A stretch of 64,000 nt of DNA. Origin: Candidatus Methylopumilus sp. Lineage in GTDB: Bacteria > Pseudomonadota > Gammaproteobacteria > Burkholderiales > Methylophilaceae. Location: contig JAHEEA010000001.1 of the NCBI GenBank assembly GCA_024640945.1, forward strand, positions 62,001-126,000, read 5' to 3'. The notes under the pieces were generated by a model. The model saw only the letters and a list, made by a program, of their open reading frames with translations. It had not been told where the DNA came from and ran no database searches. Position 1 is the first letter of the stretch. Every line of letters starts with the position of its first letter. The position numbers and the translations under genes are program-made. Below, piece after piece: positions 1-64,000 of this stretch.

Positions 1-542
1 GGTGTGCTTAAGCAAACACCGGCATCAATGACCAAATCCAATTGATGCTCCAAAACATCACGAATCTGCCAAGCTTCAATTAAGTCTTCTGTCTGATCTT
101 TAATTGATAGCGTCATGCTGAGCAAGGGTTCCCCAAGCGCTTCCAATAAAGACTTTGTCACCACATGCTCAGGAACGCGTAAACCTAGCGTGCTTTTCTT
201 TGGATGCTGCAAACGCTTAGGAACTTCACGCGTCGCTTTCAAAATAAAAGTATATTGTCCAGGCGTATTCGCTTTTAACAAACGAAATTGACCGTTATTC
301 ACCTGAGCGTAAGTAGCGAGCTCTGCCAAATTACGACACACCAAAGTAAAGTGATGATCTTCATCCACACCTCTAATTTGTCTTATTCGACTTTGGGCAT
401 CCTTATTCCCAATTACACAGCCAAGTGCGTAACCAGAATCTGTAGGATAAGCAATTACACCGCCATTTTGCAAAATCTCAACAGCTTGATGAATCAATCT
501 AAACTGAGGGTTTTGTTCATGAATGACAAAATACTGAGCCAT
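1..542 (-). CDS. YciO/Sua5 family L-threonylcarbamoyladenylate synthase-like protein (partial, runs off left edge)
   Basis: Minus-strand reading from ATG at 542 gives MAQYFVIHEQNPQFRLIHQAVEILQNGGVIAYPTDSGYALGCVIGNKDAQSRIRQIRG...HHFTLVCRNLAELATYAQVNN, typical of YrdC/YciO. Not in the ORF track because it is open at the edge. Confidence 0.88.
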   Translation of the reverse strand, partial: MAQYFVIHEQNPQFRLIHQAVEILQNGGVIAYPTDSGYALGCVIGNKDAQSRIRQIRGVDEDHHFTLVCRNLAELATYAQVNNGQFRLLKANTPGQYTFILKATREVPKRLQHPKKSTLGLRVPEHVVTKSLLEALGEPLLSMTLSIKDQTEDLIEAWQIRDVLEHQLDLVIDAGVCLST

Positions 543-544
543 CG

Positions 545-1408
545 CTAATGGACCTCTAACTCAACATTTTCAACTTCTTGCCAATCACGCCAAACCGGTA
601 CACAGCTGCTCGGAAGACTAGGCAAACGACCCATCTCAATGTAAGTTTGACCTTTTCCATGATAATCAGACCCCATAGAGGATCCAAATTCAAACTGATG
701 TGCGAGTTTAGCAAAAGTTTGATATTGATCTACGGTATGGCTTCCAGTGACCACCTCAATCGCTGTTCCACCCAAGGTCTTAAATTCATGCATTAATTCA
801 TACATCGTGACCCGCCCCAAGTCATAACGACCAGGATGTGCAATAACGGCAACGCCGCCAGATCCGATAATCCATGACATCGCATCTTCCAGACTTGCCC
901 ATTGGTGCTCATGGTAGCCAGGCTTGCCCTTAACTAAGTAATGCTTAAACACAGCTTTAGTGTCCTTCGCATAACCCTTTTCTATCAAGTAACGTGCAAA
1001 ATGTGTTCGACTAATGATGCCGCCTTTGCTGTAATGGTATGCCCCTTCCAAGGCTCCATGAACGCCTATCTTCTCTAAACTCGCCGCAATCAATTCTGCG
1101 CGCGTATGACGTCCGGCGCGTATCGCAGCCAAACCCTCTGCAAGTGGTGGGTATTCAGGATTGATTTTAAGTCCAACAATGTGCAAAGTTCTGCGACGCC
1201 AAGTCACGGAAATTTCAACGCCATTAATAAAATTCATGCCATGCTTATCCGCAACAGACCTAGCTTCAGCCAAACCAGCCACATCATCATGATCTGTTAA
1301 GGCTAAAACACGAATTCCTTTTTCGGCAGCGTGATTAACCAACTCAGTCGGTGTTAGCACCCCATCTGAAACCGTTGAATGACAATGTAGATCAATTAAA
1401 GATCGCAT
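545..1408 (-). CDS. rnm: PHP-domain phosphoesterase, RNase AM (YciV/TrpH) family
   Basis: MRSLIDLHCHSTVSDGVLTPTELVNHAAEKGIRVLALTDHDD PHP motif; adjacent to yciO. Confidence 0.85.
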   Translation of the reverse strand: MRSLIDLHCHSTVSDGVLTPTELVNHAAEKGIRVLALTDHDDVAGLAEARSVADKHGMNFINGVEISVTWRRRTLHIVGLKINPEYPPLAEGLAAIRAGRHTRAELIAASLEKIGVHGALEGAYHYSKGGIISRTHFARYLIEKGYAKDTKAVFKHYLVKGKPGYHEHQWASLEDAMSWIIGSGGVAVIAHPGRYDLGRVTMYELMHEFKTLGGTAIEVVTGSHTVDQYQTFAKLAHQFEFGSSMGSDYHGKGQTYIEMGRLPSLPSSCVPVWRDWQEVENVELEVH

Positions 1409-1549
1409 TAATAATGACTTAATATTTGGATAAAAAAATGAGGTTTAAATGCAAAATGTAGGATATTAAAAAAGTTGCCTTGTAAGTCTTAACACATCAT
1501 AGCAAAATACTGCTTTCGCTTGTACTGATAGCGCGATTTAAGGCACACA

Positions 1550-2167
1550 ATGAAGTTTCTATTTGATCTATTTCCCGTTATTTTATTTTTCATTACATTA
1601 AAAATTGCTGAGAAAACAGCAAACGCCAGCTTAATTTTAGGCAAGATACTCACAACGTTCGGTATTGCTGCAACAGTAAAACCGAACCTAGTGCCTATCA
1701 TGTTAGCAACAGTTGCGGTCATCATTGCCAGTATCATTCAAATCGTATGGGCAAAAATAAAATATAAGAAAGTGGATAAAACACTTTGGATGAGTGCGAT
1801 TCTGGTCACCGTACTGGGAAGCATGACACTATATTTTCAAAATGATGCATTTATTAAGTGGAAGCCCACTTTACTATATTGGATTTTCACAACAGCGATT
1901 CTTGCTGCGCATTGGTTCTGGCAAAAAAATATCATAAAAACCATGATGGGGAAAGAAGTTAAGTTGCCCGAGTCTATCTGGATTAAGCTCAACTACGCAT
2001 GGGCAATATTCTTTGCCTCACTTGGTTGTTTAAATTTGTATGTAGCCTTTAACTTCTCCATCGACACATGGGCGAGTTTTAAACTATTTGGAACGATGGG
2101 ACTAATGTTTGTTTTCATCCTCACTCAAAGTTTGATTATCAACCAATATCTCATTGAGGATAAATAA
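1550..2167 (+). CDS. yciB: Inner membrane septation protein A (YciB/IspZ)
   Basis: [22 protein letters not shown]-terminus and multi-TM profile typical of YciB. Confidence 0.92.
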
Positions 2168-2469
2168 TGTTCTACGCAATTGTTACTGAAGACGCACCGA
2201 ATAGTTTAGAAAAACGTCTAGCTCATCGTCCGGCACACCTTGAAAGAATTGCCGCATTAAATAATGCGGGTCGTTTACTACTCGCTGGGCCATTTCCAGC
2301 AATTGACAGCAACGACCCAGGCCCTGCTGGATTTACCGGCAGTCTTATTGTGGCTGAATTTGACACTTTAGAAGCTGCAACAGCTTGGGCGAATACAGAC
2401 CCATTTGTCGATGCGGGTGTTTATGCGCATATATCAGTAAAACCATTCCGCAAAACCTTACCTGCATAA
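2167..2469 (+). CDS. yciI: YciI family protein
   Basis: [28 protein letters not shown]...GPFPAID; start overlaps yciB stop. Confidence 0.88.
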
Positions 2470-2479
2470 GAAAATAAAG

Positions 2480-2737
2480 ATGCAACTCACAGAAGAAATC
2501 ACAATCAAGCTACAAACACTTAAGCCCACCCGCCTAGAAATTCAAGACGATAGCGCTTTACATGCCGGTCATAAAGGCAATGGCGGCGGTGGCCATTTCA
2601 CACTAACAATTAAAAGCCAAGCGTTTGACGGTTTATCGCAAGTCTCAAGACATCGACACATTTATGAATTGCTTGCTGAATATATTCCTTCAAAAATTCA
2701 TGCACTCAGCATCCACGCTATCGCAAGTGACGAATAA
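2480..2737 (+). CDS. BolA family protein
   Basis: Small BolA-like domain: HKGNGGGGHFTLTIKSQAFDGLSQVSRHRHIYELL...IHALSIHAIA. Confidence 0.88.
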   Translation: MQLTEEITIKLQTLKPTRLEIQDDSALHAGHKGNGGGGHFTLTIKSQAFDGLSQVSRHRHIYELLAEYIPSKIHALSIHAIASDE

Positions 2738-2787
2738 ACCCTATAATTCTCAAGAATTAATCCCCTAAAAATATCAAGGACTACTGC

Positions 2788-3597
2788 ATGAAGATCTCTC
2801 GGAATACTTTTTTACTACTGACGGCACTTAGCATGACTAGCCCGTTGCAAGCTGCAGACAACGCAGTAGCAACGGTCAATGGAAAAGCTATCAAGCAATC
2901 TCTGTTTGACTTCATTGTTAAAGATGCAACCGATCACGGTCAAAAAGTAGATGACAACGTGCGTGAAGTCATCATGTCAAAATTAATAAGCAGTGAATTG
3001 GTATTACAAGAGGCTCAACGTGCAGGCTTAGACAAAAAGTCTGACTACATTGCTAAAGAAGAATTAACACGTCGTGAATTACTAGTGAATACTTATATTC
3101 AGGATTACATGAAGAATCACCCTGTGAGTGAATCTGATACTAAAGCGGCTTATGAAAAATTCAAAACCGAATTAGGTGATAAAGAATATAACGCACGCCA
3201 TATATTGGTCAGCTCAGAAACAGAAGCTAAAGACATCATCGCCCAGCTCAATAAAGGCGCTGACTTTTCTAAAACTGCAAAAGAAAAATCAAAAGATCCA
3301 GGCTCTAAAGAAAAAGGTGGCGACCTAGGCTGGTTCTCTTTAAGCGGCATGGTTAAGCCATTCAGCGACGGCGTTGCAAAGCTTAATAAAGGTGGTTTAA
3401 CTTCAGAACCTATTCAGACACAATTCGGCTGGCACATCATTAAATTAGATGACGTAAGAGATATGAAAGCGCCACCTTACGATAAAGTAAAAGATGGCTT
3501 ACAAAAACAATTGGCACAACGTCAATTAGAAAAGATGTTAACCGACCTTCGTGCAAAAGCGACCGTCGTCGACAATAACAAATCATCTAAAAAATAA
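2788..3597 (+). CDS. Periplasmic parvulin-type peptidylprolyl isomerase (PpiC/SurA-like)
   Basis: Signal peptide; rotamase core ARHILVSSETEAKDIIAQL...KSKDPGSKEKGGDLGWFSLSGMVKPF. Confidence 0.9.
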   Translation: MKISRNTFLLLTALSMTSPLQAADNAVATVNGKAIKQSLFDFIVKDATDHGQKVDDNVREVIMSKLISSELVLQEAQRAGLDKKSDYIAKEELTRRELLVNTYIQDYMKNHPVSESDTKAAYEKFKTELGDKEYNARHILVSSETEAKDIIAQLNKGADFSKTAKEKSKDPGSKEKGGDLGWFSLSGMVKPFSDGVAKLNKGGLTSEPIQTQFGWHIIKLDDVRDMKAPPYDKVKDGLQKQLAQRQLEKMLTDLRAKATVVDNNKSSKK

Positions 3598-3618
3598 ACC
3601 CTCTTAAATAGATACCAA

Positions 3619-3646
3619 ATGGCCTGCAATGCAGGCCATTTTTTTA
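3619..3646 (+). terminator. Intrinsic terminator after the PpiC gene
   Basis: ATGGCCTGCA-a-TGCAGGCCAT hairpin followed by T7. Confidence 0.85.
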
Positions 3647-3702
3647 ACAGTTCACCGTCAAAAAGCCTTAGATATACTACCTTCAATTAAATTATGTGAG
3701 AT

Positions 3703-3721
3703 AATAAGAACAATTCTTATT
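3703..3721. promoter_or_regulatory. Candidate Fur-box-like 19-bp palindrome upstream of feoA
   Basis: AATAAGAA-CAA-TTCTTATT, perfect 8-bp arms, 15 bp before feoA ATG. Confidence 0.5.
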
Positions 3722-3735
3722 TAGATTAAAAATTA

Positions 3736-3960
3736 ATGACCGCTTTAAGCAACCTTAAAACTGGTGAATACGGCACTATCTCGAATATAGAGGCAGAAGA
3801 GTTTTTATTTCATCGTCTAAATGCACTAGGATTTCGCATCGGAAAAAAAATCGAATTAGTGAGACGCGCTAGTTTTAACGGCCCAATTCAAGTGCGAATT
3901 GGAGCTACAGACATCATCCTGCGCTTATGTGAAGCACAGCGTATTAGAGTAAACCAATAA
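3736..3960 (+). CDS. feoA: Ferrous iron transport protein A
   Basis: SH3-like small protein, immediately upstream of feoB. Confidence 0.88.
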   Translation: MTALSNLKTGEYGTISNIEAEEFLFHRLNALGFRIGKKIELVRRASFNGPIQVRIGATDIILRLCEAQRIRVNQ

Positions 3961-5750
3961 TGAAGCGTATCGCCCTACTCGGCATGCCAAATACTGGAAA
4001 GTCCACGCTATTTAACAGACTTAGCGGAGCATCTGCACGAGTAGGCAATTGGCCTGGCATTACAGTGGATTTAATGAGCGCCAAAATTTTATTGGGTGGC
4101 CACATTGCTGAATTAGTCGACTTACCAGGACTTTATGACTTGCACGGCTTCTCTGATGACGAACAAGTGGCCAGGCATTTCTTAAGCAATAACCATACAG
4201 ACCTTGTCATGATTGTTGTTAACAGCACTCAAATTGACAGACAACTTTCACTTGCGCTTCAGATTAGAGCCTTGGGTATACCAGCCATGCTACTACTCAA
4301 CATGAAAGATGAAGCAAAGCGCGCAGGTATCAGCATTAATGTTGAAGCTATGGCAAAACAACTAAGAATGCCAGTTGTGCAAATCAGTGCCAAGTATGGT
4401 GATCAATGTCCAGAAGCTTTAAAAATTGCTTCAAATTGTATTAAGCAATCAGCCAATAAGCATAGCGTCGATGAAATAAAAACTTTGTTGGCGGCTGATA
4501 CCAATGTCGAACAAGAAATGGATGCGATTGTTAAGTCTACAGTCGAAATTCCAGCACAACTTAATGACTTAACAACCGCACGAATCGATAAAGTTCTACT
4601 TCATCCATGGTTTGGATTGCCGCTGTTTTTTATAGCCATGTATGCCGTATTTCAACTCATTTTCACTGCTGGAAAACCGCTACAAGACGCAGTGACATGG
4701 GCCTTAGATTTAATTCGAACAGATGTCCTCAACCCTACGCTGATTAATGCACCAACATGGCTAAACGGTCTGTTAGTCGATGGGATTTTTAATGGTCTAG
4801 GCACAGTAGCCACCTTTATCCCAATTATCGTGTTGTTCTTTCTCATCATGTCGATTGTAGAAGACAGCGGCTATCTATCTCGTGCAGCATTCTTGATGGA
4901 TGCCCTAATGTCAAAACTAGGTTTAGATGGTCGCGGATTTGTGATGGTCTTGATGGGCTTTGGCTGTAATGTACCAGCACTCATGGGCACACGCGTCATG
5001 CGCTCACGCAATATGCGTTTGTTAACCATGCTGATTATCCCGCTGTCATTGTGTTCAGCACGCTTACAGGTGTTCCTGTTTATGGCAGCAACTCTGTTCA
5101 CTGCTCAACAGGCGCCAATTGTGCTTTTCTCACTTTACTTAGTCAGTTTTGCAACGATTTTCATCACTGCTTTATTATTTAAGAATCAATACAAAAACAC
5201 AGAGCCGTTTATTCTTGAGCTACCTCCTTACCGCTTTCCAACGCTACGCCAAATATGGCTAAGAGGCTGGCAAGAAATTAGTCACTTTCTAAATAGAGCG
5301 ACTAAATTCATTATTATCGGTGTGGTACTTGTCTGGGCGCTGACCCATTTTCCAATGGATGTACCGCCAGCGAGCAGTGGCACGTGGGCAGGTAAAATTG
5401 GTGCATTATTTTCAGGACTTTTAGATCCAATAGGAATAGATAACCAGCTAGCAATTGCGCTTATTTTTGGCTTTGTCGCCAAAGAAATTGTGATTGGATC
5501 CTTAGCTGTGATTTACGGATTACAAGGCGACGCTCTTATGCAAACTATGGCGCATCAATTGGATTGGGTTCAAGGAATGAGCTTTATGCTATTTACTTTG
5601 ATATACACGCCATGCCTATCAACTATCGCAACGCTTAAAAATGAATCAAAGAGTTGGATGTTCGCTGCCATGTCAATTACGTGGTCATTGATACTCGCTT
5701 GGGTAGTCAGCTTCTTGTTTTATCAAACAGCGAGATTTTTTGGCTTATAA
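3960..5750 (+). CDS. feoB: Ferrous iron transporter B (short, ~596 aa form)
   Basis: G1 GMPNTGKST, NWPGITVD, DLPGLYDL; Gate/Nucleoside-recognition-like TM segments. Confidence 0.93.
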   Translation: MKRIALLGMPNTGKSTLFNRLSGASARVGNWPGITVDLMSAKILLGGHIAELVDLPGLYDLHGFSDDEQVARHFLSNNHTDLVMIVVNSTQIDRQLSLALQIRALGIPAMLLLNMKDEAKRAGISINVEAMAKQLRMPVVQISAKYGDQCPEALKIASNCIKQSANKHSVDEIKTLLAADTNVEQEMDAIVKSTVEIPAQLNDLTTARIDKVLLHPWFGLPLFFIAMYAVFQLIFTAGKPLQDAVTWALDLIRTDVLNPTLINAPTWLNGLLVDGIFNGLGTVATFIPIIVLFFLIMSIVEDSGYLSRAAFLMDALMSKLGLDGRGFVMVLMGFGCNVPALMGTRVMRSRNMRLLTMLIIPLSLCSARLQVFLFMAATLFTAQQAPIVLFSLYLVSFATIFITALLFKNQYKNTEPFILELPPYRFPTLRQIWLRGWQEISHFLNRATKFIIIGVVLVWALTHFPMDVPPASSGTWAGKIGALFSGLLDPIGIDNQLAIALIFGFVAKEIVIGSLAVIYGLQGDALMQTMAHQLDWVQGMSFMLFTLIYTPCLSTIATLKNESKSWMFAAMSITWSLILAWVVSFLFYQTARFFGL

Positions 5751-5757
5751 AACCAGC

Positions 5758-6048
5758 TTAAGCACGGAAGATGAAATAAACCGCGCCTAACAAACACATC
5801 CCCGCCCATAGAAAATCAAGTTTCAGCGGTTGATGCATATAAAAAATAGCAAACGGTAGAAAAACAGACAGAGTAATGACTTCTTGCAAGAGTTTTAGCT
5901 GAGATAACGACAAAGCTGAATAGCCAATACGATTAGCAGGCACTTGAAGCATGTATTCAAACAAGGCAATACCCCAACTTAAAAACGCAGCAACATACCA
6001 AGGTTTATCGCTCAAATTCTTAAGATGGGCATACCATGCAAACGTCAT
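5758..6048 (-). CDS. DMT family protein (DUF486/DMT_6), apparently N-terminally short
   Basis: MTFAWYAHLKNLSDKPWYVAAFLSWGIALFEYMLQVPANRIGY matches the DUF486 core. Confidence 0.85.
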   Translation of the reverse strand: MTFAWYAHLKNLSDKPWYVAAFLSWGIALFEYMLQVPANRIGYSALSLSQLKLLQEVITLSVFLPFAIFYMHQPLKLDFLWAGMCLLGAVYFIFRA

Positions 6049-6112
6049 AACACGTTTGAAAGACTTAACAACAATACAGTTTTTAATAGAACTGGCATCT
6101 ATTAAAAACTAA

Positions 6113-6454
<342 letters not shown>

Positions 6455-6509
6455 TCATTCCTCTCGTGAAAAAACCAAAATCAACAACCTACAAGACTAC
6501 TTTAATTTA

Positions 6510-8156
6510 TTAGCCGTTAAATACAAATTTCGAGGTGATTGGATAACGCCTATCCCTTCCAAAACCTCGCTGTGTAATACGAACCCCAATTGGCGATTGG
6601 CGACGTTTATATTCATTCCTATCAATCAAACTCGTTACGCGAACAACGTCTTGCTCACGATAACCCATGCTAATAATATCAGCACGACTAGCATCATGCT
6701 CGACGTAAGCTTCCATAATCGCATCCAAAATCTCGTAAGGAGGCAAACTATCTTGATCTGTTTGATCATGCCTCAACTCTGCAGATGGAGGTCTCACAAT
6801 GATTCTTTCAGGAATCACAGCTGAAAGTGTATTGCGGTAATTCGATAGTTTATAGACCAGCGTTTTAGGTACATCTTTAAGCAATGCAAAACCACCAGCC
6901 ATATCTCCATATAGCGTTGAATAGCCAACAGCCATCTCACTCTTATTGCCAGTAGTCAGGACAATGCTACCAAACTTATTAGACAAAGCCATTAATAGCA
7001 TGCCTCTTATTCGCGCCTGCAAATTCTCTTCTGTCGTATCAAACGGCAAGCCTGCAAACTCATCAGCTAAGCTTGCTCTAAACAAATCAAATAAGGCATT
7101 AATCGGCAATTCGCTGTATTGAACCCCTAAATTTTTAGCCATTAAGTGTGCGTCGCTGACACTCATTTCCGCAGTGAATTCTGAGGGCATCATCACCACT
7201 CGAACCTGATCAACACCAAGAGCATCTACTGCAATAGCTAAAGTGAGTGCGGAATCAATGCCACCGGACAAGCCCAAAACCACACCTTTAAAACCATTTT
7301 TATTGACGTAGTCTTTCAGCCCCAAACATAAGGCTCGATAAACTGTTTCTTCCAAGCCAGCCGAAGTTGCAATGCTTTGATTTAAAGGATTCGCTTTATT
7401 TTCTTCACTGCGATCAATGTCAAGCACACCTGAGTCTTCTTCAAATGCAGCTAACTGCTGCACCAACTCACCAGAGCGGTCTAAAACAAAAGAGGCTCCA
7501 TCAAACACTAATTCATCTTGGCCACCTACCATATTCGCGTACACCATTGCTAAACCTGTTTGTAATACACGTTCGCGGGCGATCTGATGTCGAGTAGATT
7601 GCTTATCCATGTGGTATGGCGAAGCATTGAGCGCTAACAAAATTTCTGCTCCAGCTTCTTTAGCTGCTAATGCTGGCTCAGCTTCCCAAACATCCGCACA
7701 AATTAACAAACCCATTTTAATACCTTGATGTTCGAACACTGTGGCTCGCTCACCCGATTTAAAATAACGAGGCTCATCAAAAACAGTATGATTTGGAAGC
7801 ACGTGCTTATGGTAGGTCGCTAAGACCTTACCATCTTGAAGAACAGATGCGGCGTTATAACAGTCACCTTGATGTACATGTGGATGACCAACAATAACTG
7901 TGATGTCTTTAATCTCAGTTGCCAAAAACTGAAGTTCACGAAAGCAAGCAAGATTAAAATCTTCTCGTAACAACAAATCTTCTGGAGGATATCCAGAAAG
8001 AGACAGTTCGGGGGTCAGCATCAGCGTTGCGCCTTTGCTTTTTGCATCTAACGATGCCTTAAGAATCTTTTTGCTATTACCCTGAATATCACCTACGGTG
8101 CTATTCATCTGAGCAATACATAATCGAAGCGCCTGACTAATAATTGCCACCTGCAT
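6510..8156 (-). CDS. nadE: Glutamine-dependent NAD+ synthetase
   Basis: N-terminal nitrilase domain (LRLCIAQMNSTVGDIQGN) plus NadE domain (GLSGGIDSALTLAIA). The ORF track extends to 8201; start at MQVAI preferred. Confidence 0.94.
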   Translation of the reverse strand: MQVAIISQALRLCIAQMNSTVGDIQGNSKKILKASLDAKSKGATLMLTPELSLSGYPPEDLLLREDFNLACFRELQFLATEIKDITVIVGHPHVHQGDCYNAASVLQDGKVLATYHKHVLPNHTVFDEPRYFKSGERATVFEHQGIKMGLLICADVWEAEPALAAKEAGAEILLALNASPYHMDKQSTRHQIARERVLQTGLAMVYANMVGGQDELVFDGASFVLDRSGELVQQLAAFEEDSGVLDIDRSEENKANPLNQSIATSAGLEETVYRALCLGLKDYVNKNGFKGVVLGLSGGIDSALTLAIAVDALGVDQVRVVMMPSEFTAEMSVSDAHLMAKNLGVQYSELPINALFDLFRASLADEFAGLPFDTTEENLQARIRGMLLMALSNKFGSIVLTTGNKSEMAVGYSTLYGDMAGGFALLKDVPKTLVYKLSNYRNTLSAVIPERIIVRPPSAELRHDQTDQDSLPPYEILDAIMEAYVEHDASRADIISMGYREQDVVRVTSLIDRNEYKRRQSPIGVRITQRGFGRDRRYPITSKFVFNG

Positions 8157-9078
8157 CTTTAAGCATCTTGATAATTTCAGTCTTTTTAGCTTGCAAAGCA
8201 TAAACCAGTGGAGTTAAAGAGTATTGGTCTTTAGCTTTAACATTCGCACCTTTTGCAATAAGCAAACGTACCATTTCAATATCACCATTAGAAACGGCAT
8301 TGTGAAGTAGTGGCGTTCCTTGCGCGTCTTTATGATCAACATCTGAGCCTTTTTCAATCAAGACTTGAGCAACTGGGAGTTGTTTCTTTCTTACCGCCCA
8401 AGTTAAAGCTGTCCACTGTGCCTTATCCTCATCTTTAACTTTTGCGCCACTCTCAATCAAAGCTTTAACAGCATCAGTATTACCAGCACGCGCCGCATAC
8501 ATTAATGGCGTCATACTATAACGATCGCGCATTGACGGATCTGCTTTGTTTTCCAACAAGGTCTTAATGGTTGGCACATCACCATTTTTTGCTGCAAACA
8601 TTAAAATAGTTTTGCCATCATCAGTTCTTAAATTTGCATCAACGCCTGACTGTATAAGCAAACCAACCAACTCTGAATAACCTGAACTTGCTGCTAAACC
8701 AAGCGCACTCCAACCAGAAATATCACGAATCTTTGGATCAGCGCCTTTAGCCAATAAAACTTTGGCGCTCGCCACATAGTTTTTCTTAGTGGCGAACATC
8801 AGCGCTGTCCAACCACCATTTTCACGAGCATTAATGTCAGCGCCTTTTTCTATGAGCAATTTAAGCACTTCAAATTGATCTTTACGTGCAGCGTACATTA
8901 AAGCAGTAATACCATCAGCATCATGTGTATTGGGATTGGTACCGCTTTCTAAAAGACCACTTACTGTTGCCACGTCGCCTTTAGAAGCGACTGTAAGCAA
9001 ATAAGGAATCTCTTCTTCAGCATGGGCATAATTAATGCCAAGCACCAACATCAATACAATTAAAAAGTTTTTTATCAT
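8137..9078 (-). CDS. Exported ankyrin-repeat protein
   Basis: Signal peptide [20 protein letters not shown]; about 8 ankyrin repeats ([32 protein letters not shown]...). Confidence 0.9.
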
Positions 9079-9959
9079 GATGATTTTTTTGCCTTGATTG
9101 CTTGCAACACAGCCTCGCCTAAGCCAGCAGGAGAACTCGCAACAATAACTCCTGCTTTTTCTAAAGCAGCTATCTTGTCTTCGGCTTTACCGCTACCACC
9201 GGAAATAATAGCGCCAGCATGACCCATACGTTTACCTTTAGGCGCCGTTTGACCTGCAATATAGCCTGCAACAGGTTTAGTGACATGATGTTTGATGTAA
9301 TCAGCAGCAGCTTCTTCATCAGCACCACCTATTTCACCCACCATAATAATGGCTTCAGTTTCAGGGTCTGCTTGGAACATTTCCAAACAATCAATAAAGT
9401 TCAAACCACGAATTGGATCACCACCAATACCAACACAAGTAGACTGACCTAAACCCAATGCAGTTGTTTGATTAACTGCTTCATAAGTTAAGGTACCTGA
9501 ACGTGAAACGATGCCAACCTTTCCACGCAAATGGATACTGCCTGGCATGATGCCAATTTTGCACTCGTCTGGCGTAATCACACCCGGGCAATTAGGCCCA
9601 ACCAACTTCACATTATTAGCTTTAAGCGCAGCCTTAACATTCAACATATCCAATACAGGAATACCTTCAGTAATACAGACAATCAAGCCTATGCCAGCGT
9701 CACAAGCCTCTAAAATAGAGTCTGCTGCAAATGGAGGTGGGACGTAAATCACCGAAGCGTGCGCGCCAGTTGCATTCACAGCATCACGCATCGTATTAAA
9801 AACTGGTAAATCTAAATGGGTTTGACCACCCTTACCCGGTGTTACACCACCCACCATTTTTGTACCATAAGCAATCGCTTGTTCAGAATGAAATGTGCCT
9901 TGTTTACCAGTAAATCCTTGGCATAAGACTTTTGTATTTTTATTAACTAATATGCTCAT
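9075..9959 (-). CDS. sucD: Succinyl-CoA ligase alpha subunit
   Basis: [45 protein letters not shown]; start trimmed from the ORF track. Confidence 0.96.
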
Positions 9960-9966
9960 ATTTAAC

Positions 9967-11130
9967 CTACACACTCACAGCAGCAACAGCTTGTTTAGCT
10001 GCATCGGTAAGACCAGCAGCTGAAATAATTGAAAGGCCACTCTCACTTAGCATTTTGCGGCCTAATTCCACATTGGTACCTTCGAGACGAACAACAACAG
10101 GGATTTGAATACCTACTTCTTTAACTGCAGTAATAATGCCTTCCGCAATGATGTCGCAACGCATAATACCGCCAAAAATATTAACCAAAATAGCCTGTAC
10201 GTTCTGATCTGCCAAAATGATTTTAAAAGCTTTAGATACTGTTTCTGCAGTTGCGCCGCCGCCAACATCCAAGAAGTTGGCTGGGGCACCGCCGTGCAGT
10301 TTAATTAAATCCATGGTTGCCATGGCCAAGCCAGCACCATTCACCATACAACCAATATTGCCATTTAAAGCAATGTAATTAAGTCCAGCATGATGTGCTT
10401 CGGCCTCTTTAGCATCATCCTGACTCCAATCACGTTGTTCAGCGAGTAGCTTTTGACGATACAAGGCGTTGTCATCAACACTCATCTTACAATCGAGCGC
10501 AAATAACTTACCATCGGTAGTCACAACTAAAGGATTAATTTCTAAAAGCGCCAAATCATTCTCTTTGAATAATTTGTATAGCCCTTTTGCTAATTTAGTA
10601 AAAGCAGCAATCTGGTCGCCAACAAGATTGAGTGCAAAAGCAAGATTACGTGCTTGATAGTCAACCAAGCCATTCAGCGGATCACAAACCTCTTGAAGGA
10701 TTTTATCTGGCATCGTCGCAGCAACTTCTTCAATATCCATTCCGCCAGCGCTAGAAGCGACCATCACAACGCGCTCTAAGGTACGATCGACTAAAATAGA
10801 TAAATACAATTCACGCGCAATCGGCAATGTTTGCTCAACCAATAACTGATGAACCGGTTGTCCATCAGGCGCGTTTTGGTAAGTCACCAGATGCTTACCT
10901 AGTAGATTGTTAGCAACAGATTTTGCCTCACTTGCTGATTTAACAATCTTCACACCACCCGCTTTACCGCGACCGCCAGCATGCACTTGCGCCTTAACGA
11001 CCCAAGCATCTCCAGCAATCTCTTTCGTTGCAGCAGCAGCTGCTTCCGCAGACTGGACAACTTGTCCAACAGGTACCGCTAGGCCGTAGCGTTGTAATAG
11101 TTGTTTGGCCTGAAATTCGTGCAAATTCAT
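9967..11130 (-). CDS. sucC: Succinyl-CoA ligase beta subunit
   Basis: [25 protein letters not shown]-grasp. Confidence 0.96.
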
Positions 11131-11277
11131 GATAAAAAATCTAAGCAAATGATCAATGTGACATTCTCGCGCAAATCGCGTCTGCGCGCCACCCCACTGA
11201 ATGTGAATGACGTTTTAAATAGCAGCTTCTCCCGATGTATAATATTCACATTAGTTAATTTTTTAAGTCACACTCTT

Positions 11278-12126
11278 ATGCGCTTAGTTGTTCAAGGTTC
11301 AGCCATACAATTGCATCATCTGATGCACATTCACCAAATTAGCAAGGCAGTTCATGGTGCTCAATTTATTCAAATTGCAGAGCACGCATACTACCTTCCT
11401 AATCAAAATGAACCCTCAGCAACCGTAAAAGCGTTTTGCGCAGAACAAAAAATAGACTCTGCTTATGTGGCTGACAACCAGATCCTAAAAAACATTAAGC
11501 TCGCCGTAATGGATATGGACTCCACACTCATCAATATCGAATGTATTGATGAAATTGCCGATATGTACGGGTTAAAACCACAAGTGGCAGCCATTACAGA
11601 AAGCGCAATGCGTGGAGAAATTGAATTTAAAGAAAGCCTAACCAGACGCGTAGCTTTATTAAAAGGCTTGGAAGAATCTGCCTTACAAAGAGTGGTAGAT
11701 GAAAGACTGCAACTAAACCCTGGTGCAAAAACCTGGATAGACGCATGCAAAGCAAATGGGATTAAAACCTTATTAGTTTCTGGTGGTTTTGAGTTCTTCG
11801 CGCATGGCGTACAAGCCCTATTAGACTTAGATTACACAGAATCAAACACGCTAGAAATTATTAATGGAAAACTGACCGGTCGCGTTTTAGGTAATATCGT
11901 TGATGCGCAAGCCAAAGCAGATTTCTTAGTGAGTAAATGTAAAGATTTAGGCATTAGCACAGCTCAAGCAATTGCAATTGGCGATGGTGCTAACGACCTC
12001 ACCATGATGCGCGCAGCAAGTGCGGGCATTGCTTACCATGCAAAACCAATTGTTCAAGAACAAGCAAGCTATGCAATTAATCATATGGGATTAGATGGCA
12101 TCGCCAACTTATTCACGACTAGTTAA
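11278..12126 (+). CDS. serB: Phosphoserine phosphatase
   Basis: MDMDSTLINIECIDEIAD HAD motif; start trimmed to ATG 11278. Confidence 0.93.
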   Translation: MRLVVQGSAIQLHHLMHIHQISKAVHGAQFIQIAEHAYYLPNQNEPSATVKAFCAEQKIDSAYVADNQILKNIKLAVMDMDSTLINIECIDEIADMYGLKPQVAAITESAMRGEIEFKESLTRRVALLKGLEESALQRVVDERLQLNPGAKTWIDACKANGIKTLLVSGGFEFFAHGVQALLDLDYTESNTLEIINGKLTGRVLGNIVDAQAKADFLVSKCKDLGISTAQAIAIGDGANDLTMMRAASAGIAYHAKPIVQEQASYAINHMGLDGIANLFTTS

Positions 12127-12158
12127 TTTTAAAACTCAATCTTTGGAAAGTTAAAAAC

Positions 12159-12725
12159 ATGCAAATCAAAAAATTCTTACTTAGCCTCACCATCGCAAGC
12201 ACATTTTTAAGTGCATCAGCATGGGCACAGCCAACTGTTGAAATTAAAACAAACAAAGGTGTAATTATTGTTGAGCTTAATAGTGACAAAGCACCTAAAA
12301 CCGTGGCTAACTTTGTGCAATACGCAAACGATGGCTTTTATACAGGCACAGTATTCCACCGCATCATTTCTGGATTCATGATTCAAGGTGGTGGTTTAGA
12401 TAAAAATCTAAACGAGAAAACAACACGCGCCCCAATCAAAAATGAAGCTGACAATGGCCTAGCTAATACATTGGGAACCATCGCAATGGCTAGAACCGGC
12501 GACCCTCATTCTGCTTCATCACAGTTCTTCATTAATGTCGCAAACAACACCTTTTTAAATCACACTGAAAAATCAGACCGTGGTTGGGGTTACACGGTAT
12601 TTGGCAAAGTAACTAAGGGAATGGACGTTGTTGAACGCATATCAAAAATACCAACGGATGGCGGAGATGTTCCTGTACAAGCAGTTATCATTGAATCTGT
12701 TACGGTACTGCCTACTACAAAATAA
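12159..12725 (+). CDS. Periplasmic cyclophilin-type peptidylprolyl isomerase
   Basis: Signal peptide; TVFHRIISGFMIQGGG, GTIAMARTGDPHSASSQFFINV. Confidence 0.94.
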   Translation: MQIKKFLLSLTIASTFLSASAWAQPTVEIKTNKGVIIVELNSDKAPKTVANFVQYANDGFYTGTVFHRIISGFMIQGGGLDKNLNEKTTRAPIKNEADNGLANTLGTIAMARTGDPHSASSQFFINVANNTFLNHTEKSDRGWGYTVFGKVTKGMDVVERISKIPTDGGDVPVQAVIIESVTVLPTTK

Positions 12726-12735
12726 TTAATACAAT

Positions 12736-12766
12736 AAAAAAGGCCTGCAAATTGCAGGCCTTTTTT
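12736..12766. terminator. Intrinsic terminator (bidirectional)
   Basis: AAAAAAGGCCTGCAA-ATTGCAGGCCTTTTTT. Confidence 0.9.
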
Positions 12767-12779
12767 GATTTAATTTCTA

Positions 12780-13652
12780 TTATTTGATAGACAAATAAAC
12801 CAACTCGCCAGCTTTCATATCAGGCACCAACAAAAACTTACCATCTTGACTAGGCGCAATATCTGCCGCGGCCATAAAGCCTTCTTTGACCAGCTCAGCA
12901 TTAGCCACTGCGCCTTTTTCTAATTTCACGCTAAATACTTTGCCATTTTTCCAATCGCTCACATAAAACTGGTCTTTTTTGCCGTTAACGATACCGTCAC
13001 CGCCGCCAAAGCCTTTTGCAACTTCAATCAATGCATTTTTCTTCATATCCAAGCGATAAAGAATCCCAGAAACAAAATCAACCACCATAATGCAATTCTC
13101 AGTTTTGCCCATGAGCAATCCATTAGGTGCCAAAACACGTGCATCTTGCTTGCCGCTGATTACGGTAGTCACTTTACCTTGTGGAGTGATTTTATACAGT
13201 GCACCGCCAGCACCTTTTAAATCACCGCTATCACTTACGTATAAATTACCTGCTTTATCAGCCTCAAGATCATTTAAGAATAAAGGCTGTTCTGGAAACG
13301 CTTGCGCGGTAGCAAATACATGCACATCACCTTTAGGGCTTACTTTAAGCACGCGATGATTATCAGCAACGAACAAATCCTTACCGACAAAAGCTAAACC
13401 TTTTGGATCATCCAAGCCTTTAGCAAAAACACGTACTTCCCCATTTTTATCAATCACGGTAATTTGACCATCGCCATCTTTACCAAACTCACCTATCTCA
13501 GAAACAAACACTCTACCGTCTTTTGCAGAGATTGCAGACTCAGGTGTTTTTAATCCAGTCACTTTTTTAAGGTCATCAGCCTGTGCGCTAAAAGAAGCCG
13601 TGAAGCCTAGCAAAGCAAGAAATAAAGTCGTGCTGATTTTTGTTGTATTCAT
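12780..13652 (-). CDS. Exported SMP-30/NHL-like beta-propeller protein
   Basis: Signal peptide; repeated DPKGLAFVGKDLFVADNHRVLKVSPKGDV-type blades. Confidence 0.8.
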   Translation of the reverse strand: MNTTKISTTLFLALLGFTASFSAQADDLKKVTGLKTPESAISAKDGRVFVSEIGEFGKDGDGQITVIDKNGEVRVFAKGLDDPKGLAFVGKDLFVADNHRVLKVSPKGDVHVFATAQAFPEQPLFLNDLEADKAGNLYVSDSGDLKGAGGALYKITPQGKVTTVISGKQDARVLAPNGLLMGKTENCIMVVDFVSGILYRLDMKKNALIEVAKGFGGGDGIVNGKKDQFYVSDWKNGKVFSVKLEKGAVANAELVKEGFMAAADIAPSQDGKFLLVPDMKAGELVYLSIK

Positions 13653-13665
13653 AAAAAACCTTTAA

Positions 13666-14274
13666 TTAAAATGACATGAATTGAATTTTTGGCTCAGGCA
13701 AAAGATTAACGATTGCGCACGGATTTTCTGATGTTTTACCATTAAGTGCTGCTTGGAATTTAGAGTCGGCTTTCATTTTTGCAGCAACAGCCTTCATTGC
13801 TGATTGATAGACGTCTGCTAAAGCAAGCTCTTGATAGTGACCTAACACGCCTTGTTTTTGAGCTTGTCCTACATAATTAGCCAGAGGCTTACCATCTGCA
13901 GTATAAGCAGCAGCAATTACCTTGCCATAATATCTTTGGATTTGTGGGTTATAAAACATACGTGGTCTCAACCAGACCAACACATTAGAAGCGCTAGGCT
14001 TGGCATCGCACATCAATGCATTACCAGCGCCAAACTCTACATTCAAAACCTTATCCGCGGCAGATTCTAATAAAGGGCCTTGAGTGACCCAAGAATCTTC
14101 ACTGTATCGCCACAATTTAATTGGATGCGTATAGTCTTGTGATTGAATATGAATGGCAATTTTAGTTACAATCGGATCTTCAGCACTAAGCTCATGGGCC
14201 TGGGATGTGTCACTCAAAAGCATTACAGCCCATAACAAACTCATTATCATTTTCAACATATCAAATACTTTCAA
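13666..14274 (-). CDS. Exported protein of unknown function
   Basis: Signal peptide MLKMIMSLLWAVMLLSDTSQA; no family recognised. Confidence 0.75.
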   Translation of the reverse strand: MKVFDMLKMIMSLLWAVMLLSDTSQAHELSAEDPIVTKIAIHIQSQDYTHPIKLWRYSEDSWVTQGPLLESAADKVLNVEFGAGNALMCDAKPSASNVLVWLRPRMFYNPQIQRYYGKVIAAAYTADGKPLANYVGQAQKQGVLGHYQELALADVYQSAMKAVAAKMKADSKFQAALNGKTSENPCAIVNLLPEPKIQFMSF

Positions 14275-14284
14275 TTAACGTATC

Positions 14285-15544
14285 TTAGGTCAGAACATCC
14301 GACCATATATTTTTGGCCCATGCTTGTGCATATTTACCCTCAAGTTCTGAAGGCTGATCTGATACACCACCACCTTCAGCAGGCACCATAACTTTTTTAA
14401 CCGCATCGTAACGATAAACATTTGCAACATGCATTGCCATTTTATCATTGATAAAACTATAACAAGTATTAGCAAAAACCGGCTCAGGATCAGGCTGAAC
14501 CTGATTGAATAGGGAAATAATGGCATTTGCACAAATACGCGCCTGAGAAGTAGCCATGTGCGCAGATTTAGGCAAGGCTGCTGAAACCGAGTCGCCAATA
14601 ATATGAATGTTGGGAATCCATTTAGATTCATAACTTAAAAAATCCACCTCACACCAGCGTTTATCAACATTAGCAACACCAGCAATTTGTGCGATTTTTC
14701 CGGCACGTTGGGGTGGAATCACATTCAAGACATCGGCATTAAGCACTTCAAATTCAGTTGTGACCGACCTTCCTTTAACATCAACGTCAACCAGCGAGCT
14801 ATTCGGCCTGTAATCTATCATTCCAGGATAGCTCTCGGCCCAGACTTTCGTAAACAAAGCTTTTTTAGAGACAATGTCCGGATTTGCATCTAAGACGATA
14901 ACTTTAGACGCTGGCTTATTGCTCTTCAAATAGTGCGCAACCTGGCAAATGCGCTCGTATGGCCCTGGTGGGCAGCGATAAGGAGCCTTAGGAATGCTAA
15001 TGACAAACACACCGCCATTAGGCATCGCTTCCAACTGAAGTCTTAGATTAACAGTTTGAGGGCCCGCTTTCCAGGCGTGAGGGACGATATGTTGCGAGTC
15101 TGCACTTTGCAACATCGGCAGTTGCTCATACATAAAATCAATGCCTGGCGCTATAACTAAACGATCAAAGCTTAGCTGACCACGCTTCATTTTGATGGAT
15201 CGCGCATCTGCATCAATTGAAGTCACTTCATCTTTAATCCAATGAATACCATGCTGATTTTTAAGCGCATCATAGCCAAAAGTCAGATCATTGATGGTTT
15301 TACTTCCGCCCAGAACCAAATTACTTAATGGGCAAGAAATAAATTGAGTGTACGGCTCCACGACCGTCACCTGAACTTCTCCACGACTCCATAGACGCAA
15401 ATACTTGGCGGCGACCGCACCAGCATAGCCACCACCTATGACAACAACGTGAGGCCTAGCCTTACTAACGGCCAAAGAAGCAAAAGGTAAAGTTGCTAAA
15501 GAAGTACCAGCAATTTTGAGAAAATCACGCCGATTAATAGCCAC
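14285..15544 (-). CDS. fccB: TAT-exported FAD-dependent flavocytochrome c sulfide dehydrogenase-like flavoprotein subunit
   Basis: TAT motif MAINRRDFLKIAG; FAD motif VVVIGGGYAGAVAAKYLR; CPLSNLVLGG and PYRCPPGPYERICQVA typical of FccB/SoxF. Confidence 0.85.
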   Translation of the reverse strand: MAINRRDFLKIAGTSLATLPFASLAVSKARPHVVVIGGGYAGAVAAKYLRLWSRGEVQVTVVEPYTQFISCPLSNLVLGGSKTINDLTFGYDALKNQHGIHWIKDEVTSIDADARSIKMKRGQLSFDRLVIAPGIDFMYEQLPMLQSADSQHIVPHAWKAGPQTVNLRLQLEAMPNGGVFVISIPKAPYRCPPGPYERICQVAHYLKSNKPASKVIVLDANPDIVSKKALFTKVWAESYPGMIDYRPNSSLVDVDVKGRSVTTEFEVLNADVLNVIPPQRAGKIAQIAGVANVDKRWCEVDFLSYESKWIPNIHIIGDSVSAALPKSAHMATSQARICANAIISLFNQVQPDPEPVFANTCYSFINDKMAMHVANVYRYDAVKKVMVPAEGGGVSDQPSELEGKYAQAWAKNIWSDVLT

Positions 15545-15923
15545 GACTAGGATCCATTATTTGACTTTGAGGCATCATCGCTGAAATTCTTTTTTGCTCA
15601 GAAAAATAAATCGCCAATTGGTTAATTTCATCCAAACTCAAACCTTTAGCATGCCTATGCATTACGGTAGATGCACGCTCATTTTTACGAAAAGCTAACA
15701 TTTGATCTAGGAAATAATGCTTATCTAATCCTGCCAAAACAGGCGTTTCAACCAAACTATTTCCTTGTGGCCCATGACAAGCCGCACAAGAAGCCGCCAA
15801 GGTTTGAATATGCGAGGATGTTTGCTCGGCATTTGCTTGTACAGTAGACATGAAAAAAGCCCATACTGCCAAAAAAAATCTAATTTTTTGAGAGTATGGG
15901 CTCATAGATATACTAAACATCAT
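15534..15923 (-). CDS. Monoheme class I c-type cytochrome (FccA-like)
   Basis: Signal peptide; CAACH heme motif; overlaps fccB start. Confidence 0.87.
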   Translation of the reverse strand: MMFSISMSPYSQKIRFFLAVWAFFMSTVQANAEQTSSHIQTLAASCAACHGPQGNSLVETPVLAGLDKHYFLDQMLAFRKNERASTVMHRHAKGLSLDEINQLAIYFSEQKRISAMMPQSQIMDPSRGY

Positions 15924-15955
15924 TGGACCTAAGAATCAATTAGGTCCGAATAAAC

Positions 15956-16438
15956 TTAGAAGCATTTTTCATCTTTACAGCCATCATCTGGCACGCCAAG
16001 TGAAAGCAATAAATCTACCATTTTGGTGTTTCCTGTATCGCGTACTGCTCGCACAATTGAAACATCACCACGAAGCTTTGCATTTAAATCAGCACCGTTT
16101 GCCGCTAAAAACTTCACTAACTCAGGAAAGTTTTCATATGCAGCCAAATGAAATGCTGTCATTTTTGTCATTGGATGTTGATAGTTAACATCAGCACCTT
16201 TTTGAGCTAGTAATTTAACAACTGCTAACTGGCCTTTGTTTGCAGCAATTTGAATCGCTGACCAAGCAAAGAACTTTTCATTAACATCAACACCTGAGTC
16301 CAACATCTTTTTAACTAACTTTACGTTACCGTCTCTCAGGGCTTCAGTGTATTGAACTTGTTGCTCACCTTCCATTGCGTATGACGCAAAAGGAATACTC
16401 AATGCAATTACCATCATTAAAGCTTTAACCATTTTCAT
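15956..16438 (-). CDS. Exported ankyrin-repeat protein with C-terminal Cys pair
   Basis: Signal peptide MKMVKALMMVIALSIPFASYA; ankyrin repeats; C-terminus DDGCKDEKCF. Confidence 0.88.
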   Translation of the reverse strand: MKMVKALMMVIALSIPFASYAMEGEQQVQYTEALRDGNVKLVKKMLDSGVDVNEKFFAWSAIQIAANKGQLAVVKLLAQKGADVNYQHPMTKMTAFHLAAYENFPELVKFLAANGADLNAKLRGDVSIVRAVRDTGNTKMVDLLLSLGVPDDGCKDEKCF

Positions 16439-16460
16439 GTGTTGTTCTCCAAATTACTTT

Positions 16461-19400
16461 TTAATTAATAAACTTTCTTGCATTTCTAAACATTCTAATC
16501 CATGCACCATCTTCACCCCATGCATCTGGATGCCAAGAGTTTTGTACAGTACGGAAAACACGTTCCGGATGCGGCATCATAATACTAAAACGCCCGTCCT
16601 GCGTAGTTAATCCTGTAATTCCTTGAACTGATCCATTTGGATTAAATGGATACACTTCAGTTGCAATGCCAGCATTATCTACAAAACGCATCGTCACTAA
16701 TTGATCAGCAACAACTGAATTGACAGCAGATTGTGAAGAAAATTCCGCAAAACCTTCACCATGTGCAACAGCAATAGGCATACGGCTTCCAGCCATACCT
16801 GCAAAGAATAGTGATGGGGACTCCTGCACTTCCACCATTGCAAAACGTGCTTCAAACTGCTCGGATTTGTTACGGACAAAATGTGGCCATTGCTCTGCGC
16901 CAGGAATAATACTGTGTAAATTACTCATCATCTGGCAACCATTACAGATGCCTAATGAGAATGAATCTTGGCGTTGGAAGAATGCTGAGAACTCATCTCT
17001 CGCACGCGAATTAAACAAAATAGACTTCGCCCAGCCCTCACCAGCGCCCAATACATCGCCATATGAGAAACCGCCGCAAGCCACAAAACCAGCAAACGCT
17101 TTTAAGCTAACGCGACCACTAATGATATCGCTCATATGAACGTCATAAGTAGCGAATCCTGCACGGTCAAAAGCAGCAGCCATTTCAGTCTGACCATTCA
17201 CCCCTTGCTCACGCAAGATCGCTATTTTAGGACGTACGCCAGTAGCGATATAAGGTGCAGCAACGTTTTCACTTGGGTCAAATGTTAGTTTTGCATGCAA
17301 GCCCGCATCTGATTTATTCAAGATACGATCGTATTCTTGCTGAGCACATACTGGGTTATCACGCATTTTTTGCATTTGATATGTCGTTTCAGACCATGCA
17401 CGATGCAAATCAACACGAGAAGCTTCAAATACCGCTTTACCAGCTTGCCTAATCACAATTTCATCACCAACGGTCACGTCACCAATAACATGAATGCAAT
17501 TTGGCAACGCCTCTTTTAAACTCAATGCAATTACATCAGCATCAGATGCGCGCACTTGAACAACAGCGCCTAACTCTTCGTTATACACTACACTTGCAAC
17601 ATTTCCAGCTAATCCATCAAGATTAACATTTAAGCCACAATGTCCTGCAAAGGCCATTTCAACAAGCGTTGAAAACAAACCACCATCTGAACGGTCATGA
17701 TAAGCAAGCAATTTGCCGTCTGCATTCAAGCGTTGAATTGCAGCAAAAAAGTTTTTTAAACGACCCGCGTCATCAACGTCTGGTGCTTGATTGCCTACAG
17801 CACCATACACTTGCGCCAAGGCTGAACCACCCATACGGTTTTTACCTGCGCCCAAGTCAATCAAAATGAGCTTGGTATCGCCTAAGTCTGTTCTTAATTG
17901 TGGCGTTAGTGTTTTACGTGCATCGGTGGTTGCAGCAAAAGCGGTAACAACGAGTGAAATTGGTGATGTCACAGCTTTCTTCTCACCTGACTCATCCCAT
18001 ACTGTCTTCATAGACATAGAATCTTTACCAACGGGAATGCTGATACCTAGCGCAGGACATAACTCCATACCCACTGCCTTAACAGTATCAAACAATGCTG
18101 CATCTTCACCTGGGTGACCGGCTGGGGCCATCCAGTTTGCAGATAATTTCAAGTCACCAATATCATTAATTAAACTTGCAGCAATATTGGTGATTGATTC
18201 GCCAATGGCCATGCGGCCTGAAGCTGGCGCATCAATTAAAGCTAAAGGTGCTTTTTCACCAATCGCAAAGGCCTCACCTTGATAAGTCTCATAACCAGCA
18301 AGCGTTACCGCAACGTCGGCCACTGGGATTTGCCAAGGACCCACCATCTGATCTCGAGCGATTAAACCTGTAACAGAACGATCGCCAATGGTGATTAAGA
18401 ACGTTTTATCAGCAACGCCTGGCAGCCTTAGAACGCGATCAGCCGCATCTTTTAAGTTGATAGCCTCAGTATTAAACTCGGCTAACTCACGTTTAGCGTG
18501 TTTAACATCACGTAACATTTTAGGAGGCTTACCCAGTAAAACAGACAAGTCCATATCTACTGGCTTATTCTCAAAGTGCGCATCAGCCACAGTTAAATGA
18601 CGCTCTTCTGTGGCCTCACCCACCACAGCAAACGGACAACGCTCACGCTCACAAATCTCAGCAAATACAGCTAAGTTTTCTTTAGCGACTGCCATCACAT
18701 AACGCTCTTGCGCTTCATTGCTCCAAAGTTCGCGCGGAGACATTCCTGGCTCTTCATTATGGACATCACGCAATTGGAATAAGGCACCAACGCCTGCATC
18801 ATTCACTAATTCAGGGAACGCATTTGAAATACCACCCGCACCAACATCATGAATACTTAAAATTGGGTTTTTATCGCCTAACTGCCAACAACGGTCAATC
18901 ACCTCTTGCGCGCGACGCTCAAGCTCTGGATTACCTCGTTGCACTGAGTCAAAATCTAAGTTCTCAGCATTTGAACCTGTATCCATACTAGATGCAGCAC
19001 CACCGCCTAGGCCAATTAACATCGCTGGGCCGCCCAACTGAATCAGGCAAGCACCTGCCGGAATAGGATTCTTTTTAGAATGCTTTGCTGAAATATTACC
19101 TACGCCACCAGCCAACATGATTGGCTTATGGTAACCACGCACCTCACCAGCAGATTCCAATTCAAAAGTTCGGAAGTAACCTGCAATATTAGGACGACCG
19201 AATTCATTGTTATAAGCCGCGCCACCAAGTGGTCCATCTATCATAATTTGCAAAGGCGAAGCGGTACGTGAAGGTTTTCCGTAATTGCCTTCCCATGGCT
19301 GTTCAAAACCAGGGATATTCAAATTAGACACTGAAAAACCAGTTAAGCCAGCCTTGGGCTTGGAGCCACTACCTGTTGCACCTTCATCACGAATTTCACC

Positions 19401-20351
19401 ACCAGCACCTGTAGCCGCACCAGCAAATGGCGAAATAGCTGTTGGGTGATTGTGCGTTTCAACTTTCATCAAATAATGCATTTCTTCTTCGATGAAGCCA
19501 TAAGCACCATCTGCTTGTGGATAAAAACGCTTTGTTTTCTTACCAGCAGAACCAGCAACAATAGAAGCATTATCTGAATAGGCAACCACAGTGCTGCCTG
19601 GGTTGAGCTTGTGAGTATTACGAATCATGCCAAAAAGTGATTGTGCTTGTGGCAAGTCATCGACCACCCAATCAGCATTAAAGATTTTGTGACGACAATG
19701 CTCAGAATTCGCTTGTGCAAACATCATCAATTCAACGTCAGTTGGATTACGACCAATACGCACAAAATTCTCTAGCAAATAATCCACTTCATCTGGTGAC
19801 AAAGCCAATCCCAGGTCAAGATTCGCTTGATTAAGTGCAGCTTGGCCACCCTTCAATATATCCACAGAATTCAAAGGTGTTGGCTGAGCTTGATGATATA
19901 ACTTGCTTGCATCGTCTATGTTTGAAAATACTGCCTCAGTCATACGATCATGAATCGCAGCCTTAAGCGCAAGCTTTTCAGCATTAGTCAAAGCTTGGCC
20001 ATCTTGCTTGCGCGCATAATAAGCAATACCACGTTCGATTCGTTGCATCTGAGCCAAACCACAATGTTTAGCAATGTCAGTCGCACGCGAAGCCCAAGGT
20101 GAGATCGTACCTGGACGTGGAATCACTAAAAACAATTCACCCACGGGTAACTCTTCAGCCATTTTTGGACCGTAAGTCAAAATTTTGGAGAGTGTCTCTA
20201 ATTGACCATCATTCAAATCGCCATCGCTCCAAGCGAAATGCCAAAAATCAGCGTGCAAGTGGCTAATTTGAGGCGCCGTTGTTTTTAATGCCGCAAGAAT
20301 TTTTTCAAGTCTAAATGGAGAAAGCGCAGAGCTGCCGCGTAAACTAATCAT
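16461..20351 (-). CDS. purL: Phosphoribosylformylglycinamidine synthase
   Basis: Full-length PurL with C-terminal glutaminase domain ([14 protein letters not shown]). Confidence 0.97.
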
Positions 20352-20541
20352 GGTTGGATGCATGGATTAAGCGATGAAATGGTAAAAAAGCATATTTTAC
20401 CCGAAATCAGCCTGAATAATCCGCGTGACTTTTGTTTTATTACAGGTGATTTTGATATCTTAAAATCAGTCTCGCAAAAAATTTTAGCCTCTAAGAAATA
20501 AACAATATGAATACTTATCGTAGCAATATAAAATTTGAACA

Positions 20542-21231
20542 ATGACAGGTAATTACTACCAATTCCCTCAGGGTCGTGTTGCGGCTCTGGACTTAGATGA
20601 CGATTTTCCACCTCTAAACCAAGCGCTAACAGAACCCAACGGTTTACTTGCAATTGGTGGAGACCTATCTATTAATCGATTAATCAGTGCATATCAACAA
20701 GGAATATTTCCCTGGTTCAGTGAAGGAGAACCCGTTCTTTGGTGGAGCCCAAACCCAAGAATGGTGTTAGTACCTAAGCAATTAAAAGTATCTAAATCAT
20801 TATCTAAACGAATTAAGAAAAAAGATTATGAAATTAGATTTAATACTGACTTTCGAAAAGTAATGGAATATTGCGCTTCAACACACAGAATTGGGCAAGA
20901 TGGCACTTGGATTACAGAAAGCATTATTGATGCCTACTACGCACTTCACGAAGCAGGCTTAGCCATTAGCGCAGAGACCTGGATAGATAAGCAATTAGTG
21001 GGTGGCTTATACGGTGTAAAGTTGGGAAATATGTTTTATGGAGAATCAATGTTTCACCATGTAACCGATGCATCTAAAATCAGTTTTGTGCACATGGTGC
21101 AACATTTGGAAAGTATTGGCGTAGAACTCATTGACTGCCAAATGAAAACCAGCCATCTTAGCTCGTTCGGCGCTAAAGAAATCAGCCGCAATGACTTTAT
21201 CATCCAACTTAAAAAATTGATCCATGCATGA
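20542..21231 (+). CDS. aat: Leucyl/phenylalanyl-tRNA-protein transferase
   Basis: PNGLLAIGGDLSINRLISAYQQGIFPWFSEGEPVLWWSPNPRMVL. Confidence 0.96.
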   Translation: MTGNYYQFPQGRVAALDLDDDFPPLNQALTEPNGLLAIGGDLSINRLISAYQQGIFPWFSEGEPVLWWSPNPRMVLVPKQLKVSKSLSKRIKKKDYEIRFNTDFRKVMEYCASTHRIGQDGTWITESIIDAYYALHEAGLAISAETWIDKQLVGGLYGVKLGNMFYGESMFHHVTDASKISFVHMVQHLESIGVELIDCQMKTSHLSSFGAKEISRNDFIIQLKKLIHA

Positions 21232-21959
21232 CCAAACCTATCGAAAATGAGCTACAAAAAATTCAGTTCTACGTAACTGCGCCTTACCCTTGCAGCTATT
21301 TAAGCGATCAACTCGCGCAATCGCTGATTGCCACACCGCAACATTTAGTTGATGCCCATCAATATAGTGGATTAATACAACAAGGCTTTAGACGTAGTGG
21401 TAGCTTTGTCTATAGACCTCATTGTGAAAACTGCAATGCATGCATCCCTGTTCGCCTGCCAGTGAATGTGTTTAAACCCTCACGCAGCCAAAAAAGGGCT
21501 TTTAAAGCCCATGGTGCTCTAGAAGTCAGCATTCATGATATTGGTTTTGAGCAAGCACATTTTTCTCTTTATAAGCTTTATCAGGCGAGTAGACATGAAG
21601 CAGATTTAGAACAAGAAACTGCTGAGCAATACCAAAACTTTTTAGCGAAAAGTAATGTTGACAGTGTTTTTATCACTTTCAAAGAACAAGGCATTCTCAA
21701 AATGGTGAGCGTGATTGATATTATTGAGGATGGTATTTCAGCTGTTTACACTTTTTACGACACGGAAGATAAGCAAGCAAGTTACGGCACCTATAGCGTG
21801 ATGTGGCTGATTGCTTGGTGCCAACGCTTAGGACTCCCTTATTTATACTTAGGCTATTGGATTAAAAACAGTCGAAAAATGGCTTACAAGCAAAAATTTG
21901 AACCTCAAGAAGCGCTCATCGACGGCGAATGGCAAATCATCAAACACTCACAAACCTAG
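21228..21959 (+). CDS. bpt: Aspartate/glutamate leucyltransferase (ATE-like)
   Basis: QQGFRRSGSFVYRPHCENCNACIPVRLPV; overlaps aat by 4 bp. Confidence 0.93.
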   Translation: MTKPIENELQKIQFYVTAPYPCSYLSDQLAQSLIATPQHLVDAHQYSGLIQQGFRRSGSFVYRPHCENCNACIPVRLPVNVFKPSRSQKRAFKAHGALEVSIHDIGFEQAHFSLYKLYQASRHEADLEQETAEQYQNFLAKSNVDSVFITFKEQGILKMVSVIDIIEDGISAVYTFYDTEDKQASYGTYSVMWLIAWCQRLGLPYLYLGYWIKNSRKMAYKQKFEPQEALIDGEWQIIKHSQT

Positions 21960-22056
21960 CGCCAAGTCGTTGCATCGCTATAAAACAGGCAATCTAAACG
22001 ATGCAATGCTACAATTCTGCCTTTAATGCAAACTCATTATTTCAGAAAAGCATCGT

Positions 22057-22950
22057 TTGAAAATGCAGCTCAATAAAGTTCTTATTTTTGGTGTTGGCCT
22101 TATCGGCGGATCACTAGCACTTGCCCTAAAAAAAGCAGGGGTTGCTACGCATATCGTAGGTATAGGTCGCAATCAAGATTCATTAAAAACAGCCCTATCA
22201 CTAGGGGTAATTGATGAAGCACAAACAGATATAGAGCATGCGATGCAAGGTGCTGATATCGTTGTAATTGCAACACCTGTTGCGCAAACACCAGAAATTC
22301 TTGCTGCAATCGCTCCTCACCTTAAAGCCGATACAATCATTACCGATGCCGGTAGTACAAAGTCAGATATTGCAGGCTATGTGGCAAATGCAGCACAAAA
22401 TATCACTCCAGCATTACTGAGTCAATTTGTTGGTGGGCATCCTATTGCGGGCGCTGAAAAAAGTGGCGTAAGCGCTGCTAACGCGGATTTATTTTTCGGA
22501 AAAATTGTAGTTCTGACCCCTAACGAACAAACATCCAAACAGGCTTTATCTAAAGTCCGCGCATTATGGGAGGCCACAGGAGCCAATGTTTCAGAAATGA
22601 GTGCTGAAGCACACGATCAGATTTTCGCAGCTGTGAGTCATTTACCGCACTTACTGGCATTCGCTTTAGTGGATGATTTAGCTAATCGCAAAAATTCACA
22701 ACAATTGTTCGACTTTGCTGCGAGCGGTTTTAGAGACTTCACGAGAATCGCTGGAAGCTCGCCAGAAATGTGGCGAGATATTAGTTTAGCCAATAGAGAA
22801 GCACTTTTAAGTGAATTAGAAGCCTACCAATCAGAACTTAAGCTTCTACAAAAATTATTGAAAAATAAAGATGGGGCTGGTTTAGAAGCACTTTTTGAGA
22901 GCGCCAGCAATGCACGTAATGCATGGGCGAAACACAGAGAATCACAATAA
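22057..22950 (+). CDS. tyrA: Prephenate dehydrogenase
   Basis: FGVGLIGGSLALALKKAG; GGHPIAGAEKSGVSAA. Confidence 0.93.
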   Translation: MKMQLNKVLIFGVGLIGGSLALALKKAGVATHIVGIGRNQDSLKTALSLGVIDEAQTDIEHAMQGADIVVIATPVAQTPEILAAIAPHLKADTIITDAGSTKSDIAGYVANAAQNITPALLSQFVGGHPIAGAEKSGVSAANADLFFGKIVVLTPNEQTSKQALSKVRALWEATGANVSEMSAEAHDQIFAAVSHLPHLLAFALVDDLANRKNSQQLFDFAASGFRDFTRIAGSSPEMWRDISLANREALLSELEAYQSELKLLQKLLKNKDGAGLEALFESASNARNAWAKHRESQ

Positions 22951-22956
22951 GTCATT

Positions 22957-24249
22957 ATGGAATTTATTAACTTAAAAGCCGCCAAGCAAGTTTCAGGTCG
23001 AATTAAGCTGCCTGGATCCAAAAGCATTTCCAATCGCACCTTATTACTTGCCGCCTTTTCAAACGGTGTCACTGACATATTGGACTTATTAGCCTCGGAC
23101 GATACGGCTCGCATGCTAGAAGCCTTGTCAGTGCTGGGCGTTCTCATGGAAGAAATCGGTGATAACAACTGGCGCGTAACTGGTAATGGCGGCAATGTAT
23201 CAGTTAAACAAGCGGATTTGTTTTTAGGCAACGCAGGTACCGCATTTAGACCGCTAACAGCAGCATTAGCAATGTCACAAGGGAATTACACACTTTCCGG
23301 AATTCCTCGCATGCACGAACGTCCTATCGGCGATTTAGTAGACGCGCTTGCACAAGCCGGTGCGCACATTGAGTATCTTGGCAACAAAGGCTTTCCGCCA
23401 CTTAAGATTTCGCCAGCACAAATTCAATCTGCCCAAAGTATCAAAATTCGCGGGGACGTCTCCAGCCAATTCCTGACCGCATTATTGATGGCACTTCCAC
23501 TTACGGGACAGTCTTTCAAAATCGAAGTAGTCGGCGAGTTGATTTCTAAACCTTACATTAAAATCACACTCAATCTCATGGCGAGATTTGGCGTTCATGT
23601 AAAAAGAAATGGCTGGCAAGAATTTACTGTTCCAGCACAAACTCAATATCAAAGCCCAGGCAAAATCTATGTAGAAGGTGACGCGTCATCTGCTTCTTAT
23701 TTTATTGCAGCTGGCGCAGTGGCTTCTGATGGAAAGGGGCTGCTTATAGAGGGCGTCTCAAAAAACAGCATTCAAGGCGATATTAAGTTTGCAGATGAAG
23801 TCGAAAAAATGGGCGCCAAAATCGAATACGGCGAAAACCACATCATTGCCAAAGCTGCTTCAGGAAAATTAAAAGCGATAAATTTGGATTGCAATCACAT
23901 TCCAGATGCAGCAATGACATTAGCCATTCTGGCTTTATTTGCAGAAGGCACCTCAACCTTACGAAACATTGCAAGCTGGCGCGTTAAAGAAACAGACCGT
24001 ATTAGTGCGATGGCAACCGAATTACGTAAGTTAGGAGCAATTGTCGAAGAAGGTCATGATTATATTTCAATTGCCCCACCAGAAAAAATAACCCCGAACG
24101 CAGTGATTGATACTTACGACGATCACAGAATGGCGATGTGTTTCTCATTAGTTAGCTTAGCTGGCGTGCCTATTACAATAAACGATCCAAAATGTGTAGC
24201 GAAAACATTCCCAGATTATTTTGAACGATTTGCAGAGATTGTTAATTAA
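22957..24249 (+). CDS. aroA: 3-phosphoshikimate 1-carboxyvinyltransferase
   Basis: [29 protein letters not shown]. Confidence 0.96.
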
Positions 24250-24914
24250 TGAATAACTCATCTATTCCAGTGATTGCAATTGACGGCCCTTCTGCTTCAG
24301 GAAAAGGCACTGTCGCTCAATTAGTCGCAGATAAGCTTGGCTATCATTACTTAGACTCTGGTGCCTTATATAGGATTGTTGCACTAGCCGCATTGAAACG
24401 TCATATCCCATGGGATAACGAAACAGCTTTAGCTGAAATGACGACATCACTAAAAATAGAATTTAAAGCAGCTGATATTTTCTTAAATGAGGAAAATGTC
24501 AGTGAACAAGTGCGGACTGAGCAAATGAGCCAAGGTGCATCACAAGTAGCCATTCATCCACGGGTTCGTCAAACACTTACTAAGCTGCAGCACAGCTTCA
24601 GAAAAAGTCCTGGTCTAGTAGCAGATGGTCGAGACATGGCGACTGTAATTTTTCCGGATGCAAAAACCAAAATCTTTCTAACAGCAAGTGCTGAAGTAAG
24701 AGCCGACAGACGTTACAAACAGCTACTCAATAAAGGCCTAGCAGCTGACCATGCCGCTATCCTAAAAGACTTGAAAGATCGTGATGCTAGAGACAAACAA
24801 AGAACTGTTGCGCCATTACAACAAGCGAGCGATGCACATTTATTAGAAACAAGCCAACTCAACATTGAGCAAGCTGTTGATAAAGCAATGAATTTTATCG
24901 CGCAAAGCGCTTAA
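24249..24914 (+). CDS. cmk: Cytidylate kinase
   Basis: IAIDGPSASGKGTVAQLVADKLGYHYLDSGALYR. Confidence 0.96.
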   Translation: MNNSSIPVIAIDGPSASGKGTVAQLVADKLGYHYLDSGALYRIVALAALKRHIPWDNETALAEMTTSLKIEFKAADIFLNEENVSEQVRTEQMSQGASQVAIHPRVRQTLTKLQHSFRKSPGLVADGRDMATVIFPDAKTKIFLTASAEVRADRRYKQLLNKGLAADHAAILKDLKDRDARDKQRTVAPLQQASDAHLLETSQLNIEQAVDKAMNFIAQSA

Positions 24915-25035
24915 GACCCACTTCCACAGCGATCTCATCAAAATCAGACATTTAATTTTGACTATTTCTGCAATAGCCTATTAATTAAATTGGATTTTTA
25001 TTGTAGAATTACGCCCTTATTTAAGATTTAAGGCG

Positions 25036-25088
25036 TTGTGAGCTCCTAAAGCTCACAATTTTATTAATTTACCCCACTGCACGGTGGG
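25036..25088 (+). promoter_or_regulatory. Two-hairpin rpsA leader (candidate translational operator/attenuator)
   Basis: TTGTGAGCT-cctaa-AGCTCACAA (25036-25058) followed by a T-rich stretch, then CCCAC-tgcacg-GTGGG (25073-25088). Confidence 0.5.
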
Positions 25089-25107
25089 ATTATCTAGGTA
25101 ACTTTTA

Positions 25108-26607
25108 ATGGCTAACGTTTCAACCTCAACCTCAGAAAGCTTTGCAGCATTATTCGAGGAAAGCCTGGCTCGCCAGGAAATGCGTTCAGGTGAAGTAATC
25201 ACCGCAGAAGTAGTTTCAATTGATTCCGATTTCGTAGTAGTTAACGCAGGCCTCAAATCTGAGAGCGTGATTGATGCTAGCGAATTCTTAAACGACCGTG
25301 GCGAAATGGAAGTCCAAGTTGGCGATTTCGTTAAAGTTTGTATCGAATCATTAGAAGATGGCTACGGCTCAACAAAACTTTCACGCGAAAAAGCTAAACG
25401 CTTAGCTGCATGGCTAGATCTTGAAGAAGCGATGAATGAAGGTCGCATCATCAAAGGTATGGTAAATGGTCGCGTTAAAGGTGGTTTAACTGTAATGGTT
25501 AACGGCATCCGCGCATTCTTACCAGGTTCATTAGTTGATTTACGCCCAGTAAAAGATACAACACCATTCGAAAATAAAGAATGGGACTTTAAAGTCATCA
25601 AATTAGATCGTAAACGTAACAACGTAGTGGTTTCACGCCGCGCTGTTCTTGAAGTAAGCATGGGTGCTGACCGCGAAGCATTGATGGGTTCACTTAAAGA
25701 AGGTGCAGTTGTTAAGGGGGTTGTTAAAAACATCACTGACTACGGTGCATTCGTTGATTTGGGCGGCATCGATGGCTTGCTACACATCACTGACTTGGCA
25801 TGGCGCCGTGTTAAACACCCATCAGAAGTGTTAACTGTTGGTGAAGAAGTTGAAGCTAAGATCCTCAAATTTGATCAAGAGAAAAACCGTGTTTCACTAG
25901 GTATCAAACAATTAGGCGATGACCCATGGGTAGCATTAAGCCGCCGTTACCCAGCAAACACACGTTTGTTCGGTAAAGTAACTAACTTGACTGACTACGG
26001 TGCTTTCGTTGAAATCGAACCAGGTATCGAAGGTCTTGTTCACGTTTCAGAAATGGATTGGACTAACAAGAACGTTCACCCAGCTAAAATCGCTCAATTA
26101 GGTGACGAAGTTGAAGTAATGATTCTTGAGATTGATGAAGATCGTCGTCGCTTGTCATTGGGCATGAAACAATGCCAAACAAATCCTTGGGATGATTTTG
26201 CAATCAGCCATAAAAAAGGTGATCAAGTAAGCGGCCAAATCAAATCAATCACTGATTTCGGTGTATTCATTGGCTTGCCAGGTGGCATTGATGGTCTAGT
26301 TCACTTGTCAGACCTTTCATGGACACAAACTGGCGAAGAAGCAATCCGCAACTTCAAAAAAGGTGACGAATTGTCTGCTGTTGTATTAAGCATCGACGTT
26401 GAAAAAGAGCGCATTTCATTAGGCGTGAAACAATTGACTGCTGATCCATCAGGTGGATCTTCAGAAGAAAAAACTGAAGCTAAACCTAAAGCTAAATCTG
26501 CTAAAGCTAAAGAAGCTGCACAAGTGCCTGATGATGGTGCAACTGCAGGCACTACAAACCTTGGTGCATTGCTAAAAGCTAAACTAGACAGCAAAAACAA
26601 CGAATAA
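25108..26607 (+). CDS. rpsA: 30S ribosomal protein S1 (five recognisable S1 domains)
   Basis: Five S1 repeats by eye; C-terminal [18 protein letters not shown] tail. Confidence 0.95.
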
Positions 26608-26618
26608 GGCAATTAGCC

Positions 26619-26900
26619 ATGACAAAATCAGAGCTCATTATTAATCTAGCTGCAAGATTTCCACAATTAGTAGTTAAGGATGCTGAACTTTCAGTAAAAG
26701 CAATCCTTGATTCTATGACTGACAATCTTGCTACTGGTGAACGTATCGAAATTCGAGGTTTTGGTAGCTTCAGTTTGAACTACCGTCCACCTCGTGTTGG
26801 TCGTAACCCAAAAACTGGTAGCAAAGTACAAGTACCTGCGAAACATGTACCTCACTTTAAAGCTGGTAAAGAGTTGCGTGAGCGCGTTGACTTGGCTTAA
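26619..26900 (+). CDS. ihfB: Integration host factor beta subunit
   Basis: [30 protein letters not shown]...[23 protein letters not shown]. Confidence 0.95.
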
Positions 26901-26922
26901 TTATTCAAGCACTAAGTAAAAA

Positions 26923-26961
26923 CTAACGGCGTTAATCCAAATCGGGTTAACGCCGTTTTTA
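26923..26961 (+). terminator. Intrinsic terminator after ihfB
   Basis: AACGGCGTTAA...TTAACGCCGTTTTTATT. Confidence 0.85.
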
Positions 26962-27066
26962 TTGGTGGTTTACTTATGTTTTTACCTAGCCCTTTTTACT
27001 CAGCCCCAGTAAAATTATGCTTAATTGATTCTTTAAACTCACCCACTTAAACAAGGCAACATAACA

Positions 27067-28233
27067 ATGGAATTTGAATTCTGGTGGCTTATCGCCCTAC
27101 CCTTGTTTTTTACACTAGGCTGGATTGCAGCACGTATTGATATTCAGCAATTACTTTCAGAATCAACATCACTTCCAGCAGCCTATTTTAAAGGCCTAAA
27201 CTTCCTCATTTCAGATCAGCAGGACAAGGCAATTGAAGCCTTTACTGAGGCAGTTGAAGCCAACTCAGAATCCCTAGAACTTCATTTTGCACTTGGCAGC
27301 TTGTTTAGACGTAGCGGTGAAGTCGACCGAGCAATCAACTTACATTTAAGTTTGCTAGGCCGCAAAGAGTTACCAGCAGCACAAAAACAAGCTATTAAAG
27401 CTGAGTTAGCCCAAGACTATCTAAAAGCAGGCTTATATGACCGTGCAGAAGAACTATTCAGCAGTTTGGATGATGGTCGATACCAACAAGCGTCATTAAG
27501 AGCCTTATTGGAAATTTATATTCGAGAGCGTGAATGGCAAAGAGCTATTAAATCTGCGACTGAACTAGAGCGAATTTCTGGCGTGCCTTTCCGCAAAGAA
27601 ATCGCTCAGTTCTACTGCGAAATGGCTGTTAAATCATTATTGGAGAATGATACTCATACCGCAAGACATGAGCTAGAAATGGCCTTAGATTCAAACAAAA
27701 ACTGTGTACGTGCCAATATCATGCTAGGTGACATGGAGGCAAGTACCAACGCCCACAAAGCAGCACTTTCATTCTGGAAAAGAATCGAGACGCAGCAATC
27801 TGAATTTCTGGGAATGGTTGCCCCTAAAATATTAGCTAGCTATAAAGCAATTGGCGCTTTTGGCGAAGGTCTGGATTTACTCAAAACCTATTTCAAAGTT
27901 CATAAACTCCCCTCTTTATTAAGTGTTCTCTTCGAAAACACATTAAGCGAAGAAGGCGCACCAGCAGCAGCACAAATGGTATTAGACGACTTGGAGCGTA
28001 AACCAAGCCTACAAACCTTAGATCATTTACTTAAAGCTCGCGCTCAAGGCAATCAAGTAGCGGGTGATAGCGATACCGTATTAATTCAACAAACCATACG
28101 CAACGCCATAGGGAACCGCAACGCATATTGCTGCGATCAATGTGGCTTCCGCGCTCGTAACTTCCACTGGCAATGTCCTGCATGTAACGCATGGGAAGCC
28201 TTACCTCCAGAACCAAAAGAAACCGCCGCATGA
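27067..28233 (+). CDS. lapB: Lipopolysaccharide assembly protein B (YciM)
   Basis: N-terminal TM (EFWWLIALPLFFTLGWIAARID), TPR region, C-terminal rubredoxin-like CCDQCGF...CPACNAW. Confidence 0.92.
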   Translation: MEFEFWWLIALPLFFTLGWIAARIDIQQLLSESTSLPAAYFKGLNFLISDQQDKAIEAFTEAVEANSESLELHFALGSLFRRSGEVDRAINLHLSLLGRKELPAAQKQAIKAELAQDYLKAGLYDRAEELFSSLDDGRYQQASLRALLEIYIREREWQRAIKSATELERISGVPFRKEIAQFYCEMAVKSLLENDTHTARHELEMALDSNKNCVRANIMLGDMEASTNAHKAALSFWKRIETQQSEFLGMVAPKILASYKAIGAFGEGLDLLKTYFKVHKLPSLLSVLFENTLSEEGAPAAAQMVLDDLERKPSLQTLDHLLKARAQGNQVAGDSDTVLIQQTIRNAIGNRNAYCCDQCGFRARNFHWQCPACNAWEALPPEPKETAA

Positions 28234-28940
28234 GCAAAAATATATTAGATCGTAAAATCGTCGTAGCACTTGATTTTGCAGAAGCAAAACAAGCACTAAA
28301 CTTTACAAAACAACTCGACCCCAATCTTTGCCGAGTCAAAGTCGGTAAAGAACTTTTCACCGCAGCAGGCCCTCAATTAATAGAGGCTTTAATCAAACAA
28401 GGTCACGGTGTATTTTTAGATCTAAAATTTCACGACATTCCAACAACCGTGTCAAAAGCCTGCGAAGCAGCAAGTCGATTAGGGGTGTGGATGCTGAATG
28501 TGCACGCTTCTGGCGGACTGGCAATGATGGAAGAAGCTAAGAACGGAGTTGCGCGCTCTGGTCACGACCCACTACTTATCGCGGTAACTGTATTGACGAG
28601 CATGAATCAAGCCATGCTCAATCAAGTGGGTGTAGCTGGAGATTTAACTGATCAAGTTCTCAATCTGGCACAACTCACGAAACAGGCAGGTTTGGATGGT
28701 GTTGTTTGCTCAGCAGCTGAAGCAGGATTGCTCAGAAAAGCACATGGTTCAGATTTTTGTTTAGTCACACCAGGCATCCGCCCTATTGATGCAAGCTTAG
28801 ATGATCAATCTCGCGCTGTTACACCCGAACATGCGATTAAGTTGGGCTCAAATTACCTCGTTATTGGCCGCCCGATCACCAAGGCCGAAAATCCATTAAA
28901 AGCACTTGAGGAAATCAACAAAAGTATTAAATATAATTAA
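28230..28940 (+). CDS. pyrF: Orotidine 5'-phosphate decarboxylase
   Basis: IVVALDFAEAKQALNF; FLDLKFHDIPTTV; start trimmed to MSKNILDRK. Confidence 0.96.
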   Translation: MSKNILDRKIVVALDFAEAKQALNFTKQLDPNLCRVKVGKELFTAAGPQLIEALIKQGHGVFLDLKFHDIPTTVSKACEAASRLGVWMLNVHASGGLAMMEEAKNGVARSGHDPLLIAVTVLTSMNQAMLNQVGVAGDLTDQVLNLAQLTKQAGLDGVVCSAAEAGLLRKAHGSDFCLVTPGIRPIDASLDDQSRAVTPEHAIKLGSNYLVIGRPITKAENPLKALEEINKSIKYN

Positions 28941-28988
28941 TTTAACACACTGATTTTAAATTAATATTTACTTTTAAACTACTACGGT

Positions 28989-29293
28989 ATTATTAAAAAA
29001 ATAATATTAGCCTGTGTCGTGTTTTTTGGTTTTGCCGTAAATGCATTTGCAGCAGTTAATCTCAACACCACCACTGCGGAACAACTTGAATCACTAAGTG
29101 GGGTTGGCCCAGCAAAAGCTCAAAAAATTGTGGAATACAGGAAGAAAAACGGGAATTTCAAAACCGTTGATGAGCTTAATAATGTCCCTGATTTTGGAAA
29201 TAAAACTCTGCAGAAACCAAACTCGAGTTAACTGTGACGGATACCGCCAAAACAGCCCGTACCGCAAAGCCCATGGAAAAACCAAAGAAATAA
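28989..29293 (+). pseudogene. ComEA-like helix-hairpin-helix protein, probably decayed (no canonical start, C-terminal frameshift)
   Basis: IIKKIILACVVFFGFAVNAFAAVNLNTTTAEQLESLSGVGPAKAQKIVEYRKKNGNFKTVDELNNVPDFGNKT, then -1 frame SAETKLELTVTDTAKTARTAKPMEKPKK-stop. Confidence 0.55.
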
Positions 29294-29311
29294 TCAAGGC
29301 TTAAATATCCA

Positions 29312-29342
29312 TAAAAAAAGCCCGCAATGTGCGGGCTTTTTT
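29312..29342. terminator. Bidirectional intrinsic terminator between the comEA-like gene and metG
   Basis: AAAAAAAGCCCGCA-atg-TGCGGGCTTTTTT. Confidence 0.92.
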
Positions 29343-29353
29343 AGACTTAAGGC

Positions 29354-31402
29354 CTACTTAACTTTCATCCCGACCTGAGCACCAACATCTGGAGACAAGA
29401 TGAACGGCCCACCGTTCTCATCGCTTGCAGCAAGCACCATACCTTCGGACATCCCAAACTTCATTTTACGTGGCGCAAGATTAGCGACCATCACTGTTAA
29501 TCGCCCGACCAAAGTCGCCGGATCATATGCATACTTGATACCAGCAAACACCTGACGTGGTTTTTCTTCACCAATATCCAAACTCAAACACAAGAGCTTT
29601 TCAGCACCATCTACATGCTCAGCATTGACGATCTTCGCAATACGTAAATCAACCTTAGTAAAATCATCAATAGAGATGTAATCACCTACATTTTCAGATG
29701 CCGCTGGCGTTGAATTAACAGCAGGCACAGCAACTTGTTGCAAACTTTCTTTATTGGCTTCAATCATGGCTTCAATATGTTTAGGATCTATTCTAGTAAT
29801 TAAATGGTTGTATTCATTAATCGTATGACCATCAATAAATGAATCGTTGATACTAGTCCATGTTAATGGAGCAATATTTAAGAATTTTTCAATATTAGCA
29901 GCCAAATCTGGCAATGCCGGCTTCAAATATAGCGTAAGCAAACGGAACATTTCCAATGCACTAGAGCAATCCGCATGCAATTTAGCTTGTGGGGCGTCCC
30001 CTTCTTGCTTAGACACGACCCAAGGTGCAGCTTCAGCAACATCAGCGTTAGCCAAATCAGCCAAACGCATAATTTCACGTAATGCACGGCTGTAATCTCG
30101 AGCCTCATAAGCTTTTGCAATTTCCGGTGCTGCTGCTTTAATGACTTCTACAACAGCGTGATTTTTAGCTGATACTAATTTCCCAACAAATCGTTTATTA
30201 ATGAATCCTGCTGTACGGCTAGCAATATTTATGTATTTACCCACCAAATCACTATTCACGCGTGCAACAAAATCTTCAAGATTCAAGTCAATGTCTTCCA
30301 TACTGCCATTTAACTTAGCTGCATAGTAATAACGTAAATACTCTGGATTCTTAATGTGATCTAAATAACTACGTGCCGTAATAAAAGTGCCGCGAGACTT
30401 AGACATTTTCTCGCCATTGACCGTTAAGAAACCATGCGAGAACACTTGAGTTGGCTTACGGTAGCCCGAATACTCAAGGGTTGCAGGCCAGAACAAAGCA
30501 TGGAAATACAAAATATCTTTACCAATAAAATGATAAAGCTCTGTTTTAGAATCCGCTTTCCAATACTCGTCAAAATCTAGACCATTTTTAGCACATAGAT
30601 TTTTGAAACTCGCCATATAACCGATAGGCGCATCCAACCAAACGTAGAAATACTTGCCAGGTGCGTCAGGAATTTCAAAACCGAAATAAGGTGCATCGCG
30701 AGAGATATCCCAATCAGATAGTTTATTCTCGCCCGCCTCGCCTATCCATTCGTTCATCTTATTGGCAGCTTCTTGCTGCAAGGTGCCTGAGCGTGTCCAA
30801 GCGCGTAAGAAATCGCTACATTCTGAGAGCTTAAAGAAATAATGTTCAGTCTCTTTACGTACAGGTGCTGCACCAGAAACGGCTGAGAATGGATTAATTA
30901 ACTCGGTTGGATTGTAAGTTGCGCCACAGACTTCACATGAGTCACCGTACTGATCTTTAGCATGACACTTAGGACATTCGCCTTTAATAAAACGGTCAGG
31001 TAAGAACATATTTTTAACAGGATCATAAAACTGTTCAATCGTCTTAGTTGCAATCTTGCCGTTTGCTTTAAGTGATTTATAAATCCCACTTGCAAGCTCT
31101 TTATTTTCAGGCGAGTTCGTTGAATAGTAGTTATCAAAATCAACTAAGAATTCAGTAAAGTCTGCGTAATGCTCTTTGTGTACCTTAGCAATCAGCGCTT
31201 CTGGCGTAATGCCCTCTTTCTCAGCGCGCAGCATAATAGGTGTGCCATGCGTGTCATCCGCACAAACATAATGCACAGTACTGCCCTGCATCTTTTGAAA
31301 GCGCACCCAGATATCTGTTTGAATATATTCAACTAAATGCCCCAAATGGATACTTCCATTAGCGTAAGGCAATGCAGATGTGACCAGAATTTTACGGCTC
31401 AT
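29354..31402 (-). CDS. metG: Methionyl-tRNA synthetase
   Basis: [35 protein letters not shown]-terminal tRNA-binding domain. Confidence 0.98.
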
Positions 31403-31520
31403 AAGAACTATCTATACTTAAAAATTAATTAATACGTGCATTTTAACAAATGACGCGCCCTTTCACATGCGTTAAAATTACCCTATTGTTTTACTCAAGA
31501 ATTACCTCAAGGAATTTTAG

Positions 31521-32609
31521 ATGGCCATTTCAGAAAATAATGTTCAAGACGCACTTAAAAACCTAATCGATCCTAATACTGGTGCAGACTTTATCAGTAG
31601 TAAATCAGCAAAAAATATCCAAATTAACGGTAATGATATTTCCGTCGACATCGTACTTGGCTATCCAGCCAAAAGTGTAATTAATGAGATCAAGAGTCTT
31701 GTTGAAACACAATTAAAAACGATTGCTGATGTAGGGTCTATTAACGTCAACATCGGCAGCAGAATTGTTGCGCATAGCGCACAACGCGGCGTTCAATTGT
31801 TACCTAACGTCAAAAATATTATTGCTATTGCCTCTGGTAAAGGTGGTGTTGGCAAATCAACAACAGCGGTCAATATTGCTTTAGCTCTTGCTGAAGAAGG
31901 TGCTAATGTAGGCATACTGGATGCTGATATCTATGGCCCTAGCCAACCACAAATGTTAGGCATTTCTGGTCGTCCTGATAGCGCGGATGGAAAAAGCATA
32001 GAACCTATGCAGGCACATGGTATTCAAGCCATGTCTATTGGCTTCTTAGTCGATACAGATACACCCATGGTATGGCGCGGCCCAATGGTCACAGGCGCGC
32101 TAGAACAATTATTACGTGATACACGCTGGAAAGATTTAGATTACTTAATTATCGATTTACCACCAGGCACAGGCGACATCCAACTCACACTTGCTCAAAA
32201 AGTACCAGTCACCGGCGCAATCATCGTAACAACACCACAAGACATTGCTTTGTTAGATGCACGCAAAGGCTTAAAAATGTTTGAAAAAGTAGGCATCCCT
32301 ATTTTAGGAATCGTCGAAAACATGAGCACGCATATTTGTTCAAAATGCGGCCATGAAGAACATATTTTTGGTGCAGGCGGTGGCGCTGCCATGTGTAAAG
32401 ACTACAACGTCGATTTATTGGGCTCACTCCCTTTAGATATTAGCATTCGTGAACAATCCGACACGGGCACACCAACTGTGATCGCTGAGCCTAACAGCAG
32501 TATTGCTAATACGTACAAACAAATTGCTCGTTCAACTGCATCCAAGTTATCTCAGCTAGCCCTTGATCACAGTAGTAAATTCCCAAACATCGTCATTCAA
32601 AACACTTAA
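31521..32609 (+). CDS. apbC: Mrp/ApbC family iron-sulfur cluster carrier ATPase
   Basis: DUF59-like N-terminus; IASGKGGVGKSTTAVNIALALAEEGA; CSKCGHEEHIFG. Confidence 0.94.
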   Translation: MAISENNVQDALKNLIDPNTGADFISSKSAKNIQINGNDISVDIVLGYPAKSVINEIKSLVETQLKTIADVGSINVNIGSRIVAHSAQRGVQLLPNVKNIIAIASGKGGVGKSTTAVNIALALAEEGANVGILDADIYGPSQPQMLGISGRPDSADGKSIEPMQAHGIQAMSIGFLVDTDTPMVWRGPMVTGALEQLLRDTRWKDLDYLIIDLPPGTGDIQLTLAQKVPVTGAIIVTTPQDIALLDARKGLKMFEKVGIPILGIVENMSTHICSKCGHEEHIFGAGGGAAMCKDYNVDLLGSLPLDISIREQSDTGTPTVIAEPNSSIANTYKQIARSTASKLSQLALDHSSKFPNIVIQNT

Positions 32610-32640
32610 TAAAAAAGCCCCGATCAGGGCTTTTTTATTA
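32607..32640. terminator. Bidirectional intrinsic terminator
   Basis: TAATAAAAAAGCCC-cgatc-aGGGCTTTTTTATTA. Confidence 0.92.
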
Positions 32641-32652
32641 CATTCATCTGAT

Positions 32653-33357
32653 TTAAATATTCACGCCATAACAATAAACATCAACACCATTTTTCGGCGT
32701 AATTAAAGTCGCAGGAATTGATACGCCATTTCGCCAATCATTCACCGCATCTTGTTTACCAGCACCAGTTACCAAGAAAAGCACTTCTCTTGCATTACTC
32801 AATCGTTGCTGACTAATAGTAATTCTATTGGCTGGTGGCTTTGGTGCATCAAATACTGGCACAGCATCTGCTGAATTATCGACAAGCTGGCCTGGAAACA
32901 AGCTTGCAGTGTGTCCATCCTCCCCCAGTCCCAACAAAACCAAATCAAAAATCGGCACACCAGCAAGTGTATTCGCATAAGCTTTTGCGCCTTCGACATT
33001 ACCAAGCTCAGCAGGAATATCATGAATTTGATAGGCTGGAATAGCCACATGATCTAACCAAGCAGTTCTAGCCATCAAACTATTACGTTCAACGTCATTC
33101 ACTGGCAAGCAACGATCATCATTATGAAATATATGCCATTTAGACCAATCCGCATCGACATCTTTAAGTAGGGCATACACGCTTTTAGGCGTTGAGCCAC
33201 CCGCTAAAACAATAGAAAAAGAGCCTCGCTCGGAAATTGCTTGTTGCGCGGCAGCAAGAATTCGATTCAAAGCTGCCTGATTGATTTCATCTTGCGTTTG
33301 AAATGTGTGCCAACGGCTGATTTGCTTTGTATTTTCTTGGTTTGTATTTTGCATCAT
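32653..33357 (-). CDS. pgl: 6-phosphogluconolactonase
   Basis: FSIVLAGGSTPKSVYALL; HIFHNDDRCLPVNDVERNS; LGLGEDGHTASLFPG. Confidence 0.94.
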   Translation of the reverse strand: MMQNTNQENTKQISRWHTFQTQDEINQAALNRILAAAQQAISERGSFSIVLAGGSTPKSVYALLKDVDADWSKWHIFHNDDRCLPVNDVERNSLMARTAWLDHVAIPAYQIHDIPAELGNVEGAKAYANTLAGVPIFDLVLLGLGEDGHTASLFPGQLVDNSADAVPVFDAPKPPANRITISQQRLSNAREVLFLVTGAGKQDAVNDWRNGVSIPATLITPKNGVDVYCYGVNI

Positions 33358-33464
33358 GCAAAGCCTTCACGTTATAATTACGGGGTATTTAACAATGATT
33401 AAATTTAACCCGCCATCTTACCCAAAAGGACGACGGCATTCCACATCCTCATCAAGGAAAAATA

Positions 33465-34388
33465 ATGAAACTTGCAATGATTGGCTTAGGCAAAATGGGT
33501 GGCAACATGACTACCCGCCTTTTACGCAGCGGTATTGAGGTAGTAGGTTACGATAGAAGTGTAGAAGTTGTTAGTCAGCTTGTTAAAAATGAAGGCATGA
33601 TTGCAGCGACTAGCGTGCCTGATGCAGTTTCAAAACTTGGTGATGGTAAAGAAAAGCGTATCGTTTGGTTAATGCTACCAAGTGGCACACCAACTGAAAT
33701 CCAAATTCAAGATCTTGCCCACATGCTTAGCAAGGGCGACATCATTATTGATGGCGGCAATTCTAATTACAAAGATAGTCAACGTCGTGGTGCATTTTTA
33801 GCAGAACGTGGTATCGGGTTCATGGACGCTGGAACATCTGGCGGCATTTGGGGCTTAGAAAACGGATACTGTTTAATGGTCGGTGCTACGCCTGAGGTTG
33901 CTAAAACAATCGAACCAATACTAATTGCACTTGCGCCAGCAAAAGATCGTGGTTGGGCGCATGTTGGTCCAATCGGTGCTGGCCACTTCACAAAAATGAT
34001 CCATAACGGTATCGAATACGGCATGATGCAAGCCATGGCTGAAGGTTTAGATTTACTAAAAGGTAAAGAAGACTTAAATCTAGATTTAGCACAAATTACC
34101 GAATTATGGCGTCACGGCTCAGTTGTACGCAGCTGGCTACTTGATCTGACTGCTGATGCATTAAAAGAAGATCAGGAGCTTACCGCTGTTGCTCCTTACG
34201 TTGCAGATTCAGGTGAAGGTCGCTGGACTGTGATGGAATCAGTTGAACAAGGCGTTGCGGCACCAGTGTTGACACTTGCATTACAGGCTCGGTTCAGAAG
34301 TCAAGATGCCACTGGCTATAGCTATAAGTTGTTATCAATGATGCGTAATGGCTTTGGTGGCCACTTCGTTAAGTCTGTTGGTGATTAA
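33465..34388 (+). CDS. gnd: 6-phosphogluconate dehydrogenase, decarboxylating (short, YqeC/GndA-type)
   Basis: MIGLGKMGGNMTTRLLRSGIEVVGYDRS; IDGGNSNYKDSQRR; GAGHFTKMIHNGIEYGMMQ. Confidence 0.95.
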   Translation: MKLAMIGLGKMGGNMTTRLLRSGIEVVGYDRSVEVVSQLVKNEGMIAATSVPDAVSKLGDGKEKRIVWLMLPSGTPTEIQIQDLAHMLSKGDIIIDGGNSNYKDSQRRGAFLAERGIGFMDAGTSGGIWGLENGYCLMVGATPEVAKTIEPILIALAPAKDRGWAHVGPIGAGHFTKMIHNGIEYGMMQAMAEGLDLLKGKEDLNLDLAQITELWRHGSVVRSWLLDLTADALKEDQELTAVAPYVADSGEGRWTVMESVEQGVAAPVLTLALQARFRSQDATGYSYKLLSMMRNGFGGHFVKSVGD

Positions 34389-34440
34389 TCAATAAATTAG
34401 TTGTTCTTCCATATCAAAAAATTTCAGGAAATTTAAAGTA

Positions 34441-35946
34441 ATGAGCAAAAAAATTGATCCTTGCACACTAGTTTTATTCGGCGCTAGTGGTAACTTAGCC
34501 CGTATTAAATTAATCCCAGGCTTATTTCATCTGGATGAAGCTGGTCGCTTAGATGATGACATGAAAATCTTATCTGTCGGTCGCGGTGAAGTTTCTGAAG
34601 AAGCTTGGCGTGCAGATATCAAAGGTATGCTGGATGCAAAGTTCAAGAATGGTTACGATCAAAAAGTGTTTGAACGCTTCATCAAACGTAATCATTACCA
34701 TGCAAATCCACCAACCGATCCAAATGCTTTTGTAAAAATGAAAGATCGATTGAGTGATGAAAAATCATTTCCTCAAAACTTAGCGTACTTTTTATCAGTT
34801 CGCCCGACCGACTTCGCAACTGTCGTTGAACAATTGTCTGGTGTAGGTTTGCTGGATGAAAGCAAATATTGGCGCCGTGTACTCATTGAAAAACCATTTG
34901 GGACAGATTTAGCTAGCGCACAAGCATTACAAGCTGAGCTTACTAAGCATCTTAAAGAAAGTCAGATTTACCGTATCGACCACTACTTAGGTAAATCTGC
35001 CATTCAAAACATTATGCTCACGCGCTTCACTAATGCAATTTTTGAGCCGCTATGGAATAACGAACATATTGATCACATTCAAATCACCAACAATGAAACA
35101 TTAGGCGTAGGCGAAAGAACTACGTTCTATGATGCAACTGGCGCGCTTCGAGACATGTTCCAAAGTCACCTATTGCAAACACTAGCTTTGGTTGCAATGG
35201 AAAAACCTAAGGATTTAAATCCTGAAAGCATACGTGCTGAAAAAATTAAATTACTGCAATCCATCCGCCCAATTGACGTTAACAACTTGAATAAACAAGC
35301 TTTCCGTGCACAATATTCAGCTGGTCGCGTACAAGCTGGCGACGGCCATGCAGAAAAAGTGCCTGGCTACTTGGAAGAGTTAAAACGTGATGGCGTAGAT
35401 TCAAGCAGCACAGAAACTTACGCAGCAGTGAAGCTTTTCATCGACAACCCTCGCTGGAAAGGCGTGCCTTTTTATGTCCGCACTGCCAAGCGTCTACACG
35501 AAGGTAATACGGCAATTGCGATTCGCTTTAAAAAATCACCTATGCAACTAAATGATGACCAACATCAAAACTGGTTAATCATCAACATTCAACCACGTGA
35601 ATGTGTGAAATTTGAAGTCGAATCAAAAATCCCAGGTTTAGATATTGCAACCCGTACATTAAGCATTGACGCCCCTCAGCGCCAAGCAGGCGATGAGTCT
35701 ATTGATTCATACGAAACTTTGATGTTGAATTTAATGGAAGGCGATCCTTCACAATACCTACACATCAATGAAGTTGAAGCGCAATGGCGTTTAGTCGACC
35801 CAATTGTCAAAACTTGGGCAAATGATAAAACGCCATTACATCAATATCCTGCTGGAGATCGCGATCCAAAAGAGTCTAGTGTAATCTTTGAAGCTGAAGA
35901 TCAATTCTGGCGCTATAGCATTGAATTAGGTGGCGACAAACACTAA
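34441..35946 (+). CDS. zwf: Glucose-6-phosphate dehydrogenase
   Basis: LVLFGASGNLARIKLIPGLFHL; RIDHYLGKSAIQNIM. Confidence 0.97.
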   Translation: MSKKIDPCTLVLFGASGNLARIKLIPGLFHLDEAGRLDDDMKILSVGRGEVSEEAWRADIKGMLDAKFKNGYDQKVFERFIKRNHYHANPPTDPNAFVKMKDRLSDEKSFPQNLAYFLSVRPTDFATVVEQLSGVGLLDESKYWRRVLIEKPFGTDLASAQALQAELTKHLKESQIYRIDHYLGKSAIQNIMLTRFTNAIFEPLWNNEHIDHIQITNNETLGVGERTTFYDATGALRDMFQSHLLQTLALVAMEKPKDLNPESIRAEKIKLLQSIRPIDVNNLNKQAFRAQYSAGRVQAGDGHAEKVPGYLEELKRDGVDSSSTETYAAVKLFIDNPRWKGVPFYVRTAKRLHEGNTAIAIRFKKSPMQLNDDQHQNWLIINIQPRECVKFEVESKIPGLDIATRTLSIDAPQRQAGDESIDSYETLMLNLMEGDPSQYLHINEVEAQWRLVDPIVKTWANDKTPLHQYPAGDRDPKESSVIFEAEDQFWRYSIELGGDKH

Positions 35947-36079
35947 GCCTGATACGCTTAGAATTTCGCCTAAAAAACATTAAATTGCCTACGTGATTTT
36001 TGTCAGTAAAATGGCATAATGCGTGGGCATTTTAATTTTATTAAATTTGATTTCTTTAATTTGAATAGTTGAGTAAAAG

Positions 36080-36655
36080 ATGAGCATAAAATCGGATAAG
36101 TGGATACGTCGCATGGCTGAGCAACATGGCATGATTGAGCCATTTGAGCCTAAGCAAGTCAAAACAAATGCAGCTGGCGAACGTCTTGTTTCTTACGGCA
36201 CTTCTAGCTACGGTTATGACATCCGTTGCTCAAAAGAATTTAAGCTTTTTACCAATCTCAATAGCACAATCGTTGATCCAAAGAACTTCGATCCAAATTC
36301 GTTTGTAGAAGTAAATGCAGATTACTGCATTATTCCTCCAAACTCTTTTGCTTTAGCACGCACTGTTGAATACTTCCGTATTCCACGTAACGTTTTGACT
36401 GTTTGCCTAGGCAAATCAACTTATGCTCGTTGCGGCATTATCGTTAACGTCACACCTTTCGAGCCAGAGTGGGAAGGTTATGTAACGCTAGAATTTAGTA
36501 ACACCACTCCGCTTCCAGCAAAAATTTATGCCAATGAAGGCTGTGCACAAGTACTGTTCTTTGAAGCAGACGCAGATGACATTTGTGAAACAAGTTACAA
36601 AGACCGTGGCGGTAAGTATCAAGGCCAAGTCGGCGTGACATTGCCTAAAATCTAG
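36080..36655 (+). CDS. dcd: dCTP deaminase
   Basis: [27 protein letters not shown]...[17 protein letters not shown]. Confidence 0.97.
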
Positions 36656-36676
36656 GCATCAGAATAAGGTTACTCA

Positions 36677-38917
36677 ATGAAATTTAGATTTCCAATTGTC
36701 ATCATTGACGAAGATTTCCGCTCTGAAAACTCTTCGGGTCTTGGCATTCGAGTGCTTGCAAAAGCGATTGAAGAAGAAGGCTTTGAAGTATTAGGTGTCA
36801 CCAGCTATGGCGACCTCACTTCTTTTGCACAACAACAAAGTCGTGCATCAGCCTTTATTTTATCGATTGACGATGAAGAAATCGTAGAAGAAAAACCAGA
36901 AGCAATTGAGCAACTACGTACTTTTGTAACTGAAATTCGTTATCGTAACGAAGAAATTCCTATTTTCTTACACGGTGAAACACGGACTTCACGTCACATT
37001 CCAAATGATGTTTTGCGTGAACTACACGGTTTCATCCATATGAATGAAGACACGCCGGAGTTTGTAGCGCGTTTAATCATTCGTGAAGCAAAAGCTTACT
37101 TGGACAGCCTGCCACCGCCATTCTTTAAAGCACTGACGCACTATGCAGCTGATGGCTCTTACTCATGGCACTGCCCAGGTCACTCAGGTGGTGTAGCATT
37201 CTTAAAATCACCAGTTGGCCAAATGTTTCACCAATTCTTTGGTGAAAACATGCTTCGCGCTGACGTTTGTAACGCCGTAGATGAACTTGGTCAACTACTT
37301 GACCATACTGGCCCTGTCGCTGCTTCAGAAAGAAATGCAGCACGCATTTACAACTGTGATCATTTATATTTCGTAACCAATGGCACATCAACGTCAAACA
37401 AGATTGTTTGGAACTCAACTGTCGCACCAGGCGATATCGTTGTTGTCGATCGTAATTGTCATAAATCAGTGTTGCATTCAATCATTATGACTGGTGCTAT
37501 TCCAGTATTTTTGATGCCAACACGCAACCATTTCGGCATTATCGGCCCGATTCCGAAAGCGGAATTCGAATGGGAAAACATCAAGAAAAAGATCGAGGCG
37601 AATCCTTTCGCAACTGATAAAAACGCAAAACCACGCGTACTCACGATTACCCAATCAACTTATGACGGTGTGCTTTATAACGTTGAAGAAATCAAAGAAA
37701 TGCTGGATGGCAAGATTGATACACTTCATTTCGACGAAGCTTGGCTTCCACATGCAACATTCCATGATTTCTATGGCGACTACCATGCAATAGGTGCTGA
37801 TCGTCCACGTTGCAAAGAATCTATGATATTTTCAACGCAATCCACCCATAAGCTACTTGCTGGATTGAGCCAAGCCTCACAGATTTTGGTCGAAGATGCA
37901 GAGAACATTCAATTAGACCGCGATGTGTTTAATGAAGCTTACTTAATGCACACATCAACAAGTCCTCAATACTCAATTATTGCAAGCTGTGACGTTGCTG
38001 CAGCCATGATGGAAGCGCCTGGCGGCACAGTGCTTGTCGAAGAATCTATTATGGAAGCCCTCGACTTTCGCCGCGCAATGCGCAAGGTGGACGAAGAATG
38101 GGGTGCTGATTGGTGGTTTAAAGTTTGGGGACCTAACGACCTATCTGAAGAAGGAATTGAAGAGCGCGAAGCTTGGATGTTAAAAGCAAATGAGCGCTGG
38201 CATGGTTTCGGCAACTTAGCCGAAGGCTTCAATATGCTAGATCCAATTAAAGCGACGATTATCACCCCAGGTTTAGACGTTGACGGCGACTTCTCTGATG
38301 AGTTTGGTATTCCAGCAGCGATTGTGACCAAATACCTTTCAGAGCATGGCGTCATTGTTGAAAAAACAGGTCTTTATTCATTCTTCATTATGTTTACCAT
38401 CGGCATCACCAAAGGTCGCTGGAACACTATGGTAGCTGCACTTCAGCAGTTCAAAGATGATTACGATAAAAACCAGCCGCTTTGGAAAGTACTGCCCGAG
38501 TTCGTGGCTAAACATCCACGCTATGAAATGACTGGCCTCAAAGATTTATGTACGCAAATTCATGAAATTTATAAAAAGAATGACGTTGCTCGCTTAACGA
38601 CAGAAATGTATCTGTCTAATATGGTTCCAGCTATGAAGCCGACTGATGCATTTGCAAAAATGGCGCATCGCGAAATTGATCGTGTATTAATCGATGAGCT
38701 TGAAGGACGTATTACTGCGGTATTGCTCACACCTTACCCACCTGGTATTCCGTTATTAATTCCCGGCGAACAGTTCAATGCAATTATCGTAAACTACTTG
38801 AAGTTTGCAAGAGAGTTTAATGAACGCTTCCCTGGTTTTGAAACCGATGTTCATGGTTTAGTAAAACAAGTGGTCGATGGCAAAGCCATGTACTACGTTG
38901 ATTGCGTTGCTGAGTAA
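36677..38917 (+). CDS. Orn/Lys/Arg decarboxylase family (PLP fold I)
   Basis: SWHCPGHSGGVAFLKSPVGQMFHQFFGENMLRADV; STHKLLAGLSQASQI. Confidence 0.93.
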   Translation: MKFRFPIVIIDEDFRSENSSGLGIRVLAKAIEEEGFEVLGVTSYGDLTSFAQQQSRASAFILSIDDEEIVEEKPEAIEQLRTFVTEIRYRNEEIPIFLHGETRTSRHIPNDVLRELHGFIHMNEDTPEFVARLIIREAKAYLDSLPPPFFKALTHYAADGSYSWHCPGHSGGVAFLKSPVGQMFHQFFGENMLRADVCNAVDELGQLLDHTGPVAASERNAARIYNCDHLYFVTNGTSTSNKIVWNSTVAPGDIVVVDRNCHKSVLHSIIMTGAIPVFLMPTRNHFGIIGPIPKAEFEWENIKKKIEANPFATDKNAKPRVLTITQSTYDGVLYNVEEIKEMLDGKIDTLHFDEAWLPHATFHDFYGDYHAIGADRPRCKESMIFSTQSTHKLLAGLSQASQILVEDAENIQLDRDVFNEAYLMHTSTSPQYSIIASCDVAAAMMEAPGGTVLVEESIMEALDFRRAMRKVDEEWGADWWFKVWGPNDLSEEGIEEREAWMLKANERWHGFGNLAEGFNMLDPIKATIITPGLDVDGDFSDEFGIPAAIVTKYLSEHGVIVEKTGLYSFFIMFTIGITKGRWNTMVAALQQFKDDYDKNQPLWKVLPEFVAKHPRYEMTGLKDLCTQIHEIYKKNDVARLTTEMYLSNMVPAMKPTDAFAKMAHREIDRVLIDELEGRITAVLLTPYPPGIPLLIPGEQFNAIIVNYLKFAREFNERFPGFETDVHGLVKQVVDGKAMYYVDCVAE

Positions 38918-38932
38918 ATTGGCAATCATCAA

Positions 38933-38967
38933 ATAATAAAAAAGGCGCTTAAAGCGCCTTTTTTATT
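38933..38967. terminator. Bidirectional intrinsic terminator
   Basis: AATAATAAAAAAGGCGCTT-AAAGCGCCTTTTTTATTATT. Confidence 0.92.
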
Positions 38968-38978
38968 ATTTAAAACTA

Positions 38979-39461
38979 TTATTTTCGCTGATATGTAATG
39001 TACCTAAAACCTAAACCATTAGAAGAGGTATAAGCCTCAGCCTCCGCTGCAATCCATTCAGACAGATTAAACTCAGGGAAAAAAGCATCACCCTCATACT
39101 CAGCATTAATTTCAGTCACATAAAGCTTATTAGCTAGCTTCAAGCCATCTTTATAAAGCTCTGCTCCACCAATTAAGAATACTTCTTTATCGTCACCACA
39201 AGCCGCAATTGCATCTTTAAGGCTATGAACAACGATTGCGCCTTCAACTTTGTAAGCTTGATTGCGTGTCACAATGACAGTCGTTCTACCGGGCAATAAT
39301 CGACCTAGAGAATCATAAGTTTTACGACCCATAATAATGTGATGGCCTGTCGTTAAGGCACGAAAACGCTTGAGATCTTCAGGCAGATGCCAAGGTAAGG
39401 TATTGTTAACCCCAATCACACGATTTTTCGCTGTTGCGACAATCAAAGACAAGCATGCCAT
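38979..39461 (-). CDS. folA: Dihydrofolate reductase
   Basis: SLIVATAKNRVIGVNNTLPWHLPEDLKRFRALTTGHHIIMGRKTYDSLG. Confidence 0.96.
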   Translation of the reverse strand: MACLSLIVATAKNRVIGVNNTLPWHLPEDLKRFRALTTGHHIIMGRKTYDSLGRLLPGRTTVIVTRNQAYKVEGAIVVHSLKDAIAACGDDKEVFLIGGAELYKDGLKLANKLYVTEINAEYEGDAFFPEFNLSEWIAAEAEAYTSSNGLGFRYITYQRK

Positions 39462-39462
39462 A

Positions 39463-40257
39463 TTAAACAGCGACTACGCCTTTAATTGCAGGATGAGGAT
39501 CGTAGCCTTCCAATGTAAAATCTTCGAATTTAAAATCAAAAATATCTTTTACGTTTGGATTGATATGCATGGTTGGCAATGCACGTAGATCGCGTGTGAG
39601 CTGTTCATTCACTTGTTCAAAATGGTTTCTATAGATATGGGCATCACCCAGGGTGTGAACGAAGTCACCCAATTTCAGACCACACACCTGGGCCACCATC
39701 ATGGTAAGCAAGGCGTAAGAAGCAATATTAAATGGCACACCTAAGAATATATCGGCACTGCGCTGATAAAGCTGGCAACTCAATTTTCCATCAGCCACAT
39801 AAAACTGAAAGAAAGCATGACAAGGCGGCAATTTCATTTGATCGACATCCGCAACGTTCCAAGCAGAAACAATCAAGCGACGAGAATCAGGATTGCTCTT
39901 GATCATATTCACCACCTGAGTGATTTGATCAATATGCGTACCGTCTGGCTTAGGCCAGTTACGCCATTGGTAACCATAAACAGGGCCTAAATTACCGTTT
40001 TCATCCGCCCACTCATCCCAAATACGCACACCATTTTCTTTAAGGTAAGCAATATTGGTACTGCCTTGCAAAAACCAAAGCAACTCATGAATAATTGATT
40101 TTAAATGAACTTTTTTAGTCGTAAGAAGTGGGAACCCAGCATTTAAATCAAAGCGCATTTGATAGCCAAAAACTGAAACTGTACCAGTGCCAGTACGGTC
40201 TTCTTTTTTGTTTCCATGCGTTAGGACATGGCGCATTAGGTCTTGATATTGTTTCAT
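39463..40257 (-). CDS. thyA: Thymidylate synthase
   Basis: [45 protein letters not shown]. Confidence 0.98.
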
Positions 40258-40289
40258 GCTAACTGCTCCGTATGGCTTGTTAAGATGAC

Positions 40290-41723
40290 TTAAGTATTTG
40301 CTACGACATACGCTTTAATTGCGTTCACATCAGCATCCATCACTTCAAAGCGTTGAGGCAATTTTTCAATTCCCTCTAGTGCTGCTGGACGCTCGGGTGC
40401 ATACCCTAAAGCTTCTACAATGGCATCTTCAAATTTAGCTGGCAAAGCAGTTTCCAACACCAACATAGGCGTATTGACATCTCTATGCTCTAGCGCAACC
40501 TTTAAGCCATCTGCCGTATGCGTATCAATCACCACATCATATTTTTCTTGTGCTTGTTTGATTGTTTGCATGCGATTTGTATGATTACTGCTACCTGATT
40601 CAAAACCATAGCTAGCAATCTTTTCAAATAAACCTGCTTGTTTGATATCAAAAGCGCCACCAACATCAACAGAAGCCCACAACTCACGTACTTTTGTAGC
40701 GTCCCGACCCGTTAAATCAAAAACAAAACGCTCGAAATTTGATGCCTTACTAATATCCATGGATGGACTAGATGTATGGTAAGTATTTGCAGAACCACGT
40801 GGACGATAGACCCCAGTTTCAAAGAACTCATCAAGCACGTCATTCTCATTCGTTGCAACAACAAGTTTATCGATAGGCAAGCCCATCATGCGCGCAATAT
40901 GTCCAGCACATACGTTGCCAAAGTTACCTGAAGGCACAGCAAAACTGACTTTTTCAGTGTTGTTTTTAGTAACAGCGAAATAGCCCTTAAAGTAATAAAC
41001 TACCTGTGCCGCAACACGCGCCCAGTTAATTGAGTTGACTGCCCCAATCTTATTCGCGGCTTTAAAAACATGGTCATTAGATACCGCTTTAACAATATCT
41101 TGGGCATCATCAAACACGCCCTTCACAGCGATATTGAAAATATTCTTATCTTGCAAACTAAACATTTGTGCCGCTTGGAACCGACTCATTTTCTGATTTG
41201 GCGAAAGCATAAACACATTGACACCTTTTTTTCCGCGCATTGCATACTCAGCGGCAGAACCTGTATCGCCAGAAGTAGCACCAAGAATATTAGTCGTCTC
41301 ACCCTTTTTAGCTAATACATACTCAAATAAATTGCCTAACAACTGCATCGCCATATCTTTAAATGCCAAAGTTGGACCATTTGAGAGTGATAGCAAATAC
41401 AAGTTATTTTCTAGTTTGAGTGTTGGCGTAATATCTTCAGCATTTTGACCTTTACGCGTATAGCAATAAACTTCAGCACGATAAGTTTTATCAACGATGA
41501 CACGCAAATCCTTTGAAGGAATATCTTGTTCATCAATTAAGCGACTTAAAATCGTGAACGCTAAATCACGATAATTCATTCCACGCATCGCACTCAAATC
41601 GGCATCACTAAATTGTGGGTAGCTTTCTGGTAGATACAAGCCACCATCTGGCGCTAAACCACCTAGCAAGATTTCGCTAAAACTTAAAGCTGGCGACTGC
41701 CCACGTGTACTGATGTATTTCAT
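40290..41723 (-). CDS. thrC: Threonine synthase
   Basis: [49 protein letters not shown]. Confidence 0.97.
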
Positions 41724-43030
41724 TTATTTAATTCTTCCATACGCAATTTCACTACAGCGCCTTCAATTGCAGGCAAAGCCTCAATTGCAGTAATCGCAGC
41801 ATTCATATTTTTTTCTACCGTTACGTGGGTCAAAATCACAATATCCGCTTCCGTCTCAGTGTCTTGTGGCTCTTTTTGCATCATTGCATCGATAGAAATT
41901 TGTCTATCGCCCAGAATCTTAGTCACTTCAGCTAATACGCCAGGTTTATCGATAGCACGCATACGTAGGTAATAAGCGCTATGAATTTCATCCATAGAAA
42001 GAATAGGCAATGCTGAGGGAGTCTCATGATGGCCCAAATAAGGTACACGTTGCTCTACGGTAGCATTTTGCATACGCGCAACATCAACCAAGTCAGCAAT
42101 CACTGCATTACCAGTTGGTTCTGCGCCCGCTCCAGCGCCGTAATATAGCGTGGGGCCCACTGCATCACCTTTAACGACCACCGCATTCATGGCGCCATCC
42201 ACATTAGCAATTAAACGCTTTTCAGGAATTAAAGTTGGATGAACACGCAACTCAATGCCTTCGGCACTCCGCTTGGTGATCCCCAGCAATTTAACCCGAT
42301 AACCTAACTCCTGGGCATAACGGATATCTTTGCTGGTTAATTTAGTAATACCCTCGGTATAAACTTTGTCAAATTGCATGGGAATGCCAAAACCAATGGC
42401 TGCCATAATCATCAACTTGTGTGCGGCATCAATACCCTCTACATCAAATGTAGGGTCAGCTTCGGCATATCCCAAACGCTGCGCTTCGACTAGCACATCT
42501 GAAAACGCCAATCCTTTATCTCGCATTTCAGTCAAAATAAAATTAGTAGTGCCATTGATGATGCCAGCTATCCACTCAACTTTATTCGCAACTAATCCTT
42601 CTCGCAAAGCTTTAATTATTGGAATACCGCCTGCCACCGCTGCTTCATAAGCAACGATCACGCCCTTAGCTTTTGCTGCTGCAAAAATTTCATTACCATG
42701 CACAGCAATTAGCGCTTTATTGGCAGTCACAACATGCTTGCCATGTTCAATAGCTTTTAAAATTGCATCTTTAGCTAGTGTATAGCCACCAATTAACTCA
42801 ACAACGACATCTACATTAGGATCCGAGACCACAGAGAATACATCATCCGTCACTTCGACTTTTCCGCCGGTCATTGCTTTAGCACGGTCTACATCACGGT
42901 CAGCCACTTTAATGATTTCAATACCACGGCCTGCACGACTAGCAATCTCTTGCTGATTCCGCGTTAGCACTGTGTAAGTGCCGCCACCTACAGTACCAAT
43001 ACCTAGCAAACCTACTTTTAATGACTTCAT
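41720..43030 (-). CDS. hom: Homoserine dehydrogenase
   Basis: VGLLGIGTVGGGTYTVL; C-terminal ACT domain; overlaps thrC. Confidence 0.97.
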   Translation of the reverse strand: MKSLKVGLLGIGTVGGGTYTVLTRNQQEIASRAGRGIEIIKVADRDVDRAKAMTGGKVEVTDDVFSVVSDPNVDVVVELIGGYTLAKDAILKAIEHGKHVVTANKALIAVHGNEIFAAAKAKGVIVAYEAAVAGGIPIIKALREGLVANKVEWIAGIINGTTNFILTEMRDKGLAFSDVLVEAQRLGYAEADPTFDVEGIDAAHKLMIMAAIGFGIPMQFDKVYTEGITKLTSKDIRYAQELGYRVKLLGITKRSAEGIELRVHPTLIPEKRLIANVDGAMNAVVVKGDAVGPTLYYGAGAGAEPTGNAVIADLVDVARMQNATVEQRVPYLGHHETPSALPILSMDEIHSAYYLRMRAIDKPGVLAEVTKILGDRQISIDAMMQKEPQDTETEADIVILTHVTVEKNMNAAITAIEALPAIEGAVVKLRMEELNK

Positions 43031-43069
43031 ACTAATGATTACTTTCGTTAAGAATTAATACAACACAGC

Positions 43070-44299
43070 TTATTTTTTGCCGTGACGTTTGCGATACTGT
43101 TCTAAGAAGCGCGCAATACGCGTAATAGCTTCTGTTAAGTCATCCACATTTGGTAAAAATACGACACGGAAATGATCGGGTGTTTTCCAGTTAAAACCAC
43201 TACCTTGAACCAATAAGACTTTTTCTTCTAACAGCAAGTCTAAAATAAATTGTTGATCATCCTCAATCGGATACATATCCGGATCAAGTTTAGGAAACAA
43301 ATACATGGCAGCAGCCGGCTTGTAACAAGTCACACCAGGAATTGCTGTCAGCATCTCATAAGCTAAATCACGTTGTTTGCATAAGCGACCACTCGGCGCA
43401 ACAAGATCGTTAATACTCTGATAGCCGCCTAAAGCAGTTTGAATGCCTAACTGACCCGGAACGTTTGCGCACAAACGCATAGAAGCCAACATATTCAGGC
43501 CTTCAATATAATCCTTAGCATGTCTTTTTTCGCCGGATACAATTAACCATCCTGAACGATAACCACAAGTGCGATAGTTTTTAGACAAGCCATTAAAAGT
43601 GACGAACAACACATCATCTGCCAATGAAGCAATCGATGTATGCGTATTGCCATCGAATAACACTTTATCGTAAATCTCATCCGCAAAAATCACCAACTTA
43701 TGGTGACGTGCAATTTCAATAATCCCTTGCAAAATCTCATCTGGATACAAAGCACCCGTTGGATTGTTTGGATTAATGATGACGATACCGCGGGTATTTG
43801 CAGTAATTTTTGATTCAATATCTTTTAAATCCGGCAGCCAGCCTGATGCTTCATCACAAATATAATGCCGCGGCGTTCCACCAGCCAAATTCACAGCAGC
43901 AGTCCACAACGGATAATCAGGCGCAGGAACTAATACTTGATCGCCGTTATTAAGCAAACCTTGCATCGCCATGACAATCAGCTCAGAAACGCCATTACCA
44001 ATAATGATGTCGTCAATGGTGACTCCTGCAATATTTTTTTGCTGGGTGTAATGCATAATGGCTTTGCGTGCAGCAAACAAACCTTTAGAGTCGGTATAAC
44101 CAGAGGCTTGATCTAAGTTATGAATGACATCCTGAAGGATTTCCTCAGGGGCTTCAAAACCAAATGGCGCAGGGTTTCCAATATTAAGCTTGATGATACG
44201 ATGACCATCTTCTTCCATTTGTTTCGCTCGCGCCAATACAGGACCGCGAATGTCGTAACAAACGTTATTAAGCTTAGAAGATTTGAGTAAAGGTTGCAC
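43070..44299 (-). CDS. alaA: PLP-dependent aminotransferase (AlaA-like)
   Basis: KLNIGNPAPFGFEAPEEIL; GLSKNYRTCGYRSGWLIVSG. Confidence 0.9.
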   Translation of the reverse strand: MQPLLKSSKLNNVCYDIRGPVLARAKQMEEDGHRIIKLNIGNPAPFGFEAPEEILQDVIHNLDQASGYTDSKGLFAARKAIMHYTQQKNIAGVTIDDIIIGNGVSELIVMAMQGLLNNGDQVLVPAPDYPLWTAAVNLAGGTPRHYICDEASGWLPDLKDIESKITANTRGIVIINPNNPTGALYPDEILQGIIEIARHHKLVIFADEIYDKVLFDGNTHTSIASLADDVLFVTFNGLSKNYRTCGYRSGWLIVSGEKRHAKDYIEGLNMLASMRLCANVPGQLGIQTALGGYQSINDLVAPSGRLCKQRDLAYEMLTAIPGVTCYKPAAAMYLFPKLDPDMYPIEDDQQFILDLLLEEKVLLVQGSGFNWKTPDHFRVVFLPNVDDLTEAITRIARFLEQYRKRHGKK

Positions 44300-44413
44300 G
44301 GCAAAAACCTAGCATTAAAAATGTGTTATCTTACCCTGCCGAAGCTATATCAGGCAATGAAACTAGCAATATGAACACGACTAATTAAGTCAAAACCGAG
44401 ATGAGAATTTTAG

Positions 44414-44782
44414 ATGAAGTTACATTTAACCCAAGCCGCAGGCAATCAACTGATTACTGGCTACAGTTTGACATCGATTTCGGTCAATCACCGCCGATTT
44501 GAACAAAGCATTATTGTGCTACCTAACGAGGTAATAACAGACTGGAAAGTCGGCGAATTTGATGCACTAACAACAGAAAACTTTGAAGGCTTATTAACAA
44601 TAAAACCAGAAGTGGTTTTACTTGGAACAGGCATCCAACACAGATTCATTCACCCTAAACTCATCGCATCACTCACACAGGCCCACATCCCTGTTGAATG
44701 CATGACAACGGATGCAGCTTGCAGAACTTATAACATCCTCATGGCGGAAGGTCGTCAAGTGGCAGCGGCGTTAATTCTCTAA
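44414..44782 (+). CDS. Mth938-like domain protein (DUF498/Xcc1710-like)
   Basis: Small protein with VVLLGTGIQHRFIHPKL...VECMTTDAACRTYNILMAEGRQVAAALIL. Confidence 0.87.
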   Translation: MKLHLTQAAGNQLITGYSLTSISVNHRRFEQSIIVLPNEVITDWKVGEFDALTTENFEGLLTIKPEVVLLGTGIQHRFIHPKLIASLTQAHIPVECMTTDAACRTYNILMAEGRQVAAALIL

Positions 44783-45660
44783 TGCATCCTAGAAATAAGC
44801 ACCAAGGTCGTTATGACCTCATCCAACTACAACTGGAAACCCCAGCACTTAGCAAGTTTGTAAAATCAAATCCGAACAATGAACTAACCATTGATTTTTC
44901 AAACCCTAATGCAGTCAAAACACTCAATAAAGCACTCTTAAAATCACATTACCAAATCAAAGAATGGGATATCCCTTCACAATTTCTTTGCCCACCAATT
45001 CCTGGACGCGCAGACTATATTCATTACCTCGCTGATTTATTAGTGCCTGGCAATAACAGAGAAATTAGAGGATTAGACATAGGGGTTGGCGCCAACATGA
45101 TTTATCCACTGATTGGCGCTCGTGAATACAATTGGCAATTTGTAGGTGTAGATATTGATGAAACAGCACTTAAAAATGCTCAAAAAATCTTAGAAGGTAA
45201 CGAATTAAGCACATCAATTTCTTTAAGGCTGCAATCGGATAGCAACAATATTTTCAAAGGAATAATAAGAAAGGATGATTCCTTTGATTTCACGATGTGC
45301 AACCCACCTTTCCATGCCTCACTAGAAGAAGCACATGCTGGTAGCCAAAGAAAATTAAACAATCTAGCAAAAAAAACCAATCAACTCTTACCCAAAAATA
45401 AAAATCCCAAACTTAATTTTGGTGGTCAAGCTGCGGAGCTATATTGCGAAGGTGGTGAACTGGGATTTATTAAACGGATGATTGAAGAAAGTGTCGAATT
45501 CAAAAATCATTGCAGATGGTTTACAACACTCGTTTCTAAAACCAATCATTTGCCAAGCATTTACAATGCACTACAAAATATCAACGCAAAAGAAATAAGA
45601 ACCGTTGAAATGACCCAAGGCCAAAAGCATAGTCGTTTTGTAGGTTGGACGTTTAAATAA
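44782..45660 (+). CDS. rlmF: 23S rRNA (adenine-N6)-methyltransferase RlmF
   Basis: LHPRNKHQGRYDLIQL-type start; GLDIGVGANMIYPLIG; FTMCNPPFHAS. Confidence 0.93.
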   Translation: MHPRNKHQGRYDLIQLQLETPALSKFVKSNPNNELTIDFSNPNAVKTLNKALLKSHYQIKEWDIPSQFLCPPIPGRADYIHYLADLLVPGNNREIRGLDIGVGANMIYPLIGAREYNWQFVGVDIDETALKNAQKILEGNELSTSISLRLQSDSNNIFKGIIRKDDSFDFTMCNPPFHASLEEAHAGSQRKLNNLAKKTNQLLPKNKNPKLNFGGQAAELYCEGGELGFIKRMIEESVEFKNHCRWFTTLVSKTNHLPSIYNALQNINAKEIRTVEMTQGQKHSRFVGWTFK

Positions 45661-45691
45661 TAAAAAAGGCCGCTATGAGCGGCCTTTTTTA
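45661..45691. terminator. Bidirectional intrinsic terminator between rlmF and fabB
   Basis: AAAAAAGGCCGCT-atg-AGCGGCCTTTTTT. Confidence 0.92.
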
Positions 45692-45709
45692 TCTATTCCG
45701 ATCTAAAAA

Positions 45710-46927
45710 CTATAAATTTTTAGTAGACAAAGTCAATGAAGCATTCGTACCACCAAAACCAAAGCTATTTGAAAGCGCAGTTTCGATTTTTACGTTATCA
45801 ATGCGCTTACGCACAATATTCATACCTTCAGCAGCAGGATCTAAATTTTCAATATTCGCTGAAGCTGCAATAAAGTTATTTTCCATCATAATCAAAGTGT
45901 AAATAGCTTCATTTACGCCTGCCGCACCTAAAGCATGACCTGACAGTGATTTTGTAGAAGCAATTGCTGTATCACTATTACCAAAGACGGCACGAATTGC
46001 TTCCAGCTCCTTAGTATCACCTACTGGTGTACTTGTGCCATGAGTATTGATGTAATCAACCTTATCAACACCCTCAATCGCTAACTTCATGCAACGTTCA
46101 GCACCTTCACCACTTGGCGCAACCATGTCGTAACCATCCGAAGTAGCACCATAACCTACAACCTCTGCATAGATTTTTGCACCACGCGCTTTGGCATGCT
46201 CATACTCTTCTAAAACTAAAATACCTCCACCGCCTGAAATTACGAATCCATCCCGGTCTGCATCATAAGTACGTGAGGCTTTTTCTGGTGTTTCGTTATA
46301 TTTACTTGAAAGCGCACCCATCGCATCAAACAAGAAAGACATCGTCCAATGCTCTTCTTCACCGCCGCCTGCAAACACAATATCTTGTTTACCTAATTGA
46401 ATTTGCTCAACGCCTGCACCAATACAGTGGGCGCTGGTTGAACAGGCCGAACTGATACCATAGTTCACGCCTTTAATTTTTGCACCAGTTGCCAAACAAG
46501 CAGCAATGCCACTAGACATAGTTTTAGTCACCATATATGGGCCAACACGACGTATGCCTTTTTCAGCCAAAGTGTCAGTTGCTTCCAACATGCTCTCTGT
46601 TGAAGTGCCACCAGCACCAACAATCAAGCCAGTGCGTACATTTGAAACAAGCTCTTCAGGTAGTTTTGAATCAGCAATCGCCTCTTGCATCGCAAGCCAA
46701 GTATAGGCATGACCTTTTGCCATAAATCTTAATAGCTTACGGTCAATTAAAGCTTCTATATCAAGGTTTTTGATAGATCCAGCAACATGAGAACGCAAAC
46801 CACGATCTGCATACTCTTGTTGAAAAGTGATGCCTGAACGACCTTCATAAAGACTATCTTTAACTTCAGCCTTATTGTTACCAAGGCTAGAAACAATTCC
46901 CAAGCCAGTGACGACGACACGACGCAT
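45710..46927 (-). CDS. fabB: Beta-ketoacyl-ACP synthase I
   Basis: [34 protein letters not shown]; paired with fabA. Confidence 0.95.
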
Positions 46928-46971
46928 AATACTGATCTCCCGAACTACTTTTTAATGAAGTACTGTTCTTT

Positions 46972-47487
46972 TTAGAAATTATCTGTACTTGTAAACAAAC
47001 CAACACGTAAATCATTAGCCACATAAATTTCTCGGCCGTCTAACTCCATACGTGCATCAGCAATACCCATCACCAATTTACGCATAATCACACGTTTTAA
47101 ATCAATGTAGTAAGTCACTTTTTTACCTGTAGGTAAAACTTGACCACTAAATTTAACTTCTCCGGCGCCAAGCGCACGGCCGCGGCCTGGGCCACCTTTC
47201 CAACCTAAGTAAAAGCCAACCAATTGCCACATCGCATCTAAACCTAAACAGCCTGGCATCACTGGATCACCTTGAAAATGGCATCCAAAAAACCACAAAT
47301 CTGGCTTTACATCGAGTTCAGCAATAATCTGTCCTTGACCATATGCACCGCCATCTTCTGTAATCGACACAATGCGATCAAACATCAACATTGGTGGCAA
47401 TGGCAACTGCGCATTACCCTCACCAAACATCTCACCACGACCACAAGCTAAGAGTTCTTCGTAGCTAAAACTATTCTTTTTTTGCAT
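46972..47487 (-). CDS. fabA: 3-hydroxydecanoyl-ACP dehydratase
   Basis: [32 protein letters not shown]...[24 protein letters not shown]. Confidence 0.97.
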
Positions 47488-47587
47488 TCCATTAACCTAA
47501 CATTTTTAGAATTAGTGCTATTTTCGCTGGAAAAGCATTTAAGTGAAAGCCCTATCGGCATTTAAGCAAAAAATTAAGGGGTATACA

Positions 47588-47605
47588 GATCTGTTTACAC
47601 AGATC
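47588..47605. promoter_or_regulatory. 18-bp inverted repeat in the fabA/mxaR divergent region (candidate operator)
   Basis: GATCTGT-TTAC-ACAGATC, perfect 7-bp arms. Confidence 0.4.
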
Positions 47606-47694
47606 AAAATTACCGTTACCATCGGAACCATGTTTTAATTTTGTATTAATCCTTAAGCAATATCTTTTATCTACATTCTTAACGGGACAAGTCC

Positions 47695-48711
47695 ATGAGT
47701 GACCATCAACTAGCCGATTGGCGCAACCACGCACAAACACTAGAAACAGCAATTAATAAAGTGGTTGTAGGCCAAGAATCACCTATTCGCTTGATTACCA
47801 CAGCAATTTTTTCACGTGGTCACGTGTTGCTAGAGGGTGATGTTGGCGTCGGGAAAACAACGTTACTTCGTGCTTTTACACGTTGTATTGGTGGCGGTTA
47901 TCAACGCATCGAAGGCACTATTGACTTAATGCCTAATGACTTGGTTTATCACACTTACCTTGGTGAAGATGGAAAGCCTCACGTAAGCCCAGGTCCTTTA
48001 TTAATGTCAGGTGAAAACCTTTCTGTTTTCTTCTTTAACGAAATTAACCGAGCTCGCCCACAAGTTCACTCATTACTTTTACGTGTGATGGCAGAACGAA
48101 CCCTGTCTGCTTTTAATAAAGAGCATCATTTTCCACACATGTTGGTATTTGCCGACCGTAACCAAGTAGAAAAAGAAGAAACTTTCGAGATTCCATCTGC
48201 GGCACGTGACCGTTTCATGATGGAAATTCCAATTGTCGTGCCTGATGATGATGCCATCATGGAATCTTTAGCCTTCGATACTAAATTCCATAACGTAGAT
48301 GCCTTAGTTGAAACCTTACCTGAAAACGTTTTACAGTTTGACAAGTTAAACGCGTTTTCAAATGTGATTCAATCAAGTGTTGAAGCCAGCCCAACGCTAC
48401 GTCATTACGCATTAAATCTGTGGCGCGCAACTAAAACACCAACTGCCTACGGCGTTAAAGTAAGCGGTGTAGACATGAATCGTCTTGTGCTATCAGGCGC
48501 AAGCCCTCGCGGCATGAGTATGATGCTACGTGCCGCACGCGTAAATGCTTGGTTGAATAATCGTGAATCTGTTTTACCAGAAGACATTCATACTGTATTC
48601 CACTCTACTGTAGCTCACCGTTTAGTGTTTAGCCCTGTATATGAAATGCGCCGTACTGAAATCGCTCGCGAATTACTTACTGGCATTGTGAATGCAGTAG
48701 CAGCACCTTAA
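47695..48711 (+). CDS. mxaR: MoxR-type AAA+ ATPase of the methanol dehydrogenase accessory operon
   Basis: VLLEGDVGVGKTTLLRAF Walker A; first gene of the R-S-A-C-K-L order. Confidence 0.88.
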   Translation: MSDHQLADWRNHAQTLETAINKVVVGQESPIRLITTAIFSRGHVLLEGDVGVGKTTLLRAFTRCIGGGYQRIEGTIDLMPNDLVYHTYLGEDGKPHVSPGPLLMSGENLSVFFFNEINRARPQVHSLLLRVMAERTLSAFNKEHHFPHMLVFADRNQVEKEETFEIPSAARDRFMMEIPIVVPDDDAIMESLAFDTKFHNVDALVETLPENVLQFDKLNAFSNVIQSSVEASPTLRHYALNLWRATKTPTAYGVKVSGVDMNRLVLSGASPRGMSMMLRAARVNAWLNNRESVLPEDIHTVFHSTVAHRLVFSPVYEMRRTEIARELLTGIVNAVAAP

Positions 48712-48733
48712 TTTTCAGCATTCGCAATCAAAC

Positions 48734-49591
48734 ATGCATAACGATATCAAAGAATTCAGCTACCATATTAGTTGGCGCTCTCGCGGACGTCACAATGGTA
48801 GCCATTCGAGCACTCAGCGCGGCATGGGAATGGAGTTCCGTGGGCATACAACCCTACTTTCCTATCCCGATCCGCGCCGTATTGATATTCGTCAAACCAT
48901 ACGTGATCCACTAGAGCAGGTTTATGTTCGTATTTTTAACCAAAAAAGCGCAACCCCTGTTTTTGTAATGGCAGATTTATCTGGTTCTATGGGCTTTGGT
49001 AAACAAAGCAAAATTGAACTAGCAAGCCAAATTGCGAATTCGATTGCCATGTCAGCTACACACAACGGCGATCCATTTGGCTTTATAGGTTTTGACGATG
49101 TGGTGCGTGAAGACTGGCTTTGCACAAGCTCATTTAGGCCACACCAAGCACTTGAATTAAGTAAAAAGCTCAGCAAATTTATTCCAGAGTCAGTGGGTAG
49201 TAAAGGTTTACAAGATGCGAACCGTTATTTACCAAGAGAGCGTTCGCTCATTTTTTTGATTTCAGACTTTCACATGCCTCTCAACGAGCTTGAAGATGCA
49301 TTGGCATTGATGATGCAACATTACATCGTACCGATCGTCTTATGGAACTCGTCAGAATACAAAAGCCTGCCCGAATTTGGCATTACTAGCGTGACCGATA
49401 GCGAAACTGGCGAACAACGTACTTTATTCTTACGTAAAGAATTACGTGCCAGCATTATTGCCAGTTTTGAAGCGCGTCGCGCAGCAATAGAAGCTTTGTT
49501 TATGCGTTACGACATGCCGCCCTTCTTTGTAGAAGATACCTTTGATGCTGATGCATTAACCGAATATTTCCACCAATTTGTAGCTGCTTAA
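48734..49591 (+). CDS. mxaS: DUF58 protein MxaS
   Basis: DUF58/VWA-like PVFVMADLSGSMGFG; position after mxaR. Confidence 0.87.
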   Translation: MHNDIKEFSYHISWRSRGRHNGSHSSTQRGMGMEFRGHTTLLSYPDPRRIDIRQTIRDPLEQVYVRIFNQKSATPVFVMADLSGSMGFGKQSKIELASQIANSIAMSATHNGDPFGFIGFDDVVREDWLCTSSFRPHQALELSKKLSKFIPESVGSKGLQDANRYLPRERSLIFLISDFHMPLNELEDALALMMQHYIVPIVLWNSSEYKSLPEFGITSVTDSETGEQRTLFLRKELRASIIASFEARRAAIEALFMRYDMPPFFVEDTFDADALTEYFHQFVAA

Positions 49592-49593
49592 CC

Positions 49594-50640
49594 ATGGAAT
49601 TGAATTTAACAATGATAAAAACCAAACGCTTCTCATACAAATGGCTAAGCATTTATTCAGCAAGCTTAATGGCGATTATTTTATCTTTGTGCAGCGTCTC
49701 ATTAGCATTTGCAAACGATGAACCATCCCCAGAAATACCAGCCAACAAGATTAAGTTGTTCTTAACAAGTCCTGAGCGTGATGTTGGCTACACAGTTGGT
49801 GACATCCTCACCAGAAAAATTCGATTAGAGGTACAAAAACCTTACTGCCTAATTCCAACAACCCTTCCGATTGCAGGTTATGAACGTCGCTATAAAAATC
49901 AAGTGACAGGCATTGAAGTACGAAAAATTAGCCATTCAGAAGAGTCAAACGCAAGCAGTCATACATATACAATTAATATTGAATATCAAGTATTTACAAC
50001 AGGCCCAACTGCAAAGCCAGTGGCATTGCCTGCTGAAGTCATTAAATTTCAGGGCGCAAAAAAAGACGATATCGTTCAATACACCATTCCAAGTTTTAGA
50101 TTTAGAGTGTCTCCTTTAGCTGTTTTTGGTGCCGTCAAAATAGAATATGACATGAGCACCTTTAATCCACCCTTGTTATTACAAACTTACCCTGAAAAAC
50201 AAAAACTTGTTGCATGCTTAACCACTTTAGCGCTCAGTCTAATAGGCTTGCTTTACATTTTAGGTTCACGCGCTTGGATGCCTTTAATGGGCAGACCTTT
50301 TGCGAATGCAGCTCGCACTCTAAAGAAACTTAAAACAAATGAAGATGGCGTGCGCCAAGGCATTTCACGCATTCATCAGGCACTCAATACCACAGCAAAA
50401 ACAAGCGTATTCAATGACAGTACTGATCTTTTCTGCAGAGAGAACCCTAAATTCAAACCATTAGAAAATGAATTGAAACGATTTTTTGAGATGTCACATG
50501 CTGTCTTTTTTGACACACAACATCAATCAAGCAATCATGAAAAAAACATGCTTTGGCTACGCACATTTTGCCGCCAATGTCGTGATTGCGAACGCGGTCT
50601 AATCCCGAACTTAAAATCAACCGAAGCATTGAAAAAGTAA
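49594..50640 (+). CDS. mxaA: MxaA-like membrane protein
   Basis: Signal/TM N-terminus, second TM near residue 205; position between mxaS and mxaC. Confidence 0.82.
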   Translation: MELNLTMIKTKRFSYKWLSIYSASLMAIILSLCSVSLAFANDEPSPEIPANKIKLFLTSPERDVGYTVGDILTRKIRLEVQKPYCLIPTTLPIAGYERRYKNQVTGIEVRKISHSEESNASSHTYTINIEYQVFTTGPTAKPVALPAEVIKFQGAKKDDIVQYTIPSFRFRVSPLAVFGAVKIEYDMSTFNPPLLLQTYPEKQKLVACLTTLALSLIGLLYILGSRAWMPLMGRPFANAARTLKKLKTNEDGVRQGISRIHQALNTTAKTSVFNDSTDLFCRENPKFKPLENELKRFFEMSHAVFFDTQHQSSNHEKNMLWLRTFCRQCRDCERGLIPNLKSTEALKK

Positions 50641-50651
50641 GCAGTTAAGTC

Positions 50652-51650
50652 ATGTTAAATCCGTCCTTTTATTTCAATACACCATGGGTATTACTTTTAC
50701 TACCATTGGCACTATTGCCTTTGGTATTAAATCGTGCGCACAACCAACGCTACTCTTGGGTAGCCATGTTACCTAAAGATCGTTTATCAGATTTAATCGG
50801 GATTGTATTGAAAACACTCTCAGTACTTGCTTTAGCAAGTATTATTATCGGAATGGCTGGCCCACATAGTCAGCAGCAACAAATTGAACGTATTGGTGTA
50901 GGTGCCCAAATCGCAATGGTTCTAGATCGAAGTGCGAGTATGGATGACCCATTCTCAGGTGGAGATGCGAGCAATGGGAAAGTGGGCGAAACAAAGTCTG
51001 TCGCTGCTAGCCGCTTAATAACCCAATTCATTAATTCACGTCAAAACGATATGTTTGGCATGATTACTTTTAGTAATTCAGCAATGTACGTGCTACCCCT
51101 CACTGAGAATAAAGTAGCTATACTTGCGGCGGTACAGGCAACAGCGGGCAATGCGCTTTTTCAAACTAATATTGGTAGCGGACTAACTAGTGGCGCCGGC
51201 TTATTCGATAAAGTGCCAGACTCTGGTTCACGCGCTTTAATATTACTATCTGATGGTGGTGGTCGTATCGATGCAGATACCCAACAAAAAATTCGTGAAT
51301 GGCTGGATCGATTACACATTGGTTTATATTGGATCGTATTACGCCAACCAGGTGGGTTAAGTATTTTTGATACGACTTATGTACCACCTGAAGACTCCGC
51401 CCTTCCACCGCAAATCGAATTGAATGAGTTTTTTAAGACATTAAACTCACCATTCCATGCATATGAAGCTGATGATCCAAAATCACTTGCCGCAGCGATT
51501 GCTGATATCAATCAAAAAGAGAAAAAGCCTATCCGCTACCATGAGCAAATTGCAGGCAAAAACTTTACACAACTTTTTTATTTGCTAGCTGCTTTGATGG
51601 TTGGATTTTTATTACTCGTCAAATATTTAGAAGTCAGAACCTGGGATTAA
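50652..51650 (+). CDS. mxaC: VWA-domain membrane protein MxaC
   Basis: IAMVLDRSASMDDPF MIDAS motif, terminal TM helices. Confidence 0.85.
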   Translation: MLNPSFYFNTPWVLLLLPLALLPLVLNRAHNQRYSWVAMLPKDRLSDLIGIVLKTLSVLALASIIIGMAGPHSQQQQIERIGVGAQIAMVLDRSASMDDPFSGGDASNGKVGETKSVAASRLITQFINSRQNDMFGMITFSNSAMYVLPLTENKVAILAAVQATAGNALFQTNIGSGLTSGAGLFDKVPDSGSRALILLSDGGGRIDADTQQKIREWLDRLHIGLYWIVLRQPGGLSIFDTTYVPPEDSALPPQIELNEFFKTLNSPFHAYEADDPKSLAAAIADINQKEKKPIRYHEQIAGKNFTQLFYLLAALMVGFLLLVKYLEVRTWD

Positions 51651-51664
51651 GAGTGAGATAAGCA

Positions 51665-52207
51665 ATGATTAAAATGCTCAACACAAGAAAATTAACGTGG
51701 CTATTCATACTTCTAGCAATTGCTAGTACGGCAGGCGCCGCTTATGAAGTCCATAGAATCTTAGAAATTCAAGCATTTAATGATGCGATTTTACATGCAA
51801 AGTCTCCCAAAACAGATATGCAGAGCTTTCAAGCAAAATATGCCACTGCTTATTGGTTAGCTAAAAATGAGCGCTATAAGGAATCAACTTTGCTTTATAC
51901 ACATTTGCTAGAAAGTGCGAATGATAAGCAAAAAGCATCTATCCAACACAACCTTGGCAATATTTACTTCCTGCGTGGTTTAGCAATTAATGGCACTAAT
52001 ATGACGGTTGGCAAAGAAACTGAATACTTACTCAGACAAGCTAAAAGCTTATATCAACAATCACTCAAAATTGATAATAGCAACTGGGGCACTCGCCACA
52101 ATTTAGACCGGTTGATTATGTTGCTACCAGGCACACCTACACCAGGTGTGGGGGAATCAGATTCCCCAGGCCTCATTATGGGTAATATTCCTGTTGGCTT
52201 ACCTTAA
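51665..52207 (+). CDS. mxaK: TPR-like membrane protein MxaK
   Basis: N-terminal TM, HNLGNIYFLRGLA TPR-like; position between mxaC and mxaL. Confidence 0.83.
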   Translation: MIKMLNTRKLTWLFILLAIASTAGAAYEVHRILEIQAFNDAILHAKSPKTDMQSFQAKYATAYWLAKNERYKESTLLYTHLLESANDKQKASIQHNLGNIYFLRGLAINGTNMTVGKETEYLLRQAKSLYQQSLKIDNSNWGTRHNLDRLIMLLPGTPTPGVGESDSPGLIMGNIPVGLP

Positions 52208-52222
52208 ACCGAATCATACCGA

Positions 52223-53224
52223 ATGAAAAAACTAATTACTTTTTTACGAAGTCGCCGCGATGTCAGCATGCTTGCTGCTGCTTTTTTGCTTCTCATTATT
52301 GCAGCATTCAAACCGACGATTCCTTTACCTCGCAATATCTACAGCTATATATTGGTCGTTGATATTTCGCAAAGTATGAACGTTGAAGATGCCACTCTCA
52401 ACGGAAAGAGTACAAGTCGCATTGCTTACACCCAAGCAATGCTTCACCAAGTAATCGCCAACATGCCTTGTGACACTCGAGTAAGTATTGGCTTGTTTGC
52501 CGGTGTGAGTATCGCAGCCTTATACAACCCAATAGAAGTTTGTAGTAACTATGCCGCCATACAAGACACCATTGACCACCTAGACTGGCGTACTGCATGG
52601 TCAGGCAATAGTCGCTTACGCGATAGCATGCTGACCTTAGCAAGAGTGTTGCGAGCATTTCCTGAGCCGGCTCAGGTTGTTTATTTCAGCGATGGTGAAG
52701 AAGCCCCAAAACTACATGCTTTCAACACTAAAGACTTAAATAATTTTCAAGGTGGTAACGGCTGGTTATTTGTCGGCATTGGTAGCATAGAAGGTGCTCC
52801 AATTCCAAAATATGATGAGAAAAATCAGCTGATTGGTTATTGGTCAAATGATAGTTTTGCCATGCAACCAGGTATCGCGCAGATTTCAGAAGCCAACCTA
52901 GGGGTGCGTGATAATAACGTTGCGGGTGGAACTGGTGATCGCTTCATCTCAAAACTACAAGAAGACTACCTCAAGGACTTATCTAAAGAAGTCAGCGGTG
53001 ATTATGTGCGTGGCGATAGCTTACAAAGCATTTTAACTGCTATGAAACATCAAAAACCTGCACGTACCGATATCGCCCCTTATGGGATTCATTGGATACT
53101 AGCAAGCATTGCTGCATTATTAGTCCTTGTCACCTATCTACCAAAAAATCCTTTGCAGGCAATACGCAAGGCCTTGTTAGCTCAATTAGCTTCAGGGCGA
53201 TTTAATATTCGTCGCAAAAAATAA
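52223..53224 (+). CDS. mxaL: VWA-domain membrane protein MxaL
   Basis: YILVVDISQSMNVEDATLNG MIDAS motif; last gene of the cluster. Confidence 0.85.
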   Translation: MKKLITFLRSRRDVSMLAAAFLLLIIAAFKPTIPLPRNIYSYILVVDISQSMNVEDATLNGKSTSRIAYTQAMLHQVIANMPCDTRVSIGLFAGVSIAALYNPIEVCSNYAAIQDTIDHLDWRTAWSGNSRLRDSMLTLARVLRAFPEPAQVVYFSDGEEAPKLHAFNTKDLNNFQGGNGWLFVGIGSIEGAPIPKYDEKNQLIGYWSNDSFAMQPGIAQISEANLGVRDNNVAGGTGDRFISKLQEDYLKDLSKEVSGDYVRGDSLQSILTAMKHQKPARTDIAPYGIHWILASIAALLVLVTYLPKNPLQAIRKALLAQLASGRFNIRRKK

Positions 53225-53233
53225 TACTTAATA

Positions 53234-53718
53234 CTAAGAGTTGTTTTTACGCATTTGCTCAGCTAACTGCCAAATTAGAAATATACGCCAACATCTAAAA
53301 ACATCAACATCGACTCGATCACGCAGAATAATGATTGTTTGCGCCCAGAAACAATCAGGCACTTTAAAATTAAGAATTGTTACAAATGGAAAAACTACAG
53401 TGCTGGGCAAAACCCTTGCTAGATATTCATGCCCAGCAACACTCTCACCATAATTTTTTGATCTTTATCTAAATAAACAGCACGCCAAGATGCAGGAAAA
53501 ATTACAAGTGCATCACGTGCTATATAAAAACCTCAGACAAGCACCATCACTAAAATAGCAATCGTATTCATCCATAAAGCAATCGGTAAAATCAAAACGA
53601 TGCAACAAGCAATAAGACTTAACAAGCCTAATAAGTAAGCTAAGTAAAAAGAGGGCTTTAAATCTAAAAGACTAGGCTTCACGTTATAATGATTATTTAG
53701 TTTTTTGGTTTTGAACAA
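53234..53718 (-). pseudogene. ygfX: YgfX (CptA-like) membrane protein gene, disrupted by in-frame TGA and a frameshift
   Basis: Reading: ...KPSLLDLKPSFYLAYLLGLLSLIACCIVLILPIALWMNTIAILVMVLV*GFYIARDALVIFPASWRAVYLDKDQK / (frameshift in A6 run) NYGESVAGHEYLARVLPSTVVFPFVTILNFKVPDCFWAQTIIILRDRVDVDVFRCWRIFLIWQLAEQMRKNNS*; divergent from ygfZ. Confidence 0.75.
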
Positions 53719-53726
53719 TCTCTATC

Positions 53727-54752
53727 ATGACACAAATGCAAACTTTCTTGAGCACACAAGGCGCTATATTCGAAGGCGACGCCCTGATTCATTTTGGTAA
53801 TCCAAATATTGAGAGACAAGCAACGGATAAAGACATCATCACAGCACTGTCGCACATGGCGATTTTAGAAATCAATGGCGAAGATGCAATAACATTCCTG
53901 CAAGGTCAATTAACCAACGATATTAAGCAACTCAATGGCACTAATAGCCAATATTCTGGCTACTGCAACCCTAAAGGCAGATTGCTTGCATTGTTCCTTG
54001 CTTTTGCTCATCAAGATCATCTGCACTTACAGCTCCCTCTTTGCTTAACTGAAGCAATTTCAAAGCGCCTCAGAATGTATGTCATGCGTTCTAAAGTCAC
54101 AATTAAAGACAAGTCGGATCAAATTATCAGCGTAGGCATTGCAGGTCCTAACGCAGAATCAAAATTAAAAGCGTTATTCAACGTAGCCCCAAAAGCAGGA
54201 TATGAACTCATTACATTGGAAGATGCGACCCTGCTCCGCTTGCCAGGCGATTTTCCACGTTACCAAGTATTTATTCATCAGGTTAATTTAGAGAAAATTT
54301 GGCAGGCATTAAGCTCAGACACTCAAAAAGTAGGTAAGGGTGTTTGGGATTACTTAGAAATACAAGCTGGTATTCCTGAAATCACAACAGCCACACAAGA
54401 AGCTTTTGTGCCTCAAATGGTAAACCTTGATGCACTTGACGGCATTAACTTCAAGAAAGGCTGCTATACAGGCCAGGAAATCGTAGCTCGGACACATTAC
54501 CTTGGCAAAGTAAAACGCCGAACCCAAATCGCCCACATTGATATAGAAGATCAGCCCAAGAGTGGCGACATTGTTACCCTAAAGAACACCGAAGAGGCTA
54601 TCGGTCAAATTGTACGAAGTGCTGAAGCACCGAATGGCGGTTTTGATGTATTAGTTGAAATGCGTCTAGAAAATTTTGAATCAGACAAAGATAGCATTAG
54701 CTGTAATGGCAGCCTATTAGCGTTTAAAACGCTACCCTACACATTAAATTAA
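53727..54752 (+). CDS. ygfZ: YgfZ/GcvT-domain folate-binding protein
   Basis: NFKKGCYTGQEIVARTHYLGKVKRR signature. Confidence 0.95.
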   Translation: MTQMQTFLSTQGAIFEGDALIHFGNPNIERQATDKDIITALSHMAILEINGEDAITFLQGQLTNDIKQLNGTNSQYSGYCNPKGRLLALFLAFAHQDHLHLQLPLCLTEAISKRLRMYVMRSKVTIKDKSDQIISVGIAGPNAESKLKALFNVAPKAGYELITLEDATLLRLPGDFPRYQVFIHQVNLEKIWQALSSDTQKVGKGVWDYLEIQAGIPEITTATQEAFVPQMVNLDALDGINFKKGCYTGQEIVARTHYLGKVKRRTQIAHIDIEDQPKSGDIVTLKNTEEAIGQIVRSAEAPNGGFDVLVEMRLENFESDKDSISCNGSLLAFKTLPYTLN

Positions 54753-55099
54753 CGCTTGGCAGCAGGCTCTGATGGCTTAATCGGAGGTTGAATCGACGGT
54801 GCAACAGGATTAGGTTTAGCCAGATTGTTCTCGTCAACTAACTGATAGAAAACCTCATCTTGCTTAACCATCCCTAGTTCACTTCTGGCACGCTCTTCAA
54901 TGGCAGCGTAACCTTGTTTAAGGTCATGCACTTCAGCATCCATGCTATCGTTACGCGACTTAAGCTTATCGTTACTTTCTTTTTCTTGCTCTATTTGCTG
55001 ACTTAAATTCCAAACCCAAAGCCAACTCCCTTTGCCAAGCCACAGTGGGTACTGTAGCAAGGCTATTAATATGACAAAAATAAGAGTGAGCGCTTTCAA
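54749..55099 (-). CDS. ftsB: Cell division protein FtsB
   Basis: N-terminal TM with YPLWLGKGSWLWVWNL, coiled coil, ARSELGMVKQDEVFYQLV; downstream of eno. Confidence 0.93.
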   Translation of the reverse strand: MKALTLIFVILIALLQYPLWLGKGSWLWVWNLSQQIEQEKESNDKLKSRNDSMDAEVHDLKQGYAAIEERARSELGMVKQDEVFYQLVDENNLAKPNPVAPSIQPPIKPSEPAAKR

Positions 55100-55122
55100 T
55101 TAGGTATCAGCAATATTAAAAC

Positions 55123-56430
<1,308 letters not shown>

Positions 56431-56441
56431 CTAATAATTAA

Positions 56442-57280
56442 TTAAAGCGTTTGTTCAATAAAGCCGTGTTTTTTAGCAACTCGATCTAAATCCACTAAGG
56501 CTTCTAACAACTCTTTCATTCTTGGCAACGGCCAAGCGTTTGGACCATCAGATAAAGCTTTTGCTGGATCAGGATGTGTTTCCATAAACAAGCCAGCAAT
56601 ACCACTTGCTACTGCCGCACGAGCTAAAACAGGCACGTGTTCACGTTGTCCGCCGCTCTTATCACCCTGACCACCAGGTTGCTGCACAGAATGCGTGGCA
56701 TCAAAAACGACCGGGCAATTTGTTTCACGCATAATAGCTAAGCCGCGCATATCTGAAATTAGTGTGTTATATCCAAAAGATGTACCACGATCACAAACCA
56801 TGATCGTATCTGCACCACCATTCGCCTCTTTAGCTTTTTGCACCACTTGCTTCATATCACCTGGCGCCAAGAATTGACCTTTTTTGATATTCACAGGCTT
56901 ACCGCAAGTTGCGACTGCCGTAATAAAATCAGTTTGGCGACATAAAAATGCAGGTGTTTGTAATACATCAACAACCGCAGCAACATCTTTAACTTGTTCT
57001 TCAGTATGCACATCAGTCAAGATTGGCACACCGATTTGACGACGTACTTCATCCAAAATACGCAAACCTTCTTCCATACCAAAACCACGGAAAGTTTTAT
57101 TAGAACTACGATTTGCTTTATCGTAAGAAGATTTATAAATAAATGGAATGCCAACGCTTGCACAAATCTCTTTAAGCTGCCCAGCAGTATCAATCGCCAT
57201 TTGCTCAGACTCAATGACACAAGGACCAGCGATTAGAAAAATTGGATGTTCAATACCAACATCAAATCCACATAACTTCA

Positions 57281-57281
<1 letters not shown>
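56442..57281 (-). CDS. kdsA: 3-deoxy-8-phosphooctulonate synthase
   Basis: [30 protein letters not shown]. Confidence 0.97.
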
Positions 57282-58924
<1,643 letters not shown>

Positions 58925-59053
58925 CTAGATATTGCAGACAAGAGCTAACTTGATCGTTATTTTACTGGAAACCGTGTGTTGTCACAAACCATGTTTTTAG
59001 CTTTTTTATTCCAGAATTGATCTGGAAATATGGCAAATGCAACTCGAATAGGC

Positions 59054-59106
59054 AAAAAAAATGGCGAGATCTAATCTCGCCATAAAGTTGGTATCGTTAG
59101 ATACCA
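59054..59106 (-). terminator. Tandem hairpins ending in a strong intrinsic terminator (minus strand), 3' end of GIY-YIG mRNA or of a candidate sRNA
   Basis: Minus strand: TGGTATC-taac-GATACCA, then TGGCGAGAT-tag-ATCTCGCCA followed by T8. Confidence 0.8.
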
Positions 59107-59201
59107 TTTGGAGGTAATACAAGGAGATAACTCATTCATGCAAATAAGCTAATGATTCACATTTAACCATGAGTGTGTAACCGGAATATTTCACATTGTT
59201 A

Positions 59202-59453
59202 TTAGTTTGTATCAGATTCAAAAAAAGAAAGCTTTTGTTCTCGCTTACGTTTTTTCAATTGCACTTCAGCACTACTCGCTGAAGATCGGTCAGGATAGCC
59301 TTTAGAGGCCAGGATTCGAATAGGAGGGTTTGCACGTGTATATCTTGCACCCTTGCCTGATAAATGGGCTGCAAATCGAGATTCTAAATTATTAGTGATG
59401 CCCGCGTAATAAGCTCCGTTACGACATTCCAATAAATAAAGAAACCAAGGCAT
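59202..59453 (-). CDS. GIY-YIG superfamily nuclease (YhbQ-like)
   Basis: [40 protein letters not shown]. Confidence 0.92.
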
Positions 59454-59481
59454 TAAAGTCGATCACAAAAGGAAAAGTACA

Positions 59482-59516
59482 AATTAAAACGGCTCGTTAA
59501 ACGAGCCGTTTTAATT
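59482..59516. terminator. Bidirectional intrinsic terminator after the csp gene
   Basis: AATTAAAACGGCTCGTT-a-AACGAGCCGTTTTAATT. Confidence 0.88.
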
Positions 59517-59544
59517 AAACGATATTGCTAAACACTAAAAGGAA

Positions 59545-59748
59545 CTAAGCCTTTTGAATGTTTGATGCTTGTTTGCCCTTAGGGCCATCAGTTACATCAA
59601 AGCTAACACGTTCATTTTCTTTCAAGCTCTTGTAGCCGCTATCAACGATAGCTGAGAAATGAGCGAAAAGGTCATCGCCGCCTTCATCTGGAGTGATAAA
59701 GCCGAAGCCTTTAGAGTCATTAAACCATTTAACGGTACCTGTTGCCAT
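59545..59748 (-). CDS. Cold-shock protein (CspA family)
   Basis: [34 protein letters not shown]. Confidence 0.97.
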
Positions 59749-59995
59749 TGCATACTTCCTTACTAAAACTAGGGGAGGCGCCCCAAAAGTTTGTACTTCA
59801 CGAACTAAAAGCCAGCTACGCCAACCAAAAAAAGATCAAAGTAAAAACGCCCAAACAACTTTGTACTAGGGTAATTAATTCAAGTCAAGCATTAATTTTC
59901 AAACAATCCCTATTTATTACAAAAAAACAACACTAAAATCAGGCTGCCAGAGGCTTTAAGCCTATTATTAAGATATAAAAATAAGTGAATTTATT

Positions 59996-60613
59996 TTAAG
60001 TATTTCTTTGATCATAATCATTTGCAAATGCATGATTAACGTCAGCATGCCCCTGCTCATCATTTCTAACGGCCTTAATCACATCAACTAATTTCGAATC
60101 GGCTGGCAAGTTCCAATAATCTAAAGCAATTTGGGGTGCAGCTATATTTAATTCAGGGTTGGCTTCAACTTGCTCTAAATAAGCCGTATAGCTAATCACC
60201 GCCTCCTCTTCAAAATATCCGACTAAGCGATGACAAGTTCTTGGGGCAAATACATACATCACAAAATACAAATTCCAAAATACGGCCTGCACAATCAAAA
60301 TTAATAATCGCTCAAAAATATTCGGTTGCGCCACTTTAATAAAAGTCATCAAATGCATGCGCTCGTTTTCAGCCTCATCCAATAGAACTTTAATCCAACC
60401 CCTATCCTCCTGCATTCTGCGCAAACAAGTTAAATGCTGCCACATGCCAGCTACCATACCTGGCACAGCCGCGACAGTTTCCAAGACAACTGCACGATGC
60501 CCATATCTTTTTGCAAAAAAAGTATCCGCAAAAAAACGTAACATTTTAGTAAATGCTTTAGCAAAATAATCGCTCGTATTAACAGGCGTATGGTGAAGAC
60601 TCATAGGATACAA
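59996..60613 (-). CDS. aox: Alternative oxidase (AOX, diiron ubiquinol oxidase)
   Basis: LETVAAVPGMVAGMWQHL, DEAENERMHLM, FEEEAVISYT, NDEQGHADVNH: diiron ligand motifs of AOX. Confidence 0.9.
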   Translation of the reverse strand: MYPMSLHHTPVNTSDYFAKAFTKMLRFFADTFFAKRYGHRAVVLETVAAVPGMVAGMWQHLTCLRRMQEDRGWIKVLLDEAENERMHLMTFIKVAQPNIFERLLILIVQAVFWNLYFVMYVFAPRTCHRLVGYFEEEAVISYTAYLEQVEANPELNIAAPQIALDYWNLPADSKLVDVIKAVRNDEQGHADVNHAFANDYDQRNT

Positions 60614-60622
60614 ACTACCTTT

Positions 60623-61933
60623 CTAAATTTTAGATCTTACAAACTCAATATGTGATCGCAACTCATAAAGATATTGCGAATAACTGATTGGTAATTTAAT
60701 CGACCTAGCTCTCGATTCTATTTGATCTAACTTCTGAAGATAATAGTCACGATCAAGCCTACCCTGCTCCTGATTTAGTTGCGTTTCCAGATAGCGAAGT
60801 TCACCGTAATATCTAAACAATCGCCAACGCATAAAAGTTCGATAAGCCAGAGGAATGATTTTTGAAAGCGGAAGCAATATAGCCAACAAAGGTACAATCA
60901 CAATTAGTGTTCGACTAATAAAAGTGGATGCCCAAAAAGGCAAATACTTATCTAAAAAGGGCGGCCCATTACGATAAAAATTATCAGCTTGAGCACTCAA
61001 TGGAAAATCCGACCCCTGCATCGATGGGAAAGCATCTTTAGCATGTAAGATACCGGGGCCATTATGAATCTGTTTAATAATCTTCATCATTAAATAAACT
61101 AATGCTGGATGCATGCTTTCACTTTTAACCAACATGGTAGTTGGGGCAATCAGATGAATACTCCGAGAAGGAATATTACGCGCAATATCAATAGAACTTT
61201 CAGGAAGAATCAAATGATGCAAATAAGAATTCTGACGTGTAAGCGCCTCTGCGTCATCCAAACTAATTAAATGAACCTGAGGATCTTTCAGCGCACGTTT
61301 CACCAATACAGAATCACTCATATCAACGATGATAGCGGCATCAATACGACCGTCATGCAGCGCATCAACAGCAGCATCGCCAGCAAGTTTAGATAAATGA
61401 GAGTTCTTAGCGTTAACACCACTTGCTCTCAACAACCTCATCGCGAGGACGTTGGATCCATCCCCCTCAGGGCCAACCGCGATGCGCTTACCCTTTAACC
61501 TGGAGAGATGTCCAAGCTGCTCTGAACAACGACATAATATCCAAGCAGGCTCATAATAAAGACTGCCCAAAGACTGCAATGCACCAGCACCTTCAGCGCG
61601 AGCAACGCCATCCTGAACAAAAGCCAAATCAACGCCAGAAGATTCATCTTTCAGTAGTCTAATATTTTCAACATCACCTGCAGACTCTCTAACTTCCAAC
61701 TCAATCCCATGTTGCTTCAATAACGCACCGTATATAGCAGCATATGCACGATTATTAACAGAGGCGCCGCCTGCTGAAATAACGATCTTTTTAGGAGGTG
61801 CAGGATTGATGTAATGAATGGCTAAAAAAACAGCCAGCAAAATAAGTAATGCATAAGGCAATACTTCTTTCAAAAACTCTTTGGCTAACAACCCAGAGAT
61901 TTTTTTAAAGCCTTTGTCGAACTTTTGTTTCAT
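60623..61933 (-). CDS. Membrane-anchored TAXI-family (TRAP-associated) solute-binding protein
   Basis: N-terminal TM; KKIVISAGGASVNNRAYAAIYGALLKQHGIELEVRESAGDVENIRLLKDESSGVDLAFVQDG; C-terminal TM and coiled-coil. Confidence 0.83.
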   Translation of the reverse strand: MKQKFDKGFKKISGLLAKEFLKEVLPYALLILLAVFLAIHYINPAPPKKIVISAGGASVNNRAYAAIYGALLKQHGIELEVRESAGDVENIRLLKDESSGVDLAFVQDGVARAEGAGALQSLGSLYYEPAWILCRCSEQLGHLSRLKGKRIAVGPEGDGSNVLAMRLLRASGVNAKNSHLSKLAGDAAVDALHDGRIDAAIIVDMSDSVLVKRALKDPQVHLISLDDAEALTRQNSYLHHLILPESSIDIARNIPSRSIHLIAPTTMLVKSESMHPALVYLMMKIIKQIHNGPGILHAKDAFPSMQGSDFPLSAQADNFYRNGPPFLDKYLPFWASTFISRTLIVIVPLLAILLPLSKIIPLAYRTFMRWRLFRYYGELRYLETQLNQEQGRLDRDYYLQKLDQIESRARSIKLPISYSQYLYELRSHIEFVRSKI

Positions 61934-62010
61934 TCAGCAAACTTTCTTATTCGCAAATCAGTTAACTCATTATATTGCGATTACGACTTCAATTCGAAAT
62001 TTATGATCAA

Positions 62011-62040
62011 TAAAAAAGGGAGCGTCAGCTCCCTTTTTTA
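62011..62040. terminator. Intrinsic terminator downstream of the DUF2892 gene
   Basis: TAAAAAAGGGAGC-gtca-GCTCCCTTTTTTA. Confidence 0.88.
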
Positions 62041-62062
62041 AATCAAACGTTTTATCAGTAAG

Positions 62063-62275
62063 CTAGCTACAGCCACAGCCACCCTTGCAATCTTTACAGC
62101 AAGTGCTTCGCTTTAACAAAGCATAAGCTGGGCAGACTTTCATCACACCTGTTACAAGTGGAATCAAACCCAACCAACCCCATGCACCGATATTGTGAGT
62201 GATTGCCAATGTCACTAAAACACTACCAATCACAAGTCTAACGTTACGTTCAGAACAACCTATATTACATTTCAT
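62063..62275 (-). CDS. DUF2892 (YgaP TM-like) protein with Cys-rich tail
   Basis: NVRLVIGSVLVTLAITHNIGAWGWLGLIPLVTGVMKVCPAYALL; tail CCKDCKGGCGCS. Confidence 0.85.
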   Translation of the reverse strand: MKCNIGCSERNVRLVIGSVLVTLAITHNIGAWGWLGLIPLVTGVMKVCPAYALLKRSTCCKDCKGGCGCS

Positions 62276-62333
62276 AATTCAACTCCTTAATTAACCCAAA
62301 AGGGTAAAACTCAACTCAAAAGATTAAATTTAT

Positions 62334-62663
62334 TTAAGGTTTGCATTTATAAATAGCAAAAGTACGTTTACCGAACTCAGGCATCTCATCCTTAACGATA
62401 GTATCGCCACCAATATCCAAAGCACTATTGCGAGCGAGCTGTACCAAGTTATCCTCTACAGCATCAACGCTACGGCTAATGAAACCAACTTTCGTCAATA
62501 CACTAACTGTAGCTTTGCCTTTAGATTCACAACTTGCCACCTGATTTGCATCTGCAACAGATACACGTTCAGACCCTTGTTTAACTTCTATCAATTGACT
62601 TGCACATCCAGAAAAAACCATTACAAACGCAGAAAATACCAATACGTTTTTATACAACTTCAT
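62334..62663 (-). CDS. DUF4156-like lipoprotein
   Basis: Lipobox FSGCAS; ...SCESKGKATVSV...NSALDIGGDTIV...FAIYKC. Confidence 0.8.
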   Translation of the reverse strand: MKLYKNVLVFSAFVMVFSGCASQLIEVKQGSERVSVADANQVASCESKGKATVSVLTKVGFISRSVDAVEDNLVQLARNSALDIGGDTIVKDEMPEFGKRTFAIYKCKP

Positions 62664-62726
62664 TGAGATGTCCCGTCAAATAATTAATAGAAAAATTAAA
62701 CAATAAAAATAATTATCAAAATCTAA

Positions 62727-63017
62727 TTATTTTGCTGCTGGTTTTTTTACAGCTGGCTTCTTAGCTGCAACTGGTTTTTTAGCTGCTGGTTTTTTTACAG
62801 CTGGCTTCTTAGCTGCAACTGGTTTTTTAGCTGCTGGTTTTTTAGCTGCTGGTTTTTTAGCTGCTGGTTTTTTTACAGCTGGCTTCTTAGCTGCAACTGG
62901 TTTTTTAGCTGCAACTGGTTTAGCTACAACGGCTGCATTAGCAACAGGTTTTGCAGCTGGTTTCGCTGCAGGCTTACTTGAGAAAATACCAAAAATAAAA
63001 GAAAAAAGTTTTTTCAT
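62727..63017 (-). CDS. Histone H1-like Lys/Ala/Pro-rich repeat protein
   Basis: MKKLFSFIFGIFSSKPAAKPAAKPVANAAVVAKPVAAKKPVAAKKPAVKKPAAKK...; GGAG ribosome-binding site before ATG 63017 (ORF track start 63029 less likely). Confidence 0.8.
   Translation of the reverse strand: MKKLFSFIFGIFSSKPAAKPAAKPVANAAVVAKPVAAKKPVAAKKPAVKKPAAKKPAAKKPAAKKPVAAKKPAVKKPAAKKPVAAKKPAVKKPAAK
62738..62935. repeat. Nested tandem repeats (15-bp unit; ~48-bp higher-order unit) in the H1-like gene
   Basis: gctggtttttttacagctggcttcttagctgcaactggttttttagct recurs three times with 15-bp gctggttttttagct units between. Confidence 0.85.
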
Positions 63018-63241
63018 GTGAATCTCCAAATGATTTTTTTAATTAATTAGAAAGTGTCTTAAATTGTTTTTAGCCACCACCAATTCCGCAACAATAAACT
63101 TTTTTAAAAAATAAAGCTACGTATTAATGTATTAAAGATATAAAAAATATTTAATTTAATGATTTAAATTAAGACTATTTTTTTATTTTAATGATGTGAA
63201 TTTATACCATCCAAATATGAAATCTAATAATTAAATTAGAA

Positions 63242-63694
63242 CTAAGTTTTTTGACGATTTGATGTAATAATTTCTTGCGAGGCTAAAATAATTTCCCTCA
63301 GAAAACAAAGCAGTCCAAGCGTAAGAGAAAGCATAGCCGTAATAAAAGCGATTAGAACAAAGTGAGGCAAGTTCACATGAAACTCAGCACTAATAAAAAC
63401 TGAAGCAATAGATAATGCGACACATAAACCAGCAAAAATAAATAGTCCTACAGACCAGCGCATCCACCTTGTTCTTCTAACGATAATATCCAGCTCAGCT
63501 GAACACTGATAAAACTGCTCATCACCCATCACATTAATTGCCCTTGCTCGATCAATTGAGCGGCCAAGACGATTCACTAATACACCAAGAATTGAACCTA
63601 TGCCTGTAAGCAAAAATACCGGTGCAACAGCGTCACGAATCGCAAGCGAAACATTTTGAACATCGACTGGAGAATGCAACATCGTTAGCACCAA
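63242..63694 (-). CDS. DUF2721 family membrane protein
   Basis: VSLAIRDAVAPVFLLTGIGSILGVLVNRLGRSIDRAR. Confidence 0.88.
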   Translation of the reverse strand: MVLTMLHSPVDVQNVSLAIRDAVAPVFLLTGIGSILGVLVNRLGRSIDRARAINVMGDEQFYQCSAELDIIVRRTRWMRWSVGLFIFAGLCVALSIASVFISAEFHVNLPHFVLIAFITAMLSLTLGLLCFLREIILASQEIITSNRQKT

Positions 63695-64000
63695 TCAGGA
63701 TTAGGTAATTGATGAAATACTTCTTTAAGCCCCTCTGACCAGCCCTTACGAACAACAGCATAATACGCATCATTTTCAGTAATACGCTGAAGACAATTTC
63801 CATGAAAAGTATCTTTACGATAAAGCATTAAATCTATCGGCGCAGCGACTGAAATATTACTGCGTATGGTTGAATCAAAAGAAATTAGCACACACTTCAC
63901 AGCATCCATCATCTCGGTATCATGCTTAATCACACGATCGATAATAGGCTTGCCGTATTTAGTTTCGCCTATCTGAAAATAGGGTGTTTCTTGGCTAGGC
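63685..64000 (-). CDS. Anbu / COG3484 proteasome-type protease (C-terminal part; runs off right edge)
   Basis: Reading from the edge: PSQETPYFQIGETKYGKPIIDRVIKHDTEMMDAVKCVLISFDSTIRSNISVAAPIDLMLYRKDTF...WSEGLKEVFHQLPNPDWC. Confidence 0.88.
   Translation of the reverse strand, partial: PSQETPYFQIGETKYGKPIIDRVIKHDTEMMDAVKCVLISFDSTIRSNISVAAPIDLMLYRKDTFHGNCLQRITENDAYYAVVRKGWSEGLKEVFHQLPNPDWC

Follow-up and report, generated by a model that had tools for sequence, protein, structure and literature searches.

Flavocytochrome c sulfide dehydrogenases (FCSDs) of solved structure (1fcd, 3vrd and 5n1t) are the closest described relatives of the enzyme encoded at the locus analysed here, which shares with them a full-length FccB containing both FCSD domains, the redox and FAD-linking cysteines and an adjoining cytochrome c gene. 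In Thioalkalivibrio, fccAB occurs together with the genes for thiocyanate dehydrogenase (TcDH) and copCD (PMC5328954). That cluster resembles ours in holding FccAB inside a larger set of genes for periplasmic oxidation, although its TcDH, copCD, ABC transporter and two-component genes are absent from the cluster described here.

The window, a stretch of 64,000 nucleotides, belongs to a 1.55 Mb genome of the Candidatus Methylopumilus type within the Methylophilaceae, a family of abundant methylotrophs of freshwater and coastal waters. The sulfur supply of pelagic Methylophilaceae is described as unclear (PMC6794327), and the same is stated of sulfur handling by the family (PMC6794327, PMC4611497). 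With its single copy, conserved synteny and near-universal, family-only protein, the FCSD operon provides a direct genetic handle on the sulfur handling of these bacteria.

A sequence-only reading of the window had reported five minus-strand genes ending at a terminator, and this run was recovered in full (Table 1), the order of transcription being purL, ankyrin, cytochrome c, fccB, the family-only gene, the SMP-30/gluconolactonase-like (SGL) propeller and the terminator. The terminator is common to the run and to a convergent peptidyl-prolyl isomerase gene (12159-12725). The cytochrome gene and fccB overlap by 11 bp, and the remaining gaps within the cluster measure 10-32 bp. All five products have hydrophobic leaders with A-x-A-like ends and look exported, a prediction based on the sequence pattern of the leaders alone; FccB additionally contains an RRDFLK motif, for which the Pfam and TIGR Tat models score below cut-off. 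A sigma-70 promoter scan of the locus gave nothing above chance. The hairpin at the ankyrin/cytochrome junction was not conserved in sister species, so we make no regulatory claim for it.

Table 1. Positions in the window of the genes and hairpins of the FCSD locus, in order of transcription.
Feature	Position	Strand	Remarks
purL	16461-20363	-	true upstream neighbour; ankyrin start lies 22 bp past its end
Ankyrin-repeat protein, putatively exported, 160 aa, C-terminal DDGC..C	15956-16438	-	Pfam Ank_2 4.5e-22
8-pair hairpin, ankyrin/cytochrome junction	15925-15947	-	might act in translation control or as a weak terminator
FccA-like monoheme cytochrome c, one CXXCH	15534-15923	-	best PDB match 5n1t_B, E 4.5e-14
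FccB-type FCSD flavoprotein, GTG start, RRDFLK Tat-like motif	14285-15544	-	PF21706 1.5e-44, PF09242 2.5e-23
Family-only protein (unknown family), probably 197 aa	13666-14259	-	start at ATG 14259; the ORF list has 202 aa, from TTG 14274
SMP-30/gluconolactonase-like (SGL/NHL) propeller, putatively exported	12780-13652	-	PF08450 7e-12
Intrinsic terminator of the run	12736-12766	-	14-pair hairpin + T run; strong, bidirectional

Four of the five products (propeller, FccB, cytochrome and ankyrin) gave Pfam matches. Judged by its domains and active-site cysteines, the flavoprotein is a genuine FCSD subunit, which bears out the FccAB-like identity first read from the sequence. It matched PF21706 (FCSD_central) with 151 bits (cut-off 27) and PF09242 (FCSD-flav_bind) with 83 bits (cut-off 26), and its closest solved structures are the flavin subunits of FCSDs (5n1t_A, 1.4e-95; 1fcd, 8.1e-93; also 3vrd), the first of which we take to come from a thiocyanate-oxidising Thioalkalivibrio. 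In the alignment to 5n1t, residues Cys71, Cys191 and Cys298 fall on cysteines, and we assume them to be the equivalents of Cys42, Cys161 and Cys337 of A. vinosum, that is, the FAD-linking Cys and the redox disulfide; Cys71 and Cys191 are invariant in 16 sequences, and Cys298 is nearly so (Val in one relative). The adjoining cytochrome best matches the short cytochrome chain of the 5n1t FCSD complex, is short and monoheme like it, unlike the longer cytochrome of 1fcd, and was monoheme in 34/34 loci examined. The window genome contains one FCSD flavin-binding match, and FccAB taken alone is an unremarkable representative of a known family. Other roles are possible for FccB-like proteins, either of the SoxF type or in thiocyanate clusters (PMC5328954).

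We surveyed 187 genomes of the family, 119 of them of good quality, from 24 genera. The family-only gene was present in 151 genomes (114 of the good-quality ones) and in all 24 genera, the SGL propeller in 172 (117) and fccB in 126 (91). Gene placement was examined in the 133 genomes with clear matches to the family-only protein among the matches listed, leaving out the weak matches of genus g16 and a few others. The conserved gene order that the sequence-only reading had looked to other genomes for was found: among the matches listed, fccB lies on the same strand at most 5 kb upstream of the family-only gene in 108 of the 116 genomes with both, and SGL at most 5 kb downstream of it in 112/126. 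Chance neighbourhood was ruled out, since over 100 genomes show the same order and the synteny extends over most of the 24 genera.

In 40 loci examined in detail, the arrangement was purL-ank-cytc-fccB-quinoprotein-family-only gene-SGL(-DUF455) or subsets of it, revealing a sixth member that is missing from the window. For a pattern search of named genomes, a 7-row alignment was used, the 28-row one being too divergent. The full order from purL to SGL is found in named loci of Methylovorus, Methylobacillus and Methylotenera, and Ca. Methylopumilus loci show it minus the quinoprotein. For loci of the window's genus the label is Candidatus Methylopumilus or uncultured Methylophilaceae, and the others are Methylovorus, Methylobacillus, Pseudomethylobacillus and Methylotenera.

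The sixth member, which usually sits between fccB and the family-only gene, is a soluble PQQ-type glucose/sorbosone dehydrogenase (GSDH, PF07995) whose relatives include the soluble PQQ sugar dehydrogenases 2ism and 6jt5. It shares with them the domain and the likely PQQ-site residues: an invariant His and an R-N-x-Q stretch are kept, presumably the catalytic and PQQ site. We found the quinoprotein in 96/187 genomes of the family (73/119 of good quality) and, among the matches listed, upstream of the family-only gene in 89/92, whereas no match was obtained anywhere in the window genome. The six-gene form is probably ancestral, and the best reading is that the quinoprotein was lost in the window lineage, leaving a reduced operon. 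Such losses are scattered, affecting the window's genus as a whole and five other genera in part, beside a standard arrangement of fccB, family-only gene and SGL.

The putatively secreted protein of 202 aa that had been proposed between fccB and the propeller is indeed encoded there, but its probable length is 197 aa, starting at ATG 14259, because its relatives begin at the matching methionine (MLN/MIN). Neither Pfam nor NCBIfam matched it with a meaningful score, and no sequence match came from the PDB. Its family was found in 0/368 other genomes of the class, and the one match outside the Methylophilaceae, in one genome of the order, is marginal (E 8e-4). Two cysteines, Cys84 and Cys181, are invariant, consistent with a disulfide. 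Structure prediction, suggested earlier for this protein, gave an AlphaFold model (pLDDT 79, pTM 0.73) that retrieved PelC, LptE, PqiC, CsgG and a Caulobacter lipoprotein as top Foldseek matches (E 2.4e-4 to 4e-3), tentatively pointing to a PelC/LptE/PqiC-like fold at TM-scores of only 0.33-0.41. With outer-membrane lipoproteins of the PelC/LptE/PqiC/CsgG type it may share the predicted alpha/beta fold, but it is only about 10-16% identical to them and has the invariant Cys pair. No Cys was found at the end of the leader in the window or in relatives, and for want of a lipobox we discarded the idea of a lipoprotein. A plausible reading is that it acts as a soluble partner in the periplasm, at the outer-membrane side.

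The propeller scored well above the PF08450 cut-off (45.9 against 26.3 bits), and its residues E38, N127, N177 and D219 are invariant. These may correspond to the Glu, Asn, Asn and Asp of the SMP-30 metal/substrate site. It shares the domain, and perhaps these metal-site-like positions, with the SMP-30/gluconolactonase family and with Campylobacter Cj1041c (22gu), its nearest natural full-length solved relative, but unlike them it appears to be exported.

The elaborated cluster is, within the sample examined, a feature of the Methylophilaceae, because none of 78 FCSD loci elsewhere in the class contained the family-only gene, SGL or the quinoprotein (0/78), an FccA-like cytochrome being nearby in 73 of them. 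The open-access literature provided no description of the cluster, of an ankyrin with FCSD or of SMP-30 in Methylotenera. The earlier suggestion of an undescribed system applies to the cluster, a lineage-specific variant of the FCSD operon that is undescribed as far as the open-access literature shows, but not to FccAB, whose family is known.

We hold with moderate confidence that the run represents an FCSD operon in its Methylophilaceae form, reduced in the window lineage, with the electron flow and partner roles outlined next. Homology, active-site residues, synteny, loss patterns and the presence of soxYZ are observed; the electron flow, what the quinoprotein oxidises, the functions of propeller, family-only protein and ankyrin, and any physical complex are inferred. 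FccB would take electrons from sulfide at the Cys191/Cys298 disulfide and hand them, by way of FAD, to the monoheme cytochrome c; from this cytochrome they would enter the periplasmic pool of cytochromes and finally reach a terminal oxidase. The sulfane sulfur would probably be released as polysulfide or accepted by SoxYZ, which is encoded elsewhere in the genome. The small-genome genera g14 and g16 contain neither fccB nor a SoxZ match at the chosen threshold, which fits this reading but represents a single phylogenetic pattern, confounded by phylogeny, and no independent support. In the six-gene form, the PQQ-type dehydrogenase would supply the same cytochrome pool as a second electron source, the SMP-30-like propeller would act as hydrolase on the lactone-type product of that enzyme or on a related ester, and the family-only protein would be a periplasmic, outer-membrane-side partner of this dehydrogenase/propeller pair. 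The window lineage would then have retained the remaining genes after the quinoprotein was gone. The ankyrin may assist in the periplasm, perhaps in a thiol- or heme-related way, and probably shares a transcript with purL in many relatives.

The sequence-only reading had instead suggested that the ankyrin, the family-only protein and the propeller may make up an accessory complex in the periplasm that extends what FccAB does. For the last two, a role as simple extensions of FccAB is at odds with their distribution. Genera g14 and g16, with complete genomes of ~1.3 Mb, are without fccB and keep SGL and a diverged family-only gene, which in g14 are 360-420 kb apart. The most persistent members of the cluster are the family-only gene and SGL, not FccAB; because both outlast FccAB in these streamlined relatives, they are not merely FccAB accessories, and what they mainly do may have nothing to do with either FccAB or the quinoprotein. 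With fccAB and the quinoprotein lost in different lineages, and two partner genes retained, the family provides a natural experiment.

The same losses bear on a reading that we consider possible, if less probable, in which two modules are co-located by history: FccAB for sulfide, and quinoprotein, family-only protein and SGL for the oxidation of an aldose or alcohol, with the last two proteins serving this second module or periplasmic housekeeping. Five loci (L033, L035, L040, L059 and L068) contain ank-quinoprotein-family-only gene-SGL with no fccAB alongside, and one genome has the quinoprotein-family-only gene-SGL set twice, its sole FccB homologue being located elsewhere; the small genomes without either enzyme that still keep the two partner genes also agree with separate modules. 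However, the opposite loss is equally common, since about 20 genomes among the matches listed, including the whole genus of the window, have fccB beside the family-only gene and SGL and no quinoprotein. It is more doubtful that an undescribed periplasmic system of the Methylophilaceae has at its core the family-only protein and SGL, retained even in ~1.3 Mb genomes, with FCSD or the PQQ dehydrogenase, and usually both, plugged into it as exchangeable sources of electrons and the family-only protein serving as a docking scaffold.

Genuine SoxY (129 bits against a cut-off of 125) and SoxZ are encoded elsewhere in the window genome, as is a quinoprotein-associated SoxYZ-like carrier, and FccB might accordingly act like SoxF, reactivating or unloading the SoxYZ carrier instead of oxidising free sulfide. 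We judge this improbable, because fccB lies outside any sox cluster, its cytochrome partner is FccA-like, and the neighbours of soxYZ are a BepA-like protease gene and others, no further sox genes being among them. Least probable is that another sulfur compound (thiocyanate, methanethiol) is oxidised and FccAB takes the released sulfur, as in TcDH clusters: 5n1t is the closest solved FccAB, Thioalkalivibrio fccAB has the neighbours described above (PMC5328954) and dimethylsulphide SIP labelled Methylophilaceae (PMC4611497), but no TcDH, CopC, CopD or methanethiol oxidase was recognisable among the ORFs at 8137-20363, and DMS monooxygenases are reportedly missing from pelagic strains (PMC6794327).

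Within the preferred reading of an FCSD operon, the ankyrin gene stands somewhat apart. The Cys pair noticed at its C terminus is a lasting feature, DDGC..C being kept in 39/39 true orthologues examined, and wherever purL is part of the locus the gene lies behind it, at a gap of 22-131 bp in 39/39 loci. We detected no terminator-like hairpin at the purL/ankyrin junction in these 39 loci, whereas 12/39 have one 3' of the ankyrin gene, as compared with a total of four over all other junctions inside the cluster (Fisher 2e-6). Given this excess we rejected the ankyrin gene as a plain member of the cytc-fccB transcript and, in relatives with such a hairpin, the gene most likely ends the purL transcript. 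Its assignment to the cluster is therefore only partly upheld: separate transcription is partly indicated, but exported ankyrins do occur near FCSD genes in other families. Predicted exported ankyrins of about 306-330 aa were found near 7/78 FCSD loci outside the family, as compared with 0/40 control stretches (p = 0.05), making a link between periplasmic ankyrins and FCSD suggestive, not settled. These proteins are closer to the second ankyrin of the window than to the one of 160 aa, and are without the C-terminal Cys motif; most of their genes immediately precede cytc-fccB and share its orientation.

Relatives of the cluster often carry a gene for a DUF455 ferritin-like protein next after SGL, the gene of the exported SMP-30/gluconolactonase-like propeller, at a median spacing of 9 bp (for instance at loci L031 and L038); no DUF455 gene is present directly after SGL in the window. 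In the sister genome G009, a frameshift splits the SGL gene in this assembly, and the matches fall in two frames.

The Methylophilaceae-restricted family persists as a diverged, solitary copy in two genera (g14 and g16) with genomes of ~1.3 Mb that lack fccB, and in g14 SGL lies hundreds of kb from this copy. Genome G467 contains two blocks of quinoprotein, restricted-family and SGL genes, 143 kb apart, which score identically, and its sole FccB homologue is located away from both. This doubling reflects either a recent duplication or an assembly artefact.

The window's own genome, which is streamlined, encodes on other contigs a true soxY-soxZ pair and, apart from it, a quinoprotein dehydrogenase-associated SoxYZ-like carrier; no further sox genes were seen beside either. 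Immediately behind sucCD, the window encodes another exported ankyrin, a protein of 313 aa. At locus L070, a 317-aa homologue also adjoins sucCD, and in other families similar ankyrins of ~306-330 aa occur upstream of flavocytochrome c sulfide dehydrogenase genes.

Coordinates of the features described
Feature	Source	Position
Second ankyrin	window	8137-9078
soxY-soxZ	L110	4639-5398
SoxYZ-like carrier	L109	6461-7249
Diverged solitary family copy (g14/g16 example)	G022, C1	579575-580054
DUF455 gene	L031	3063-3878
DUF455 gene	L038	9942-10763
Frameshifted SGL	G009, L042	6558-7211
First block	G467, C1	931598-935649
Second block	G467, C1	1074630-1078681
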